Assembly (NCBI RefSeq): GCF_016613475.2
Contig: NZ_CP071517.1
Span: 1,550,001-1,614,000 of the forward strand
Reading direction: 5' to 3'
From: Lysobacter arenosi
GTDB taxonomy: Bacteria > Pseudomonadota > Gammaproteobacteria > Xanthomonadales > Xanthomonadaceae
Length of the DNA stretch: 64,000 bases
This document shows, piece by piece, positions 1 through 64,000 of the stretch. How positions within the stretch are numbered: the stretch's first letter is position 1; every line of letters starts with the position of its first letter. Both the position numbers and the translations under genes were made by a program. The notes beneath the pieces are model-generated. The model worked only from the letters and a program-made list of their open reading frames with translations, ran no database searches and was not told the origin of the DNA.

Positions 1-97
1 CGGTGGGCCACAGCTTGCTGAAACCGTCGGTGTACTTCAGGCCGATCGCCCAGCCCACTTCAAACAGGCCGGCGAGTACGAGAATGATCCAGGGCAT
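1..97 (-). CDS. sugE: Guanidinium/quaternary ammonium exporter SugE (Gdx), N-terminal part
   Basis: The first 32 codons of a small multidrug resistance (SMR) family protein run off the left edge of the window. The visible residues begin [20 protein letters not shown], closely matching the start of SugE/Gdx, and include the membrane-embedded Glu (GLFEVGWA) that couples proton antiport to substrate export in the first transmembrane helix. The start is set by an ATG with TGGAGA seven bases upstream. A guanidine-II riboswitch lies directly in the 5' leader, which fits the Gdx subgroup exporting guanidinium. The gene is truncated only by the window boundary. Confidence 0.9.
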
Positions 98-118
98 GAC
101 AACGTCTCCAATCCAAGG

Positions 119-163
119 TGGGGCCGTCCCCTTGCGATCATGGAGAGGCGGGGTCGTCCCCGC
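119..163 (-). promoter_or_regulatory. Guanidine-II (mini-ykkC) riboswitch upstream of sugE
   Basis: Read on the minus strand there are two GC hairpins with ACGR tetraloops: GCGGGG-ACGA-CCCCGC (163-148) and GGGG-ACGG-CCCC (131-120), separated by 16 bases. The ribosome-binding site TGGAGA (110-105) follows the second hairpin. Two hairpins with ACGR loops just before the SD sequence define the mini-ykkC / guanidine-II class, whose loops bind guanidinium and dimerise, releasing the SD. The gene behind it encodes a guanidinium exporter, an expected partner for this switch. It lies between the rlmB stop and the sugE start. Confidence 0.9.
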
Positions 164-182
164 TTCCTAGTGTTTGTTGCCG

Positions 183-944
183 TTACTTCGCCACGCCGCG
201 CTGGCGCACGACTTCGAACAGCGTCACGCCCGCGGCCACCGACACGTTGAGGCTCTCCACGCCGAGGCTGCCGGCACCCGGCATCGGGATCTTGACCAGC
301 TGGTCGCAGTTCTCGCGCGTGAGGCGGCGCAGGCCGTCGGCTTCGCCACCCAGCACCAGCGCGACGTTGCCGCGCAGGTCGAGCGAGTACAGCGACGTGT
401 CGGCTTCGCCGGCCAGGCCATACAGCCAGACGCCGAGCTTCTGCAGGTCGCGCATGGTGCGGGCCAGGTTGGTCACCGGGATCACCGCGACGCTGTCGGC
501 AGCGCCGGCGGAGGTCTTGCGCACGGTCGCGTTGACCTGCACCGACTTGTCCTTGGGAATGATCACGGCGGTGACACCGGCGGCGGCAGCGCTGCGCAGG
601 CAGGCGCCGAGGTTGTGCGGGTCCTGCACGCCGTCGAGGATCAGCAGCAGCGCGCGGCCCTCGGCCGCTTCGACCAGCGCTTCGAGCTCGTTCTCGTTCC
701 AGGTTTTGGCCGCGGCATAGCGCGCGACCACGCCCTGGTGGCGCAGGTTGCCGACGACGCCGTCGAGCGCCTGCGTGGCGACCCGGCGCACGTCGATGTC
801 CATGCGCCGCGCGTTGGCTTCGATCTCGACGATGCGCGGGTTCTTGGCGCCGGCCTCGATCAGCACTTCACGGACGTGCTCGGCATCGTGCTCGAGTGCG
901 GCCGAGACCGCGTTGATGCCGGCAATCCACTGCTTCTGACTCAT
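183..944 (-). CDS. rlmB: 23S rRNA (guanosine-2'-O-)-methyltransferase RlmB
   Basis: The 253-residue protein is a SpoU/TrmH-family SAM-dependent methyltransferase of the trefoil-knot (SPOUT) fold. RlmB 2'-O-methylates G2251 in the peptidyl-transferase P loop of 23S rRNA. It shows the N-terminal substrate-binding domain (about residues 1-80), motif 1 DGVQDPHNLGACLRSA (about 105-120), and the C-terminal knot with LVLGGEADGLRRL and IPMPGAGSLGVESLNVSVA. Length matches the family (about 245 residues). It starts 47 bases downstream of rnr on the same strand, so the two are probably co-transcribed. Confidence 0.95.
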   Translation of the reverse strand: MSQKQWIAGINAVSAALEHDAEHVREVLIEAGAKNPRIVEIEANARRMDIDVRRVATQALDGVVGNLRHQGVVARYAAAKTWNENELEALVEAAEGRALLLILDGVQDPHNLGACLRSAAAAGVTAVIIPKDKSVQVNATVRKTSAGAADSVAVIPVTNLARTMRDLQKLGVWLYGLAGEADTSLYSLDLRGNVALVLGGEADGLRRLTRENCDQLVKIPMPGAGSLGVESLNVSVAAGVTLFEVVRQRGVAK

Positions 945-991
945 TGCTTTCTCTCATGGCCCGGCGGGCCGATGCCGCGCCGGGTGTGATT

Positions 992-3412
992 TCAGTAGGG
1001 TTTCTTGGTGCGTTTAGCCGGCTGTCCGCGCGGCGGCAACGGCTTGGCGCCGCGCTCCTCGACCAGGCGGAAGTCGATCTTGCGGTCCTCGACGCTGGCC
1101 TTCATCACCACGATGCTGACGCGGTCGCCTAGGCGGAACTCGCGACCGGTGCGCTCGCCGGCGAGGGTCTTGCGGATCGGATCGAAATGATAATAGTCGT
1201 GCGGCAGCTGGGTCACGTGGATCAGGCCGTTGACCTTGGAGTTGTCGAGTTCGACGAACAGGCCGAAGCTGGTGACGCCGCTGATGACGCCGTCGAACTC
1301 GCCGCCGACGTGCTGCTCCATCCACGCGGCACGGTAGCGCTCGTCGACCTCGCGCTCGGCCTCGTCGGCACGGCGCTCGCGCTCGGAGCATTGCAGCGTC
1401 AGGGCCGCCATCTCGCTGGGCGAGTAGCGGTACTTCTCGGGACGACCGCCGGTCAGCGCGTACTTGATCGCGCGGTGCACCAGCAAGTCGGGGTAGCGGC
1501 GGATCGGCGAGGTGAAGTGCGCATACGCCTCCAGCGCCAGGCCGAAGTGGCCGACGTTGTCGGGCGAGTACACCGCCAGCGACTGGCTGCGCAGCAGCAC
1601 CGACTCGATCAGCGCGGCATCGGCGCGCTCACGCACCTTCTTCAGCAGGATGGTGAAGTCGCGCGGCTCGACCTTCGCCCACGGCGGCATGCGCAGCTTG
1701 AATTCCTTCAGGAACTCCTGCAGGTCGGCGTACTTCTGCTCCGGCGGGCGCTCGTGGATGCGATAAGGCGCCGGCACGTGATGGGCCAGCAGGTACTTGG
1801 CCGCCTCCACGTTCGCCGCGATCATGCATTCCTCGATCAGCTTGTGCGCGTCGTTACGCTGCAGCATGCCGGCCTGGACGACCTCGCCCTTCGCGCCGAG
1901 GACGAAGCGCACTTCGCTGGACTCGAATTCGATCGCGCCGCGGCGCTCGCGCGCCTTCGACAGGATCTGGTAGAGCTGGTGCAGGCGCTGGATGTTGGGC
2001 AGCAGCGAGCCGATCTGGCCCAGTGCTTCCTCGCGCGCGTCGTCGGCGATGCCCTCGCCGACCGCATTCCAGACCTGGGTGTAGGTCAGGCGCGCGTGCG
2101 AGTTCATCACCGCTTCGTAGAACTTCGACTCGCCGACTTCGCCATTCCTGTCGATCTGCATGTCGCAGACGAAGCACAGGCGGTCGACCTTCGGGTTGAG
2201 CGAGCAGATGCCGTTGGACAGTGTCTCCGGCAGCATCGGCACGACGAAGCCGGGGAAGTAGACCGAGGTCGCGCGCTTCTGCGCTTCGTCGTCCAGCGGC
2301 GTGCCGGGACGTACGTAGCTGGAAACGTCGGCGATGGCGACGATCAGGCGGAAGCCGTCGCGGTTGGGCTCGCAATAGACCGCGTCGTCGAAGTCCTTGG
2401 CGTCCTCGCCGTCGATGGTGACCAGTTGCAGCGCGCGCAGGTCGACGCGCTGCGCCGCGGTGGCGGCGTCGACCGTCAGCGGCACGGCCGCGGCTTCGTC
2501 CAGCACTTCCTGCGGGAACTCGTGCGGAATTTCGTGGCCGTGGATCGCCGCCTGCACCGCCAGCGAGGCCGTGAGCCGATCGCCGAGCACGGCCAGGATG
2601 CGGCCGATCGGCGGCCGTTGCGGATCGGGTGCCTGCAGCAGTTCGCAGACCACCAGCTGGCCGTTCTGCGCGCCCAGGCGCTCGTCCGGCGGGATCTGCA
2701 CGTTGCGCTGGATGCGGCGGTCGTCCGGCACCACATAGCTGATGCCGGCCTCGAGCACGAAGCGACCGATCAAACGATTGAGGCGACGTTCCAGCACGCG
2801 CGTGATCGCGCCTTCGCGGCGGCCACGGCGGTCGACGCCGGTAACGCTGGCGAGTACGCGGTCGCCGTGCATGGCCTTGCGCATTTCCATCGGCGGCAGG
2901 AACAGGTCGTCGCCGCCGCCTTCCAGGCGCAGGAATCCGAAACCGTCGGGGTTGGCGATCACCACGCCCGGCACCAGCGCCAATTGCTGCGCCGGCAGGA
3001 ATTCGCCCATGCGGTTGCGCAGCAGCTGGCCGTCGCGAACCATCGCACCCAGGCGCTTGCCCAGTGCGTCGAATCGTTCCGGTGCGGCCAGGCCCAGGCG
3101 TTCGGCCAGTTCCTCGGCCGGCATCGGGCCATCGCCATCGGCCAGCATCTGCAGGATCACTTCGCGGCTGGCGATCGGCTCGGCGTAGCGGGCGGCTTCG
3201 CGCTCGGCATAAGGGTCGTGGAAACCACCGGGGCCACCGCCACCGGTTCCGCTGCGGGCGGGCAAATGCGGGGGCGGTTCAGGCATCCAGCCAGGGCGCT
3301 TGGCGGGCTTCTTTGCCCCTCCGGCTTTGCCCGACCTGGCGGGAGCGCCGGAGGTCTTGCGCGAGGGGGACTTGGTGCCGGACTTGCCGCGACTCGGGGG
3401 TTTCTTGCTCAT
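992..3412 (-). CDS. rnr: Ribonuclease R
   Basis: The 806-residue 3'-5' exoribonuclease degrades structured RNA and defective mRNA/rRNA. Visible parts are a basic Lys/Ser/Arg-rich N-terminal tail (residues 1-45), a winged-helix RNB-N region (about 80-135), cold-shock domains (about 145-300), the RNB catalytic domain with the Mg-binding motif DGEDAKDFDDAVY (near 335) and HFTSPIRRYPDL, and an S1 domain (GVISGVTSFGLFVELDN) followed by a basic tail. Length agrees with E. coli RNase R (813). The rnr-rlmB order is the usual proteobacterial arrangement. Confidence 0.97.
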   Translation of the reverse strand: MSKKPPSRGKSGTKSPSRKTSGAPARSGKAGGAKKPAKRPGWMPEPPPHLPARSGTGGGGPGGFHDPYAEREAARYAEPIASREVILQMLADGDGPMPAEELAERLGLAAPERFDALGKRLGAMVRDGQLLRNRMGEFLPAQQLALVPGVVIANPDGFGFLRLEGGGDDLFLPPMEMRKAMHGDRVLASVTGVDRRGRREGAITRVLERRLNRLIGRFVLEAGISYVVPDDRRIQRNVQIPPDERLGAQNGQLVVCELLQAPDPQRPPIGRILAVLGDRLTASLAVQAAIHGHEIPHEFPQEVLDEAAAVPLTVDAATAAQRVDLRALQLVTIDGEDAKDFDDAVYCEPNRDGFRLIVAIADVSSYVRPGTPLDDEAQKRATSVYFPGFVVPMLPETLSNGICSLNPKVDRLCFVCDMQIDRNGEVGESKFYEAVMNSHARLTYTQVWNAVGEGIADDAREEALGQIGSLLPNIQRLHQLYQILSKARERRGAIEFESSEVRFVLGAKGEVVQAGMLQRNDAHKLIEECMIAANVEAAKYLLAHHVPAPYRIHERPPEQKYADLQEFLKEFKLRMPPWAKVEPRDFTILLKKVRERADAALIESVLLRSQSLAVYSPDNVGHFGLALEAYAHFTSPIRRYPDLLVHRAIKYALTGGRPEKYRYSPSEMAALTLQCSERERRADEAEREVDERYRAAWMEQHVGGEFDGVISGVTSFGLFVELDNSKVNGLIHVTQLPHDYYHFDPIRKTLAGERTGREFRLGDRVSIVVMKASVEDRKIDFRLVEERGAKPLPPRGQPAKRTKKPY

Positions 3413-3494
3413 TCAGCCATGGTCGCACATCGCCATGAACGCGGCGTCGCCGGACATGCGCGAAGGCATGGATGCGGCCCCTGCCGCAGAAACG

Positions 3495-3515
3495 AAAAAC
3501 CCGCCTGTCGGCGGG
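3495..3515 (-). terminator. Rho-independent terminator after tRNA-Leu
   Basis: On the minus strand CCCGCC-GACA-GGCGGG is followed by TTTTT. It lies about 40 bases past the 3' end of tRNA-Leu and before the rnr start, so it separates the tRNA transcript from rnr-rlmB. Confidence 0.8.
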
Positions 3516-3555
3516 TCATCGATCCGGTCGAGATGCATTTCGACCGTCTTGCAAG

Positions 3556-3640
<85 letters not shown>

Positions 3641-3754
3641 TCTCTGCAACGGTTTGTGCCGTGCGAGGCCGCGTATGTTGCGTTGCGGCGGGCACCTTGT
3701 CAACGCCTCGTGAGCAATTTTTTTTGGCGGCGTCGCAGGCAGCCGCAAAATGGG

Positions 3755-3778
3755 TACCGGCGTTCGCCGGGATGACGG
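3755..3778. repeat. Short palindromic intergenic repeat (CCGGCGTTCGCCGGGATGAC type)
   Basis: The sequence tACCGGCGTTCGCCGGGATGACGG is a near-perfect inverted repeat. A second copy with a fully paired stem lies at 58914-58939. Repeats with this core (seen as VIPANAGT when translated) are very common between xanthomonad genes; that frequency is general knowledge, while the two copies are seen here. Confidence 0.75.
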
Positions 3779-3923
3779 ATGTCCATGGCCGCTGGACCTT
3801 CAATGAATCCGCCGGAAGCCGCCTGTTGCCGCCTCCCGGATTCGGGGCTATGGTCGCCGTACATCACTAATTGGCGGGCGGCGCACCCGGTGCGTCGCCC
3901 GCGCTGCTATTGGAGCCCCATCC

Positions 3924-4340
3924 ATGAACCACCCCATTCCCCCGCCCCTGCTGATGTCGCGCCTCGACGTGGAGCGCATCGAGGCCCTGCTCGAGCTGCC
4001 GATCGCCGAGGGCATCGACACCTCGGCGCTGGAGGCGGAGCTGGAACGGGCCGAGGTCGTCGAGCCGGGGCAGATGCCCGATGACGTCATCACCATGAAC
4101 ACGACCGCGCGCTTCCGCGACGAGACCAACGGCGAAGAGCACGAGCTGACCCTGGTCTACCCGCGCGATGCCGATGGCAGCCCGGACAAGGTTTCGATCC
4201 TGGCGCCGATCGGCAGCGCCCTGCTCGGCCTGCATGTAGGTGACTCGATCGAATGGCCGCTGCCAGGCGGCCGCACCGCGCGCCTGCAGGTGCTTTCGGT
4301 ACGCAACCCGCCTGAAGCCAACGGCGAAGCGCACCGCTGA
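3924..4340 (+). CDS. rnk: Regulator of nucleoside diphosphate kinase (Rnk)
   Basis: The 138-residue protein aligns by eye with E. coli Rnk: LDVERIEALLE at the N-terminus, MPDDVITMNTTARFRD in the middle, and the GreA/GreB-type C-terminal fold with ILAPIGSALLGLHVGDSIEW (about 93-112). Rnk binds RNA polymerase near the secondary channel but has a short coiled coil and no transcript-cleavage activity. It was named for its effect on Ndk levels. The first ATG is preceded by GGAG eight bases upstream; a second Met at codon 11 (MSRLD) is a less favoured alternative. It is monocistronic. Confidence 0.9.
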   Translation: MNHPIPPPLLMSRLDVERIEALLELPIAEGIDTSALEAELERAEVVEPGQMPDDVITMNTTARFRDETNGEEHELTLVYPRDADGSPDKVSILAPIGSALLGLHVGDSIEWPLPGGRTARLQVLSVRNPPEANGEAHR

Positions 4341-4477
4341 TCACCCTGCGTCGCTCGCAATGCGACGACGCAGGCAGAACATGCGACCCGGCCAACAGCC
4401 GCGCCACCCTGCGCGGTTGGAACGTGCGACGTTAAAATCCGCCCAACGACTCATTCCAGGTTCGTATCGCCCTTCCC

Positions 4478-6721
4478 ATGAACGAAACCGTCCGTCCGGC
4501 CTTCCACGGCTTCGAGCAGATCCCCCTGCGCGAGTACGCCGAGCGCGCCTACCTCGATTACTCGATGTATGTGGTCCTCGACCGCGCCCTGCCCTTCCTC
4601 GGCGACGGCCTCAAGCCGGTGCAGCGCCGCATCATCTATTCGATGAGCGAGCTGGGCCTCAATGCCGGGGCCAAGCCGAAGAAGTCCGCGCGCACCGTCG
4701 GTGACGTCATCGGCAAGTACCACCCGCACGGCGACAGCGCCTGCTACGAGGCGATGGTGCTGATGGCGCAGCCGTTCTCGTACCGCTATCCGCTGGTCGA
4801 GGGCCAGGGCAACTTCGGTTCGACCGACGATCCCAAGTCGTTCGCGGCGATGCGCTACACCGAGTCCAAGCTCACCCCCATCGCCGAAGTGCTGCTGGGC
4901 GAGCTCGGCCAGGGTACGGTCGACTGGACGCCGAACTTCGACGGCACCCTGGAAGAGCCGACCTGGATGCCGGCGCGCCTGCCGCACCTGCTGCTCAATG
5001 GCACCACCGGCATCGCCGTGGGCATGGCCACCGACGTGCCGCCGCACAACCTCAACGAGGTCGTCAGCGCCTGCCTGCGGTTGCTCGATGATCCCGACGC
5101 GACCACGCGCGACCTGTGCGAGCACGTGCTCGGACCGGATTACCCGACCGCGGCCGAGATCATCACCCCGCGCGCCGACCTGTTGAACATGTACGAAACC
5201 GGCCTGGGCAGCGTGCGCGCCCGCGCCGTGTACGTGAAGGACGGCAACAACCTGGTCATCACCGCGTTGCCGTACCAGGCCTCGCCGGGCAAGGTGATCG
5301 AGCAGATCGCCACGCAGATGCGCGCCAAGAAGCTGCCGTGGCTGGAGGACATCCGCGACGAGTCCGACCACGCCAACCCGACCCGCATCGTGCTGGTGCC
5401 GCGCAGCAACCGCATCGACGCCGAACAGCTGATGGGCCACCTGTTCGCCACCACCGACATGGAGAAGAGCTTCCGGGTCAACTTCAACGTGATCGGTCTC
5501 GATGGCCGCCCGCAGGTGAAGAACCTCAAGGCGTTCCTGAGCGAGTGGCTGTCGTTCCGCACCGACACGGTCACGCGCCGCCTCAAGCACCGCCTCGACA
5601 AGGTCGAGCGCCGACTGCACCTGTTGGAAGGTTTGTTGATCGCCTTCCTCAATCTCGACGAAGTCATCCGCATCATCCGCAGCGAGGACGAACCGCGTCC
5701 GGTGCTGATGGCGCGCTTCAAGCTCAGCGACGAGCAGACCGACTACATCCTCGAGACCAAGCTGCGCCAGCTGGCGCGCCTGGAAGAGATGAAGATCCGC
5801 GGCGAGGAAGCCGAACTGGAAGCCGAGCGCGAGCGCATCATCGCCACGCTCGACAGCAAGGCCAAGCTCAAGAAGCTGGTCAAGGACGAACTGATCGCCG
5901 ATGCCAGGAAGTTCGGCGACGAACGTCGTTCGCCGCTGGTCGCACGCGGCGCCGCGCAGGCGTTGTCGGAAACCGAACTGGTGGCCAGCGAGCCGATGAC
6001 CGTCGTGCTCAGCGAAAAGGGCTGGGTGCGCGCGGCCAAGGGCCACGACATCGACGCGGCAGGGCTGAGCTATCGCGACGGCGACGAACTGCTGGCGGCA
6101 ACGAAGAGTCGCAGCACCCAGCAGGTGGCGTTCCTGGATTCGACCGGCCGCGCCTATTCGACCGTGGTGCATTCGCTGCCTTCGGCGCGTGGCAATGGCG
6201 AACCGCTCACCGGCCGTTTCTCGCCGGCACCGGGCGCGTCGTTCCAGGCGCTGGCCAGCGGCGACAACGACCACCGCTTCGTGCTTGCCTCCAGCCACGG
6301 CTATGGCTTCGTCACCCGCTTCGAGAACCTCACCGGCCGCAACAAGGCCGGCAAGGCGATGCTGTCGCTGACGCCGGGCGCCAAGGTCATCCAGCCGGCG
6401 CTGGTCGGCGACGTCGACCAGGGCCGCATCGCGGTGGTGACCAACGTTGGCCACCTGCTGACCTTCCCGGTTGGCGAACTGCCAGAGCTCGACAAGGGCA
6501 AGGGCAACAAGCTGATCGACATCCCCAAGGCCAAGCTCGGCACCGAGCGCGTGGTCGCGGTGGCGGTCGTGCTGCCGGGTTCGACGCTGGTGGTGAAGTC
6601 CGGGGCGCGGACGATGTCGCTGTCGTTCAAGGACCTCGATGCCTACGTCGGCGCACGCGCCACTCGTGGCGGCTTGTTGCCGCGTGGTTGGCAGAAGGTC
6701 GAAGGTCTGGCGGTCGAATAA
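4478..6721 (+). CDS. parC: DNA topoisomerase IV subunit A
   Basis: The 747-residue ParC is the cleavage/religation subunit of the type II topoisomerase that decatenates daughter chromosomes. The winged-helix catalytic region carries RYTES with catalytic Tyr127. The quinolone-resistance region [11 protein letters not shown] has Ser87 and Glu91, the sensitive-type residues at the positions of E. coli Ser80 and Glu84. A coiled-coil arm (about 370-490) and a divergent C-terminal beta-pinwheel follow. Length is typical. ParE is not in the window. A TAAAAT -10-like element is at 4433-4438, about 40 bases before the ATG. Confidence 0.97.
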
Positions 6722-6724
6722 GCC

Positions 6725-7388
6725 ATGCAACCCGACTTCTGGCACCAGCGCTGGGCGGAAAAGCAGATCGGCTTCCACCAGGACAAGCCGACGCCGCTGC
6801 TGCTCAAGCATTGGCCTTCGTTGCAGGTTGCAGCCGGCAGCCGAGTCTTCGTGCCGCTTGCCGGCAAGAGCCTGGACATGGCCTGGTTCGCTTCGCAGGG
6901 ATTGCGCGTGCTCGGCGTCGAACTGTCACGCATCGCCGTGGAAGAGTTCTTCGCCGAGAACGGCCTCGAACCCGAGGTCAGCCAGTCGCAGTTCGGAACC
7001 CACTATGTGGCCGAAGGCATCGAACTGATCTGCGGCGACGCGTTCGCGCTGGACGCGGCCGTGCTTGCCGACTGCACCGCCGTCTACGACCGTGCCGCCC
7101 TGATCGCCCTGCCTGCGCCGCTGCGCCAGCGCTATGTGCACGAACTCCATCCGCGCCTGCCACGGCGCTGCCGCGGTCTGCTGATCACGCTGGAGTACCC
7201 GCAGCACGAGAAGGATGGCCCGCCGTTCGACGTGCGCGAGGCCGAGGTGCGCGAGCTGTATGGGCGCGACTGGGACGTGGCCACGCTGGAGCGTCGCGAC
7301 ATCCCTGGCGCAGCAACCGAAGTTCATCGAGGAAGGCGTCACGGCGCTGGATACCGTGGTCTACCGGATCGACCGCCGCCAGTTTTGA
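6725..7388 (+). CDS. tpm: Thiopurine S-methyltransferase (C-terminal frameshift)
   Basis: This is a SAM-dependent methyltransferase of the bacterial TPMT family, which methylates thiopurines, tellurite and selenite. The N-terminus DFWHQRWAEKQIGFHQ and the SAM motif VFVPLAGKSLDMAWFA are diagnostic. The reading frame breaks at the CCC run 7303-7305: deleting one C gives DILAQQPKFIEEGVTALDTV and a stop at 7386-7388, restoring a 220-residue protein of family length. As given, the ORF runs on to 7423 with an unrelated tail. It starts 3 bases after parC. Its true end overlaps the FNR-like box of hemN. Confidence 0.88.
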
Positions 7389-7426
7389 CCTGGATCAAGG
7401 CGGTCATCGCGCTGCCGGCCTAGCCT
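7385..7426 (+). promoter_or_regulatory. FNR/Anr-type box and -10 of hemN
   Basis: TTGAC-ctgg-ATCAA (7385-7398) matches the FNR consensus TTGAT-N4-ATCAA at 9 of 10 positions. A -10-like TAGCCT lies at 7421-7426, starting 29.5 bases from the box centre. That is the class II FNR spacing (box at -41.5) and predicts transcription starting at or within a base or two of the hemN ATG (7433). Confidence 0.75.
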
Positions 7427-7432
7427 TCTGCC

Positions 7433-8834
7433 ATGGCCACGCCGTCTCCCGCCTTCGACCCCGACCTGCTGCGCCGCTATGACCGGCCGGGGCCGCGCTA
7501 TACCTCCTACCCGACCGCCCCCCCAGTTCTCCACGGACTTCCAGACCAGCGAACTGCGCGAGATGGCGGCCATCAGCAATGGCGACCCGATTCCGCGCCC
7601 GCTGTCGATCTACGTGCACGTACCGTTCTGCGCGAGCCCGTGCTTCTACTGCGGCTGCAACCGCATCATCACCCGCGACAAGGCCCGCGGTGCCGCCTAC
7701 CTGACCCGGCTGTACCGCGAGATCGGGATGATGTCGACGTTGTTCGATCGCGATCGCGAGGTTGCGCAACTGCACCTGGGCGGTGGTACGCCCAACTTCC
7801 TCGCACCGGACCAGATCGCCGAAGTCGTCGATGTGATCCACCGCCACTTCTCGTTCGCCCGCAGCGGCGAGCGTGACTGCTCGATCGAGCTCGATCCGCG
7901 ATTCGTTTCTCCCGACGACATCCGCATCCTCGCCGAAGCCGGCTTCAACCGCGCCAGCCTCGGCGTGCAGGACTTCGACCCGGTGGTGCAACAGGCGGTC
8001 AACCGGATCCAGAGCGTGGAGGAAACGCTGGCGATCATCGAGGCGTGCCGCAAGCATGGCCTGCGGTCGGTCAACGTGGACCTGATCTACGGCTTGCCGC
8101 TGCAGTCGCCGGAGGGTTTCGAACGCACCCTCGATATCACCCTGGCCGCGCGTCCGGATCGCCTGGCGATCTACAGCTACGCGCACCTGCCTTCCCTGTT
8201 TCGCCCGCAGCAGCGTATCCGCAGCGAAGACCTGCCCTCCCCGGCAGTCAAGCTCGGATTGCTGCAGCGGGCGATCGAGCGCCTTGGCGAAGCGGGCTAT
8301 GTCTATATCGGCATGGACCATTTCGCCCTGCCCGAAGACGACCTCGCCGTGGCCCAGGCGCGCGGTGGCCTGCATCGCAACTTCATGGGCTATACCACCT
8401 GTGCCGACAGCGACCTGATCGGCCTCGGGGTCAGCGCGATCAGCCACATCGGCGCCAGCTTCAGCCAGAACCCGCGTGACCTGCCCAGCTGGGAACGCGC
8501 CATCGACGAAGGCCGCCTGCCGGTCTGGCGCGGCATGCGCCTGGACGCCGACGACCTGGTCCGGGCCGACGTCATCCAGCAGCTGATGTGCCACGGCGAA
8601 ATCGATATCGGCGTGGTCGAGCGCCGCCACATCATCGACTTCGCCGACTACTTCGGGCAGGCACTGCAGCGCCTGCAACCGCTGCAGCACGACGGGCTGG
8701 TCGACGTGTCCGCCACCCACATCCGTGCCACCTCCCGCGGCCGGCTGCTATTGCGTATCCTTGCCTCGTGTTTCGACCGATACCTCCCCAGCCAGCCCGA
8801 CGCTGCTCCTGGGCAGTTCTCGCGGACCGTGTGA
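7433..8834 (+). CDS. hemN: Oxygen-independent coproporphyrinogen III oxidase HemN (N-terminal frameshift)
   Basis: This radical-SAM enzyme decarboxylates coproporphyrinogen III to protoporphyrinogen IX without O2. The N-terminus DLLRRYDRPGPRYTSYPTAP is the conserved HemN start. The frame then breaks in a seven-C run (7518-7524), and removing one C continues as QFSTDFQTSELREM. The cluster motif CASPCFYCGCN (CxxxCxxC) follows, with HLGGGTPNF, SIELDPRF and the HemN C-terminal domain. The corrected length is 466 residues, typical of the family. An FNR-like box precedes it and the Anr-like regulator follows 19 bases later, so it is probably induced by oxygen limitation. Confidence 0.93.
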
Positions 8835-8853
8835 TCCGGGACGGAGCCTGCGC

Positions 8854-9609
8854 ATGAGTCCGGGCGTCATGTTTCCGCATACCGACGCCAGCATCCTGGC
8901 CGACGACGGCGATTCATTCACTTTCTGCTCCACCTGCGCCTTCTCCCAGGCCTGCCTGTCGTCGGGCATGGACAAGAGCGCGCTGGCGGAGCTGCACGTG
9001 CTGGTCGAGCACGTCGGTCCGCTGCACGCGGGTGAGCACGTGTTCCGCGAAGGCGATCCCTTCGGCGCGATCGCCGCCGTGCGCGCCGGCACCGTCAAGA
9101 CCTACATGACCGACGCCGACGGGCGCGAGCAGGTGCTGGGCTTCCACCTGCCAGGCGAGGTCATCGGCCTCAACGCCATCCACGACGATCGCTACCCCTG
9201 CAACGCCGTCGCCCTGGACACGGTGATGCTGTGCCGTTTCTCGTTCCCGCGCATCGCACTGCTGGCCACGCGGCTGCCCAATCTGCAACAGCACCTGTTC
9301 AAGCTGATGAGCCGCGACATCGGCGTGGCCTCGCTGTTTGCCGGCGACCACTCCGCCGACGAGCGCATGGCCGCCTTCCTCATCGGGCTGTCGCGACGGC
9401 TGGCCCTGCGCGGGTTCTCGCCGCGCCGCTTCCAGCTGACGATGTCGCGCACGGAAATCGCCAACTACCTGCGCCAGGCACCGGAGACGGTCAGCCGCGT
9501 GCTGCGCCGTTTCGAGCGCGATGGCCTGCTGGCCATCAAGCAGCGCGACGTCGAGATCCTCGACATGCCGCGGCTGGAAGCGCTCGCGCTGACGATACTG
9601 CGCCACTGA
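8854..9609 (+). CDS. anr: FNR/Anr-type oxygen-sensing transcription regulator
   Basis: The 251-residue Crp/Fnr-family protein has all features of a true FNR. Cys25, Cys28 and Cys34 (CSTCAFSQAC) plus Cys127 (VMLC) match the four ligands of the oxygen-labile 4Fe-4S cluster. The cyclic-nucleotide-like beta-roll is followed by a dimer helix and an HTH with recognition motif ETVSR, the E-xx-SR signature for TTGAT half-sites. The chosen ATG has CGGAG upstream; upstream in-frame codons overlap hemN. Sites resembling its expected target precede hemN, norB, nnrS, nirK and neighbours, making it the likely local regulator. A NO-sensing Dnr would lack these cysteines. Confidence 0.93.
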   Translation: MSPGVMFPHTDASILADDGDSFTFCSTCAFSQACLSSGMDKSALAELHVLVEHVGPLHAGEHVFREGDPFGAIAAVRAGTVKTYMTDADGREQVLGFHLPGEVIGLNAIHDDRYPCNAVALDTVMLCRFSFPRIALLATRLPNLQQHLFKLMSRDIGVASLFAGDHSADERMAAFLIGLSRRLALRGFSPRRFQLTMSRTEIANYLRQAPETVSRVLRRFERDGLLAIKQRDVEILDMPRLEALALTILRH

Positions 9610-9673
9610 TCGCGACCGCGCAGCGGCCGGGCCGCAGTTGCCTCGCGCTCCATCCGGGACGATCCACTCCGCC

Positions 9674-9716
9674 TTGATCTGCGTCATGGAGCCGGTACGC
9701 CGTGCAGGCAGAACAT
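9674..9716 (+). promoter_or_regulatory. FNR/Dnr-like box upstream of norB
   Basis: TTGAT-ctgc-GTCAT (9674-9687) keeps one perfect half-site and 8 of 10 consensus positions. The expected -10 position holds only a weak GAACAT (9711-9716). The norB ATG is at 9748 with CTGGAG before it. Confidence 0.5.
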
Positions 9717-9747
9717 GCCGCGTCCGTTCCAACACTGGAGTGCCGCA

Positions 9748-12023
9748 ATGAATTCCACCCGCAAGCTTTGGGCAGGATTGGCGATCCTGCTCATCGCTTC
9801 GTTTGCCGTCCTGATCTGGGTCGGCAGCGAAATCCACCGCCAACAACCACCGATGCCCGAACAGGTGGTCGGCGCCAACGGCGAAACGATCTTCACCCGC
9901 GCCGACATCGAGACCGGCCGCCAGGTCTGGCAATCGATCGGCGGCCAGCAGCTGGGCTCGATCTGGGGGCACGGCGGCTACGTCGCGCCGGACTGGAGCG
10001 CCGACTGGCTGCACCGCGAAGCCGAAGCCGTCATGGACGGCTGGGCACGGAAAGAAGCCGGCGTCGACAGCTACAAACATCTCGACGCAACCCTCCAGGC
10101 CGGTTACCGCGCCCGCCTGCAGAAGATGATGCGGACCAACACCTACGACGCATCGACCGGAACCATCCGCCTGGATGACGACCGCGTCGCCGCGATCGCC
10201 AAGGTCGCGGCGCACTATCAGAGCCTGTTCGGCACTGACCCGGCCACCGCGGGGCTGCGCGAGGCGTACGCGATGCGCGACGGTACCGTTGCCGATGCCG
10301 CGCACCGCCGCATGCTGACCGCGTTCTACTGGTGGACCGCGTGGGCAGCGGTCAGCGAGCGGCCCGGTTCGGACATCACCTACACCTCCAACTGGCCGGC
10401 CGACGACCTGGTGGGCAACAAGCCGCCGTCCAGCGCCTTCGTCTGGACGGTGTTCAGCGTGCTGTTCCTGATCGCCGGCATCGGCCTGCTGGGTTGGCAT
10501 TACGCCGTCAACCACGGCGACGAATTCGCGCCGGCGCTGCCCAAGAACGATCCACTGGCGGCGATCAAGGTCACCGCATCGATGAAGGCCACGGCCAAGT
10601 ACTTCTGGGTCGTGATGGCGCTGTTCCTGACCCAGATCCTGCTTGGCGCGATCACCGCGCATTACCAGGTCGAAGGCCAGCAGGCTTACGGCTTCGCCCT
10701 GGCCGATGTGCTGCCCTATTCGCTGACCCGCACCTCTGGCACACGCAGCTGGCGGTGCTGTGGATCGCCACGGCCTGGCTCGGCATGGGGCTCTACATCG
10801 GTCCGGCCATTTCCGGGCACGAGCCGCGTTTCCAGCGCCTGGGTGTGAACGTGCTGTGGGTCTGCCTGCTGGTGATCGTGGTCGGCGCCTTCGCTGGGCA
10901 ATGGCTCGCCGTCATGCAGAAGCTCGGCCTGGAGAAGAACTTCTGGTTTGGCCACCAGGGCTGGGAATACGTCGACCTGGGTCGCTTCTGGCAGTGGTTC
11001 CTGTTCATCGGCCTGGGCCTGTGGCTGACCCTGGTCGGCCGCTCACTGTGGCCGGCATTGCGCAACGGCGGCGATTCGCGCTCGATCGTGATGCTGCTGT
11101 TCCTGTCGACCGTCGCCATCGGACTGTTCTACGGCGCCGGCCTGATGTGGGGCGAGCACACCTCGCTGTCGATGGTCGAGTACTGGCGCTGGTGGGTGGT
11201 GCACCTGTGGGTCGAGGGCTTCTTCGAGGTCTTCGCCGTGGCCGTGATGTCGTTCCTGTTCACGCGCCTGGGCCTGCTGCAGGTGCGTACGGCGACCGTG
11301 GCGGTGTTGTTCGCGACGATCGTGTTCATGGCCGGCGGCGTGCTGGGCACCTTGCACCATCTGTACTTCACCGGCACTCCGACCGCGGTGATCGCCCTGG
11401 GTGCAAGCTTCTCGGCCCTGGAAGTGGTGCCGCTGGCCTACGTCGGTTTCGAGGCCTACCACAGCTACAAGATGGGCAAGGCGACACCGTGGATGCAGCG
11501 TTACCGCTGGCCGATCATGTTCTTCATCGCGGTGTCGTTCTGGAACCTCGTAGGCGCGGGCCTGTTCGGCTTCCTGATCAATCCGCCGCTGTCGCTGTAC
11601 TACATGCAGGGCCTGAACCTCACGGCCACGCACGGCCACACGGCACTGTTCGGTGTCTACGGCATGCTCGGCATTGGACTGATGCTGTTCTGCCTGCGTG
11701 GCCTGAAACCGGACGTGGTCTGGAATGAACGCCTGCTGCGGACCAGTTTCTGGGCGCTAAACCTCGGCCTGGCCGGCATGGCGCTGTTCACGCTGCTGCC
11801 GCTCGGCATCCTGCAGCTGATCGCCGCGCTCGATCACGGCTACTGGTACGCACGTTCGGCTGAATTCATGCAGCAGCCGATCGTCGAGATGCTGGTGTGG
11901 ATGCGCGTTCCTGGCGACACGATCTTCAGCGTCGGCGCGGTTTCGCTGGCCTGGTTCGTGCTGCGGCTGTGGGTTGCACCTCAGCGCGAAGCGGCATTGG
12001 ATGCGCTGCCGGCGCACCGCTGA
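9748..12023 (+). CDS. norB: Quinol-dependent nitric oxide reductase (qNOR), two-base frameshift
   Basis: The single-subunit NorB (NorZ type) reduces 2 NO to N2O using quinol. Its extra N-terminal region (TM helix LAILLIASFAVLIWVGSEI, then the periplasmic domain with DIETGRQVWQSIGGQQLGS) identifies the qNOR class. The haem-copper-oxidase-like core carries RTWHTQLAVLWI, GEHTSLSMVEYWRWWVVHLW and LGTLHHLYFTGTP, with conserved His ligands. The frame breaks at 10735-10736, where TC appears inserted between CGCACC and TGGCAC. Removing two bases restores RTWHTQLAV and a 757-residue protein of family length. A terminator follows. Confidence 0.93.
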
Positions 12024-12043
12024 ACCGGACGCACCTTGGGGAG

Positions 12044-12069
12044 AAAGGGCCGCTTTTGCGGCCCTTTTT
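12044..12069 (+). terminator. Rho-independent terminator after norB
   Basis: AAAGGGCCGC-TTTT-GCGGCCCTTT is followed by further T residues, 20 bases after the norB stop. It separates norB from nnrS. Confidence 0.9.
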
Positions 12070-12097
12070 CTTCAGAGCGGAAGAGCACACACTCCGG

Positions 12098-12139
12098 GTG
12101 ATCCAGATCAAGGCATCCCCGCCCCTGCGCGTCCACACT
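12098..12139 (+). promoter_or_regulatory. FNR-type box and -10 of nnrS
   Basis: GTGAT-ccag-ATCAA (12098-12111) matches 9 of 10 positions of the FNR consensus. CACACT at 12134-12139 is a partial -10 at the same 29.5-base offset as in the hemN and nirK promoters. The predicted transcription start coincides with the nnrS ATG (12146). Confidence 0.65.
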
Positions 12140-12145
12140 CGCGCC

Positions 12146-13378
12146 ATGCGCCAGCCCACTCCCATTCCCGCTTCCGGCCTGTCGACCCGACACCTCGTCC
12201 AGGCACCCCATCGGCTGATGTTCTTCATTGGCGCCGGCAATCTCCTGCTGGCGATGCTGTGGTGGGCCTTGTGGATGGCATCGGTACGCTGGAGCGGCTG
12301 GACGATGCCGCAAACGCCGGTCTACGCCGGCTGGCTGCATGCATTCATCATGCAATACCTGGTGCTGCCCAGTTTCATCTTCGGCTTCCTGCTGACCGTG
12401 TTCCCGCGCTGGATGGGGCTGTCCCCACCGCAGCGCTGGCACTACGTGCCGGTCGGCGCAGGCCTGATGGGCGGGCAGCTCGCGATTCTGTTGGGTGCCT
12501 GCGGCTGGGAAGTCGGCTTTACGGTCGGTCTGTGGATGGCCCTGGCCGGCTGGATCGCGGGCGTTGCCATCCTCGGCCGCCAGGTGCTGCTGGAAAAAGG
12601 CCGCACCTGGCACGCCTGGTCGTGCCTGGCCGGACTGATCCTGGGCCTCGTCGGCGTTGCCGCCTTCATCGCGTTCGCACTGGGCGCTTCGCCATTCTGG
12701 GTGATGTTCAGCGTCAAGGTCGGCAGCATCGGATTGCTGCTGCCGGTGTACATCACCGTCGCCCATCGGATGTTCCCGTTCTTCGCCGGCAACGTCGTGC
12801 CCGGCTATCAGCCATGGCGACCGATGGCGTGGCTGGCGACGATGTGGGCACTGCTGCTGGTGCACCTGGCGATGGAGCTGAGCCACGCATACGCCTGGCT
12901 GTGGCTGGCGGATGTACCGCTGCTGGTGGCCAGCGTCATTGCCCTGTGGCACTGGTGGCCACGCGGGCGCATGCCCGGCTTGTTGGCAGTGCTGTTCATC
13001 GGCACGGCATGGCTGCCACTGACGTTCGGGCTGTATGTCACGCAAAGCCTCACGTACCTGATCACCGGTGAATTCGTGCTGGGCCGTGCGCCGATGCACG
13101 CACTGTTCATCGGATTCTTCGGCAGCCTGCTGGTGGCCATGGTGACGCGCGTGACGCAAGGCCATTCCGGACGGCCACTGGTGATGCCGCCGGTGGCGTG
13201 GTTCGCCTTCATCGCGATCCAGGTGGTCGCCGCCATGCGCGTGGCCGCCGAACTCATGCCCGATGTGCTGGCCTGGCAGGTGCTGGCCGCCGCGGGTTGG
13301 CTGATCGCCTTCCTGCCCTGGGTCACGCGAATCGGCGTCATCTACCTCAGCCCGCGCGCGGATGGTCAACCGGGCTGA
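12146..13378 (+). CDS. nnrS: NnrS family haem/copper membrane protein
   Basis: The 410-residue protein has about 12 hydrophobic segments and the family landmarks HRLMFFIGAGNLLLAMLWW, GWLHAFIMQYLVLPSFIFGF, FPRWMGLS, VAHRMFPFF and APMHALFIGFFGSLLVAMVTRVT. It ends in hydrophobic helices. NnrS proteins occur with denitrification genes and protect the cell from NO by limiting iron-nitrosyl formation. The ATG was chosen because it falls at the FNR-promoter start; the longer in-frame extension runs through the norB terminator. It follows norB and precedes a SirB2-like gene by 20 bases, probably in one operon. Confidence 0.93.
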   Translation: MRQPTPIPASGLSTRHLVQAPHRLMFFIGAGNLLLAMLWWALWMASVRWSGWTMPQTPVYAGWLHAFIMQYLVLPSFIFGFLLTVFPRWMGLSPPQRWHYVPVGAGLMGGQLAILLGACGWEVGFTVGLWMALAGWIAGVAILGRQVLLEKGRTWHAWSCLAGLILGLVGVAAFIAFALGASPFWVMFSVKVGSIGLLLPVYITVAHRMFPFFAGNVVPGYQPWRPMAWLATMWALLLVHLAMELSHAYAWLWLADVPLLVASVIALWHWWPRGRMPGLLAVLFIGTAWLPLTFGLYVTQSLTYLITGEFVLGRAPMHALFIGFFGSLLVAMVTRVTQGHSGRPLVMPPVAWFAFIAIQVVAAMRVAAELMPDVLAWQVLAAAGWLIAFLPWVTRIGVIYLSPRADGQPG

Positions 13379-13398
13379 GTGCCATACGAGTCGAATCC

Positions 13399-13800
13399 AT
13401 GATCGAGTTCTATCCGCAGATCAAGCTGGTGCACATTGCCGCGATCACCTGCAGCGGCGCACTGTTCGCCATGCGCGGCAGTGCCGCCGTGGCCGGCATG
13501 CGCTGGCCGATGGCAGCGCCGGTGCGCTACGTAAGCTACGGCATCGACACGGTGTTGCTGACCGCGGCGATGATGCTGCTGACGATCCTGCCGGGCGGTT
13601 TGTTCGCCAACGGCTGGCTGACGGTCAAGGTCGCACTGGTGGTGACCTACATCGTGCTCGGCGTGATGGCGATGCGTGACGGCCGCAGCCGCCGCGCGCG
13701 TGCCGGTTTCCTGGTCGCCGCATTGCTGGCGTTCGCGCAGATCTATTTCATTGCACGCGCGCACCATCCGCTCGGCATGCTTTACCTCTGGCTGGCCTGA
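13399..13800 (+). CDS. SirB2 family integral membrane protein
   Basis: The 133-residue protein has four predicted transmembrane helices and opens with FYPQIKLVHIAAITCSGALFAMRG, typical of the SirB2 family (named for a Salmonella invasion-gene effect; the biochemical role is unknown). Conserved His in KLVHI, RY before a helix (VRYVSYGIDTVLLTAAMML) and the terminal HPLGMLYLWL are seen. It sits 20 bases after nnrS and shares its promoter. Members next to nnrS or haem-copper genes hint at a respiratory or haem-related role, but that is inference. Confidence 0.8.
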   Translation: MIEFYPQIKLVHIAAITCSGALFAMRGSAAVAGMRWPMAAPVRYVSYGIDTVLLTAAMMLLTILPGGLFANGWLTVKVALVVTYIVLGVMAMRDGRSRRARAGFLVAALLAFAQIYFIARAHHPLGMLYLWLA

Positions 13801-14007
13801 TCCGGCCGGCAACGCCCGGGACCCTTGCTGTCGTCCCGGAAAGTGGCCGCTGGGCCACCGACTGTGGCGGCCGCACCTCGCTGCCGGGCGCGGTCCGGGC
13901 CTGAATGGCCCACGGGGCTGGAGCGCACTGGCAGGAGGTCGAGCACGCCGTCAGCGCCTCGGCGGCATTACGCGGGCTTGCATACGCGCCGGTACGGTTT
14001 TTCAAGC

Positions 14008-14049
14008 TTGATCGCAGTCATTGCAGCGACCAATGCAGACGACGACACT
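14008..14049 (+). promoter_or_regulatory. Possible FNR/Dnr-like box upstream of fabA
   Basis: TTGAT-cgca-GTCAT (14008-14021) has the same 8-of-10 match as the norB site. GACACT (14044-14049) sits at the 29.5-base offset where the clearer FNR promoters carry their -10. The predicted start near 14056 leaves a 25-base leader before the fabA ATG. The 13801-14007 stretch shows nothing else. The call rests on position and partial match only. Confidence 0.4.
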
Positions 14050-14080
14050 TGTCGGATTACCAAGTCGCAGCAGAAGCCAG

Positions 14081-14596
14081 ATGACCCGTCCCTCCTCATT
14101 CGATCGCGAGCAATTGCTCGCATGTGCCAACGGCACCATGTTTGGTCCGGGCAATGCCCGCCTGCCGGCTCCGCCGATGCTGATGTTCGATCGCATCACC
14201 GAGATTTCGACTGAAGGCGGTCGCTACGGCAAGGGCGTGATCCGCGCAGAACTCGATATCAATCCCGACCTGTGGTTCTTCGCCTGCCATTTCGAAGGCG
14301 ACCCGGTGATGCCCGGTTGCCTGGGCCTGGATGCGATGTGGCAGCTGTGCGGTTTCTTCCTGCCGTGGCTGGGCGAACCCGGCCGCGGCCGAGCGCTGGG
14401 CGTGGGCGAAGTGAAGTTCACCGGCCAGGTGCTGCCCAATGCCAAGCTGGTCCAGTACGAGATCGACATTCGCCGCGTGATGCGCGGCAAGCTGGCGCTG
14501 GTCATCGGCGAAGGCCGGATGTCGGTCGACGGACGCGAGATCTACACCGCGGACAACCTGCGCGTCGGTCTGTTCACCTCGACGGAGGGCTTCTGA
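14081..14596 (+). CDS. fabA: 3-hydroxydecanoyl-ACP dehydratase/isomerase FabA
   Basis: The 171-residue protein matches E. coli FabA (172) in length and almost motif for motif. [20 protein letters not shown] contains the catalytic His, LGLDAMWQL contains the catalytic Asp, and [16 protein letters not shown] follows. FabA dehydrates 3-hydroxydecanoyl-ACP and isomerises the product to cis-3-decenoyl-ACP, the branch point for oxygen-independent unsaturated fatty acids. The ATG at 14081 gives the family N-terminus; upstream in-frame Met codons would add an unconserved tail. fabB begins immediately after the stop, so the pair is translationally coupled. Confidence 0.97.
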
Positions 14597-15820
14597 GTGC
14601 GCAGGGTAGTCATCACCGGCCTAGGTATCGTTTCCTGCATCGGCAATGATCGCGCTTCGGTTTCCGCATCGTTGCGCGAAGGACGTCCCGGCATCAGCTT
14701 CGTTCCCGAATACGAGCAGCTGGGGCTGCGCAGCCAGGTCGCGGGCGTGCCGCACATCGACCTGGATGCGCGGATCGACCGCAAGCTCAAGCGCTTCATG
14801 GGCGATGCCGCGGCCTACAGCTACGTGGCCATGCAGGACGCAATCGCCGACGCCGGTCTCGACGAGGAACAGGTGCGCAATGTCCGCACCGGCGTGATCG
14901 CCGGCTCGGGCGGCGGTTCGCCGCAATGGCAGATCGAAACCGCCGACCTGTTGCGCAACAAGGGCGTGCGTCGAATCGGTCCGTACATGGTGCCGCGCAC
15001 GATGTGCTCGACGGTATCGGCCTCGCTGGCCACCGCGTTCGGCATTCGCGGCCACAGCTATTCGGTGTCCGCGGCCTGCGCGACCTCGGCGCATTGCATC
15101 GGCATGGCCGCCGACCTCATCCGCCTTGGCGTGCAGGACGTGGTCTTTGCCGGTGGCGGCGAAGAAGTGCATTGGGGCATGACTTCGCAGTTCGACGCCA
15201 TGGGCGCGCTGTCGACCCATCGCAACGACAACCCGCTTGCGGCATCGCGCCCCTATGACGCCGACCGCGACGGATTCGTCATCGCCGGCGGCGGCGGCAT
15301 GCTGGTGCTGGAGGATTACGAGCACGCCAAGGCCCGCGGCGCACGCATCATCGCCGAGCTGGTGGGCTACGGCGTGACCTCCGATGGCGCCGACATGGTC
15401 GCACCCTCGGGCGAAGGCGCGGTCAGGTGCATGCAGATGGCGCTGGCCGGACTGGATGGCCAGGGCGTCGGTCCCGTCGACTACCTCAACACGCACGGCA
15501 CTTCGACGCCGTTGGGCGACGTGGTCGAGCTGGAAGCGGTTCGCGCGGCATTCGGCGATGCGATCCCGCCGCTGTCGTCGACCAAGGCACTCAGCGGCCA
15601 CTCGCTCGGAGCGGCCAGCGTGCACGAGGCGGTCTATTGCCTGCTGATGATGGAGGACGGCTTCATTGCCGGCTCGGCCAACATCGACACCATCGATCCG
15701 CGCGCAGAGGGCTTCCCGATCGTGCGCGAGAGTCGTGATCAGGTCTGTACGACGGTGATGTCGAACAGCTTCGGCTTCGGCGGCACCAACGCCACGCTGG
15801 TGTTCAAGCGCGTTCAGTAG
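14597..15820 (+). CDS. fabB: 3-oxoacyl-ACP synthase I FabB
   Basis: The 407-residue beta-ketoacyl-ACP synthase elongates cis-unsaturated intermediates produced by FabA. It shows the nucleophilic Cys in [14 protein letters not shown] (about 160), the two catalytic His in [11 protein letters not shown] (about 298) and GHSLGAAS (about 334), and the C-terminal [14 protein letters not shown]. It starts with GTG directly abutting the fabA TGA. The fabA-fabB coupling is the usual proteobacterial pattern. Confidence 0.97.
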
Positions 15821-15839
15821 CCGCGAAGGCGGCTCGACA

Positions 15840-15863
15840 GTGGGGCAGCGACCGCTGCCCCAC
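15840..15863. terminator. Terminator-like hairpin between fabB and the convergent small gene
   Basis: GTGGGGCAGC-GACC-GCTGCCCCAC forms a 10-bp stem 19 bases after fabB. T-tracts are weak on both sides, so it may act bidirectionally or with Rho. Confidence 0.5.
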
Positions 15864-15890
15864 ACGGTTTCCGGACTGCACGGCCCACGG

Positions 15891-16139
15891 TTACCCGCAA
15901 CTTCCGCAGCATTGCCCGCCCTGGTGGCCTGCATCGGGATGGCTGTCGGTGGGAGCAGCCAGCACCCCCAGCCCGCCAAGTATTTCCAGGATGTCGTGCT
16001 GGCTTAGCACGGTCGAAACGTTGAGCTGGCCCGTCGCGCTCTCGATGCTGACAGTGGCGTCCGGGTCGGCATTGCGCAGCGCATCGACGAGCAATTGCTC
16101 ATTCAGCGGCTGAGTGGCGGGACTGTTGTGTGTGGACAT
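15891..16139 (-). CDS. Small protein with C-terminal Cys cluster, unknown function
   Basis: The 82-residue protein is not recognised. After a polar N-terminus it has a region that could fold as one alpha/beta unit (LLVDALRNAD ... ATVSIES ... VLSQHDILEILGGLGVLA), reminiscent of heavy-metal-associated domains but without CxxC. It ends in a His/Cys tail, DAGHQGGQCCGSCG, that could bind metal. The start at 16139 has GGAG upstream (CGGAGATCCGCATG); a longer in-frame version from 16202 would remove most of the leader. A TTGAT-cagg-GTCAA box with a good -10 precedes it, placing it with the nitrite-reductase genes. A copper or iron handling role is inference only. Confidence 0.65.
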   Translation of the reverse strand: MSTHNSPATQPLNEQLLVDALRNADPDATVSIESATGQLNVSTVLSQHDILEILGGLGVLAAPTDSHPDAGHQGGQCCGSCG

Positions 16140-16202
16140 GCGGATCTCCGTTGCCGTGGCGTGAAACACGCCGGCACTGCGCCAGCGTGCGATGTACGAC
16201 AC

Positions 16203-16244
16203 AGCCTAGGTAGCGTCACCGGCGTCGGCCTTGATCAGGGTCAA
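16203..16244 (-). promoter_or_regulatory. FNR/Dnr box and -10 of the small Cys-tailed protein
   Basis: TTGAT-cagg-GTCAA (16231-16244) fits the NNR/Dnr form of the box; read on the minus strand it is TTGAC-cctg-ATCAA. TAGGCT (16208-16203) is a TAnnnT -10 beginning 29.5 bases from the box centre, the same geometry as hemN and nirK. The predicted start near 16196 leaves a 57-base leader. Confidence 0.75.
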
Positions 16245-16282
16245 GTTCGGCCCAGGTCGACCGATGCCCGGTCGCCACACCT

Positions 16283-17500
16283 TCAGAACTGCAACTGCGC
16301 ACGGACCTCGAAGATGTCCGGATCGGCGTCGAGGCCAGCGCGTCGCGCATCCACATCGACGTAGTTCGCCTGAAGCTTGAAATAGTCGCTGAAGTACCAG
16401 TTTGCGCCCAGGGTCCAGTCACTCTGGCGCCCGCCGGCGATGCCCGCATCGTCCAGGTCCAGGTGGCTGTAGCGCGCCAGCAGTTCGAGCGCGCCGTAGC
16501 GCCCGCTGGGCCGGGGGTTGGCGACATTGCCACCGCTGTAGCGGCGCGACTCGCCGGTCACCAGCCAACTGCCGAACAGGTAGTAGCCATCGGTCGCGTA
16601 GTCGCTCCCGCCGTCGCGCTGCGTGCGCTGGCGCAGGTACTCGCCCTGCACTGACCATGGGCCCTGGATCCACAGACCTTCCAGGCCCACGCGTTCGATG
16701 CTGTCGACGTTCGTCAGCGTGCCCGAATCCACCAGGCGCAGGTCGGTCAAGCCGGCCTCCGGACGCGCGCGCCAGCGCACCGACGGCGCCAGCGCGATGC
16801 CGCGCCCGTTGACCTCGCCATCGGGCTGCTCGACCGAGGCCGCGGCGCCCAGGTGCAGCACCTGTGTCTCGCTCTTCAGCGGTGTCCAGGCGGAGCGGGC
16901 CGCCAACGTGTCGCCCTTGTTGTTGCCCTCGAGGTCGGAGCGGAAGTAATAGCCGGCATTGACCAGATAGCTCGGCCGCTCCAGCGCCCAGTCCACGCCC
17001 AGTCGACGTCCTTCGAAGATGGCCTGGGTCGCCAGGCTCTGCTCGAGGAAGCTGCCCGCACGCGTGGCGGTCACGCCCTCGAAACCAACCGGCGTCTTGC
17101 TCTGGCCGATGCGCAGCTTGCCCCAGTCGTGCCCGGATAGCGCCTTGGTCTCCACGCGCAGGCTTACGTCCTGCCAGACATCGGCCTGGAACTCGTAATT
17201 GACCGTGGCCTCGAACACGCCCTTCTTCGCGAGCGTGACTCCGAACTCCTTGCGACGGAACCCGTCCTCGTCAGTCAGCTGTGCCCCGTCGTAGGCCTCG
17301 CCGGAAAAATCGTTGTAGTCATAGGCGAGGTTGCCGCTGGCACGCAGTTCCAGGCCATTGGAAAACCGGTAAGTCGCCGGTGCGATGTACTTCGCCTCGA
17401 CCGGCTCCCCGGCGTTGGCGCCGGACCCGATCGCCGCCAGCGCGAACGCGACCGCGATGCGGACGTGGCTACGGCGAAAGCTTGAAATCCCGATTCCCAT
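16283..17500 (-). CDS. OprP/OprO-type outer-membrane porin
   Basis: The 405-residue protein has a signal peptide ending at ANA-GEP and a 16-strand-type beta-barrel ending in the terminal Phe of RAQLQF. Landmarks of phosphate-selective porins O and P are present: GLELRASGNLAYDYNDF, EFGVTLAKKGVFEATVNYEF, LRIGQSKTPVGFEG and LGANWYFSDYFKLQANYVDV. Substrate specificity cannot be read from sequence. Its place opposite nirK with an FNR-like promoter suggests uptake of nitrite/nitrate or another anion during anaerobic growth. It is monocistronic, with AAGGGAA before the ATG. Confidence 0.85.
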   Translation of the reverse strand: MGIGISSFRRSHVRIAVAFALAAIGSGANAGEPVEAKYIAPATYRFSNGLELRASGNLAYDYNDFSGEAYDGAQLTDEDGFRRKEFGVTLAKKGVFEATVNYEFQADVWQDVSLRVETKALSGHDWGKLRIGQSKTPVGFEGVTATRAGSFLEQSLATQAIFEGRRLGVDWALERPSYLVNAGYYFRSDLEGNNKGDTLAARSAWTPLKSETQVLHLGAAASVEQPDGEVNGRGIALAPSVRWRARPEAGLTDLRLVDSGTLTNVDSIERVGLEGLWIQGPWSVQGEYLRQRTQRDGGSDYATDGYYLFGSWLVTGESRRYSGGNVANPRPSGRYGALELLARYSHLDLDDAGIAGGRQSDWTLGANWYFSDYFKLQANYVDVDARRAGLDADPDIFEVRAQLQF

Positions 17501-17526
17501 GCGGCAGTTCCCTTGATCAGTCCGAC

Positions 17527-17568
17527 ATTGTGCGCCAGTCCTTCGACTCGAATTCTGATCGAGATCAA
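17527..17568 (-). promoter_or_regulatory. FNR-type box and -10 of the porin gene
   Basis: On the minus strand TTGAT-ctcg-ATCAG (17568-17555) matches 9 of 10 consensus positions. CACAAT (17532-17527) is a -10 at the regulon-wide 29.5-base offset. The predicted start near 17520 is 20 bases from the ATG. Confidence 0.75.
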
Positions 17569-17656
17569 CAGGCGGCGTCCGGATGCCAAATTTGCAATCC
17601 GTCCGCTACTGCGTCACTGCCACAAAGTCTCACCGACGCGATGCCCGCAGACAGGT

Positions 17657-17698
17657 TTGACATACATCAAGGCGAAACGCTGAACGCGCGACTACCTT
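17657..17698 (+). promoter_or_regulatory. FNR-type box and -10 of nirK
   Basis: TTGAC-atac-ATCAA (17657-17670) matches 9 of 10 consensus positions and TACCTT (17693-17698) is the -10, beginning 29.5 bases from the box centre. The predicted start near 17705 leaves a 34-base leader before nirK. The divergent porin box lies about 100 bases away, so the two promoters face apart from one control region. Confidence 0.8.
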
Positions 17699-17738
17699 GC
17701 CGCCATCGGCCATCAGGCCATTAGCAAGGCAGTCACAC

Positions 17739-18815
17739 ATGAGTCGTGTATCTCATCACCTGCTGTTCTGCGCACTCGCATGCGCCCTCGGTATCGGCGC
17801 ACCGGTCGCCATCGCCACACCCCACCACGCCGCGACAAACGACAACGACGCGATCCTTGGCAAACCCATCAAGGCCGTGCTGACCGCTCCCCCGATGGTG
17901 CCGCCACCGACCAACCGCACCGCGCCGGCCAAGGTGATCGTGGAGCTGGAAGTGGTCGAGAAGGAAATGCCGATCTCCAACGGCGTCACCTACAACTTCT
18001 GGACGTTCGGCGGCAGTGTTCCCGGCAGTTTCATCCGCGTGCGCCAGGGCGACACGGTCGAGTTCAACCTGAAGAACGCGCACGACTCGCACATGCCGCA
18101 CAACATCGACCTGCATGCCGTCACCGGCACCGGCGGTGGCGCGGAAGCGACGTTCACGCTTCCCGGCCACCAGACGAAGTTCACCTTCAAGGCAATGAAC
18201 CCGGGTTTGTACGTCTACCACTGCGCGATGCCGCCGGTCGGCATGCACATCGCCAACGGCATGTACGGCCTGATCCTGGTCGAGCCGCCGCAGGGCTTGC
18301 CCAAGGTCGACAAGGAGTACTACGTGATGCAGGGCGACTTCTACACCGAAGGCAAGTACGGCGAACCGGGCCTCCAACCCTTCAGCCTGGAGAAGGCGAT
18401 CGACGAGCATCCCACCTACGTGCTCTTCAACGGTGCCGAAGGTTCGCTGACGGGCGACAAGGCCTTGACCGCCAAGGCCGGCGAGACGGTGCGCCTGTTC
18501 GTCGGCAACGGCGGCCCGAACCTCGTGTCGAGCTTCCACGTGATCGGCGAGATCTTCGACAAGGTCTACACCGAAGGCGGCAGCAAGTACCAGGAGAACG
18601 TGCAGACCACGCTGATACCGGCCGGTGGCTCGGCCATGGTCGAGTTCAAGACGGACGTCCCGGGTAACTACATCCTCGTCGACCACAGCATCTTCCGCAC
18701 GTTCCACAAGGGTACGCTCGGAATCCTCAAGGTCACCGGCGAGAAGGATTCGTCCATCTACACCGGACAGCAGTCGAGCATGGAATCTCCGCCGGCGGGC
18801 AAGTCAGGCCACTGA
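17739..18815 (+). CDS. nirK: Copper-containing nitrite reductase NirK
   Basis: The 358-residue periplasmic two-cupredoxin enzyme reduces nitrite to NO. A Sec signal peptide ([16 protein letters not shown]) is followed by domain 1 with [10 protein letters not shown] (type 1 and type 2 His plus catalytic Asp) and [18 protein letters not shown] (type 1 Cys, His, Met and a type 2 His). Domain 2 carries the third type 2 His in [18 protein letters not shown]. All copper ligands are present. The chosen ATG gives a normal signal peptide; an in-frame Met 14 codons earlier lies upstream of the predicted transcription start. nirV, a SCO protein and azurin follow. Confidence 0.97.
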
Positions 18816-18835
18816 CGCGGACGCCGGGAGCCATC

Positions 18836-19594
18836 ATGCTCACTTCGACGCTTTGGCTCGTGCTGCTGGCGACTTCGTCGCCGGCAGCATCGCCGGCCGC
18901 CTATGTCGAGATCCCGGGCGGTGCATTCCGCTCGACGATCCGTTATGAGGGAAACGACGGCGACCGCGTTGTCGCAGACTTCGCGCTGATGCAACAGGCG
19001 GTCAGCGACCGCGAGTTCCAGGCATTCGTCCTGCAGCACCCGCAATGGCGTCGCGACCGCGTGCCGGCGTTGTTCGCCGACTCGGGGTACCTGTCCCACT
19101 GGCAGGCTGACGATGCGCCGGATCCGCTCGACGCTGAGCGCCCGGCTACGCACGTCAGCTGGTTTGCCGCCGATGCCTATTGCAAGGCGCAGCAGGCGCG
19201 ACTGCCGGACTGGGCCGAGTGGGAGTACGTCGCCGCTGCCGACCCGCAACGGCGTGATGCACGCACCGACCCGGTCTGGCGCAATCGCCTGTTTGCTGAC
19301 GGCACGTCGCGCGCAGTCGATGCGGCCGGCAACGCACCCGCCAATGCCTACGGAATCCGCGGACTCCACGGCGCGTCATGGGAATGGGTCGGCGACTTCT
19401 CCACCCTGCTGGGCGACAGCGACAAGCGCGGCGCGGATGACGGCGACCGGCTGCAGTTCTGCGGCGCCACCGGGCTGTCCTTCAACAACCGCGACGACTA
19501 TGCCGTGCTCAAGCGCGTGGCCCTGTTGTCGGCCATGCAACCTCGCAGCACGCTGGGCAACCTCGGCTTCCGCTGCGCAAGGAGTCGACCATGA
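18836..19594 (+). CDS. nirV: NirV-like protein (FGE-sulfatase fold)
   Basis: The 252-residue protein has a short N-terminal hydrophobic segment ending ASPAA and a formylglycine-generating-enzyme/SUMF1 domain: YVEIPGGAFRS, PATHVSWFAADAYCKAQQARLPDWAEWEYVA, GLHGASWEWVGDF and LGNLGFRCARS. NirV proteins are encoded next to nirK in several denitrifiers, and their role in NirK maturation is not settled. The Cys pair that does catalysis in true FGE enzymes is not seen in the corresponding C-terminal stretch, so formylglycine formation is unlikely. It starts 20 bases after nirK with GGGAG and overlaps the next gene by ATGA. Confidence 0.85.
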   Translation: MLTSTLWLVLLATSSPAASPAAYVEIPGGAFRSTIRYEGNDGDRVVADFALMQQAVSDREFQAFVLQHPQWRRDRVPALFADSGYLSHWQADDAPDPLDAERPATHVSWFAADAYCKAQQARLPDWAEWEYVAAADPQRRDARTDPVWRNRLFADGTSRAVDAAGNAPANAYGIRGLHGASWEWVGDFSTLLGDSDKRGADDGDRLQFCGATGLSFNNRDDYAVLKRVALLSAMQPRSTLGNLGFRCARSRP

Positions 19595-20178
19595 AATCTT
19601 CCCCGACCGGTCCCGCCCTGAGTGTCGCCATGGGGCTGCTGTTCTGTTTGCCTGCGCTTGCCGTCGCCGACGAGCTGCCCGGCGACTCGGTCTATCAGGT
19701 AACCGCATCACTGACCGCCCAGGACGGCCGGGAACTGTCCTCGCCGGACCTGCGTGGCCGCCCCGCTGTCGTGTCGATGTTCTATAGCAATTGCCACCTG
19801 ATGTGCCCGCTCATCATCGCCAGCGGCAAGGCGGTGCAGAAGCAGCTCACCGCCAGCGAGCACGACGCTCTCGACCTCGCCGTGATCAGCATCGATCCGG
19901 CACGCGACACGCCGGCGGCACTGCAGGACGTCGCCGACGCCCACCATCTGGACTCGCGCTGGCGCCTGCTACGCCCCCTCGACACCGACGTGCGTACGCT
20001 GGCCGCGGTCCTCGACATCCGCTACCGCGCCCAGCCCGATGGAACCTTCAACCACACCAGCGTGTTGATCCTGCTCGACCGCGATGGCCGTGTCCTCGCC
20101 CGCAGCGAAGTGACCGGACTGCAGCCCGATCCGGAGTTCGTCGCGCAGGTGAAGAAAACCCTCGTTTCCTCGCACTGA
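19591..20178 (+). CDS. SCO1/SenC family copper chaperone
   Basis: The 195-residue protein has a signal peptide (LLFCLPALAVADE) and a thioredoxin fold with the copper-binding CxxxC in YSNCHLMCPL and the distal His in FNHTSVLILLDRDG, the three SCO ligands. SCO proteins deliver or reduce copper for CuA sites. Placed after nirK-nirV (ATGA overlap with nirV) and before azurin, it probably serves copper loading of NirK or azurin; that target is inferred. Length is typical. Confidence 0.9.
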   Translation: MKSSPTGPALSVAMGLLFCLPALAVADELPGDSVYQVTASLTAQDGRELSSPDLRGRPAVVSMFYSNCHLMCPLIIASGKAVQKQLTASEHDALDLAVISIDPARDTPAALQDVADAHHLDSRWRLLRPLDTDVRTLAAVLDIRYRAQPDGTFNHTSVLILLDRDGRVLARSEVTGLQPDPEFVAQVKKTLVSSH

Positions 20179-20208
20179 CCACCCTCCCCCTTCCTCCAGG
20201 AGTAGCCC

Positions 20209-20667
20209 ATGAAGATCCTTTCCACCTCACTGCTCTGCCTCGGACTGTTCGCTGCGTCCGGATTCGCCCACGCCGCCAGCAACTGCACCATCTCGCTCAA
20301 GGGAGACGATGCAATGAAGTTCGATCTGAAGACGGCAACGGTCTCGGCCGCGTGCCCCAGCATCACCGTCGAACTGGTGCATACCGGCAAGCTGCCGGCC
20401 GCAGCCATGGGCCATAACGTGGTCATCAGTGCGACCAAGGACGTGGACGCCATCGCGCGGGACGGCATCAAGGCCGGCGTGGCGAACAACTACGTCACGA
20501 AGGGCGACACCCGCGTCATCGCCGCGACGACACTGGTCGGCGGCGGCCAGAAGACCAAGGTCACCTTCCCCGGCAAGAAGCTCACGGCCGGTGGCGACTA
20601 CACGTTCTTCTGCAGCTTCCCCGGTCACTCGATGCTGATGAAGGGCAAGTTGACGGTCACCAAGTAA
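20209..20667 (+). CDS. azu: Azurin
   Basis: The 152-residue periplasmic blue-copper protein has a signal peptide ending FAHA-ASNC and about 130 mature residues. Type 1 copper ligands are visible: His in AMGHNVVI and Cys, His and Met in [14 protein letters not shown]. Cys pairs NCT and AACPS would form the family disulfide. Azurins carry electrons from the cytochrome bc1/cytochrome c pool to nitrite reductases. It is the last gene of the nirK group, 30 bases after the SCO gene with CAGGAG before the ATG. Confidence 0.96.
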
Positions 20668-20680
20668 GGTCACGAGCTGC

Positions 20681-20704
20681 GCGCACCCGCTCCGGCGGGT
20701 GCGC
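20681..20704 (+). terminator. GC hairpin after azurin (no T-tract)
   Basis: GCGCACCCGC-TCCG-GCGGGTGCGC forms a 10-bp stem 13 bases after the azurin stop. No run of T follows, so it may stabilise the 3' end or pause RNA polymerase rather than terminate. Confidence 0.45.
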
Positions 20705-20736
20705 CGCCGACCCACTCCTGCGAGGCGGAGGCAACG

Positions 20737-21848
20737 ATGGCACGCAACCACCGCGACTGGGGTCGCCACGGCCATCGCCAGGATCGAGGCCGACTTCAAC
20801 CGCTCATCCGACACCCATCTGATACCGCTCGAGCTGCCCGGCTATCCCGGCATCGACGTCTACCTGAAGGACGAGTCCAGCCACCCCACCGGAAGTCTCA
20901 AGCACCGGCTGGCACGCTCGCTGTTTCTCTATGCACTGGCCAATGGCTGGCTGCATGAGGCAAGCACCGTGGTGGAAGCCTCCAGCGGTTCGACCGCGGT
21001 CTCGGAAGCCTACTTCGCGCGGCTGCTTGGCTTGCCCTTTGTCGCTGTCATGCCGCACGGGACGTCGCCGGAGAAGATCCGCGCGATCGAGTTCTACGGT
21101 GGCCAGTGCCACCTTGGTCGACAGTGCCTGCGGGCTGGACGACGCATCGCGGCGGCTGGCGCGCCAGAGTGGCGGCCATTTCATGGATCAGTTCACCTAC
21201 GCCGAGCGCGCCACCGACTGGCGTGCCAACAACAACATCGCCGAATCCATCTTCAGGCAAATGGCGCTGGAGCCGCATCCGGTGCCGGCGTGGATCGTGT
21301 GCAGCGCCGGCACCGGCGGCACCTCGGCGACGCTCGGCCGCTACGTCCGCTATCGCCGCCACGACACCCGCATCCTCTGCGCCGACCCGGAATCGTCGGT
21401 GTTCTTCGACTACTACGCCGGCGCAATGCGCGGGTGCGCCGACGCCAGCCTGTCGCTGCCACACGGCTCGCGCATCGAAGGCATCGGCCGGCCGCGGGTG
21501 GAGCCCAGTTTCATCCCGGGCTGCATAGACACCATGGTCAAAGTGCCTGATTCGCTGAGCCTGGCGGCGATGCGCCACGTCAGCGCCCGCCTGGGCCGTC
21601 GCGTCGGGGGATCGACCGGAACCAATTTCGTCGGCGTGCTGTACGCAGCGCAATGCATGCGATCTGCAGGCCAGACCGGATCGATCGTCGCCATCCTGTG
21701 CGATGGCGGCGAACGCTATGCGCACAGCTACTACGCCGCCGACTGGTACGACCGCAACGGCATCGACGTTGTCCACGCCGACGCCGCCATGGTTGCCGCG
21801 CTGGACGGCACAGACCTGGAGCTTGCAGTCGCTGCAGCGGCGGCCTGA
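20737..21848 (+). CDS. PLP-dependent cysteine synthase/CBS-family enzyme (two frameshifts)
   Basis: This fold-type II PLP enzyme has the cofactor Lys motif [11 protein letters not shown], the substrate loop [20 protein letters not shown], the phosphate-binding [14 protein letters not shown] and the C-terminal [10 protein letters not shown]. Two one-base insertions break it, in GGGG at 20759-20762 and near CTTGG at 21113-21117. Correcting both gives 369 residues beginning [20 protein letters not shown]. The ATG follows GGCGGAGGC. Such proteins are annotated as cysteine synthase family, but the exact substrate is not evident. It converges on asnB with only 4 bases between stops. Confidence 0.82.
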
Positions 21849-21852
21849 GCCG

Positions 21853-23553
21853 TCACCCCTGCCCCAGCGCGGCCTGGTGCACCCCCGCGACCGCACGGCC
21901 GGACGGATCGGCCATGGTCGCGAAGGCCGCGTCCCAGGCGATCGCCGCCGGTGACGAGCAGGCGATCGACTTGCCGCCGGGCACCGTCTCGGCGCAGGCG
22001 GCACTGGGGAAGAACTGCTCGAAGATGTGCCGGTACAGGTAGGCCTCCTTCGTCTGCGGCGGGTTGACCGGGAAACGGCTGGCGGCCGCGGCGAACACCC
22101 GATCGCTGACCTGCGCCTGGGCGTGCGCCTTGAGTCCGTCGATCCAGCCATAACCGACGCCGTCGCTGAACTGCTCCTTCTGCCGCCACAGGATCGATTC
22201 GGGCAGGTAGCCGTCGAAGGCTTCGCGCAGGATCGATTTCTCGATGCGTCGCGTACCGTCCGGCCCGGGCCCGGCCATCTTGTACTGCGCGTCCATGCGC
22301 ATCGCCACGTCGAGGAACTCGACATCGAGGAACGGCACGCGCGGCTCCACGCCCCAGGCCATCATCGACTTGTTCGCGCGCAGGCAGTCGTAGTTGTACA
22401 GCGCATCGATCTTGCGCACGGTTTCTTCATGGAACTCGCGGGCGTTGGGCGCCTTGTGGAAGTACAGGTAGCCGCCGAAGATCTCGTCGCTGCCCTCGCC
22501 CGACAGCACCATCTTCACCCCCATCGCCTTGATCCGACGCGCCAGCAGGAACATCGGCGTGGAGGCACGAATGGTGGTGACGTCGTAGGTCTCGATGTGG
22601 CGGATCACCTCCGGCAATGCATCCAGGCCCTCCTCGAACGTGTAGGTGAAACCGTGGTGCACGGTACCCAGCGCCTGCGCTGCGATTTCGGCCGCGGCCA
22701 GGTCGGGCGAACCGTCCAGCCCGATCGCGAACGAATGCAGGCGCGGCCACCAGGCCTCGCTGGCATCGTTGTCCTCGATGCGCTTGCGCGCATAGCGCGC
22801 CGCCACCGCGGCGACCAGTGACGAGTCCAGTCCGCCCGACAGCAGCACGCCGTACGGCACGTCGCTCATCATCTGCCGGTGCACGGCGCGCTCGAAGGCC
22901 TCGCGCAGTTCCTGCCTGGCCACTTCCACGCCCTGCGTTGCGTCGTAGTCGCGCCAGGGTTTGACGTAGTAGCGCACCAGTTCACCGCTGGCACTGTCGT
23001 AGTAGTGCCCCGGCGGGAACTGCGCGACATCTGCGCAGACATCGGCCAGCGCTTTCATCTCCGAGGCCACGCACAGGCGTCCGTCGTGATCGTGCCCCCA
23101 GTACAGCGGGCAGACACCGATCGGGTCGCGCGCAATCAGGTAGCGCTTGTTGCCTGCATCCCACAACGCGAACGCGAAGATGCCATTGAGTTCGTTGAGC
23201 CAGGCGGCGACGTCGTCACGCTCGCGGTAGAGCGCGCTGATCACTTCGCAGTCCGAGCCGGTCTGGAACGCATAGGGTTCGCGCAGCCGCTGCTCGAGCT
23301 CGCGGTGGTTGTAGATCTCGCCGTTGACGGCCAGCGCCAGTTCGCCGTCTTCCGAGTGCAGCGGCTGCGAGCCGCCGGCCGGATCGACGATGGCCAGGCG
23401 CTCGTGGACGAGGATCACGCCGTCGTCCAGATGCACGCCGCTCCAGTCAGGGCCGCGGTGGCGCTGGCGTTGCGAAAGCTCGAGGGCGCGCCGGCGCAGC
23501 GCTTGTACGTCATCGCCGGGTTGCAGGCCGAATATGCCGAGGATGGAACACAT
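21853..23553 (-). CDS. asnB: Asparagine synthase B (glutamine-hydrolysing)
   Basis: The 566-residue enzyme makes Asn from Asp, ATP and Gln. Cys2 (MCSILGIFG) is the N-terminal nucleophile of the glutaminase domain, with RHRGPDWSG and NGEIYNH. The synthetase domain has the PP-loop LLSGGLDSSLVA (about 235) and SGEGSDEIFGGYLYF (about 345). Length agrees with E. coli AsnB (554). The gene lies behind an Asn-codon-rich leader peptide and an intrinsic terminator (23617-23791), so expression probably responds to charged Asn-tRNA by attenuation. AGGAG lies ahead of the ATG. Confidence 0.96.
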   Translation of the reverse strand: MCSILGIFGLQPGDDVQALRRRALELSQRQRHRGPDWSGVHLDDGVILVHERLAIVDPAGGSQPLHSEDGELALAVNGEIYNHRELEQRLREPYAFQTGSDCEVISALYRERDDVAAWLNELNGIFAFALWDAGNKRYLIARDPIGVCPLYWGHDHDGRLCVASEMKALADVCADVAQFPPGHYYDSASGELVRYYVKPWRDYDATQGVEVARQELREAFERAVHRQMMSDVPYGVLLSGGLDSSLVAAVAARYARKRIEDNDASEAWWPRLHSFAIGLDGSPDLAAAEIAAQALGTVHHGFTYTFEEGLDALPEVIRHIETYDVTTIRASTPMFLLARRIKAMGVKMVLSGEGSDEIFGGYLYFHKAPNAREFHEETVRKIDALYNYDCLRANKSMMAWGVEPRVPFLDVEFLDVAMRMDAQYKMAGPGPDGTRRIEKSILREAFDGYLPESILWRQKEQFSDGVGYGWIDGLKAHAQAQVSDRVFAAAASRFPVNPPQTKEAYLYRHIFEQFFPSAACAETVPGGKSIACSSPAAIAWDAAFATMADPSGRAVAGVHQAALGQG

Positions 23554-23608
23554 GGGAGGACTCCTGGGTGGGCTTGTTTCGTGGAAGGAGGAGGAAGTGG
23601 AGAAGGCA

Positions 23609-23643
23609 GAAACGAAGAAGCCCGCGCTTTTGGCGCGGGCTTC
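23609..23643 (-). terminator. Attenuator terminator in the asnB leader
   Basis: On the minus strand GAAGCCCGCGC-CAAAA-GCGCGGGCTTC is an 11-bp stem followed by TTCGTTTC. It lies between the Asn-rich leader peptide stop (23672) and the asnB ATG (23553). Its 5' arm contains GCCCGCG (23640-23634), the exact complement of CGCGGGC (23688-23682) inside the leader-peptide coding region, giving a 7-bp alternative antiterminator. Confidence 0.85.
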
Positions 23644-23671
23644 GTGAGCGAGTTAGCGTGTCTTGCGCGCG

Positions 23672-23791
23672 CTAATCGCCGGCCCGCGGGTGGCTGGCGT
23701 TATTGCGGTTGTTATTGTTCAGGCCGGCCACGGGCGCACCGCCGCGAAGGGCGGCGTTGGTGGCGTGGGCGAGGGCCTGGACGGAAGACAT
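23672..23791 (-). CDS. asnB leader peptide with Asn run (attenuation)
   Basis: A 39-codon ORF starts ATGTCTTCC with AGGA seven bases upstream and ends TAG just before the attenuator hairpin. Near its end it reads GLNNNNRNNASHP: six Asn codons (AAC AAT AAC AAC, CGC, AAT AAC) in seven. The first bulk of the peptide is ordinary. If Asn-tRNA is short, a ribosome stalled at these codons leaves CGCGGGC (23688-23682) free to pair with the 5' arm of the terminator. If translation reaches the stop, the ribosome covers it and the terminator forms. Asn as the sensed amino acid and asnB as the downstream gene agree. Confidence 0.85.
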   Translation of the reverse strand: MSSVQALAHATNAALRGGAPVAGLNNNNRNNASHPRAGD

Positions 23792-23903
23792 GGGCCGATC
23801 CTGCGACAGCCGGCGGCCAGTTGCAAGCCCCCTCCCCCGGACAGGGCCAGGCCTGCTCCGATGCCTGCCAATGCGCGACACTAGGGCGGGGAATCAATCC
23901 ACG

Positions 23904-26255
23904 ATGGGGACCATGAAGAAACTGATCAAACGCAGCCTCGTCGTGCTGCTGCTGTTGCTGGTGGCAGGCGCTTTCGCGATCTGGTGGCTGATGCGCGGCA
24001 GCCTGCCGAGCCTGGAGGGCGAACTCGCCCTGCCCGGCCTGTCGGCACCGGTTTCGATCCAGCGCGACGCGCTCGGCGTGGTCACCGTCGATGCCGCCAA
24101 CGAAGCCGATGCGATGCGTGCACTGGGCTACGTCCACGCGCAGGAACGCTACTTCGAGATGGACCTGCTGCGCCGCGCGTCGTCCGGCGAACTGTCGGCC
24201 CTGTTCGGCCCGGCCGCGATCGACACCGACAAGCAGCGCCGCGTGCACCGCATGCGCGCACGCGTGAGCGCTCACCTTGATGCGATCCTCGGCGACAAGC
24301 GACCGATGGCGCAGGCCTACGTCGATGGCGTCAATGCCGGCTTGGCCGCATTGAAGGTGCGCCCCTGGCCTTACCTGCTGCTGCGCACGCAGCCCGAGCC
24401 GTGGCGCCTGGAAGACTCGGCACTGGCCGGCTATGCCATGTACTTCGACCTGCAGGACGCCAGCAACGCCCGCGAACTGGCGATGTGGAAGCTCAAGCCG
24501 CATGTGCCGGGGGCGCTGTATGCGCTGCTCGCCCACGACGGCAGCAGCTGGGACGCGCCGCTGGCCGGCCGGCCGCGCGGTGACGCGGCCCTGCCCGATG
24601 CCGCCACGCTCGACCTGCGTGCGCTGCCGATGCCCTCGCCCGCCGACCGCCCGGCCAACGTGCCCGAGCGTTCGGACGTGGGCAGCAACAACTTCGCCGT
24701 CTCCGGCCAGCTCACCGCCGACGGTCGCGCCATCGTCGCCGACGACATGCACCTGGGCCTGCGCGCACCGAACATCTGGTTCCGCGCACGCCTTCGCTAT
24801 CCCGACACGCGCGCCGTCGGCGGACACGTCGACGCCACCGGCTTCACCCTGCCCGGCCTGCCGGCACTGGTGGTCGGCAGCAACGGCCAGGTCGCCTGGG
24901 GCTTCACCAACAGCTACGGCGACTGGCTCGACTGGCAGCGCCAGCCGGCCTGCGCCGAGCCCTGTGCGGGTGTGACCCGGCACGTGGAACGCATCCGCGT
25001 CGCCGGCCAGGCCGATGTCGAATTCCCGGTCGATGAGTCTGCCTGGGGGCCGATCCTGTTCCGCCAGCCCGATGGCAGCGGCCTGGCGCTGCGCTGGGTC
25101 GCCCACCAGCCCGGCGCGATGAACCTGGGTCTGGCCAACTTCCTGCACGCGCACTCGCTCGACGATGCCCTGCAGATGGCCGACCACACCGCGATCCCCG
25201 GGCAGAACCTCGCCATCGGCGGGCGCGACGGCCGCATCACCTGGCGCCTGCTCGGCCCGGCGCCCGTGCGCCAGGCCAGCTGCGCTGCGACCACCGTCAG
25301 CGAGGCGGCATCGTGCCCGCCGTGGCCGATCACCCCTGCCTCGGGCATCGCCCTGCCGCCTGGCACGGTGCAGCGCATGTGGAGCGCCAACACGCGCGTC
25401 GTCGATGGCGCGCTGCTTGCGCGCATCGGCGACGGTGGCTACGCCAATGGCGCGCGCGCCCGCCAGATCCGCGACGACCTGTTCGCCAAGGAGCGATTCA
25501 ACGAACGCGACCTGCTCGCCATCCAGCTCGACGATCGCGCTTTGTTCCTGACCCGCTGGTGGCAGCTCCTGCGCGACCAGGGCGCGTCGGACAAGTCACC
25601 GGCGCTGCACGAACTCGCCGTGGCATCGCCGACCTGGCAGGGACACGCCAGCACCAACTCGGTCAGCTACCGCGTCGTGCGCGCCTGGCGCCTGGCCGTG
25701 CACGACCGCCTGCTCGATGGCCTGACCGCACCGGCGCAGGCAGCCCTGGGCAAGGACTTCGAGATGCCCAATCTCTCGCACTTCGAAGGCGTGGCCTGGC
25801 CGCTGGTGACGCAACGCCCGGCGAACCTGCTGCCGCGTCGTTTTGCCTCGTGGGATGCGTTGTTCGAGGACGCCGCGCGTGAAGTGCGCGACGAGTTGCA
25901 GGAGAAGGGACCGATCGCTCAGCGCAGCTGGGGCGAGCGCAACACTGCGAAGATCTGCCACCCGCTCAGCCGCGCCCTGCCCGCCTTCGCCAAGCCGATG
26001 CTTTGCATGGCCGCCGATGAGCTGCCCGGCGACAGCGGCATGCCGCGCGTGCAGGGACCGAACTTCGGCGCGTCCGAACGCATGGTGGTGTCACCGGGCC
26101 ACGAAGCCGACGGCATCATCCATATGCCGGGCGGCCAGAGCGGCCACCTGATGTCGCCGTTCTGGGGCGCCGGTCATGACGACTGGGTGCATGGCCGGCC
26201 TACGCCGTTCCTGCCGGGCAAGACGCAGCACACGCTCAAGCTGGCGCCGCAGTAA
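23904..26255 (+). CDS. Penicillin acylase family N-terminal nucleophile hydrolase
   Basis: The 783-residue protein has an N-terminal membrane/signal segment (RSLVVLLLLLVAGAFAIWWL), an alpha-chain region with ALGYVHAQERYFEMDLLRR, and the autoprocessing site VGSNNFAVSG with nucleophile Ser261. The beta chain follows with DDMHLGLRAPNIWF, GSNQ-like VVGSNGQVAWGFTNSYGD and the C-terminal GGQSGHLMSPFWGAGHDDW. Family members hydrolyse amide bonds of beta-lactams or acyl-homoserine lactones; the substrate here is unknown. The start is uncertain: ATG at 23904 or at 23913 (MKKLIKRS). It is divergent from asnB. Confidence 0.9.
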   Translation: MGTMKKLIKRSLVVLLLLLVAGAFAIWWLMRGSLPSLEGELALPGLSAPVSIQRDALGVVTVDAANEADAMRALGYVHAQERYFEMDLLRRASSGELSALFGPAAIDTDKQRRVHRMRARVSAHLDAILGDKRPMAQAYVDGVNAGLAALKVRPWPYLLLRTQPEPWRLEDSALAGYAMYFDLQDASNARELAMWKLKPHVPGALYALLAHDGSSWDAPLAGRPRGDAALPDAATLDLRALPMPSPADRPANVPERSDVGSNNFAVSGQLTADGRAIVADDMHLGLRAPNIWFRARLRYPDTRAVGGHVDATGFTLPGLPALVVGSNGQVAWGFTNSYGDWLDWQRQPACAEPCAGVTRHVERIRVAGQADVEFPVDESAWGPILFRQPDGSGLALRWVAHQPGAMNLGLANFLHAHSLDDALQMADHTAIPGQNLAIGGRDGRITWRLLGPAPVRQASCAATTVSEAASCPPWPITPASGIALPPGTVQRMWSANTRVVDGALLARIGDGGYANGARARQIRDDLFAKERFNERDLLAIQLDDRALFLTRWWQLLRDQGASDKSPALHELAVASPTWQGHASTNSVSYRVVRAWRLAVHDRLLDGLTAPAQAALGKDFEMPNLSHFEGVAWPLVTQRPANLLPRRFASWDALFEDAAREVRDELQEKGPIAQRSWGERNTAKICHPLSRALPAFAKPMLCMAADELPGDSGMPRVQGPNFGASERMVVSPGHEADGIIHMPGGQSGHLMSPFWGAGHDDWVHGRPTPFLPGKTQHTLKLAPQ

Positions 26256-26272
26256 GCGGCGACGGTGCAACG

Positions 26273-26296
26273 CCTCTCCCGTTCGCGGGAGAGGCT
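26273..26296. terminator. Terminator-like hairpin between convergent acylase and dapE
   Basis: GCCTCTCCCG-TTCG-CGGGAGAGGC is a 10-bp stem with a UUCG tetraloop, 18 bases past the acylase stop and just beyond the dapE stop. T-tracts are short on both strands; it is probably bidirectional. Confidence 0.6.
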
Positions 26297-26300
26297 TGCG

Positions 26301-27431
26301 TCAGCGCAGCAGCATCCGCTCGATCAGTGCCTGGTACAGATCCGGCAGCGCCTCGAGATCCGCCACCGACACATGCTCGTCGACCTTGTGGATGCTGGCG
26401 TTCACCGGGCCGATCTCGATGCACTGCGCGCCCAGCGGCGCGATGAAGCGCGCATCCGAAGTACCGCCGCCCGTGCTTTCCTCCGGTGCGGCACCGCAGT
26501 ACTGGCCCAGCACTGCGCGCGCAGCCGCACGCAGCGGGCCTTCCGGCGTGTAGAACGGCTCGCCGCCGCGATGCCAGCGCACGCTGTACTCGAGCCCGTG
26601 CCGCTGCAGCACCGCTTCGCATTCCTGCTCCAGCTGCGCCGCGCTCCAGCTCGGGTTGAAGCGCAGGTTGAACAGCACCTCGAGTTCGCCGGGAATGACG
26701 TTGTTGGCGCCGGTGCCGGCGTGGATGTTGCTGATCTGCAGGCTGGTCGGCGGGAATGTCTCGTAGCCCTCGTCCCAGCGACGCGCCGCAAGTTCGGCGA
26801 GCGCGGGCATGGCCAAGTGGATCGGGTTGCGCGCCTTGTCCGGATACGCGACATGGCCCTGCACGCCGCGCACCGTCAGCGTCGCCGACAAGGTGCCGCG
26901 ACGGCCGACACGCAGCAGATCGCCCAGCTTCGTCATCGAAGACGGCTCGCCGGTGATGCACCAGTCCAGGCGTTCGCCGCGCTCGCGGAACGTCTCGGCA
27001 ACGCGGCGCACGCCGTCGATGGCATCGCCCTCCTCGTCGGAGGTCAGCAGCAGCGCGACCCTGCCGGGATGGTCGGGATGGGCAGCGACGAAGCGCTCGA
27101 GCGCGACGACAAACGCAGCAACGCTGCCCTTCATGTCCGCCGCGCCGCGCCCGTACAGCACGCCGTCGCGGATCTCGGGAAAGAACGGATCGCTGGCCCA
27201 TGCTTCGCGCGGCCCCGGCGGAACCACGTCGGTATGGCCGAGCAGCACCAGGGTCGGACCCTCGCTGCCATGCACCGCCCACAGGTTGTCGACATCGCCG
27301 AAGTGCATGTGCTCGCAACGGAATCCCGCCGCGAGCAGGCGCTGGCCGATCATCGCCTGGCAGTCACCGTCTTGCGGCGTGACCGAAGCGCGTGCGATCA
27401 GGTCGCAAGTGAGGTCGAGGACGTCGCTCAT
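26301..27431 (-). CDS. dapE: Succinyl-diaminopimelate desuccinylase
   Basis: The 376-residue di-zinc M20 peptidase-family enzyme cleaves N-succinyl-LL-diaminopimelate, giving LL-DAP for lysine and peptidoglycan. Metal and catalytic motifs are [11 protein letters not shown] (His, Asp), [10 protein letters not shown] (Asp), [10 protein letters not shown] (catalytic Glu pair) and [14 protein letters not shown] (His). GGGTSDARF is also conserved. Length matches E. coli DapE (375). It ends the minus-strand run map-glnD-dapD-arsC-like-dapE, five bases after the ArsC-like gene. Confidence 0.97.
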
Positions 27432-27435
27432 TGCG

Positions 27436-27801
27436 TCAGCCCAGTGCGCCGACGCCGAAGCGCTGCTTGAAGCCGTTGTCGCTGAAGCCCTGGCTGACCT
27501 GTCCGTCGTCGGTCATCACCAGCGGACGACGGATCAGCTGCGGGTATTCCTTCAGCAGCAGCTTCCATTCCGCGTCCGAGCCGGGCGTCTTGCGATTGTC
27601 GGGCAGGCTGCGCCAGGTGGTGGACGACTTGTTGATCATCGCGTCCCAGCCACCGAGCTGGTCCTTCCATTGCACCAGCGTTTCGGGCGACTGGCGCTCG
27701 TCGCGGTAATCGACGAAGGCATAGCCCAGGCCGAACCGGTCGAGCCACTTGCGGGCCTTCTTGCAGGTGTCGCAGTTGTTGAGTCCGTAGAGCGTGGTCA
27801 T
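27436..27801 (-). CDS. ArsC/Spx family reductase-like protein (YffB type)
   Basis: The 121-residue thioredoxin-fold protein has the N-terminal CxxC motif [22 protein letters not shown], and the C-terminal [18 protein letters not shown] typical of the ArsC family. The E. coli homologue YffB is also encoded next to dapE, and its arsenate-reductase activity is doubtful. It sits 3 bases after dapD and 4 bases before dapE, so the three are one transcription unit. The role is unknown beyond a likely thiol-redox function. Confidence 0.85.
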
Positions 27802-27804
27802 TCT

Positions 27805-28713
27805 TCAGTCCGCCAATCCGCGCAGCAGTTCGTTGATGCTGGTCTTCGACAGCGTCTTGGCATCGACCTGCTTGACGATCACCGCGCAGTACAGCGAGTG
27901 CGAACCGTCCTTGGCCGGCAGCTGGCCGGAGACGACCACGCTGTACGGCGGCACATAGCCATAGGTGACCTCGCCGGTGGCGCGGTTGTACACGCGCGTG
28001 CTCTGGCCGAGGAACACGCCCATGCCGATCACGCTGTGGTGGCCGACGACGAAGCCTTCGACGACTTCCGAGCGGGCACCGATGAAGCAGTGGTCCTCGA
28101 TGATCGTCGGCGAGGCCTGCAACGGCTCGAGCACGCCACCGATGCCGGCACCGCCGGACAGGTGGCAATGCTTGCCGACCTGCGCGCACGAACCCACCGT
28201 GGCCCAGGTGTCGACCATCGTGCCTTCACCGACGTGCGCGCCGATGTTGACGAAGCTCGGCATCAGCACCACGTCCTTGCCGATGTAGGAACCGCGCCGG
28301 GCGATCGCACCGGGCACGACGCGCGCGCCGAGCTTGCGGAAATCGGCCTCGCCGAAACCCTCGAAGCGCGCCGGCACCTTGTCCCAGTACGGCGCCGGGA
28401 AACCTTCGACCAGTTGCATGTCGTTGACGCGGAAGTACAGCAGCACCGCCTTCTTCAGCCACTCGTTGACGGTCCAGCCGCCCTTGCCGTCGGGTTCGGC
28501 GACACGGAACTCGCCGCTTTCCAGGTCCGAGATCACGCGCTCGACGGTCGGTCGCGTCGAGCCCTCGAGTTCGTCGGGGGTCAGCATCGCCCGGCGCTCG
28601 AAGGCGCTGTCGACCATGAACTTCAGTTCATCGACACCCGGACCCTTCGGCGTGACCTTCTTGCGAACGGCCTTGCGGACGGTCTTGCGGGCGGGCTTCT
28701 TCTCGGAACTCAT
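27805..28713 (-). CDS. dapD: 2,3,4,5-tetrahydropyridine-2,6-dicarboxylate N-succinyltransferase
   Basis: The 302-residue enzyme transfers succinyl from succinyl-CoA to tetrahydrodipicolinate in the succinylase branch of DAP synthesis. It has an N-terminal helical domain and a left-handed beta-helix of hexapeptide repeats ([20 protein letters not shown] ... [14 protein letters not shown] ... [12 protein letters not shown]). A basic N-terminal tail ([15 protein letters not shown]) is longer than in E. coli DapD (274). The ATG overlaps the glnD stop (TGATG) with AAGGAG upstream; a TTG one codon earlier is less likely. DapE two genes on uses its downstream product. Confidence 0.96.
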
Positions 28714-31358
28714 CAACGATCTCCTTCAAGGCAGGCCAGCAACGCGTCGCGCAGGGCCTCCTGTTGCGTTTCATCGAGCGCGCCATCGCGCCCGTCGGGT
28801 TGGGTACTGGTGAGCTGGAACACGTCCTCGGCGCGCTCGCCGAACGTGGCGATGCGCGCATCGTGCACGCGAAGGCCCTCGCTGCGGATGGCCTGGGTGA
28901 CGTCGGCCAGCAGTCCGGGGCGGTCGGTGCAGACCAGGCTGAGCATGGTGCGGCCGTCATCGAGCGTGTCGAAGCCGACCTGAGCGGCGATGCGGAAATG
29001 CCGGAGGTGGCGCGGCTGGGTGCGACGGGTCGGCTTGATGCGGTCGAGCGGACCGTCGAGCACCGCGGCCAGGCGCTGCTCGACCTCGTCGATGCCCGGC
29101 GGGCAACGCGGATCGATCGGCACGACCTCGAAGCTGTCGAAGATCATCGCGTTCGGACCATCGAGCACGCGCGCCTGCTGGATCGCCAGGCCGAGACGAT
29201 CGAGCGTGGCCACGATCGCGGCGAACAGGCCATCGCGGTCCTGGCAATGCACGAACACTTCCAGGGCACCGGCATGCTCGCCGACGGCACGTGCACGCAC
29301 GCGCGTTTCGCCAGTGGCGACACCGCGCAGCGATGCCGCCTGCCAGGCGATCTGGTCGGGGCGGCTGCGCTGGAAACCGATCTCGGGCATGCGCTCGAAG
29401 AGTTGATCCACGTCATCGTCGCCGAATCCGAGCGTGGCCAGCATCGCGCGCGCGGCATCGCGGGTCTCGCTGGCGCGTTCGATGCCGGCGACCGGATGCT
29501 CGAGGCCACGTCGCAATGCCAGGCGCGTGGCCGTATAGAGGTCGGCCAGCAGGCGATCCTTCCAGGCGTTCCACAGCTTGGGCGACGTGCCGGCGATGTC
29601 GGCGCAGGTCAGAAGATAAAGATGATCGAGGTGCTCGCGATCATTGACCTTGCCGGCAAAGCGATGGATCACTTCCGGATCGGCGATGTCCTGCTTCTGC
29701 GCCGTCACCGACATCAGCAGATGCTGGCGCACCAGCCATTCGACCAGCGCGGTGTCGGCACGCGACAACCCAATCGTGCTGCAGAAGATCCGCGCATCCT
29801 CGGCGCCGAGTTCGGAATGATCACCGCCACGGCCCTTGGCGATGTCGTGGAACAGGCCGGCCAACAGCAGCAGTTCCGGCTTGCGCAGGCGCGGCCAGAC
29901 TTCGTGGGCAATGCTGAAGCGCTCGTCGACGATGCCCGAGGCGAAGCGCGCCAGGTTGCGCAGCACCGCCAGCGTGTGCTGGTCGACGGTGAAGACATGG
30001 AACAGGTCGAACTGCATGCGCCCGGAGACTTTCGCGAACGCCGGAATCCAGCGTCCGAGCACTCCAAGCCGCGCCATGCGCTCGAGAGCGTGAACCGGGT
30101 GCGGCCCACGCAGCAGCGCGATGAAGCGCTCGCGCAAGGCCGGCTCGGCCTGCTGGAAGGCCGGTACGCGTGACAGCGACTCGGCCAGTGCGCGCGCGGT
30201 CTGCGAGTGCAGGCCGCGGACGGCATCGTGCCCGGCCCACACTGCAAACAGTGAGAAGACATCGTAGGCATCGCGCGGCCACTGCGGATCGCGCGCGGCG
30301 AGGTAATCGCGGCGCAGTTCGAAGGCATGGTCGATGACGACCGGTGCGGTCTCGCCTTCGATCTGCTCTTCGAAACGCTGCAGCAAACGTTCACCGATGC
30401 GCAGCACCAGCGCGGCACTGCGGTAGAAGCCCTGCATCATCTGCTCGACAGCAAGCGTGTCGGCGTTGTCGACGTGCCCCAGCCGTTCCGCCAGCAGCTT
30501 CTGGTAATCGAATCGCAACCGCTCCTCGCGCTTGCCCGCGACCAGGTGCAGGCCGAAGCGCAGGCGCGACAGTGCGCGGCGTTCGCGCTCGAGCGTGGCC
30601 AGTTCGTCGGCGCCGAACTGGCCGATCGCGACGAGCGATTCCAAGTCGCCGGTACCGACGATCCGCAATGCCATCCAGCGCAGCGTCTGCACGTCGCGCA
30701 GGCCACCGGGGCCTTCCTTCAGGTTCGGCTCGAGGTTGTCGGCGGTGTCCTCGTAGCGGGCATGGCGCAGGCGCAGTTCCTCGCGCTTGGCGCCGAAGAA
30801 CTCGCGCGCCGGCCACACCTGGTTCGGCGCCGTCGCCACCTGCAGGGCGTGCATGTCCTCGACCGTGGCGATCAGCGGACGTGCTTCCAGCATCGCGGTG
30901 AGCACGGTGATGTCGGCGGCGGCCTGCGTGCATTGCGCTGCCGAACGCACCGCGTGGCCGACCGGCAGGCCGGCATCCCAGAGCAATGCGACGAATGCGG
31001 CCAGCGCCTCGCCGTGGGCGAGTTGCGCGTCGGATTCTGCCAGCACCAGCAGGTCGATGTCCGACTGCGGGAACAGTTCGCCGCGGCCATAGCCGCCGAC
31101 CGCGAACAGCGCCAGCGGCGCATCGACCGGCAGGCAGCTGGCCCACGCGGCGCGCACCTGGGTGTCGACCGCGCCGGTCCGCGCCTGCAGCAGGCGGTCG
31201 ATGTCGGCGTCGGGGTCGCTGTCGAAACGCTGTGCCAGGCCGGCACTTACCGCAGCCAGCGCATTGCGGATGGCGAGCGCCTGGTCACCAGTCTCCTGCG
31301 CCGCCGGTCGCGCCGCCGATCCTGCGGTGGATCCGGCGTCGGCGACCGGAGCCGTCAT
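28713..31358 (-). CDS. glnD: PII uridylyltransferase / uridylyl-removing enzyme
   Basis: The 881-residue bifunctional nitrogen sensor uridylylates PII at low glutamine and removes UMP at high glutamine. Domains in order are the nucleotidyltransferase with [22 protein letters not shown] (about 80-105), the GlnD helical linker, the HD hydrolase with [22 protein letters not shown] (about 490), and two C-terminal ACT domains binding glutamine ([20 protein letters not shown] and [19 protein letters not shown]). The ATG overlaps the map stop (ATGA). The map-glnD-dapD order is common in gammaproteobacteria. Confidence 0.97.
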
Positions 31359-32131
31359 AGGTCGTTGTCGTCCCCGGGCACGCGGGTCAGGATCTCGACC
31401 CCGTCGTCGGTGACCACGACCGTGTGCTCCCACTGCGCCGAGAGCTTGCGGTCCTTGGTGACCACGGTCCAGCCGTCGGGCAGCAGCTTGGTGTGGCGCG
31501 CGCCCTCGTTGATCATCGGCTCGATCGTGAAGGTCATGCCGGGCTTGAGCACCAGCCCTTCGCCGGCGCGGCCGTAATGCAGCACCTGCGGGTCTTCGTG
31601 GTAGATCCGGCCGATGCCGTGGCCGCAGTACTCGCGCACCACGCTGAAGCGTTCGGCTTCGGCGAACTGCTGGATCGCCGCGCCGATGTCGCCCAGGGTC
31701 GCGCCCGGACGAACCGTGCGGATACCGCGGAACATCGCCTCGCGGGTCACGTCGACCAGGCGCTTTGCCATGACCGACGGCTCGCCGACCATGTACATGC
31801 GGCTGGTGTCGCCGTGCCAGCCGTCCTTGATCACGGTGACGTCGATATTGACGATGTCGCCGTCCTTGAGGACCTTGCCCGGGCTGGGGATGCCGTGGCA
31901 GATGACGTTGTTGACCGAGGTGCAGACGGTCTTCGGGAAGCCTTTGTAGCCGACGTTGGCCGGTATGGCCTTCTGCACGTTGACGATATGATCGTGGCAG
32001 ATGCGGTCCAGCTCCTCGGTGGTCACGCCCGCCTTGACATGCGGGGCGACGACCTGCAGGACCTCGGCGGCCAGGCGGCCGGCGACGCGCATCTTCTCGA
32101 TCTCTTCTTGGGTCTTGATGGTGATGGCCAT
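31355..32131 (-). CDS. map: Methionine aminopeptidase, type I
   Basis: The 258-residue metalloprotease removes initiator Met from nascent proteins. Pita-bread-fold metal ligands are seen in order: His in CHGIPSPG, Asp in DGDIVNIDVT and DGWHGDTSRMY, His in EYCGHGIGRIYHEDP, Glu in FTIEPMIN and Glu in QWEHTVVVT. Length is typical. It is divergent from rpsB across a 338-base region and overlaps glnD by four bases. Confidence 0.97.
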   Translation of the reverse strand: MAITIKTQEEIEKMRVAGRLAAEVLQVVAPHVKAGVTTEELDRICHDHIVNVQKAIPANVGYKGFPKTVCTSVNNVICHGIPSPGKVLKDGDIVNIDVTVIKDGWHGDTSRMYMVGEPSVMAKRLVDVTREAMFRGIRTVRPGATLGDIGAAIQQFAEAERFSVVREYCGHGIGRIYHEDPQVLHYGRAGEGLVLKPGMTFTIEPMINEGARHTKLLPDGWTVVTKDRKLSAQWEHTVVVTDDGVEILTRVPGDDNDL

Positions 32132-32183
32132 GGCGCCATTATCGCCTATCTGCGGCCCGTTCAGGGTCCAACCGACCCCCAGC

Positions 32184-32213
32184 TTGCCCGTAACAGTCTG
32201 TTACCGCTACAAT
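32184..32213 (+). promoter_or_regulatory. rpsB promoter with perfect inverted repeat in the spacer
   Basis: TTGCCC (32184-32189), an 18-base spacer and TACAAT (32208-32213) form a sigma-70-type promoter about 255 bases before rpsB. The spacer is nearly filled by the perfect palindrome GTAACAG-T-CTGTTAC (32190-32204), which could be an operator. Confidence 0.7.
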
Positions 32214-32219
32214 TCCGCG

Positions 32220-32469
32220 GCTTGGTCGGGCCCTCGTGCCCTTCCATCCGCCCACGCCGGGCGCAGCAACCGGGCCAGCAGGCCCCGAGCAGGCGAATAC
32301 ACACCCGCTGCAACCCTTCGTGCCGGGGTGCCTGCGGTCCTTCGGGACCAACAGGTTCGGTCACGGACGCAGCGGGGAGGCCCAACCCCGGAACCATCGC
32401 CCCCGGCCCTGCCGCGGGCAGCCGCCATACCCTACCCGGCGGCCGGTTCCACTGCCTTGGAGTTTTGCA
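32220..32469 (+). promoter_or_regulatory. Long structured 5' leader of rpsB
   Basis: About 250 bases separate the predicted start from the rpsB ATG. The leader holds several GC hairpins, e.g. CCTGcGGTCC-TTCG-GGACCaaCAGG (32331-32356). No ORF with an SD is evident. Ribosomal protein S2 represses its own mRNA through the leader in E. coli, and a similar role is possible here. No specific S2-binding motif was identified. Confidence 0.45.
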
Positions 32470-33294
32470 ATGCCCCAGATCACCATGCGCCAGATGCTCG
32501 AAGCAGGCGTCCACTTCGGCCACCAGACCCGTTACTGGAACCCGAAGATGGGTCCGTACATCTTCGGCGCCCGCGGCAAGATCCACATCATCAACCTCGA
32601 GAAGACCGTTCCGCTCTTCAATGACGCGATGAACTTCATCTCGGGCATCGCCCAGAAGCGCGGCATGATCCTGTTCCTCGGCACCAAGCGCAGCGCGCGC
32701 GAAGCCATCAAGGAAGAAGCCGAGCGTTGCAACATGCCGTACATGACCCAGCGCTGGCTGGGCGGCACGCTGACCAACTTCCGCACCGTCAAGCAGTCGG
32801 TGCAGCGCCTGAAGGACCTGGAAGCAGCCGAGACCGATGGCACCTTCCAGAAGCTGGTCAAGCACGAAGTGCTGGGCCTGCGCCGTGAGCGCGACAAGCT
32901 GGAAGCCTCGCTGGGCGGCATCAAGGAAATGAACCGTCTGCCCGACGCGCTGTTCGTGATCGACATCGGCCACGAAGACATCGCGATCAAGGAAGCCAAG
33001 AAGCTCGGCATCCCGGTCATCGCCGTCGTCGACACCAACTACGATCCGGCCCTGGTCGACTACGCCATCCCGGGTAACGACGACGCCATCCGCGCCGTGC
33101 AGCTGTACGCCCGTGCCGCCGCAGACGCCGTGCTGGAAGGCAAGGCCGCTGCGCCGACGCCGGCTGGCGTGCGCGAGGAAGACTTCGCCGAAGCCGCCGC
33201 CGAAGGCGAAGAGAACGGCGCCGAGCGCAAGGCCCCGCGTGGCCGCGCCCCGGCCAAGAAGGCACCGGCCAAGAAGGCCGACGCCGCCGAGTAA
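32470..33294 (+). CDS. rpsB: 30S ribosomal protein S2
   Basis: The 274-residue S2 begins [20 protein letters not shown] and carries the family motifs [38 protein letters not shown] and [19 protein letters not shown]. The C-terminal tail (about 232-274) is Ala/Lys/Glu-rich and extended beyond E. coli S2 (241). CTTGGAG lies 8 bases before the ATG. It heads the rpsB-tsf unit. Confidence 0.98.
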
Positions 33295-33304
33295 GACCGG
33301 CGTC

Positions 33305-33334
33305 ATGCGGCCGCGCGATCATGCGCGGTCGCAT
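33305..33334 (+). terminator. rpsB-tsf intergenic hairpin (partial terminator/attenuator)
   Basis: ATGCGGCCGCGC-GATCAT-GCGCGGTCGCAT forms a 12-bp stem with one G-T pair, followed by CGCTTT. It lies 10 bases after rpsB and about 110 before tsf. It could lower tsf transcription relative to rpsB or protect the rpsB 3' end. Confidence 0.55.
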
Positions 33335-33443
33335 CGCTTTGGTCGTACTGCAACGTTTCGCGGACGCGCCACGCACCGGCCAGCAATGGCCTGAGCGAAC
33401 TTTGGCGCCATCCGCACATCCAACGAATTCCGAGGTAAACCCC

Positions 33444-34325
33444 ATGGCTGAAATCACCGCTTCCCTCGTCAAGGAACTGCGCGAGCGCACCGGCGCCGGC
33501 ATGATGGAGTGCAAGAAGGCACTCGTCGAAAACAATGGCGACATCGACGCTGCCGCCGAATGGCTGCGCAAGTCGGGTCTGGCCAAGGCCGACAAGAAGG
33601 CCGATCGCGTCGCTGCCGAAGGCCGCATCGCGGTTGCCCAGGACGGCGGCAAGGCCGTGCTGGTCGAGATCAACTCCGAGACCGACTTCGTCGCCAAGGA
33701 TGACAACTTCCTGGGCTTCACCGAAGCCGTCGCCAAGGCCGCCCTGGCCTCCGGCGCCGCCGACGCCGAAGCACTGAAGTCGGCCAAGGTCGACGGCGGA
33801 CAGACCGTCGAGGAAACCCGCGCCGCCGTCATCTCCAAGGTCGGCGAGAACGTGCAGGTCCGTCGCCTCGCCCGCGTCGACAGCGCCAACAACGTTGCCG
33901 CGTACGTCCACGGCGGCCGCATCGGCGTGCTGGTCGAGGTCAAGGGTGGCGACATCGAACTGGCCCGTGGCATCGCCATGCACGTTGCCGCCATGAACCC
34001 GCCGCACATCAAGGCTTCCGACGTCCCGGCCGAGTTCGTGGCCAAGGAAAAGGAAATCGAGCTGGCCAAGATGTCCGAGAAGGACAAGGCCAAGCCGGCC
34101 GAGATCCTCGAGAAGATCATCAGCGGCAAGATCGCCAAGATCGTCAACGAGGTCACGCTGTACGGCCAGCCGTACGTGCTCAACACCGACCAGACCGTCG
34201 AGCAGGTCCTCAAGGCCGCTGGCGCCGACGTCGTCACCATGCAGCGCCTTGCTGTTGGCGAAGGCATCGAGAAGGTGGTCGAGGACTACGCTGCCGAAGT
34301 GATGAAGCAGGCCGGCCTGGCGTAA
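33444..34325 (+). CDS. tsf: Translation elongation factor Ts
   Basis: The 293-residue EF-Ts exchanges GDP for GTP on EF-Tu. It starts [20 protein letters not shown] with the signature [23 protein letters not shown], then [20 protein letters not shown], the conserved [12 protein letters not shown] and [11 protein letters not shown]. Length is near E. coli Ts (283). CGAGGTAAACCCC precedes the ATG. A strong terminator follows; pyrH, usually the next gene, is found only 13 kb away. Confidence 0.98.
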
Positions 34326-34357
34326 GCCACCGGCGCCACATCGGCGCATGCAACAAC

Positions 34358-34387
34358 AGAAAGGCCGCGAGCAATCGCGGCCTTTCT
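34358..34387. terminator. Bidirectional terminator between tsf and the autotransporter
   Basis: AGAAAGGCCGCGA-GCAA-TCGCGGCCTTTCT is a perfect 13-bp stem. T-rich sequence follows on both strands (CTGCTTTG on plus, CTGTTGTTG on minus). Both converging genes end within 40 bases of it. Confidence 0.9.
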
Positions 34388-34422
34388 GCTTTGGGGCGAG
34401 GCTTGGCGCCCGCCCTCACCGA

Positions 34423-37400
34423 TCAGAAGCTGAGGGTGTAGCGCGCGTTCATGCCGTGATCGCGGGATTCGTCGGCGAACTGGCCGCTGTAGCTCAACTC
34501 GACCAGGCCGTTGCGACTCACCCGCGCCCCCAGACCGACCTCCGCCAGGTTCGCGTTCTCGGCCAACGGAGTGCCGAGGACATCGAACGCTCCGCCGCCC
34601 TGCCAGGCCAGCGACGCCGTCGACGACAGATCGCCACTGGCATGGCGACGACCGAGTCCACCGCGCAGGCTCAGCCAGCTTTCCTTCTGTTCGGCAGCCC
34701 TGAGGTTGAGGTTGAAGCGCAGTCCAAGGGTTGCCAGATTCACGCGACTGTCTTCGACCTGCCCGGCCAGAGCGGCAACGCCACCGCGTTCGACAACGTC
34801 ATCCGAGCTAGTGCGGACCTGGGCGAACTGACCGTACGGCTCCCATTCCCAGGCGCCGGCAGCCCAGCGATAACCGCCTTCGATATACGCCTGACGGGTG
34901 TCGGCATCGTAGTCGGCACGGGTCCGGTCCTGCACGCCAGGAAACGCGATCGTCCGCTCGCCGTCGACGTCGTGCGCCGCATAGCCCCAACCTGCGCGCA
35001 GGCCGAACCCGCCCCAGGCCTGACCCGCATACAGGCCAACGTGGCGCGTGTTGATGTCACCCTTCGACTGCCGGCTCGGCAACTGCACGTCATCGCGACC
35101 AAGGCCACCGAGCACACCCACGCGGAAACCGTTGTCGAAACGGAAGTCGTAACCGAGCAGCGTGGAACTGCCGTTGTAGTCGATCTCGCCGGCATTGCCG
35201 TCGGCGTGCAGCGTGCCGCCGCTGCCGAGCACCTGGATCCATGCTGCCGACGGCGCATCACCATTGGCCGGCGCGAACTCGCCGGCGCCGGCCCGTGCCC
35301 GGACCAGGGCGGCGTCCCGGACGTGGCGACTGCCCTCGATCAGGACCGACTGAACACTGGGGTAGAGCTCGCCACTCAGCGAATCGAATGCCTGGATGGC
35401 CTGGTGCGGGAACAATTGCGTGAGGGTCTGCGCCAGACGTGCATTGAGTGGCAGAACGTCTGCGGACATCGCGACCGAGCGCTGGTTGCGCGTGCGCGCG
35501 GCCGTCGCGAGCGCCAGGCCGCGGGCGACGTCGACATTCACCGAGTTCGCGCCGTAGTTGAAACCGAACTTCAGGAATGGCGAAATCGCCGAGGCATCGA
35601 TGCTGGCAAACCGACCCGACACGCCGTCGGTCGCGGTGAGGATGTTGAAGCGCTGCCCCAGCAGGTACCGCCCCGGCGCATTGAACACCCGCACCGTTCC
35701 GCCAAGCAGGTTGGCACGTCCGGTGACATCGATAAGATCCGAGGCGGATGGCGCCGCGATCTCGGCCTCGTAGAACGAACCCGGTGCCTGGGTGTAGGTG
35801 CCCACGATGTGCAGCGCGCCGATCGAATTGCCCGGAGCGATCGTTCCCTCGACTACGGTGTCACCCAAGGTGCCGTTGCCATGCAGGCTGCCGCCTTTCG
35901 CGATCCGCGTGGCGCCGTCGGCCACTCGTCCTTGGACGCTCGCGACGCCGCTGTTCACGAGCAGGTCGGTGCTGGCGAGCTTTCCGTTGAGCACGAACAG
36001 GCCGCCATTGACCTCGACCTTGCCCAGGCGGTTATCGGAATCCAGTTCGAGCACGCCCTGCCTGACGTCGAGGCCGCCGAAGGTGTTCTTGCCACTCAGC
36101 CGCAACCAGCCCACGCCCGACTTGGTCAGCCGACCGCTGCCGCCGATATCGTTGCGCCAATCGTCCCAGGCCTCGCCTCCCCAGACCTTGATGCCGCCAG
36201 CACGCTGGTTCATCACCACGTTGGTATCGACGCGGATCTGGCCTCGACCGTCGATCGCCTTCTCCAGGTTGACCAGGCCCCAGCCGTAGACATCGTCGAC
36301 GCCAGGCGCACCCAGGTCGGTGGTCGTGGTCAGCAGGACATCGCGCACCTGCGCATTATTCAGGTACGGAAAGCGCTCAATCAGTAGTGCCAACGAACCG
36401 GTCACGTGTGGCGCGGCCATCGACGTGCCGCTGTACTGGGCGTATTCAAAGGCTGGCAACCGGGTGCGCACTTCCAGGCTGATACTCCCATCCGGATTCG
36501 TCTTCACCTCGCCCTGGGTACGTTGGTCGCCACCGTAGACCGTCGACTGGATGTCGGATCCCGGCGCGGCAAGGCACCAGTTCATACTGAACCCGCACTT
36601 GTTCGAGCGGTTGCTCAGGACGAGCTCGCGATCGACGTTGACCACGCTGAGCCAGTACGGCTCGATATCGGCGAACGCGCGCGGCAAGGTGGCATGCGCG
36701 CCCGCGAAGGGGCTTTCTGCCGGGCTGGCAGTCGCCGCGTCGGTGTTTCCCGCAGCCCAAACCTGGATCAAGCCCCGCGCGCGGGAGCCGTCGGCGATGA
36801 CTTTCCAATAACTCGCCAACTCCGGATCTGTCAGGTAGGCGTCCAGGAGCTCGACGGTATCGGGCTCAAATGCAAAGCCCCAGCTGTGGTTGATCGCCCT
36901 GACGCCCTGCGCGTTCATCTGCTGGTACATGTCGGCGAACGCCGAAACATCGGGACCGACACCCGGCAGGTCCACAACCGAATACCCCCCTCGCGGATTC
37001 GGCTGCCACTGTCGCGCGCTGTTGAAGAACAACCGTGCCGTGGTCAGGTCTGCGCCAAACGCCACGCCATGCGTGCCTTGACCGTCGCGGTTGGCAACGA
37101 TAGTTCCGCCGACGTGGGTGCCATGGCTGTTGTAGTTGAAGCCTGGCTGCACGTAGTTTCCGTTGCGGATGATCTCGCGGATCCGCTCCGGCACGCTGTC
37201 ATGGAACCGCACGTAGTCGACCGCTACCTCATCACCCCGCGAGGAAAAGCAAGCGCCCGGACCCGAAAGGAAGGTCGTATTGGTGCACCGGCTACCGTCG
37301 GCAAGGGTGTCCGCGATCTGCAGGCTGCGGTGGTCCTTGCCTGCGAATTCCGGATGTTCCAGACCGGTGCCACTGTCGAAGATTCCGGTGCGCACGCCAC

Positions 37401-37647
37401 GACCGCTCAGGCCGCGTGCGTAGGCATACTCGGCGCGGATCGCTGCAAGCCCCCAGTCGGCCTTGAACTCTTCCGTGCGCCAGCTTGCGGGGTCGCCGGT
37501 GCGACCGGTTTCACGCCCTGCGCCTTGCGCGCTGGCGGTTGCGAGGCCACCGAAGAAGATGGCCCCAGCGATTGCCGTGGACAGGGCTGAGCGTGCGTGC
37601 GTTCTGCTTGCCTTCCCGGGGATCGTGCTGCTTGCCTTGTGACTCAT
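34423..37647 (-). CDS. S8 serine protease autotransporter (type Va)
   Basis: The 1074-residue protein has an extended signal peptide (about 1-40, FFGGLATASAQ). The subtilisin domain (about 60-445) has the triad Asp in TGIFDSGTGLEHPEF, His in YNSHGTHVGGTI and Ser in YSGTSMAAPHVTGSL. A beta-helical passenger (WGGEAWDDWRNDI ... GNGTLGDTVVEGTIAPGNSIGAL) and a C-terminal beta-barrel (about 790-1074) ending RYTLSF complete it. The start at 37647 follows AAGGAG; two upstream in-frame Met codons lack an SD. Relatives include NalP/SphB1-type proteases that shed surface proteins. The substrate is unknown. Confidence 0.93.
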   Translation of the reverse strand: MSHKASSTIPGKASRTHARSALSTAIAGAIFFGGLATASAQGAGRETGRTGDPASWRTEEFKADWGLAAIRAEYAYARGLSGRGVRTGIFDSGTGLEHPEFAGKDHRSLQIADTLADGSRCTNTTFLSGPGACFSSRGDEVAVDYVRFHDSVPERIREIIRNGNYVQPGFNYNSHGTHVGGTIVANRDGQGTHGVAFGADLTTARLFFNSARQWQPNPRGGYSVVDLPGVGPDVSAFADMYQQMNAQGVRAINHSWGFAFEPDTVELLDAYLTDPELASYWKVIADGSRARGLIQVWAAGNTDAATASPAESPFAGAHATLPRAFADIEPYWLSVVNVDRELVLSNRSNKCGFSMNWCLAAPGSDIQSTVYGGDQRTQGEVKTNPDGSISLEVRTRLPAFEYAQYSGTSMAAPHVTGSLALLIERFPYLNNAQVRDVLLTTTTDLGAPGVDDVYGWGLVNLEKAIDGRGQIRVDTNVVMNQRAGGIKVWGGEAWDDWRNDIGGSGRLTKSGVGWLRLSGKNTFGGLDVRQGVLELDSDNRLGKVEVNGGLFVLNGKLASTDLLVNSGVASVQGRVADGATRIAKGGSLHGNGTLGDTVVEGTIAPGNSIGALHIVGTYTQAPGSFYEAEIAAPSASDLIDVTGRANLLGGTVRVFNAPGRYLLGQRFNILTATDGVSGRFASIDASAISPFLKFGFNYGANSVNVDVARGLALATAARTRNQRSVAMSADVLPLNARLAQTLTQLFPHQAIQAFDSLSGELYPSVQSVLIEGSRHVRDAALVRARAGAGEFAPANGDAPSAAWIQVLGSGGTLHADGNAGEIDYNGSSTLLGYDFRFDNGFRVGVLGGLGRDDVQLPSRQSKGDINTRHVGLYAGQAWGGFGLRAGWGYAAHDVDGERTIAFPGVQDRTRADYDADTRQAYIEGGYRWAAGAWEWEPYGQFAQVRTSSDDVVERGGVAALAGQVEDSRVNLATLGLRFNLNLRAAEQKESWLSLRGGLGRRHASGDLSSTASLAWQGGGAFDVLGTPLAENANLAEVGLGARVSRNGLVELSYSGQFADESRDHGMNARYTLSF

Positions 37648-37935
37648 GTCTTGACGCTCCTTGTTTGACATGGATGAACCTGACGAAGACGTCAATGACG
37701 TTCGCCACGCTCACGGTTCTGCATTGCTCCACGGCAAAATGAGTATGCGAACCATCCAAGGTTCCCCCTTGCGCGGCAGGCCGCCCCATTCCCCGCTGTT
37801 CAACCCGGCCGAGTTCCAGCCCCTTGCTGACGCGACTAGATGATCAGTTCGGCGCCATGTCGGAAAATAAGAATCATCTGAAACACACAAATCGCCTGAG
37901 CGCGGTCGCACGAGTGCAGGTGGTGCAGCGCGCGC

Positions 37936-37962
37936 AAAAAAAAGGCCGCAAGTCAGCGGCCT
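37936..37962 (-). terminator. Rho-independent terminator with no upstream protein gene
   Basis: On the minus strand AGGCCGC-TGACTT-GCGGCCT is followed by an uninterrupted T run. The nearest upstream protein-coding stop on this strand is that of the TonB receptor at 38815, about 850 bases away. Confidence 0.85.
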
Positions 37963-38345
37963 GGCTCAGTCGGGAACGTGAGCTGGCGGCGCGCTAGATT
38001 CATGCGCCCACGCGCGATCCTACCGCCGGGACGGTCAGCAGGATTCGTTAGGCAGGTGCAATAAAGAGTCTGGAGAAGCCGATCCGTCGACTTCCCCAGA
38101 CATGCCGGACGCAGGGGGGGAGCCCCCGGCACTGACCGGCGTGGGTCCGTGGTAACCCACCCGGCTACGCACCCTCCTGGCGCGCAACTACTTAGTTCGT
38201 ACTGCTGCTTTGGTGCGACTTGCAGGCAGAGCTTGCCGACGACATGCGCGATCCGCGCGCACGAATGCCTGTCGAAAACCTGACAGCCGATGCTGAGTCG
38301 GAGTCCCCAATCACACAGAATTCGCGGACGCCTCATCTGACCACT
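37936..38345 (-). ncRNA. Candidate structured small RNA with GGA-loop hairpins
   Basis: This gene-free stretch ends, on the minus strand, in a textbook terminator (AGGCCGC-TGACTT-GCGGCCT, then T7) although no convincing ORF precedes it. Upstream are hairpins with GGA in or at the loop: TGCGCG-CGGAT-CGCGCA (38261-38245), GTGGGT-TACCACGG-ACCCAC (38160-38141), a 10-bp stem TCTGGGGAAG/CTTCTCCAGA whose 12-base loop contains ACGGAT (38100-38069), and GCG-GTAGGAT-CGC (38026-38014). Loop GGA motifs are what CsrA/RsmA binds, so a CsrB/RsmZ-like sponge is one reading. The 5' end and promoter were not located. tmRNA, RNase P, 4.5S and c-di-GMP motifs were not found. Confidence 0.4.
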
Positions 38346-38490
38346 ACGATCGTGGGTCGTATATGAGAATCGTCTTAAACCACAGGCGAAATGCGACGAG
38401 TGCAGCGAGCATTGAATTTGCTGCGGCCGCGACGAACGCGCGGCGCACTCGTGGCCGAAGACTAAGGGGAAAAGGAGGCGCGGATGAAAC

Positions 38491-38527
38491 TGGCGCCATC
38501 CTTGGCACCCCATGCTTCATCCAGAAG
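38491..38527. repeat. Double-hairpin repeat, copy 1
   Basis: First of three copies of a 37-38-base unit made of GCGCCATCC(T/A)TGGC(G/A)C followed by GCTTCATCC(A/G)GAAG. In this copy the first hairpin is slightly degraded (TGGCACC). Confidence 0.7.
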
Positions 38528-38591
38528 ACTGCAGGTACGGCCTTCGCGATCCGCGGGGGAAGGCGCGCGGAGCCTGGCCGTCTCAATTGGA

Positions 38592-38628
38592 TTGCGCCAT
38601 CCATGGCGCGTGATGCTTCATCCGGAAG
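38592..38628. repeat. Double-hairpin repeat, copy 2
   Basis: GCGCCATCCATGGCGC is a full palindrome, then GTGATGCTTC-ATCC-GGAAG forms the second hairpin. It starts 101 bases after copy 1 in the same orientation. Confidence 0.75.
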
Positions 38629-38685
38629 CCGTTACCACCAGTAAAGCCCGCGGGGCAGCGCGAACGTTGTCGAAGCGGTGAATAG

Positions 38686-38723
38686 GTGCGCCATCCTTGG
38701 CGCGTGAGCCTTCCTTTCGGAAG
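38686..38723. repeat. Double-hairpin repeat, copy 3
   Basis: GCGCCATCCTTGGCGC, then GTGAGCCTTCC-TTTC-GGAAGG: the second stem differs in sequence from copy 2 (CCTTCC against GCTTC) but still pairs, a compensated change. It starts 94 bases after copy 2 and ends about 90 bases beyond the TonB receptor stop. Confidence 0.75.
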
Positions 38724-38814
38724 GTCATGGCCAGTAACGCAGGCGACGCCCCACCCCCCTACCCGGCTTGGCAGTTTTATTTGCACGAAGGCACCGCGCC
38801 CGCTTCGCCGGACC

Positions 38815-41652
38815 CTAGAACCGGTACGCGGCGCTCAGCAGGTAATAGCGACCACGCGGGTCGTCGTAGGCGATGTCGTAGCCAAGCTTGTCGGCTTCGT
38901 AGTTGACCGGCTGGTGGTCGGCGAGGTTGTTGATGTTGAGCGAGAACCGCCAGCTGGGAAGCCCGACATAGGCCAGGTAGAGGTCGGCCGTGGTCCATGC
39001 GGGCGTGCGGCATTTGCGCACGCTGGCATTGAGCTCCGGGCAGGGTTCGCCCGGCGCGGCGACGTCCGACGGCCCAAGCTCGTGGATGTTCAGTGCCGCG
39101 ATCCAGTCGCCGACCGTCCACTCCGCGCCGGCCAGCACCGAGCGTTGCGGCGTGCCGTGGCCGGCGTAGTCGAGCTCCGGGCTGGCGGCATTGGCCTGGC
39201 GCCGCAGATGGTCCAAGTAACTCGCCGCCAGGCGCAGCACGAAACTGCCGTGCTGGTCGGTGGCGATGCGGTATTCGGACTGGAACTCCCAGCCGTCCAC
39301 TTCGGTGCGCCCGACGTTGGTGAAGTAGTCATTGATCGCATACAACCCGCCCTGCTCGTCGCGCACCAGCGCCTCGGCGAAGGCCGACGGATTGGCCAGC
39401 GCGTTCGTGCTGAGGATTTCGTTGCGGCGCAGGATGCGGAAGCGGTCGAGGCTGACGTCGAAGTTGGCCGTCGGCGCCCACACCATGCCGAGGATGTAGC
39501 TGCGCGAGGTTTCCGGCTGCAGGTCCGGATTCTCCCTGCCGCCAAGCGAGACCAGGCAATAGGTGACGCCATCGTCGGCCTGGATCGGCACCTGGCACGG
39601 CGCCAGGGCGTCGGTCATTTCGACGATATCGACCGAATCGGAGGCCGTCGGGCGGCGCAGCTCGAACAATGTCGGGGCGCGATAGCCGGAGGCGGCGGTG
39701 CCGCGCAATGTCAGCGACGGCGACAGCTTCCACTTCAGGCCGAGCATCGGCGAGGACCTGCTGTCATAGCCCTGGCGGTGATCGAGCCGCCATGCCAGGT
39801 CGGCATTGAGCCAGGTCGTCACCGGCATGCTCAGTTCGGCATAGAGGGCCGAGCTGTAGCGATGCTCGTCGATGGCGATCTTCTGCGCGCCGAGGGCGAT
39901 ATCGCCGGCGATCATCAGCGGATCGGGACGATTGTCCAGCGCATCGCGATTCCATTCCATGCCGACCGCGGCCTGGGTCTGGCCGCCCGGCAACGAGAAC
40001 CAGGGCCCGTTGGCACTGAAGGCGAACTGGTCGAACTGCGCATCGCCCTGCACCTTCACCCGCGGCGACAGATCTTCCAGCAGCGCCGGCGGATTGCCGG
40101 GGCCGTTGAACCGGTAGCTCACGTCATCGATCGCACGTTCAAGGACGCTGTTGCTGACCAGTCCGTCAATGGAGTTGTCGACATCGTTGCGGTGATGGGC
40201 GAGATCCAGCCGCCACTGCCACTCGCCGCGATAGCCGTCCAGGCCCAGGGTGAGGTCACCGCTGCGCGCGGTGCTGCGACTGCGCACCGGTCCAATGTCG
40301 AAGAAGGCGTAATTGAGGACGGTGGCATTTCCCTGGAACCAGTCGTCGGGGTGATCGAAAGGCAGGAAGACGGCGGCATGGAACGGTGCTCCCTGCAGCC
40401 GCTGCTGGACCTGGCTCAGGCGCAACGAAGCGCTGAATTCGACGCTGTCGCTCAGCGGCTGCCGGATCTGTCCATAGACCGCGGTGCTCTCCAGCTCCGG
40501 TTGCAGCGTCACGTAACGCGGCTTGTCGAGATAGCACTCGCCGGCGTCGTCACGGATCCGGTCCGGACAGGCCCAGTGCTCCAGGCCTTCGGCGCTGAAG
40601 TAGGCCAGCGGGACGCGCTGGTCGCGCAGGCCCAGGCGGCGCAGGTCGGCGCTTCGCCACGCGCGGTCCTCGCCAAGGAGCGCGTCGCGGTGCAGGTAGT
40701 CGGCGCTGATCGACCAGTTGCCGCCGTCATCGGCGACCTGGCCATAGTTGAAGGAGAACCGCCGCTGCTCGGCATCGCCGCGCTCGGACAATCCATAGCG
40801 GGCCACCGCTTCGCCGCCCACCTGCCCCTTGCGCAGGATGATGTTGACCACGCCCGCCATTGCGTCGGCACCGTAAATGGCCGAGGCACCGCCGCGGATG
40901 ATCTCGATGCGATCGATCATGCTCAATGGAATGCCGTTGAGATCGGTCAGTCCGCCCAGGTCGGCCGACGCCAACCCGTAGTTGGCCATGCGGCGACCGT
41001 CGAGCAGGAACAAGGTCGCGCGCGGTCCCAGGCCGTACAGGCTGGTCGTTGCCGCGGCGGCGAATGGTTGCTGCGACTGGAATCCGCCGTCGGTGGCGAC
41101 GTCGACCGGATGGTGACTGACCATGCCGGGCTGGTAGCTCAGCAACTCGAACAGTGTCTGGTAGCCGCTGGACTCGATCTGGGCGCGGGTGATGCGGGTC
41201 AGTGGCACTGCTGTGACCACGTCCAGGCTCGAGCGCGGAATGTGCGTGCCGGTGACCTGCACCGTATCCAGCTCGGTGGGCGTATCACCTCGGGCCGGCT
41301 GCGCCCCGGACGCAACGCTCGTCGACCCACCTTCCGCTTCGATGAGGAAGGTGTTGGCATTGACCTGCACCGCGCGCAGTCCGCTGCCCTGCAACAGCAG
41401 GTCCAGCGCCCGTTGCGGCGGCATGCGTACCTGCAGACCGGGGGCGCGCCGGCCTTCGACCAGTCCGGGGGCGTAGAGGATCTGGGTGTGGCTCTGCGTC
41501 GCCAGCGCCTGCAGCGCGCGGTCGAGCTTGCCAGCCGGGACAACCAGGCGCACTGGCGCTGCAACCTCTTCGGCCGCGTAGCAGACAGCCGCCAGGCAGC
41601 TCCATGACAGTGCGCCGGCGATGGCAAGGGTGAAACAGTACGACCTGGCCAT
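38815..41652 (-). CDS. TonB-dependent outer-membrane receptor with STN signalling domain
   Basis: The 945-residue protein has a signal peptide (LSWSCLAAVCYA-AEE) and a secretin/TonB short N-terminal (STN) domain, VPAGKLDRALQALATQSHTQILY to LIEAE (about 35-105), that contacts a FecR anti-sigma. A TonB box-like TELDTVQVTGTHI, a plug (LFELLSYQPGMV ... DRIEIIRGGASAIYGADAMAGVVNIILRKG) and a barrel ending YYLLSAAYRF follow. It is the last gene of a sigma-fecR-receptor set, so its ligand probably induces its own synthesis. The ligand is unknown (iron-siderophore or another substrate). Confidence 0.92.
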   Translation of the reverse strand: MARSYCFTLAIAGALSWSCLAAVCYAAEEVAAPVRLVVPAGKLDRALQALATQSHTQILYAPGLVEGRRAPGLQVRMPPQRALDLLLQGSGLRAVQVNANTFLIEAEGGSTSVASGAQPARGDTPTELDTVQVTGTHIPRSSLDVVTAVPLTRITRAQIESSGYQTLFELLSYQPGMVSHHPVDVATDGGFQSQQPFAAAATTSLYGLGPRATLFLLDGRRMANYGLASADLGGLTDLNGIPLSMIDRIEIIRGGASAIYGADAMAGVVNIILRKGQVGGEAVARYGLSERGDAEQRRFSFNYGQVADDGGNWSISADYLHRDALLGEDRAWRSADLRRLGLRDQRVPLAYFSAEGLEHWACPDRIRDDAGECYLDKPRYVTLQPELESTAVYGQIRQPLSDSVEFSASLRLSQVQQRLQGAPFHAAVFLPFDHPDDWFQGNATVLNYAFFDIGPVRSRSTARSGDLTLGLDGYRGEWQWRLDLAHHRNDVDNSIDGLVSNSVLERAIDDVSYRFNGPGNPPALLEDLSPRVKVQGDAQFDQFAFSANGPWFSLPGGQTQAAVGMEWNRDALDNRPDPLMIAGDIALGAQKIAIDEHRYSSALYAELSMPVTTWLNADLAWRLDHRQGYDSRSSPMLGLKWKLSPSLTLRGTAASGYRAPTLFELRRPTASDSVDIVEMTDALAPCQVPIQADDGVTYCLVSLGGRENPDLQPETSRSYILGMVWAPTANFDVSLDRFRILRRNEILSTNALANPSAFAEALVRDEQGGLYAINDYFTNVGRTEVDGWEFQSEYRIATDQHGSFVLRLAASYLDHLRRQANAASPELDYAGHGTPQRSVLAGAEWTVGDWIAALNIHELGPSDVAAPGEPCPELNASVRKCRTPAWTTADLYLAYVGLPSWRFSLNINNLADHQPVNYEADKLGYDIAYDDPRGRYYLLSAAYRF

Positions 41653-41777
41653 TCGTCCGGTGAACGGGCTGCCCTGTGGCGCACATTACGGGAGCCTGAC
41701 GGGGGTGGCAATGCGCTCGCCCGGGCGCTTGCGCCCCGCTCGGCGATGGCGTGGGCAGCGGTTCCGGCGCCCGGCGA

Positions 41778-42788
41778 TTACTGCGCCGGACGGGAGAGCA
41801 CGATCTCTTCAGCGCCCTCGCGCTGCGCCCGCAGCGACCAGCCGCGTTCCAGTGCCGCCACCAGCGCTTCCTGGTCGCCGGCATGGAACACGCCGCTGAC
41901 CTGCAACGAGCCCAGTGCCGGGTCGCCGAGTCGCAGCTGCACCTGCGAATAGCGGTTCATCTCGACCAGCAATTCGTCGAGGCGCCGCTGGCGGAACACC
42001 AGGTCGCCCTGCGGCCAGGCATGTGCCGCCGCCAGGTCGAGCGGTTGCTTGCTGCCGATGGCGCCGTTGCCATCGATGCTGATCTGTTCGCCAGGCGCCA
42101 GCTCGCTGCGGCGAACATCGGCGCCGGACCCGACCGAGACGTCGACTCGTCCTTCGAGCAGGCCGACGTTGACCTGCCCGTCGATCCGGCTGACCTGGAA
42201 CGTCGTGCCGATGTCGCGCACGGTGCCGGGCCCGGCCTTGACCAGGAACGGTCGATCCGGGTCGGCGGCGACCACGAACTGGGCGCGACCGCGCTCGAGT
42301 TCGACCAGTCGCTGGCGGCCATCGAAACGGGTGGTGATTTCCGAACCCGTGTCCAGGCGCAGCACGGTGCCGTCGAACAGGGTGATCTGGCGCTGCTCGC
42401 CCTGGGCCGTCACGAACTGCTGGACGACGGCCTTCTCTGCCGGGCGCGGCCACAGGGTGGCGGTGGCCACCGCGATGACAAGGGCTGCCGCAGCCGCGGC
42501 CGGGAGCCACGACTTCCAGTTGCCCCGCGCTTGCGCAGGCTTACGCCGGGCCGCTTGCGCGGCCGCACGCAGCAGGTCGTCCGAGCCAAGCCCCGCCGCC
42601 AGCGCATGGGTCCGCTCGGCCTCGAGGTAGGCGCTGATGTTGTCGGGCGACTGCGCCAGCCAGTCCTCGAATGCGGCACGCTCGTGCGGTTCGCATTCGG
42701 GCGACATGAGCCGCGCCAGCCAGGCTTCTGCCTGGCTTACACCGGTGTCATGCCGGCCGGTGTCATGGTCGAACATCCCTGTACTCAT
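41778..42788 (-). CDS. fecR: FecR-family anti-sigma/sigma regulator
   Basis: The 336-residue protein has an N-terminal cytoplasmic DUF4880-type domain (AEAWLARLMSPECEPHERAAFEDWLAQ), one TM helix (AAAAAALVIAVATATLW, about 108-125) and a periplasmic FecR domain (GEQRQITLFDGTVLRLDTGSEI, FLVKAGPGTVRDIGTTFQVSR). It passes the signal from the STN domain of the receptor to the ECF sigma factor. Its ATG overlaps the sigma stop by ATGA, fixing the start at 42788. An upstream in-frame extension lies inside the sigma gene and is rejected. Confidence 0.92.
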   Translation of the reverse strand: MSTGMFDHDTGRHDTGVSQAEAWLARLMSPECEPHERAAFEDWLAQSPDNISAYLEAERTHALAAGLGSDDLLRAAAQAARRKPAQARGNWKSWLPAAAAAALVIAVATATLWPRPAEKAVVQQFVTAQGEQRQITLFDGTVLRLDTGSEITTRFDGRQRLVELERGRAQFVVAADPDRPFLVKAGPGTVRDIGTTFQVSRIDGQVNVGLLEGRVDVSVGSGADVRRSELAPGEQISIDGNGAIGSKQPLDLAAAHAWPQGDLVFRQRRLDELLVEMNRYSQVQLRLGDPALGSLQVSGVFHAGDQEALVAALERGWSLRAQREGAEEIVLSRPAQ

Positions 42789-43372
42789 GATTGGTCCTCG
42801 CGGCTGATACCGCTTTGCTTCAGCTTCAGCCGCAACAATCCCAGCGCCTTGCCAATGTGCTTTTCCACGGCCTTCACCGAAATTCCGCAATGGCTTGCGA
42901 TCTGGCTGTAGCTCATGCCTTCGATCCGGTTGAGCAGGTAGACCTGGCGGCAGCGCTCGGGCATCTGCAGGATCGCCGCACGTACCAGCGCCAACTCCTG
43001 CTCGTGGCCGATGCGCTGGTCGTGGCTGGGCTCCGACGACGCCAAGCCAAGGAAATCCTGGTCGAGGCTGACATGCGCCGAAGCCTGCCGCGTCGAGTCG
43101 CGGCGGCCGCGGTCGTTGAGCACGTTCAGGGCGATGCGGTACATCAGCGGACGCAACTGGTCTGCCGGCTGGGAGCGGTAGCGCATCAGCCGGACCATCG
43201 CCTCCTGCGCGATGTCCTTGGCGTCCTCATCACCGGCGCGTCGCGCCAGGAACGCAATCAATGGCGCCTGGTGTTCGCGCAGGAACTGATCGAAGCCGTC
43301 GCCATCCGCTGCTGGCGCAGAGGTGACGGGTTCGTCTTCTCGCGGTGGGGACGGCAGCATCGCCTCGGCCAT
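42785..43372 (-). CDS. FecI-like ECF sigma factor
   Basis: The roughly 195-residue group IV sigma-70 factor has sigma2 (HQAPLIAFLARRAGDEDAKD, IAQEAMVRLMRYRSQPADQL) and sigma4 (ILQMPERCRQVYLLNRIEGM, YSQIASHCGISVKAVEKHIG). It should direct transcription of the receptor and possibly its own operon. The start is uncertain: Met at 43372 (MAEAMLPSPP) gives a normal N-terminus but no strong SD; 43399 or 43357 are alternatives, and the ORF stays open to 43639. Between it and the Oar receptor terminator (43373-43692) no other gene or clear promoter was seen. Confidence 0.85.
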   Translation of the reverse strand: MAEAMLPSPPREDEPVTSAPAADGDGFDQFLREHQAPLIAFLARRAGDEDAKDIAQEAMVRLMRYRSQPADQLRPLMYRIALNVLNDRGRRDSTRQASAHVSLDQDFLGLASSEPSHDQRIGHEQELALVRAAILQMPERCRQVYLLNRIEGMSYSQIASHCGISVKAVEKHIGKALGLLRLKLKQSGISREDQS

Positions 43373-43692
43373 CGCGTCGCTCACCCCGCCACGCGGCATG
43401 CGCCACCGCGACGGCAGCGGTTCCGGTTCGAAGCGGAAGTGGGGCGAACGCTCATACGCATGACAGGGATGGCCGGCTCCAGTGCGGCCGGGGCGGCCGC
43501 GAACGCGCAATTTGTAGCATGCGCCCGGCCGAACCGGCACGGCCGCCCGCGACGCGGTAGTGCCCGTCCCTGGTGCGGCTGGCGTCGACAGTGGCATTCC
43601 CATGCCCCCAACAACGCAGCGGCCGCGGCGACACCCCACCCGGCCCGCATGCGATCGTTCAGTTCCCGACCGTGATCACGGAATGGCCGCCC

Positions 43693-43722
43693 CAAAAAGC
43701 GCGGCCGCCCGGAGGCGGCCGC
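43693..43722 (-). terminator. Rho-independent terminator after the Oar-like receptor
   Basis: On the minus strand GCGGCCGCC-TCCG-GGCGGCCGC is followed by GCTTTTTGG, 25 bases past the receptor stop. It separates the receptor from the sigma/fecR/receptor unit. Confidence 0.85.
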
Positions 43723-43746
43723 GAACCAACCGTCAGCAGCGGGTGC

Positions 43747-46700
43747 TTACCAGTTGTACTGAACCATGAAGCGCACCGCGCGCGGCGCCTGGTAGACCGT
43801 CGGCGTCAGGTAGGTGATGCCCATCAACGGATTGCCCGTGCTGTCTTCGCCCGCCTCGTCCACCGCCAATGCCTTCTGCCGATTGAACACGTTGAACACG
43901 TCCATCTTGAAGGCCAGGCGGCCTTCGGCGAACGACGGACGATAGGCAACGTTCAGATCGAGGTTGAAGATGTCGTCGGTGCGGCCAGCCGAACCACGAC
44001 GGACGATCGTCGTGCCGTTGCTGCCCGTGTCCGGATCAACCGGACCGGCGTCGCACGAGAAGTAGCTGTTGAGGTAACCGACCGGGTCATCCCCGTAGAC
44101 ACCGAAACAGTTGATCGGACGACCGCTCTGGTAGAGGAAGTTGGCACCGGTCGACCACTGCTCGTTGAACTCGTAGTTGCCGAACAGCTTCAACGTGTGG
44201 CGACGATCGTTGGGCAGATAACCATCGGCGCCGACCATCAGTTCCGGATAGTCGAAGTCCTGGGTGACGCCGGTGTCGTCCTGGCCGATGTCCGACTTCA
44301 CGCCGCCTTCGGCATTGCCCTTGTTCTTCGACCAGGTGTAGGAACCCTGCAGGAAGAACTTGTCGGTGATCTGGCCTTCGGCGAAGAACTCCACCGCCGT
44401 GTAGGTGCGCTTGGACTTCGGACCCAGCTGGTTGGCCGGGATCACCACGTGCTCCAGCGTGCCATCGGCATCGATGTCGATGTCGACATCCAGGTCGCGG
44501 CCCGGGTTGTAGATGTGGCAGTAGGCAAAGGCCGGATTGTAGGAATCGATCGCGTAGCCGTTGTCGTCGGCCCACTGCTCGAACACGCGGTAATCGCACT
44601 GGTCGTCGATCGAACGCTTCAGGTCGCGGTAGATCGCACGCACACCACCGGAGAAGTTGTCGGTGATCGCCTTCTGGAAGCCGAGGATGTACTCGTCCTG
44701 GTACTGCGGATCGAGGTTCTTGGAAGCGATCGTGCGCGGGTCCTTGCCGATGCCGAACTCGTTGTTGAGGTAGCTCAGCGCGCTGGCCTCGGTCAGGCCG
44801 GTGGGCGCACCGGTGACGGGATCAACGCCGGTGTAGTCGAAGTACTGCTGGCTGTACAGCGACGGGCTGGAACCGCGCACGGCCACGTTTGCCGCGATCG
44901 GCAGTGCATAGCGACCGGCGTTACCGAAGATCTTCAGCGTCGAATCGCCGTTGACGTCCCACGAGAAGCCAAGGCGCGGACCGAACTGGTTGTCCTGCTT
45001 GACGTAGGTCTGGCCTTCGCCGTTCTTGTTCTCGAAGCTGTCCCAGCGCAGGCCGATGTAGGCGTTGAAGCTGTCGGTGATGCTCCAGGTGTCCTCGATG
45101 TAGAACGCCTCGGAATCGACCTCGACATCCGCACCGGTCTGGAACACGCGGCGACGGACCTGGTCGCGGCCCTGGCGCACGACGTAACGCCATGCCACGC
45201 CGCCTTCGCTCGCCTCGCCGTCGCGCGACTTGAACGTGTCGCTGTCGTAGCCGGCGCGCAGCAGGTGCGAACCGAGCTGCCATTCGGCGTCGATGCGGAA
45301 CTGGTCGCGCTCGTCCTGGGCGTCGGTCAGGCCGAGGTTCTGGCCGAGGAAGCTGCACGAACTGGTGATGGCCGGGATGATGCCGGCGACCGCGTCCGGG
45401 CGGCCATCGCTGACCACCGGGCAACCGGCGGCGCCGATGATGCCGGCGGCATTGTCCGGGCTGACCACGCCGTCATAGACCAGGCGTTCGCCGGCGGCGT
45501 TGATGCCGTAGTTGCTGCGCTTGTACTCACCGGTGCCGTACAGGGCGCTGAGCGTGAAGGTGTCGGTCAGGTAGCCGGTGTACTTCATGACGTAGTTGTT
45601 GCCGCCGGTCTCGTCATGGACCGTGCCCAGGTAGTTCTGGCGCTGGCTGATGCCCTGCGGGTTGGAGAAGACGTCGCGCTCGGTTTCGCGCTTGTCGGAG
45701 AAGCCGGTGAACTCGAGCAGGTTGGCGTCGTTGATGTTCCAGTCGAGCTTGACCAGCCAGTTGGGGTTCTTGGCGGTCTCGCTGTCGTTGAGCACGCTGA
45801 GGTTGTCGCCGTAGCGGCGCGAGCCGCTCTCGCGGCCGTACTGCAACAGGGCGTAGCCGAACAGCGTGTCCTTGACCAGCGCGCCGCTGGCCCACACCGA
45901 GGCGATGGTTTCGGTCGGATCCTTGTCCCTGGAGTTGTCGGAGATCAGCTGGCCGTCGGGCGAGTAGATGTCGCGCTCGGTGGCACGCAGGCTGCTGGCG
46001 GTATAGAAGATGTTGCCACCGGCGTGGAACTCGTTGGTACCGCGCTTGGTGACCAGGTTGACCACGCCGCCCAGGGCGCGACCGAACTCGGCGCCGTAGC
46101 CGCCGGTCTTGATCTGCTGTTCGCCGATTGCCTCGAACGGGATGTTGGCGAAGTTCAGGCCCTTGAACGAGTTGGTGATGTTGAAGCCGTTTACGAAGTA
46201 CGCGTTCTCGGCCACCGAGGCGCCGCCGAACGAGGCCAGGTTTCCGAATGCCGCATCACCCTTGACCGTGCCCGGCGCGAGCAGCGCAACGCTGGTCACG
46301 TCGCGCGGCACCGGGATCTTCGCGATCTGCTCGGCGGTCAGGATCGTGGTCGACTCCACCGACGAGACGTCGATCGGATTGACCAGTGCGGCGGTGACCT
46401 GGATCGTTTCCAGGTTGGTGGCGCCACCGGCCGGTGCCGCGGCGAAGTTGACGGAAGTGCCGGTACCGACGTTGACGGTCACGTTCTCGCGGACCGAGCT
46501 GGTGCCGTCGGCGCGTTGCAGGGTGATGCGATAGCTGCCGGTCGGCAGCGCCGATGCGCGGTACTGGCCGTCGCTGCCGACGGAAATGCTGCGCTTGAAG
46601 CCGGTTGCCGGATTCTCCACCAGCACCGTGTCGCCTGCGCTCGCCTGGCCGAACACGGCACCGGCGGTATTGGACTGCGCTTGCACGGTCGACGCGAAAC

Positions 46701-46749
46701 ACAGGCCAAGCGCCACCGTCAGCGCGCTGCGTCGCAGCGCACGATTCAT
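43747..46749 (-). CDS. Oar-like TonB-dependent receptor with carboxypeptidase-regulatory domain
   Basis: The 1000-residue protein has a signal peptide ([12 protein letters not shown]), an N-terminal carboxypeptidase-regulatory-like beta-sandwich (about 30-105: [34 protein letters not shown]), [20 protein letters not shown] as the TonB-box region, a plug ([36 protein letters not shown]) and a large barrel ending RFMVQYNW. Such receptors are abundant in xanthomonads and resemble Myxococcus Oar; substrates are mostly unknown. The start at 46749 was chosen for the signal peptide; GGAAGAAG is upstream. A perfect TTGACA lies upstream (46852-46847). Confidence 0.9.
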
Positions 46750-46832
46750 TGTTGTTCTCGACACTTCTTCCTCTCCCAAAGTCAGTGGTTGCCCTTTCTC
46801 CCGAGGGCGACCCGACTATGACTTTCGTCATG

Positions 46833-46860
46833 AACGGCATTCAATGTGTCAAGTGCCGTT
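46833..46860 (-). promoter_or_regulatory. Oar-like receptor -35 element flanked by an inverted repeat
   Basis: On the minus strand a perfect TTGACA (46852-46847) lies between the arms of AACGGCA-N14-TGCCGTT (46833-46839, 46854-46860). The -10 is not clear. An operator across the -35 is one interpretation. Confidence 0.4.
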
Positions 46861-47065
46861 TTATGAACATTCCACTACTACCGCCGGATCTCGAAAAAAC
46901 CGCGAACCGATTCGGCAAATGTTCAACCCTCGCGCGCGGCGATCGACCCTTGTCGATGTGCGATTTCCGCGAATGTCACTTTTGTTGGCTGTGTTCGCTC
47001 ATCGGGTTTTGGTTTGCGGTGGGGCGTCGTCCGCCGGGCCGGGGATTCATTGGAAGCTTCCGGAA

Positions 47066-47140
47066 GGAGGGGGTGGGGTGTATTTCGCGAACAGTAAACG
47101 GAGCGAAGCGGAGGTTCGCGGAATACACCCCACCTCCTCC
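47066..47140. repeat. 27-bp inverted repeat hairpin upstream of pyrH
   Basis: Bases 47066-47092 pair with 47114-47140 over 27 positions (two G-T pairs, no mismatch), around a 21-base loop. The arm core is GGTGGGGTGTATTTCGCGAA. It lies about 85 bases upstream of the pyrH -10 and inside no convincing gene. The 46750-47261 region otherwise holds only the two flanking promoter areas. Confidence 0.85.
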
Positions 47141-47223
47141 CCCAACCACGCGCGCAAAAAGCCAAACGTTCCCCCCGCCAGCCGCCTCCCGCGCCCTCAC
47201 GGAGGATCAGCCCGCCGATCCCG

Positions 47224-47229
47224 TACAAT
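47224..47229 (+). promoter_or_regulatory. pyrH -10 element
   Basis: TACAAT followed by TCCGC, identical to the sequence at the rpsB -10 (TACAATTCCGC), 33 bases before the pyrH ATG. No clear -35 was seen. Confidence 0.5.
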
Positions 47230-47261
47230 TCCGCTGTTTGCCCCATCCCAACGAGGTCGCC

Positions 47262-47987
47262 ATGTCCCAGCTCGCCTATCGCCGTGTCCTGCTCAAACTT
47301 TCTGGCGAGGCGTTGATGGGGGACGAGGACTACGGCATCGACCCGAAAATGATCAGCCGCCTGGCCCGCGAGGTGATCGAGGCCCAGCAGGCCGGGGCCG
47401 AAGTGGCGCTGGTCATCGGCGGCGGCAACATCTTCCGCGGCGCCGGCCTGGCCGCCGGCGGCATGGACCGGGTCACCGGCGACCAGATGGGCATGCTCGC
47501 CACCGTCATCAACGCCCTGGCCATGCAGGACGCGCTGGAGAAGCTCGGCGCCAAGTGCCGGGTGATGAGCGCGATCAAGATCAACGACGTGTGCGAGGAC
47601 TACATCCGCCGCCGCGCCATCCGCCACATGGAAAAGGGCCGCCTGGCGATCTTCGCCGCCGGCACCGGCAACCCGTTCTTCACCACCGACTCCGGCGCCG
47701 CCCTGCGCGCGATCGAGATCGGTGCCGACCTGCTGCTGAAGGCGACCAAGGTCGACGGCGTCTACGACAAGGACCCGAAGAAGCACGCCGACGCGGTCCG
47801 CTACGACAAGCTGACCTACGACGACGTGATCGCCCGCAACCTGCAGGTGATGGATACCGCCGCCTTCGCCCTGTGCCGCGACAGCGACCTGCCGCTGCGC
47901 ATCTTCGACATGGGCCAACCGGGCACGCTGCTGAAGATCCTCCACGGCGAGAACATCGGCACGCTGGTGCAGGGCCGCAAGGGCTGA
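47262..47987 (+). CDS. pyrH: UMP kinase
   Basis: The 241-residue amino-acid-kinase-fold enzyme phosphorylates UMP to UDP. It shows [63 protein letters not shown] and [12 protein letters not shown]. Length equals E. coli PyrH. The usual neighbours are tsf before and frr after; here tsf is 13 kb upstream and a CDF gene lies before frr. Confidence 0.98.
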
Positions 47988-48050
47988 TCCCCGCGGGCGG
48001 CGGCCGACTTGTAATAGAGTCCGCCGCCGTCGCCATGCCACCATCCCGGC

Positions 48051-49022
48051 ATGGGCCACGGACACCACCATCACGCCGCCAGCGCGACGCGCGCATTCGC
48101 CGCCGTCACGCTGATCAACCTTGCCTACACGGTGCTCGAGGCCGGTTACGGCTTCGCCACCAATTCGCTGGCGCTGCTGTCCGATGCGCTGCACAACCTC
48201 GGTGACGTACTCGGCCTGGGCCTGGCGTGGGGCGCTGCCGTACTGGCCAAGCGCGCGCCGACCGACCGCCATACCTATGGCTGGCGCCGCGCCACCCTGC
48301 TCTCGCCGCTGGCCAATGCGTTGCTGCTGGTGGCGTTCTCCGGCGCACTGGCGTGGGAAGCGGTGCGGCGATTCAACGCCCCGCCGGAGATCCCGGCCCT
48401 GCCGGTGATGCTCGTCGCCGCGCTCGGCATCGCGGTCAACCTCGGCGCGGCCTGGCTGGTACGCGACGGCCACGACCACGACCTCAACCGCCGTGGCGCC
48501 TTCCTGCACCTGATCGCCGACGCCGCGGTGTCGCTCGCCGCGGTGCTGGCCGGCGCCGGCATGTTGTGGCTGGGCTGGGCCTGGCTCGACCCGGCGATCG
48601 CGGTGCTGATCGGCGCGGTCGTGGCAATCGGCGCCTTCGGCCTGCTGCGCGATGCCTTCAACGCCGCCATGGATGCGGTGCCGGCGAGCATCGACCGCGG
48701 CAAGGTGCAGGACTTCCTGGCGACCAGGCCCGGGGTCCAAGCGGTCCACCACCTGCACATCTGGTCCCTGGGTGCGGGCGAGATCGCGATGACCGCGCAC
48801 CTGGTCCGCCCCGACCAGGGCGACCACGACGAATTCATCGACCAGCTGAACCGCGAGCTCGACGAACGCTACGGCATCAACCACCCGACCCTGCAGGTCG
48901 AGCTGGGCCGGGCCTGCGAGCATGATCGCCACGATCGGGCGCCGCACGGCGATACCCACGGCCACGCGCACGACCACGACCACGACCATGACCACGTCCA
49001 CGAGGACGGGCACGGCCACTAG
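48051..49022 (+). CDS. Cation diffusion facilitator (ZitB/CzcD-like zinc exporter)
   Basis: The 323-residue CDF protein has a His-rich N-terminus (MGHGHHHH), six TM helices with the metal sites NSLALLSDALHNLGD in TM2 and HLIADAAVS in TM5, a C-terminal cytoplasmic domain (VQAVHHLHIWSLGAGEIAMTAH) and a very His/Asp-rich tail (HGHAHDHDHDHDHVHEDGHG). The TM2 and TM5 His/Asp ligands fit Zn2+ (possibly Cd/Co) efflux by proton antiport. It is inserted between pyrH and frr. Confidence 0.9.
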   Translation: MGHGHHHHAASATRAFAAVTLINLAYTVLEAGYGFATNSLALLSDALHNLGDVLGLGLAWGAAVLAKRAPTDRHTYGWRRATLLSPLANALLLVAFSGALAWEAVRRFNAPPEIPALPVMLVAALGIAVNLGAAWLVRDGHDHDLNRRGAFLHLIADAAVSLAAVLAGAGMLWLGWAWLDPAIAVLIGAVVAIGAFGLLRDAFNAAMDAVPASIDRGKVQDFLATRPGVQAVHHLHIWSLGAGEIAMTAHLVRPDQGDHDEFIDQLNRELDERYGINHPTLQVELGRACEHDRHDRAPHGDTHGHAHDHDHDHDHVHEDGHGH

Positions 49023-49083
49023 CGGCGGGGACCCTCCCACCGGCTCCTGCCGCCCTCGCGCGGCCCCGACGCGACCCATCGGG

Positions 49084-49113
49084 TCGCTGGAGAGGCCCCC
49101 GGCTGGCTATAAT
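49084..49113 (+). promoter_or_regulatory. frr promoter
   Basis: A consensus -10 TATAAT is at 49108-49113, 33 bases before the frr ATG. The -35 region (TCGCTG at 49084-49089) is poor. Confidence 0.5.
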
Positions 49114-49146
49114 CCCGCGATTACCGCTAATGGAACGGAGCCGGCG

Positions 49147-49704
49147 ATGCTCAACGAGATCAAGAAAGATGCCCAGACCCGCATGGCCAAGAGCGTCGAA
49201 GCATTTCGCCACACCCTGATCAAGATCCGCACCGGCCGCGCCTCGACCGCGCTGGTGGACCACCTGAAGGTCAATTACTACGGTTCCGACATGCCGCTGT
49301 CGCAGGTCGCCTCCGTCCAGGTCTCCGACGCGCGCTCGCTGATCATCACGCCGTGGGAGAAGCAGATGGTCGGCCCCGTCGAGAAGGCGATCCTCGCCTC
49401 CGACCTCGGCCTGACCCCGAACACCGCAGGCACCGTGATCCGCCTCAACCTGCCCGCCCTCACCGAGGAGCGCCGCAAGGAACTGTCCAAGCTCGTCCAC
49501 TCCGAGAGCGAGGACGCCAAGGTCGCCATCCGCAACATCCGCCGCGATGCCAACCACCAGGTCAAGGAACTGCTGAAGGAAAAGCAGATCACCGAAGACG
49601 AAGTCAGCCGCTCCGAGATCGAGATCCAGAAGATCACCGACGCCGCCATCAAGGACGTCGATGAGGTGGTCAAGGCCAAAGAGCAAGAACTTATGGCGGT
49701 TTGA
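49147..49704 (+). CDS. frr: Ribosome recycling factor
   Basis: The 185-residue RRF splits post-termination ribosomes with EF-G. Conserved stretches are RMAKSVEAFRHTLIKIRTGRAS, ARSLIITPWEKQMVGPVEKAI, NTAGTVIRLNLPALTEERRK and AIRNIRRDANHQVKELLKEK. Length equals E. coli RRF. GGAACGGAG precedes the ATG. Confidence 0.98.
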   Translation: MLNEIKKDAQTRMAKSVEAFRHTLIKIRTGRASTALVDHLKVNYYGSDMPLSQVASVQVSDARSLIITPWEKQMVGPVEKAILASDLGLTPNTAGTVIRLNLPALTEERRKELSKLVHSESEDAKVAIRNIRRDANHQVKELLKEKQITEDEVSRSEIEIQKITDAAIKDVDEVVKAKEQELMAV

Positions 49705-49723
49705 CGGGTCTACCCGTCCCGCC

Positions 49724-50506
49724 ATGTCTTCCGAACCTGCCATCGCTGCCGCGCGCGTCCCGCGCCACCTTGCCGTCATCATGGACGGCAATGGTCGCTG
49801 GGCCGAGCGCCGCCGCCGTCCGCGCGTCATCGGCCATCGCGCCGGTGCCCGCGCGGTCAACGTCTGCATCGACTTCTGCCTGGAACAGGGCATCGAGGCG
49901 CTGACCCTGTTCGCTTTCTCCAGCGAGAACTGGGGCCGGCCGGAAGAGGAAGTCGGTGCGCTGATGAAGCTGTTCCTGGGCGCACTGGAACGCGAGGTCG
50001 ACGAACTCGACCGTCGCGGCGTGCGGGTGCGCTTCATCGGCGAGCGCGAACGCTTCGCCGAAGCCATCCGCAAGCAGATGGCGTCGGCCGAGGACCGCAC
50101 CCGCGCCAACACCCGCCTGCACCTGACCGTCGCCGCCAGCTACGGCGGCCGCTGGGACATCGCCCAGGCCGCACGCTCGCTGGCGGAAGACGTTGCCGCC
50201 GGCCGGCTCGCGGCGGAAGACATCGACGAATACGCCCTGGGCGCCCGCACCTGCCTGGCCGAGCTGCCGCCCCCGGATCTGTTCATCCGCACCGGTGGCG
50301 AAACCCGCATCAGCAACTTCCTGCTGTGGCAGCTGGCTTATACCGAACTGTGGTTCACCGACCTGTTGTGGCCTGAATTGGATGCGGCGACACTTCAGCG
50401 CGCCATGGACGACTACGCCGGCCGCCAGCGCCGCTTCGGCCTGACCGGCGCGCAGGTCGCGCCGGCGCCGGACCGGTTGCCCGCCACCAAAGAGACTTCC
50501 GAATGA
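49724..50506 (+). CDS. uppS: Di-trans,poly-cis-undecaprenyl-diphosphate synthase
   Basis: The 260-residue cis-prenyltransferase makes C55-PP, the lipid carrier for peptidoglycan and O-antigen. Motifs are [16 protein letters not shown] (catalytic Asp), [22 protein letters not shown] and the C-terminal [20 protein letters not shown] with [14 protein letters not shown]. It starts 19 bases after frr and overlaps cdsA by ATGA. Confidence 0.97.
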
Positions 50507-51354
50507 CCCGAACCCGCCTGCTCGCCGCCCTGGTGATGGCGCCGCTCGCGATTGCCGCGATCCTGCTGCTGCCGACACCGTGGATGGTGGCCCTGGCCGC
50601 GGTGCTGTTCCTGGCCGGCCTGTGGGAGTGGTTCGACCTGGCGCAGATCGAGGACACGCTGGCCCGCACCGTGCTGCTGGTGGCCAACCTGGCAGTGATG
50701 GTGGCGCTGGTGTGGGCGTCGCGTTCGAGCGCCGGCTACACCATGGCGCTGTTCCAGCTGGCGAGCATGATCGGCGTGATCTGGTGGCTGCTGGCGCTGC
50801 TGTGGCTGGGCCGCTACGACTTCGCCAGCGACCACGACACCAACGCGCGCGTGTTCAAGCTCGCCGCCGGCGCCTTGAGCATGATTCCGGCCTGGTGTGC
50901 GCTGGCCTGGATCCACTCGACCCAGCCCAACGGCCATCGCTGGCTGCTGACCGCGCTGGCCATCGTCTGGGCCGCCGACACCGGCGCCTACTTTGCTGGA
51001 CGCACCTTTGGCGGGCGCCTGTTCGGCGGTCGCAAGCTGGCGCCGCGGATCAGCCCCAACAAGACCCTCGAAGGCCTGCTCGGCGGCGTGGTGTGCGGCG
51101 TGATCGTCGGCATCGTCTTCGCCCTGATCGCCGGCGCGACGCCGGCGCAGCTGCCGGCCGTGGCCGTGGTCGCGCTGCTGGCGGTGCTGTTCTCGGTGGT
51201 CGGCGACCTGTTCGAGAGCCTGCTCAAGCGCCATGTCGGGGTGAAGGATTCGGGCAACCTGATCCCGGGCCATGGCGGCATCCTCGACCGCGTCGACGGC
51301 GTGCTGGCCGCGCTGCCCGTGTTTGCGCTCGGCAAGGCCGTGCTGGGCTTCTGA
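50503..51354 (+). CDS. cdsA: Phosphatidate cytidylyltransferase
   Basis: The 283-residue membrane enzyme makes CDP-diacylglycerol from phosphatidate and CTP. It has about eight TM helices and the C-terminal CDS signature [48 protein letters not shown] and [15 protein letters not shown] are also conserved. Coupled to uppS by ATGA overlap; dxr begins 2 bases after its stop. Confidence 0.96.
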
Positions 51355-51356
51355 AC

Positions 51357-52550
51357 ATGTCGGTCAGTGCACGCAACGTCGCCGTCCTTGGTGCCACCGG
51401 TTCGATCGGTACGTCCGCGCTGGACGTAATCGCGCGCCATCCGCAGCGCCTGCGTGCAAGCGTGCTGGCAGCGGGCAGCAATGTCGCGGCGCTGGTCGAA
51501 CTGTGCCGGCAGCATCGCCCCGACCATGCCGTGATCGCCGACAGCCGCGGCCTGCAGGCGCTGGCCGATGGCCTGCGCGATGCCGGCCTGAAGACGCAAC
51601 CGCATAGCGGCGACGACGCGCTCGACGCACTCGTGTCCGGTGATGCCTGCGACACCGTCGTCGCGGCGATCGTCGGTGCAGCCGGCCTGCCCTCGACCCT
51701 GGCCGCGGCCAGGGCCGGCAAGCGCATCCTGCTCGCCAACAAGGAATCGCTGGTGCTCGCCGGTGAACTGCTGATGCAGGCAGCGCAGGAAGGTGGCGCG
51801 ACCATCGTGCCGGTCGACAGCGAACACAATGCAATCTTCCAGTGCCTTCCCGATGCGCATGCGCACCAGGGCCTGCGACGGATCCTGCTGACGGCTTCGG
51901 GCGGACCGTTCCGCGGTCGCGCACGCGCCGAGCTGACCCAAGTCACGCCGGAGCAGGCCGTCGCCCATCCCAAGTGGTCGATGGGACCGAAGATCTCGGT
52001 CGATTCGGCCACGCTGATGAACAAAGGCCTGGAAGTCATCGAGGCGCACCACCTGTTCGGCGTCGACGGCGACCGCATCCAGGTGCTGGTGCACCCGCAA
52101 AGCCTGGTGCACTCGCTGGTAGAGTTCGTCGACGGGTCCACGATTGCCCAGCTTGGGTTGCCGGACATGCGCACGGCGCTGGCGGTCGGCTTCAGCTGGC
52201 CGGAGCGGATCGAGTCGGGCGTGGCCGGACTCGACCTGCTGGCCCATGGCCGCCTCGATTTCGAGCCGCCGGACCTGCAGGCCTTCCCGTGCCTGCGCCT
52301 GGCGTTCGAGGCCCTGGCCGCGGGCGGCACCGCCCCGGCAGTGCTCAACGCAGCCAACGAAGTAGCTGTTTCAGCATTTCTTCAGCGCCGGATCGGTTTC
52401 CTAGCGATACCGGCGCTGGTCGAGGACACCCTCGCCGCGCTCCCATCCACCCCGGCGACGTCGTTGGCAGCCCTTCGCGAGGCAGATGCCCAGGCGCGGC
52501 ATCATGCCGGCCAGGCCGTCGCGACTGGCGCCGCCGGTGCCCGCGCATGA
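51357..52550 (+). CDS. dxr: 1-deoxy-D-xylulose-5-phosphate reductoisomerase
   Basis: The 397-residue NADPH enzyme makes MEP in the non-mevalonate isoprenoid pathway. It has the nucleotide motif [30 protein letters not shown], the metal site [45 protein letters not shown] and the C-terminal [12 protein letters not shown]. Its product route feeds UppS two genes upstream. Confidence 0.97.
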
Positions 52551-52583
52551 TCCACAACCCCGTCATCCTGAGCCCTGACATAC

Positions 52584-53948
52584 ATGAGTGAGTTCATCGG
52601 CTCGATCTGGTGGTTGCTCGTCAGCCTCGGCGTGCTCGTCACGTTCCACGAGTTCGGGCACTACTGGGTCGCGCGCCGCTGCGGCGTCAAGGTGCTGCGC
52701 TTCTCGATCGGCTTCGGCAAGGCGCTGTGGTCGCGCCGCGGCAAGGACGGCACCGAGTATGTGGTCGCGGCCATCCCGCTCGGCGGCTACGTCAAGATGC
52801 TCGACGAGCGCGAAGGCGACGTCGCCGCAAGCGAACTCGACCAGGCGTTCAATCGCCAGTCGGTGTTCAAGCGCATCGCGATCGTCATTGCCGGCCCGGT
52901 CGCGAACCTGCTGCTCTGCGTCGGCCTGTTCTGGGCGATGTTCGTGATCGGCCGCCCGGACTATGCCCCCGTGGTCGGCGAGGCCCAGGGTCTGGCCGCG
53001 AGCGCGGGACTGCACAGCGGCGACACCCTGCTTGCCATCGGTGACCGCGACACGCCGACCTGGAGCGAAGCGCAACTGGCGCTGATTCCCGCCGCGCTCG
53101 ACCACAGCGACATCGCGCTGCGCGTGCGCACCGCCGGCGGCGACGAAGTTACCCGCAAGCTGCAGCTGTCACGCCTGCCGGCATCGTTCGACGAGCGCCG
53201 CGCCGTCGAGGCGATCGGCCTGACCCCGCGCCACGGCCTGGTGCCGGCGGTGATCGGGCGCGTCGTGCCGGACCAGCCGGCCTTCGGCGTACTCAACGAA
53301 GGCGATCGAATCACTGCAATTGATGGTGATCCGGTCAACTCATGGGACGACATTGGCCCGCTTGTGCAAAAGCTCGGCGCGCGCGGCGGCATTGCGATGG
53401 TCGAGGTGGAGCGCAAGGGTGAACGGCACGCCCTCGAGATCCAGCCGGCGCGAATGAAGCATCCGCAAACCGGCCAGGACTACTGGGGGCTGGGCCTGCA
53501 GTCGGCCCGCGCGCAGGAACCGGCCAAGGACGCGCTGCTGCGCTACGGCCCGATCGATGCCATCCCGGCCGCGTTCCGCGAAAGCGTGCACCAGGCCAAC
53601 GAGCTGTTCGCCATGATCGGCCGCGCATTTACCGGCCGGGTGTCCGTGCAGAATACCGTCGCCGGGCCGATCACCATCGCCCGCGCGGCCAACGCCTATG
53701 CCCATCACGGCGCCGCCTGGTACCTGTCGATGCTGGCGATGCTCTCGCTCAGCCTGGGCATCCTGAACCTGCTGCCGATCCCGATCTTGGACGGCGGTCA
53801 CCTGCTGTATTACCTTATCGAGCTGGTCAAGGGCAGCCCGGTCAGCGAACGCACCATGGCGGCCGGACAATACGTCGGCCTGGCATTGATCGCCGGGCTG
53901 ATGGGCCTGGCGTTCTTCAACGACATCGTGAACAACCTGGTGCACTGA
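52584..53948 (+). CDS. rseP: RIP zinc metalloprotease RseP
   Basis: The 454-residue site-2 protease cleaves RseA-type anti-sigma factors within the inner membrane and clears signal peptides. TM1 has the zinc motif VTFHEFGHYWVARR (HExxH), two PDZ domains fill about 120-300 (GDTLLAIGDRDTP; NEGDRITAIDGDPVNSWDDI), and the last segments carry NLLPIPILDGGHLLYY with the third ligand. Length matches E. coli RseP (450). Confidence 0.97.
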   Translation: MSEFIGSIWWLLVSLGVLVTFHEFGHYWVARRCGVKVLRFSIGFGKALWSRRGKDGTEYVVAAIPLGGYVKMLDEREGDVAASELDQAFNRQSVFKRIAIVIAGPVANLLLCVGLFWAMFVIGRPDYAPVVGEAQGLAASAGLHSGDTLLAIGDRDTPTWSEAQLALIPAALDHSDIALRVRTAGGDEVTRKLQLSRLPASFDERRAVEAIGLTPRHGLVPAVIGRVVPDQPAFGVLNEGDRITAIDGDPVNSWDDIGPLVQKLGARGGIAMVEVERKGERHALEIQPARMKHPQTGQDYWGLGLQSARAQEPAKDALLRYGPIDAIPAAFRESVHQANELFAMIGRAFTGRVSVQNTVAGPITIARAANAYAHHGAAWYLSMLAMLSLSLGILNLLPIPILDGGHLLYYLIELVKGSPVSERTMAAGQYVGLALIAGLMGLAFFNDIVNNLVH

Positions 53949-54022
53949 TGCCGGCGACGCTCCCTGCCTTCTCGACCCGACGCCCGGCTCCGGGCCTCCA
54001 AGACCCTCTTCCGGACGTACTA

Positions 54023-56497
54023 ATGACGCGAACCCCTAACCGCCGCCTGCTTGCCCTCGCCCTCGTCGCGGCGCTGAATTCCACAGCCCTGCCCGCGCTG
54101 GCGCAGTCGGTGGATCCGTTCGCACTGTCGGGCGCACCGGACACGACCGGCGCGCAGGTCGCGCCGATCGGTTCGTTCACCGTCAGCGACATCCGCATCG
54201 ATGGCCTGCAGCGCATCTCCGCCGGTACGGTCTTCACCTACCTGCCGGTCGAGCGTGGCGACACGATGGACAGTTCGCAGGCGGGCGACGCGATCCGCGC
54301 GCTGTACAAGACCGGCTTCTTCGAGGACGTCAAGGTCGGCCGCCAGGGCACCATCCTGGTGATCACCGTCACCGAACGCCCGGCCATCAACAAGCTGACG
54401 CTGACCGGCAACAAGGACATCAAGTCCGAGGACCTGCTCAAGGGCCTGAAGGAAGCCGGCCTGTCGGAAGGCGATACCTTCGACCGCCTCGCCCTGGACC
54501 GCGTGACCCAGGAACTGACCCGCCAGTACAACAACCGCGGCAAGTACAACGTCGAGATCAATCCGACCGTGTCGCGACTCGACCGCAACCGCGTCGACGT
54601 CACCATCACCGTCAAGGAAGGCAAGGCGGCCAAGATCCGCCACGTCAACCTGATCGGCAACGAGAAGTTCGAGGACGAGGCCATCCTGGAGCAGTGGGAA
54701 TCGCGCGAGCACAACTGGCTCAGCTGGTACAAGCGCGATGACCAGTACTCGCGCGAGAAGCTGTCGGGCGACCTGGAAAAGCTCAACTCCTGGTACCTCG
54801 ACCGCGGCTACGTCGACTTCGCCGTCGACTCGACGCAGGTGTCCATCAGCCCCGACCGCCAGGACATGTTCCTCACCGCCGGCGTGACCGAGGGCGAGCA
54901 GTACAAGGTGTCCACCGTGCAGGTCACCGGCGACACGATCCTGCCGAAGGAGCAGATCGAGCGCCTGGTGCTGGTCAAGCCTGACCAGATCTTCTCCCGT
55001 CGCCTGCTCGAGATCAGCTCCGACTCGATCATCGCCACGCTCAGCAACGTCGGCTACGCCTTCGCACAGGTCAATCCGATCCCGGACGTCCATCGCGAAG
55101 ACAAGACCGTCGGCATCAACATGCAGGTCGTGCCCGGTCCGCGCGTCAACGTGCGCCGCATCGCCTTCAAGGGCAACAGCCGCACCAGCGACGAAGTGAT
55201 CCGCCGCGAGATGCGCCAGTTCGAAGGCTCCTGGTACTCGCAGGCGGCGATCGACCGTTCCAAGATCCGCCTGCAGCAGCTGGGCTACTTCGAGACCGTC
55301 GACGTCGAGACCGTGCCGGTCGCCGGCAGCAACGACGAAGTCGACGTGGTCTACAACCTGAAGGAAACCACCTCGGGCAGCTTCGTGTTCGGCCTGGGCT
55401 TCTCGCAGCTGTCGGGCCTGACCGCGCAGATCCAGCTGTCGCAGACCAACTTCCTCGGCAGCGGCAACCAGGTGTCGGTGCAGGCGCAGCGCAATGACTA
55501 CATGCAGCGCTACGACTTCTCGTTCCGCAACCCGTACTTCACCGACAACGGCCTGTCGCTGGGCTACAACCTGTGGTGGCGCGAACTCGATTACTCCGAC
55601 TTCAACACCGCCCAGTACTCGACCAACTCCGGCGCAGCGCAGGCGGTCTTCGGCCTGCCGATCACCGAGACCGACACGGTCACGGCGATGCTGGGCGTGG
55701 ACACCAATGAAATCCTGGTGTTCGCCGACACGCCGCCGAGCATCGTCGACTACGTCAATGCGCTCGACCGCAATACATTCCATGCCTGGCGCGGTGAAAT
55801 CGGCTGGGGTCGCAACTCGCTCGACAGCTTCCTGACCCCGACCCGCGGCATGCAGCAGCGCGTCTGGCTGGAAACCACCCTGCCCGGCTCGACCGTCGAG
55901 TACTACAAGCTCAACTACAACATCTCCAAGTTCTGGCCGCTCAACCGCCACCTGGTGCTCAACACGCGCGCCGAACTGGGCTACGGCGACAGCTACGGCG
56001 ACGCCACCACGCGCGACTTGTGCCGCACGCCGGGCAATTACGTCTGCCCGCCGGGCAGTCCGGACTTCGTGCGCACCATCACCGCCGATGGCCTGCCGTT
56101 CTTCGAGAACTTCTACGCCGGTGGTGTGCGCTCGGTCCGCGGCTTCACCGACAACACCCTGGGTCCGCGCGAATTCGGCCAGCCGCTCGGCGGCGCGTTC
56201 AAGACGGTCGGCTCGCTGGAAATGTACTTCCCGACCCTGCTCGACACGCCGGCCGCGCGTGTTTCCGCGTTCGTCGACTTCGGTAACGTCTACAAGGACT
56301 ACGACAGTTTCGATGCGGGCGAGCTGCGTGCTTCGACCGGTATCGCGCTGATGTGGCGCTCGCCGATGGGCCCGATCTCGATCAGCTATGCGTACCCGCT
56401 CAAGAGCCAGGACGACGTGAGGAACGAGAACGGCACCTTGATCGAGCAGGGGGACGAACTGGAGCGCCTGCAGTTCACCTTCGGCGGCACGTTCTAA
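54023..56497 (+). CDS. bamA: Outer-membrane protein assembly factor BamA
   Basis: The 824-residue Omp85 protein inserts beta-barrel proteins into the outer membrane. A signal peptide (ALNSTALPALAQ) is followed by five POTRA domains (about 50-430; first SDIRIDGLQRISAGTVFTYL), then the 16-strand barrel with the lid-loop motif GGVRSVRGFTDNTLGPRE and the terminal FTFGGTF. The start at 54023 places the signal peptide correctly; an upstream in-frame Met abutting rseP would add 25 residues. No skp/ompH lies between it and lpxD. Confidence 0.97.
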   Translation: MTRTPNRRLLALALVAALNSTALPALAQSVDPFALSGAPDTTGAQVAPIGSFTVSDIRIDGLQRISAGTVFTYLPVERGDTMDSSQAGDAIRALYKTGFFEDVKVGRQGTILVITVTERPAINKLTLTGNKDIKSEDLLKGLKEAGLSEGDTFDRLALDRVTQELTRQYNNRGKYNVEINPTVSRLDRNRVDVTITVKEGKAAKIRHVNLIGNEKFEDEAILEQWESREHNWLSWYKRDDQYSREKLSGDLEKLNSWYLDRGYVDFAVDSTQVSISPDRQDMFLTAGVTEGEQYKVSTVQVTGDTILPKEQIERLVLVKPDQIFSRRLLEISSDSIIATLSNVGYAFAQVNPIPDVHREDKTVGINMQVVPGPRVNVRRIAFKGNSRTSDEVIRREMRQFEGSWYSQAAIDRSKIRLQQLGYFETVDVETVPVAGSNDEVDVVYNLKETTSGSFVFGLGFSQLSGLTAQIQLSQTNFLGSGNQVSVQAQRNDYMQRYDFSFRNPYFTDNGLSLGYNLWWRELDYSDFNTAQYSTNSGAAQAVFGLPITETDTVTAMLGVDTNEILVFADTPPSIVDYVNALDRNTFHAWRGEIGWGRNSLDSFLTPTRGMQQRVWLETTLPGSTVEYYKLNYNISKFWPLNRHLVLNTRAELGYGDSYGDATTRDLCRTPGNYVCPPGSPDFVRTITADGLPFFENFYAGGVRSVRGFTDNTLGPREFGQPLGGAFKTVGSLEMYFPTLLDTPAARVSAFVDFGNVYKDYDSFDAGELRASTGIALMWRSPMGPISISYAYPLKSQDDVRNENGTLIEQGDELERLQFTFGGTF

Positions 56498-56519
56498 GCA
56501 GCCGGCAACGGGTTCGAGC

Positions 56520-57536
56520 ATGCCTGGTCCGTCCTTCAGCGCAGCCGAACTGGCACAGCGCTTCGCCCTGCAGGTGCAGGGCGACGGCGCGGCGCGCGTG
56601 GATGGCGTAGGCACGCTGGCCAAGGCCGGGCCGCAACAGCTGGCCTTCCTCGCCAACCCGAAGTACCGCGGCCAGCTGGCCAGCAGCGGCGCCGGCGTGG
56701 TGGTCATGCGGGAAGACGACGCGGTCGGTTACTCCGGCACCGCGCTGCTTGCGCGCGATCCTTACGCCGCTTTCGCCAAGATGTCGGCGTTGTTCGAGCC
56801 CAGGCCGCTGCGGGAAGCGGGCATTCACCCCTCGGCCGCGATCGACGCCACCGCCAGCATCGACCCGCAGGCCCATGTCGGTCCGTTCGTCAGCATCGGC
56901 GCGCGCAGCCGCGTCGAGGCCGGCGCGATTGTCGGCGCCGGTTGCGTCATCGGCGACGACTGCGTGGTCGGCGCCGGCACCGAACTGATCGCACGCGTCA
57001 CCCTGGTCACCCGGGTCCGCATCGGCCAGCGCGCGGTCATCCATCCTGGCGCGGTGATCGGTGCCGCCGGCTTTGGCCTGGCGATGGAGGCCGGCCGCTG
57101 GCTCAACGTGCCCCAGCTCGGCGGCGTCGTCATCGGCGACGACTGCGAGATCGGCGCCAACACCACCATCGACCGCGGCGCCATCGAGGACACCGTGCTC
57201 GAAGAGGATGTGCGCCTCGACAACCAGATCCAGATCGGCCACAACGTGTTCATCGGCGCCCACTCGGCGATGGCCGGATGCTCGGCCGCCGCCGGCAGCG
57301 CGCGCATCGGCCGCTATTGCCTCATCGGCGGTGGCGCCGGCGTGCTGGGCCACCTGGAAATATGCGACAAGGTCGTCATCACCGCGATGAGCCTGGTCAC
57401 CAGCTCGATCCGCGAACCCGGCGAGTACTCCTCCGGGACGCCCTTGATGGACAATCGCAGCTGGCGCAAGAATGCCGCGCGCTTCAAGCAGCTCGACGCC
57501 ATCGCGCGGCGGCTGCCGGGCCGACGCGAGGACTGA
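56520..57536 (+). CDS. lpxD: UDP-3-O-(3-hydroxyacyl)glucosamine N-acyltransferase
   Basis: The 338-residue lipid A enzyme adds the second N-linked hydroxyacyl chain. An N-terminal uridine-binding domain (QLAFLANPKYRGQL) precedes the left-handed beta-helix (IHPSAAIDATASIDPQAHVG ... TTIDRGAIEDTVLEEDVRLDN, IQIGHNVFIGAHSAMAG with catalytic His). Length equals E. coli LpxD (341). It is 22 bases after bamA. Confidence 0.97.
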   Translation: MPGPSFSAAELAQRFALQVQGDGAARVDGVGTLAKAGPQQLAFLANPKYRGQLASSGAGVVVMREDDAVGYSGTALLARDPYAAFAKMSALFEPRPLREAGIHPSAAIDATASIDPQAHVGPFVSIGARSRVEAGAIVGAGCVIGDDCVVGAGTELIARVTLVTRVRIGQRAVIHPGAVIGAAGFGLAMEAGRWLNVPQLGGVVIGDDCEIGANTTIDRGAIEDTVLEEDVRLDNQIQIGHNVFIGAHSAMAGCSAAAGSARIGRYCLIGGGAGVLGHLEICDKVVITAMSLVTSSIREPGEYSSGTPLMDNRSWRKNAARFKQLDAIARRLPGRRED

Positions 57537-57644
57537 GCCGGCGCCCATCCGGGCGCCTTCACCCGGTTTGCCCCCGATTACTGCAATGCTGGCCCCCGCC
57601 GCGGACGACCTCCGGCAGCGACGGACCGGCTGAAAGGACCCCTG

Positions 57645-58100
57645 ATGAGCCATACTGTGGAACTACCGATCGACGTCAACACCATCCAGACGCTGCTGCC
57701 GCATCGCTATCCGTTCCTGCTGGTCGATCGCGTGGTCGAGTTCGAAGCGCACAAGCGCGTGCTCGCCTACAAGAACGTCACCTGCAACGAGCCGTACTTC
57801 CAGGGCCACTTCCCCGGCCACCCGGTGATGCCGGGCGTGCTGGTGGTGGAAGCGCTGGCCCAGGCCGGCGGCATCCTGACCCAGCTGTCGAGCCAGACCA
57901 CGGCCGATGGCCGGCTGTTCTACCTGGTTAAGATCGACAACGCCAAGTTCTCCAAGATGGTCGTCCCCGGCGACCGCCTTGACCTGGATGTCACGCTCAA
58001 GCGCGTGATCCGCAACGTCGCGATCTACACCGGCATTGCCAGCGTCGCCGGCGAGCAGGTCGCCTGCGCCGAGATCGTCTGCGCCGAGGCGAAGGCCTGA
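57645..58100 (+). CDS. fabZ: 3-hydroxyacyl-ACP dehydratase FabZ
   Basis: The 151-residue hot-dog-fold dehydratase of fatty acid elongation shows [18 protein letters not shown], the catalytic His in [20 protein letters not shown] (with the catalytic Glu at its end) and [17 protein letters not shown] precedes the ATG. It competes with LpxA for 3-hydroxyacyl-ACP, its neighbour 3 bases on. Confidence 0.97.
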
Positions 58101-58103
58101 GCC

Positions 58104-58907
58104 ATGTCCGAAGCGCACATCCATCCCACCGCCAACATCCACGCCAGCGCCGTGGTCGAAGCCGGTGCGCGCCTGGCTGCCGGTGTGCAGGTGGGTGCGC
58201 TGTGCTACATCGGGGCCGAGGTCGAAGTCGGTGAGAACACCGTGTTCGGCCCGCATTGCAGCGTCATCGGCCCGACCCGCATCGGCCGTGACAACCGCTT
58301 CGTCGGTCATTGCGCGATCGGCGGCGAGCCGCAGGACAAGAAGTACCAGGGCGAGCGCGTCGAGCTGGTGATCGGCGACCGCAACCTGTTCCGCGAGTTC
58401 GTCACCGTCAACCGCGGCACCGGCACCGGCGGCGGCGTCACACGCGTCGGCAACGACAACTGGATGCTCGCCTACACCCACGTCGCCCACGACTGCATCG
58501 TCGGCAACCACTGCGTGTTCTCCAACAACGCCACGCTGGCCGGTCACGTCGAAGTCGGCGACCACGTCATCCTCAGCGGCTTCGCCGGCATCCACCAGTT
58601 CTGCCGTATCGGCGCGCATGCCTTCATCGGCATGGGTGCGCTGGTCAATGGCGACGTGCCGCCGTTCGTGATGGTCGCCCAGGACGGCTACGGCCGCCCG
58701 CGCGGCATCAACAGCGAAGGCCTCAAGCGTCGCGGCTTCGACGCCGGACGCATCAGCGCGATCAAGCGCGCGTACCGGGCGCTGTACATGTCCGGTGGCA
58801 CGCTGGAAGAGGCGCGCGCCAAGCTGGCCGAGCTGGCCGGCGACAGCGACGACGTGCGCGCGGTGCTGGCGTTCGTCGACGCCGGCGAGCGACCGCTGCT
58901 GCGCTGA
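58104..58907 (+). CDS. lpxA: UDP-N-acetylglucosamine O-acyltransferase
   Basis: The 267-residue enzyme performs the first step of lipid A synthesis. Hexapeptide repeats ([20 protein letters not shown]) form the beta-helix; [29 protein letters not shown] and the catalytic-His region [19 protein letters not shown] are the LpxA signature. [16 protein letters not shown] leads to the helical C-terminus. Length matches E. coli LpxA (262). Confidence 0.97.
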
Positions 58908-58913
58908 CTCATC

Positions 58914-58939
58914 GTCGTCCCGGCGTTCGCCGGGATGAC
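58914..58939. repeat. Short palindromic intergenic repeat, second copy
   Basis: GTCGTCCCGGCG-TT-CGCCGGGATGAC pairs over its whole arms apart from the GT/AT step. It lies between lpxA and lpxB and shares its core with the copy at 3755-3778. Confidence 0.8.
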
Positions 58940-59007
58940 GGGGCCTTGGCTGGGCTATCATCCGTTCGCAATCGCGGTCCTGCCGCCACCCTTCACGCGA
59001 GCCGGCT

Positions 59008-60204
59008 TTGACGCACTCCGCCAGTCCATCCTCCACCGCTCCGCGCATCGCCCTGTGCGCCGGCGAGGCTTCCGGCGACCTGCTCGGTGCCGGCCTGATC
59101 GAAGCACTGCGCAAGCACTACCCCGACGCCCGGTTCGCCGGCATCGGCGGCGAGCAGATGCGCGAAGCCGGATTGGACGCCTGGAACGATGCCTCGGAAC
59201 TGGCGGTCATGGGCCTGTCGGAAGTGTTGCGCCACCTGCCCCGCCTGCTGCGGCTGCGACGCGGATTCCGCCAGCGGCTGCTGGACTGGAAGCCCGATGT
59301 GTTCATCGGCATCGATGCACCCGACTTCAACCTCGGCGTCGAGAAGTGGCTGCGCAAGCGCGGGCTGCGCACCGTGCATTACGTGAGCCCGTCGGTATGG
59401 GCGTGGCGCGAGAAACGCGCCGAGAAGATCGGACGCAGCGCCGACCGCGTGCTGTGCCTGTTCCCGATGGAACCTGCGATCTATGCCCGCCACGGCGTCG
59501 ACGCGCGCTTCGTCGGCCATCCGCTGGCCGACGAGATGCCGCTGGATCCCGATCGCGACGCGGCCCGTCGCCAGCTCGGGCTCGACCTTTCACGGCCGTT
59601 GCTGGCACTGCTGCCGGGATCGCGCGTCGGCGAGATCGAGCGCCTGGGCGCCGATTTCCTGTCCGCCGCGGCACTGCTGCTCCAGCAGGACCCGCAGCTG
59701 CAGGTCGTGGTGCCGATGGCCAACGAGCACGCCAGCGCGGCATTCCAGCGCGTGCTGGCGGCGCATCCCGACAGCATCACGCTGACGCCGGCGCTGCGGG
59801 TCATCCGCGGCCAGGCGCGCACGCTGATGATCGCCAGCGACGTGGTGCTGCTGGCCTCCGGCACGGCCACGCTCGAGGCGATGCTGGCCAAGCGGCCGAT
59901 GGTGGTCGCCTACAAGGTCGCGGCCAGCACCTACGCGCTGGTCAAGGGCCTGGGCATGCTCAAGGTCGACAACTACGCGCTGCCCAACGTGCTCGCCGGC
60001 GAGCGCGTGGTGCCCGAACTCATGCAGGCCGACTGCACGCCGGAAAATCTCGCCGCGGCCGTGTCGACATGGCTGCACGATCCTGCCGCGACCGCGGCAT
60101 TGCAGCCGCGCTTCCGCGATCTGCACCTGCAACTGCGTCGCGATGCATCGGCCAGCGCCGCCGATGCCGTCAGCGAACTGATCGAGGCCGGCCGTGGCCA
60201 ATGA
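59008..60204 (+). CDS. lpxB: Lipid-A-disaccharide synthase
   Basis: The 398-residue GT19 glycosyltransferase condenses lipid X with UDP-diacylglucosamine. Conserved parts are [78 protein letters not shown] and [12 protein letters not shown]. No ATG precedes the conserved region; TTG at 59008 gives a reasonable start eleven codons ahead of it. A 100-base gap with a palindromic repeat separates it from lpxA. Confidence 0.95.
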
Positions 60205-60844
60205 CGGCTCGCAGATGCCGCTGGACCTGAGCGCGCGCAGCGATCCGACGCCGCCGCGCATCGCCGGTGTCGATGAAGCCGGTCGTGGTCCGTTGGCCGG
60301 ACCGGTGGTGGTTGCAGCTGTCGTGTTCGCGCCCGGGCGCACGCCTGTCAACGGCCTGGACGATTCCAAGCAGCTGACCGCGGCACGACGCGAAACGCTG
60401 TACGACCGCATCATCGAGCGCGCGCTGGCCTGGCACATCGAGTTCGTCACGGTCGAGGAGATCGACCGCATCAACATCTACCAGGCGACGATGTCGGGCA
60501 TGAGCCGTGCGCTGTTCGCCGTCAGCCACGTCGCCGACCTGGCGCGCATCGACGGCAATGCGTTGCCGCGCTCGCTGCCGTGTCTGGCGGAAGCATGGAT
60601 CGGCGGCGATGCACGCGACCGCACGATCATGGCCGCATCGATCCTGGCCAAGGTAGCGCGTGATCGCCACATGCAGCAGCTGCACGCGCAATGGCCACAC
60701 TACGGTTTCGACCAGCACAAGGGCTACGGCACGCCCGAGCACCTCGCCGCGCTGACTCAGCACGGACCGTGCCCGCAGCATCGCCGCAGCTTCGCGCCGG
60801 TGCGCGAGGCGCTGGCGATGGTGACACCGCAAACGGCGGCGTGA
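60194..60844 (+). CDS. rnhB: Ribonuclease HII
   Basis: The 216-residue enzyme removes ribonucleotides from DNA. The DEDD-type active site is seen: [16 protein letters not shown] (Asp, Glu), [11 protein letters not shown], and [13 protein letters not shown] downstream of [13 protein letters not shown]. It starts with GTG inside the last codons of lpxB (11-base overlap); an ATG eight codons on (MPLDLSAR) is possible. dnaE, usual after rnhB in many gammaproteobacteria, is not present. Confidence 0.95.
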
Positions 60845-60851
60845 AAACAAC

Positions 60852-60872
60852 AGGCCCGCATCCAGCGGGCCT
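60852..60872 (+). terminator. Possible terminator after rnhB
   Basis: AGGCCCGC-ATCCA-GCGGGCCT is an 8-bp stem 7 bases after the rnhB stop. The following TGGCC is not a good T-tract. Confidence 0.5.
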
Positions 60873-60967
60873 TGGCCTCAACGCCGGACGGTGATCTCCG
60901 GATGAGGATCGATCGCGCCCGCATCGCCGCGGACCACATGGGTGCAAGACCCTGCTTTCGTCATCGT

Positions 60968-61390
60968 CTACTTGCGGATGATGATGGCCGGGTCGAGCGG
61001 CGTGCCGTTGGCCACGATGTCGTACTCGAAGCGACGCTCTCTCTCATTGGGGGGCAGCTGCATCGCCGTGATGTTCACCACGAACCTGCCGTTCTGCATC
61101 TGCGACGGCACTTTCAGCGGCGCTCCCTGTCCACCGGGATTGGCCGCCTTGAACCTGAGCTTGAACTGGACGTCGTTGCCCTGGTCGTTGACCCAGGCAA
61201 TCCTGCTGCCGGGCAGCACCACGCACTCGTCGCTGCTGACCCTCGGACCGCTGGAGACCCGGATCTCGACCGGTTGCTGGTTGGAGGTCTGCTTGCCGCA
61301 TTCGGCCGCCACGGCCTTGCTGCTGCAACCCGACAAGGTCATGCATCCGGTGACGGCCACGGCCGCCACCGCTAGCGTTATTGCTTTCAT
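60968..61390 (-). CDS. Small putative lipoprotein, unknown function
   Basis: The 140-residue protein is not recognised. It has a lipoprotein signal (ITLAVAAVAVTGCMTLSGCS) with a lipobox LSGC at Cys22, so it is probably membrane-anchored. A compact beta-rich domain follows (VEIRVSSGPRVSSDECVVLP, IAWVNDQGNDVQFKLRF, GRFVVNITAMQLPPNERE, FEYDIVANGTPLDPAIIIRK). GAGGAGAAGAAGA precedes the ATG. It lies 56 bases after the TPR regulator and may be co-transcribed with it. Confidence 0.75.
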   Translation of the reverse strand: MKAITLAVAAVAVTGCMTLSGCSSKAVAAECGKQTSNQQPVEIRVSSGPRVSSDECVVLPGSRIAWVNDQGNDVQFKLRFKAANPGGQGAPLKVPSQMQNGRFVVNITAMQLPPNERERRFEYDIVANGTPLDPAIIIRK

Positions 61391-61446
61391 TCTTCTTCTC
61401 CTCGGTTTGTGCCCGCGGGGGAACGGGCCTGTGATCACCGCCCCGC

Positions 61447-63779
61447 TCAGGGGGCGCGCGATGCCGTCATTTCTTGCGCCGCCAGTCGCCGCAGCACCGG
61501 CGTGGCCACGATCCGCACTTCCGGAATGCCATGCTTGCGCGCGGCGTCGAGCTGTTTGCGCGCAGCGGGCCAGTCGTTGAGCGATGCCATGGTCTGTGCG
61601 CCCCAGAAGGCAACTTCGCCACGCTCGGTCGCAATCGATTCGGCTTTGGCCAGCATCGACCGCGCCCGGTCGTTTTCGCCGAGGTTGGCCAGATACCAGG
61701 ACAGCTGCGCGAATCCCTGCGCGTCGTCGGACTTCAGCTTGAGGTAGCGATCGGCCATCTGCGATGCACGCAGGTAAGGCTCGCGCGCCTGCGCGGCCGT
61801 CGTCGCGGATGCCGACAGCGCGTCGCCGAGGTTGCCCCACAGGCGGAAGTCGCTGCCGTCGAGCTCGGCTGCATGGCGGTACAGCGCGGCGGCTTCTTCG
61901 TAGGCGCCGGTGTCGTACTTCACCGAGCCCCAGGTTGCTCAATGCCGCGTAGTTCGGCTTGATTTCCAGCGAGCGCTCGTAGGCAGCGATTGCCTGCACG
62001 GCATTGCCGTTGGCCTGGTACAGCCCGCCCAGGCTGCTCCACAGGTCCGCGTCGTCCGGCTTCAACGACACGGCCGTGCGATACGATTCGATCGCCGCGG
62101 GCACGTCGCCGCTGGTGTACTGGTGGTAGCCCCGCTCCTGGAACACTCCCGCATCGCGTGGACGCAACTTGCGCGCGCGTTCGAAATAGTCGAGCGCCAG
62201 ATCGCCGCGACCCTGCGCGCTGGCAACGCCCGCGAGGCCCCAGGTAAGCCTCCGCGCGCAGCGCCGGATCGACCAGCGCATGCGTGTACTGCTCGATGGC
62301 GGCCTCGGACTCGCCGCGGGCGCGATGCAGGTCGCCCATCGCCAGGCTCACTTCGCGCAGCGAGGGGTCCATGTCCGATGCGCGCTTGCAGGCCGATTGC
62401 GCGCGTTCGAACGCGGCCGTGTCGCGCGCGGATTCGAAGCGTTCGATCTCGGCGCGGCAGATGCCGGCCTGGGCGCGCGCAAAGCCCGGATCGATCGCCA
62501 GTGCGCCGCGGAAATAGTTGATCGCGCTGGCGGGGTTGGCCTTGTCGCCGCGCACGCGGATCTCCTGCTGGCCCTTGAGGTAGGCGTCGTAGGCGGCGAC
62601 GTTTCGCGTCGGCGTCAAACGCCGTGCCAACGCCTGCCGCGCCGAATCCAGTCCGGTGCCCGGCAGGACGCCCACCAGCGCCTGCACCACTTCGTTGGCA
62701 ATGTCGCTTTGCAGGGCGAACACGTCACCGGTCTCGCGATCGTAGCTATGAGCCCACAACGTGAAACCCGTGCGCGTATCGGACAAGCGCGCGCTTATCC
62801 GCACCCTGGGACCCTCGCGGCGGACGCTGGCGTCGAGCAGCGTGGCCACGCCGAGCTGGGCGCCCAGGGCCTTGATGTCGACCTGCTGCTTGCCGCGTCC
62901 GGGCGCGGCGACCACGCGCAGGCCGGGTACGCCGGCCAGGGCGTCGTGCATCTCCACGCCCAGGCCTTCGGCGAAGTAGCCGTCGCGGCTGTCGGTGCTG
63001 AGGCTGACGAAGGGCAGCACCGCGATCGAGGCCTCCGCCACCGGCGCCGCAGTGCGTTCACGCTCGCCGAACCAGTAACCGCCGGCAGCGATGGCCAACA
63101 GCGCCGCAGCTGCCAACCACCATCGGCGCCGTGCCAGCGCCCTGCGCCGGGTACGGAATGCGGTGGGCACCACCGCCGGAGGCGTCGCGAGCGGCGCTTC
63201 GTCCTCGGGCGCCAGCGCGAACCCCGCCTCGTCGGCCAATGTCCCGGCGCTGGCGGCGCGGTAGCCGGCTGCGTGGTGGGCATCATCGACCGCCGGCGCC
63301 TCGGCCTCGTTGGCCGCCACGTTCATCGATGGCGGCACCGATTGCCTGACTGCGGCGACACCTTCGAGCGGATCGGCCGCCGGCTCGGCCCGGGCGGGGG
63401 GTTCCTGCGACTCGGACCCGGCTTCGGCCGCGGCCTTGAGTTCGCCGATGAACCGGTACCCCAGGGCGTGCTGGGTCTGGATGAAGCGGGGCCGCTGCGA
63501 GTCGTCGCCCAGGGCGTGACGGAGCTGGGCGATCACCCGGGTCAGGACGCCGGGGGTGACATGGCGGTGCCCCCATACCTGGTCCAGAAGTTCGTCGCGA
63601 CCGACCAGCTCGCCGGCCCGGCGCAGCAGCAGCAGCAGCACCGCGAAGGCCTTCGGCTCGACCGTCTGGGGTGTTCCGGCACGCGACAAGGTATGCGCGG
63701 TCGCGTCGACCACGATGTCGTCGAATCGGTAACTTTCGGTGGTTAGCCCGCCCTGGCCTGCCATCCCGTTCGGATTCAT
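61447..63779 (-). CDS. Winged-helix/TPR transmembrane transcription regulator (two frameshifts)
   Basis: This is a CadC/HilA-like protein. An OmpR/PhoB-type winged helix (about 15-110: YRFDDIVVDATAHTLSRAG, RDELLDQVWGHRHVTPGVLT, ALGYRFIGEL) precedes a TM helix (WWLAAAALLAIAAGGYWFG, about 220-240), a TolB-like periplasmic domain (SIAVLPFVSLSTDSRDGYFA) and TPR repeats (LALDYFERARKLRP, AIAAYERSLEIKPNYAALSN). One extra base in each CCCC run (62238-62241 and 61928-61931) breaks the frame. Corrected length is 776. The ATG at 63779 is preferred to a TTG two codons earlier. The signal sensed is unknown. Confidence 0.85.
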
Positions 63780-63919
63780 CGGCAAAACCTCATGGCGCCC
63801 TCATCAACCAGAGCGGACGATGAGGAAAGGCACGCACGGCCATCATGACTCATGTCTGCCGGTGGAGGAACCTGATCCGGCGCCGCAAGAACGGTGCCAT
63901 CCCCCCCACGGAGACCGTC

Positions 63920-64000
63920 ATGAACGCCATCATTTCCAACCCGAACCAGCTGTCCGCTTCCCTGCCGACCATCCTGGACGTGCCGTTTGAAGGCTCGGGC
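63920..64000 (+). CDS. Start of an unidentified protein, cut by the window end
   Basis: Twenty-seven codons begin MNAIISNPNQLSASLPTILD after GGAG six bases upstream, and continue VPFEGSG to the window edge. There is too little to identify. It is divergent from the winged-helix TPR regulator, which could control it. Confidence 0.5.
   Translation, partial: MNAIISNPNQLSASLPTILDVPFEGSG

Follow-up and report, generated by a model that had tools for sequence, protein, structure and literature searches.

A short Asn-rich open reading frame and an intrinsic terminator precede asnB on the minus strand of the 64,000-nucleotide stretch of Lysobacter arenosi DNA that was analysed here and is called the window (Table 1). 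The asnB product was identified as asparagine synthase B (NF006949, 870 bits against a cut-off of 499). Direct reading bore out the 39-codon leader ORF of the preliminary description, in which six codons out of a stretch of seven encode Asn, and its stop codon; its translation is MSSVQALAHATNAALRGGAPVAGLNNNNRNNASHPRAGD, and the Asn residues are located at codons 25-28 and 30-31 (23719-23699), with one extra at codon 12. The pattern of four AAY codons, any codon and two further AAY codons has a single occurrence in the 3.95-Mb genome, which is this leader. The 11-bp terminator that had been described ahead of asnB was recovered as well: its stem (23643-23617) has 11 pairs, nine of which are G-C, and a loop of 5, and is followed by a T-rich tail. 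CGCGGGC at 23688-23682 is, as had been claimed, the exact complement of GCCCGCG in the 5' arm of the terminator (23640-23634).

Table 1. Features of the asnB leader locus (positions in the window)
Feature	Position	Strand	Basis or remark
-35-like hexamer TTGCAA	23821..23826	-	conserved TTGC/TTGA position
-10-like hexamer CAGGAT	23798..23803	-	contains AGGA (23802-23799); conserved geometry; CAGGAT itself in 9 loci
Leader AUG, its A the predicted transcription start (leaderless)	23791	-	suggested by promoter geometry
Leader ORF	23672..23791	-	39 codons and TAG; ATG 23791, TAG 23674-23672; read directly
Asn control codons N-N-N-N-R-N-N (codons 25-31)	23699..23719	-	read directly
Antiterminator strand CGCGGGC, within the last leader codons	23682..23688	-	folds and clade comparison
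Predicted antiterminator hairpin, inner part	23643..23681	-	fold; 23681-23670 with 23658-23643, spanning the leader stop codon
Terminator 5' arm	23633..23643	-	fold; antiterminator partner GCCCGCG at 23640-23634
Terminator 3' arm	23617..23627	-	terminator search
T-rich tail TTCGTTTCT	23608..23616	-	read directly and terminator search
asnB Shine-Dalgarno AGGAG	23561..23565	-	read directly; strong pairing ahead of asnB in 41/42 loci
asnB, asparagine synthase B, 566 aa	21853..23553	-	ATG 23553; profile match

On the plus strand, a long ORF (23703-26255) that is penicillin-acylase-like by eye diverges from the leader and stands between asnB and a dapE-like ORF (26301-27431). The dapE-like end lies directly ahead of the leader in two of the related loci, L003 and L004. 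Elsewhere in the window, a Guanidine-II riboswitch was found at 119-165 on the minus strand (47.5 bits, cut-off 32), with its candidate target gene past the window edge.

The comparison with relatives was based on the best 80 of 591 asnB loci, 44 of which had at least 70% identity in the best segment. Within this sample, a leader ORF rich in Asn, with a hairpin behind it, was present upstream of asnB in 41 of the 44 loci. The conservation of the Asn run and hairpin among Xanthomonadales relatives, which the preliminary description had put forward as a check, was thus found when tested. A strict T-tail filter detected the hairpin in 34 of the 41 relatives and a looser search in all 41; the T tails of L014 and L019 are poor. 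The three loci with no Asn-rich leader (L011, L021 and L040) bear the titles of other phyla or classes. Adding the window to the 41 relatives gives 42 leaders, which are 24-44 codons long and contain 3-9 Asn each. Across these leaders, Asn makes up 18.1% of the residues encoded in the reading frame, compared with 0.07% and 0.27% for the two alternative frames. Apart from the Asn block and the antiterminator codons, the peptide is strongly divergent in both sequence and length (24-44 residues), and two of the seven pairs of the terminator consensus are changed on both sides. Among the 36 loci below 70% identity, a MAG titled Rubrivirga (L064, 63% identity) combines an Asn-rich ORF with a strong terminator; the element, at 1291-1500 ahead of asnB, also folds in a fitting way, with a 10-pair antiterminator. 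Doubts attach to the start codon and promoter of this locus and to the binning, and a second origin or a misbinned contig is possible. Five others of these 36 loci (L060, L063, L074, L075 and L077) passed the loose Asn filter and by eye are not leaders with terminators. In two Rhodanobacter loci (L022 and L024), repeated palindromic units of the CGGCCAT-CATGGCCG type occupy a long 5' region between the terminator and asnB.

The Asn block is kept in frame with synonymous change between AAC and AAU, and the two codons are used differently in the leaders and in asnB. AAU accounts for 125 of 271 Asn codons in the leaders, whereas the asnB genes downstream of them use it for 56 of 351 (Fisher p 2e-16), and the excess has the same direction in 39 of the 42 loci. 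The other two-fold C/T codons, for which the counts are small, showed no comparable shift in the leaders. In the available part of one article, the choice of a synonymous regulatory codon is argued to affect sensitivity (PMC1183508). Another reading, alternative to codon tuning, is that the preference for AAU reflects an avoidance of G+C pairing.

The leader was folded with a ribosome footprint that was assumed to cover 12 nt starting with the A-site codon. In the window, a leader that is not being translated adopts a fold that includes the terminator. The antiterminator strand is left free by a ribosome located anywhere on codons 25-31 and is covered from codon 32 in the A site. When the polymerase has just completed the 5' arm and the ribosome is at codon 25, the antiterminator is the best fold, with -28.2 kcal/mol vs -15.1 kcal/mol without it. 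Once complete, the terminator exceeds the antiterminator in stability (-44.3 vs -33.2 kcal/mol), and therefore the switch must act during transcription. Nascent-RNA folds were also computed for the 42 loci: with the ribosome placed on the Asn codon that opens the densest block, at least 6 pairs between the leader and the arm formed in 41 of them, and the mean gain was 27.4 kcal/mol compared with 18.7 in shuffles. At most 3 of 60 shuffles were as good in 31 of the 42 loci and more in the remaining 11, to which the window belongs, with 4 of 60 in the first-Asn folds and 0 of 40 in the last-Asn folds. With the ribosome at the last Asn, at least 5 pairs were retained in 37 of the 42 loci (mean gain 18.3 vs 10.4 in shuffles), while five loci had fewer than 5 and two of these, L014 and L019, none.

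The leader strand matches the arm by clade, with GATGCGGG, CGCGGGC and GGCGGGCC types recognised by eye, and the covariation that had been proposed was accordingly observed, as the leader strand and the terminator arm change together between clades. The pairing of each leader with its own arm was better than in 5000 of 5000 permutations, which ignore relatedness, with a mean of -16.1 vs -14.4 kcal/mol; this gain is small because the arms share GCCCGC across clades, and 18 of 41 foreign arms pair better with the window leader strand than its own arm does. The locus thus combines an Asn-codon leader ORF before asnB, an intrinsic terminator between the two and, from folding, an antiterminator that is mutually exclusive with it, which are the hallmarks of an attenuator.

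Upstream of the leader, the window has TTGCAA, 17 nt, CAGGAT, 6 nt and the leader ATG at 23791. TTGC or TTGA starts 35-37 nt upstream of the leader start codon in 41 of the 42 loci (offset -37 in 4, -36 in 21 and -35 in 16), where 0.24 is expected per position. The spacer to the -10-like hexamer is 17 nt in 31 loci and 18 nt in 10, and the distance from the end of this hexamer to the start codon is 6 nt in 23 loci, 7 in 17 and 8 in one. The hexamer itself varies, being CAGGAT in 9 loci, TAGGGT in 5, TACGGT in 4 and TCTAGT in 4. The exception to the geometry is L046, with TTTACG-17-TATGTT and a gap of 7. These counts depend partly on the choice of start codons because the leader starts were picked by a promoter score that permitted gaps of 4-10 and spacers of 15-19, and those of L010 and L026 were set by hand. 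The -35/-10 geometry would place +1 on or beside the leader AUG; judging from the sequences, the AUG is probably the transcription start and the leader would be leaderless, and hence translated without a Shine-Dalgarno sequence. Since a generic sigma-70 consensus scan of 23500-23950 returned zero promoters, this claim rests on the conserved position.

Considering the above, we propose that an Asn-specific ribosome-mediated transcription attenuator on a leaderless transcript very probably precedes asnB, as the comparative tests support the Asn-specific interpretation given in the preliminary description. Transcription would begin at the AUG of the leader ORF, as the promoter geometry suggests. 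When Asn-tRNA is scarce, the ribosome would stall in the Asn block at codons 25-31, and the strand 23688-23682 would be free to pair with the nascent 5' arm of the terminator, so that the polymerase could continue into asnB. With plentiful Asn-tRNA, the ribosome would reach the stop codon and cover the same strand, the terminator would fold and transcription would end. In terms of anatomy, the attenuator is strongly supported by the computed parts, their conservation, the complementary strands and the predicted folds; its behaviour is a prediction, in which the start site, ribosome stalling, the relative timing of ribosome and polymerase and the response to Asn are inferred.

The same attenuator could also be carried by a transcript that starts further upstream, with the leader translated from AGGA as a Shine-Dalgarno sequence, which is how the preliminary description read this motif. 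AGGA lies 7 nt upstream of the leader ATG, and pairing with the anti-Shine-Dalgarno sequence of -4 kcal/mol or lower was found ahead of 23 of the 42 leaders compared with 122 of 420 random places, although asnB starts reach this value in 41 of 42, far more often than the leaders do. Moreover, AGGA lies within CAGGAT, 17 nt past TTGCAA, and the fixed distances of TTGC/TTGA and the -10-like hexamer in 41 of the 42 loci, while the hexamer varies, are to be expected for a promoter rather than a ribosome-binding site. The Shine-Dalgarno reading was therefore set aside despite the excess over random places; AGGA is probably better read as a promoter part, and we consider the upstream start unlikely.

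The remaining explanations question the response to Asn itself or its target. A trans-acting role of the leader peptide or of the short terminated RNA, like that of rnTrpL and peTrpL of S. meliloti and with the control of asnB being secondary, is very unlikely: relatives of the peptide are found in the source databases as hypothetical proteins, and trpL of S. meliloti is leaderless, its attenuated RNA and peptide being trans-acting according to the part of the report available (PMC7298713), but the asnB leader peptide varies strongly except in the Asn block and antiterminator codons, which speaks against such a role. That a merely Asn-rich peptide is followed by a constitutive premature terminator or a processing site, with no response to Asn, appears the most improbable. 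Plain terminators of a similar shape are common, as was seen in the own genome, where 12 of the 29 model matches at E<=0.05 were fetched: apart from this leader, the 11 others are terminators of this plain kind, had no run of Asn or another amino acid by eye and were rejected as further leader copies. Nevertheless, the Asn block stays in frame through synonymous change, the leader codons fit the local terminator arm, and asnB is downstream in every leader-bearing locus (all fetched via asnB), in addition to the model matches in three families.

Ribosome-mediated attenuators control the trp, his, leu, thr, ilv and phe operons. The asnB leader resembles these classical attenuators in having an ORF in which codons for the end-product amino acid are abundant, an alternative between an antiterminator and an intrinsic terminator, and a biosynthetic gene downstream, and it differs from them in sensing Asn and in its probably leaderless start. 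In the Rfam scan at the element (23500-23950), nothing exceeded the cut-offs, with Leu_leader at 29.7 of 50 bits and Thr_leader at 23.7 of 55. T-box RNAs on the asparagine genes of Firmicutes bind tRNA directly and have no leader peptide; they share with the asnB leader the response to tRNA charging and the amino acid, whereas direct tRNA binding sets them apart. No T-box match was found in the window at the gathering score or in 23500-23950 at E<=5. The trp and his operons are treated as ribosome-mediated attenuators in the accessible part of PMC1183508. In the available text on S. meliloti trpL, the transcript begins at the leader ATG and has an intrinsic terminator (PMC7298713); both features are shared with the asnB leader, although the start was measured there and is predicted here, and trpL differs in its amino acid (Trp), its target trpE(G) and its alphaproteobacterial host. 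Similarly, the leaderless polycysteine ORFs of mycobacteria, as far as the accessible text describes them, attenuate the translation of downstream genes (PMC9031893). They have in common with the asnB leader a short leaderless ORF, successive codons for the amino acid being sensed and downstream attenuation, but they sense cysteine and act on downstream translation, while transcription termination is predicted for the asnB leader. We found no description of an asparagine leader for asnB in the open PMC literature, a scope outside which key older papers lie, and the word 'asparagine' occurs zero times in the main text, as far as it was available, of PMC2965389, PMC4833913, PMC1262725 and PMC1183508. 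The element is thus a known kind of switch, for whose Asn specificity no description was found and whose start is probably leaderless.

If this reading is true, asparagine joins the amino acids that are sensed by ribosome-mediated attenuation, and the control of asparagine synthesis without a dedicated repressor would be explained in a large group of bacteria, many of which are plant-associated. It would also be a probably leaderless gammaproteobacterial attenuator, which would make it testable how fast ribosomes load on leaderless RNA in comparison with the polymerase.

A covariance model that was built from the 42 leaders matched 365 of 398 genomes of the order at E<=0.01, and beyond three families the best listed E values were all above 1e-6. 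By hand count, 115 of the 129 listed genomes of the own family and 105 of the 123 listed genomes of family f12 had matches at E<=1e-8; all three listed genomes of family f2 had matches of 2e-10 to 6e-10, and their loci (L095-L097) bear leaders. Thirteen genomes with no match are absent from the listing and hence were not assigned to families. All 14 weaker genomes of the own family were opened: nine gave no AsnB match at E<=1e-60, L100, L102 and L103 represent three with a leaderless AsnB locus of 63-64% identity in which no leader ORF is present, and L098, despite its weak match, has a normal leader. In L094, asnB is 78% identical to that of the window, contains an in-frame TGA and has no leader upstream; it is perhaps a decaying gene. 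Six of the 18 weaker f12 genomes were opened, four of which lack AsnB, while two have an AsnB of 64-65% identity with no leader. In this survey, loci were read over 330 nt upstream, and none of the ten AsnB genes of the order with 62-70% identity (L099-L108) had a leader within this distance. As the leader accompanies close asnB genes and is absent from these ten, the element goes with the orthologous asnB; by these sequence comparisons, it is found in three families of the order and tracks this gene. In a search of 369 genomes of the class, nine had a match, four from the own family and five from outside the order at about 1e-7. The latter five were rejected as copies since none has a similar Asn run or AsnB nearby; diverged copies could be missed in this search because stricter filters were used.

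The own genome encodes AsnRS (636.9 bits), and a search of it for GatB gave no match; therefore free Asn should set the charging of Asn-tRNA. A second asn_synth-type gene (G000:C1:1306754-1308460) fell short of the cut-off of the XrtA amidotransferase model (480.7 vs 816.9 bits) and scored 467.3 bits with TIGR01536. It was rejected as leader-bearing, as it lies directly behind another gene and has no leader. The plasmid records searched gave no match.

An ilvC locus, L127 (the same place as L114), prompted a survey of ilvC in which 17 loci were fetched from 24 genomes of the family. Three of them (L127, L128 and L130) have an Ile/Leu/Val-rich leader with a promoter at the same distance from the start codon as in the asnB leaders, which suggests leaderless attenuators on other operons. 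L131 and L138 have an ILV-rich ORF upstream of ilvC without that promoter distance, and no leader was detected under the filter used in 12 of the 17 loci, including that of the own genome (L137); the ilvC start is probably misplaced in L141 and L143. A general leaderless rule for ilvC was rejected. A broader reading, which we regard as speculative and rather unlikely, would be a class across Xanthomonadales in which amino-acid leader ORFs start at the transcription start (asnB widely, ilvC in three of the genomes examined), so that a 70S ribosome could load as the RNA emerges; tuning with the rarer AAU codon might then also read the modification of tRNA-Asn, and the terminated RNA might be trans-acting.

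The nine own-family genomes without AsnB at E<=1e-60 (G116, G170, G225, G233, G274, G278, G335, G379 and G381) have AsnRS and lack GatB. With AsnB as the sole asparagine synthetase searched, these strains may need asparagine from outside.
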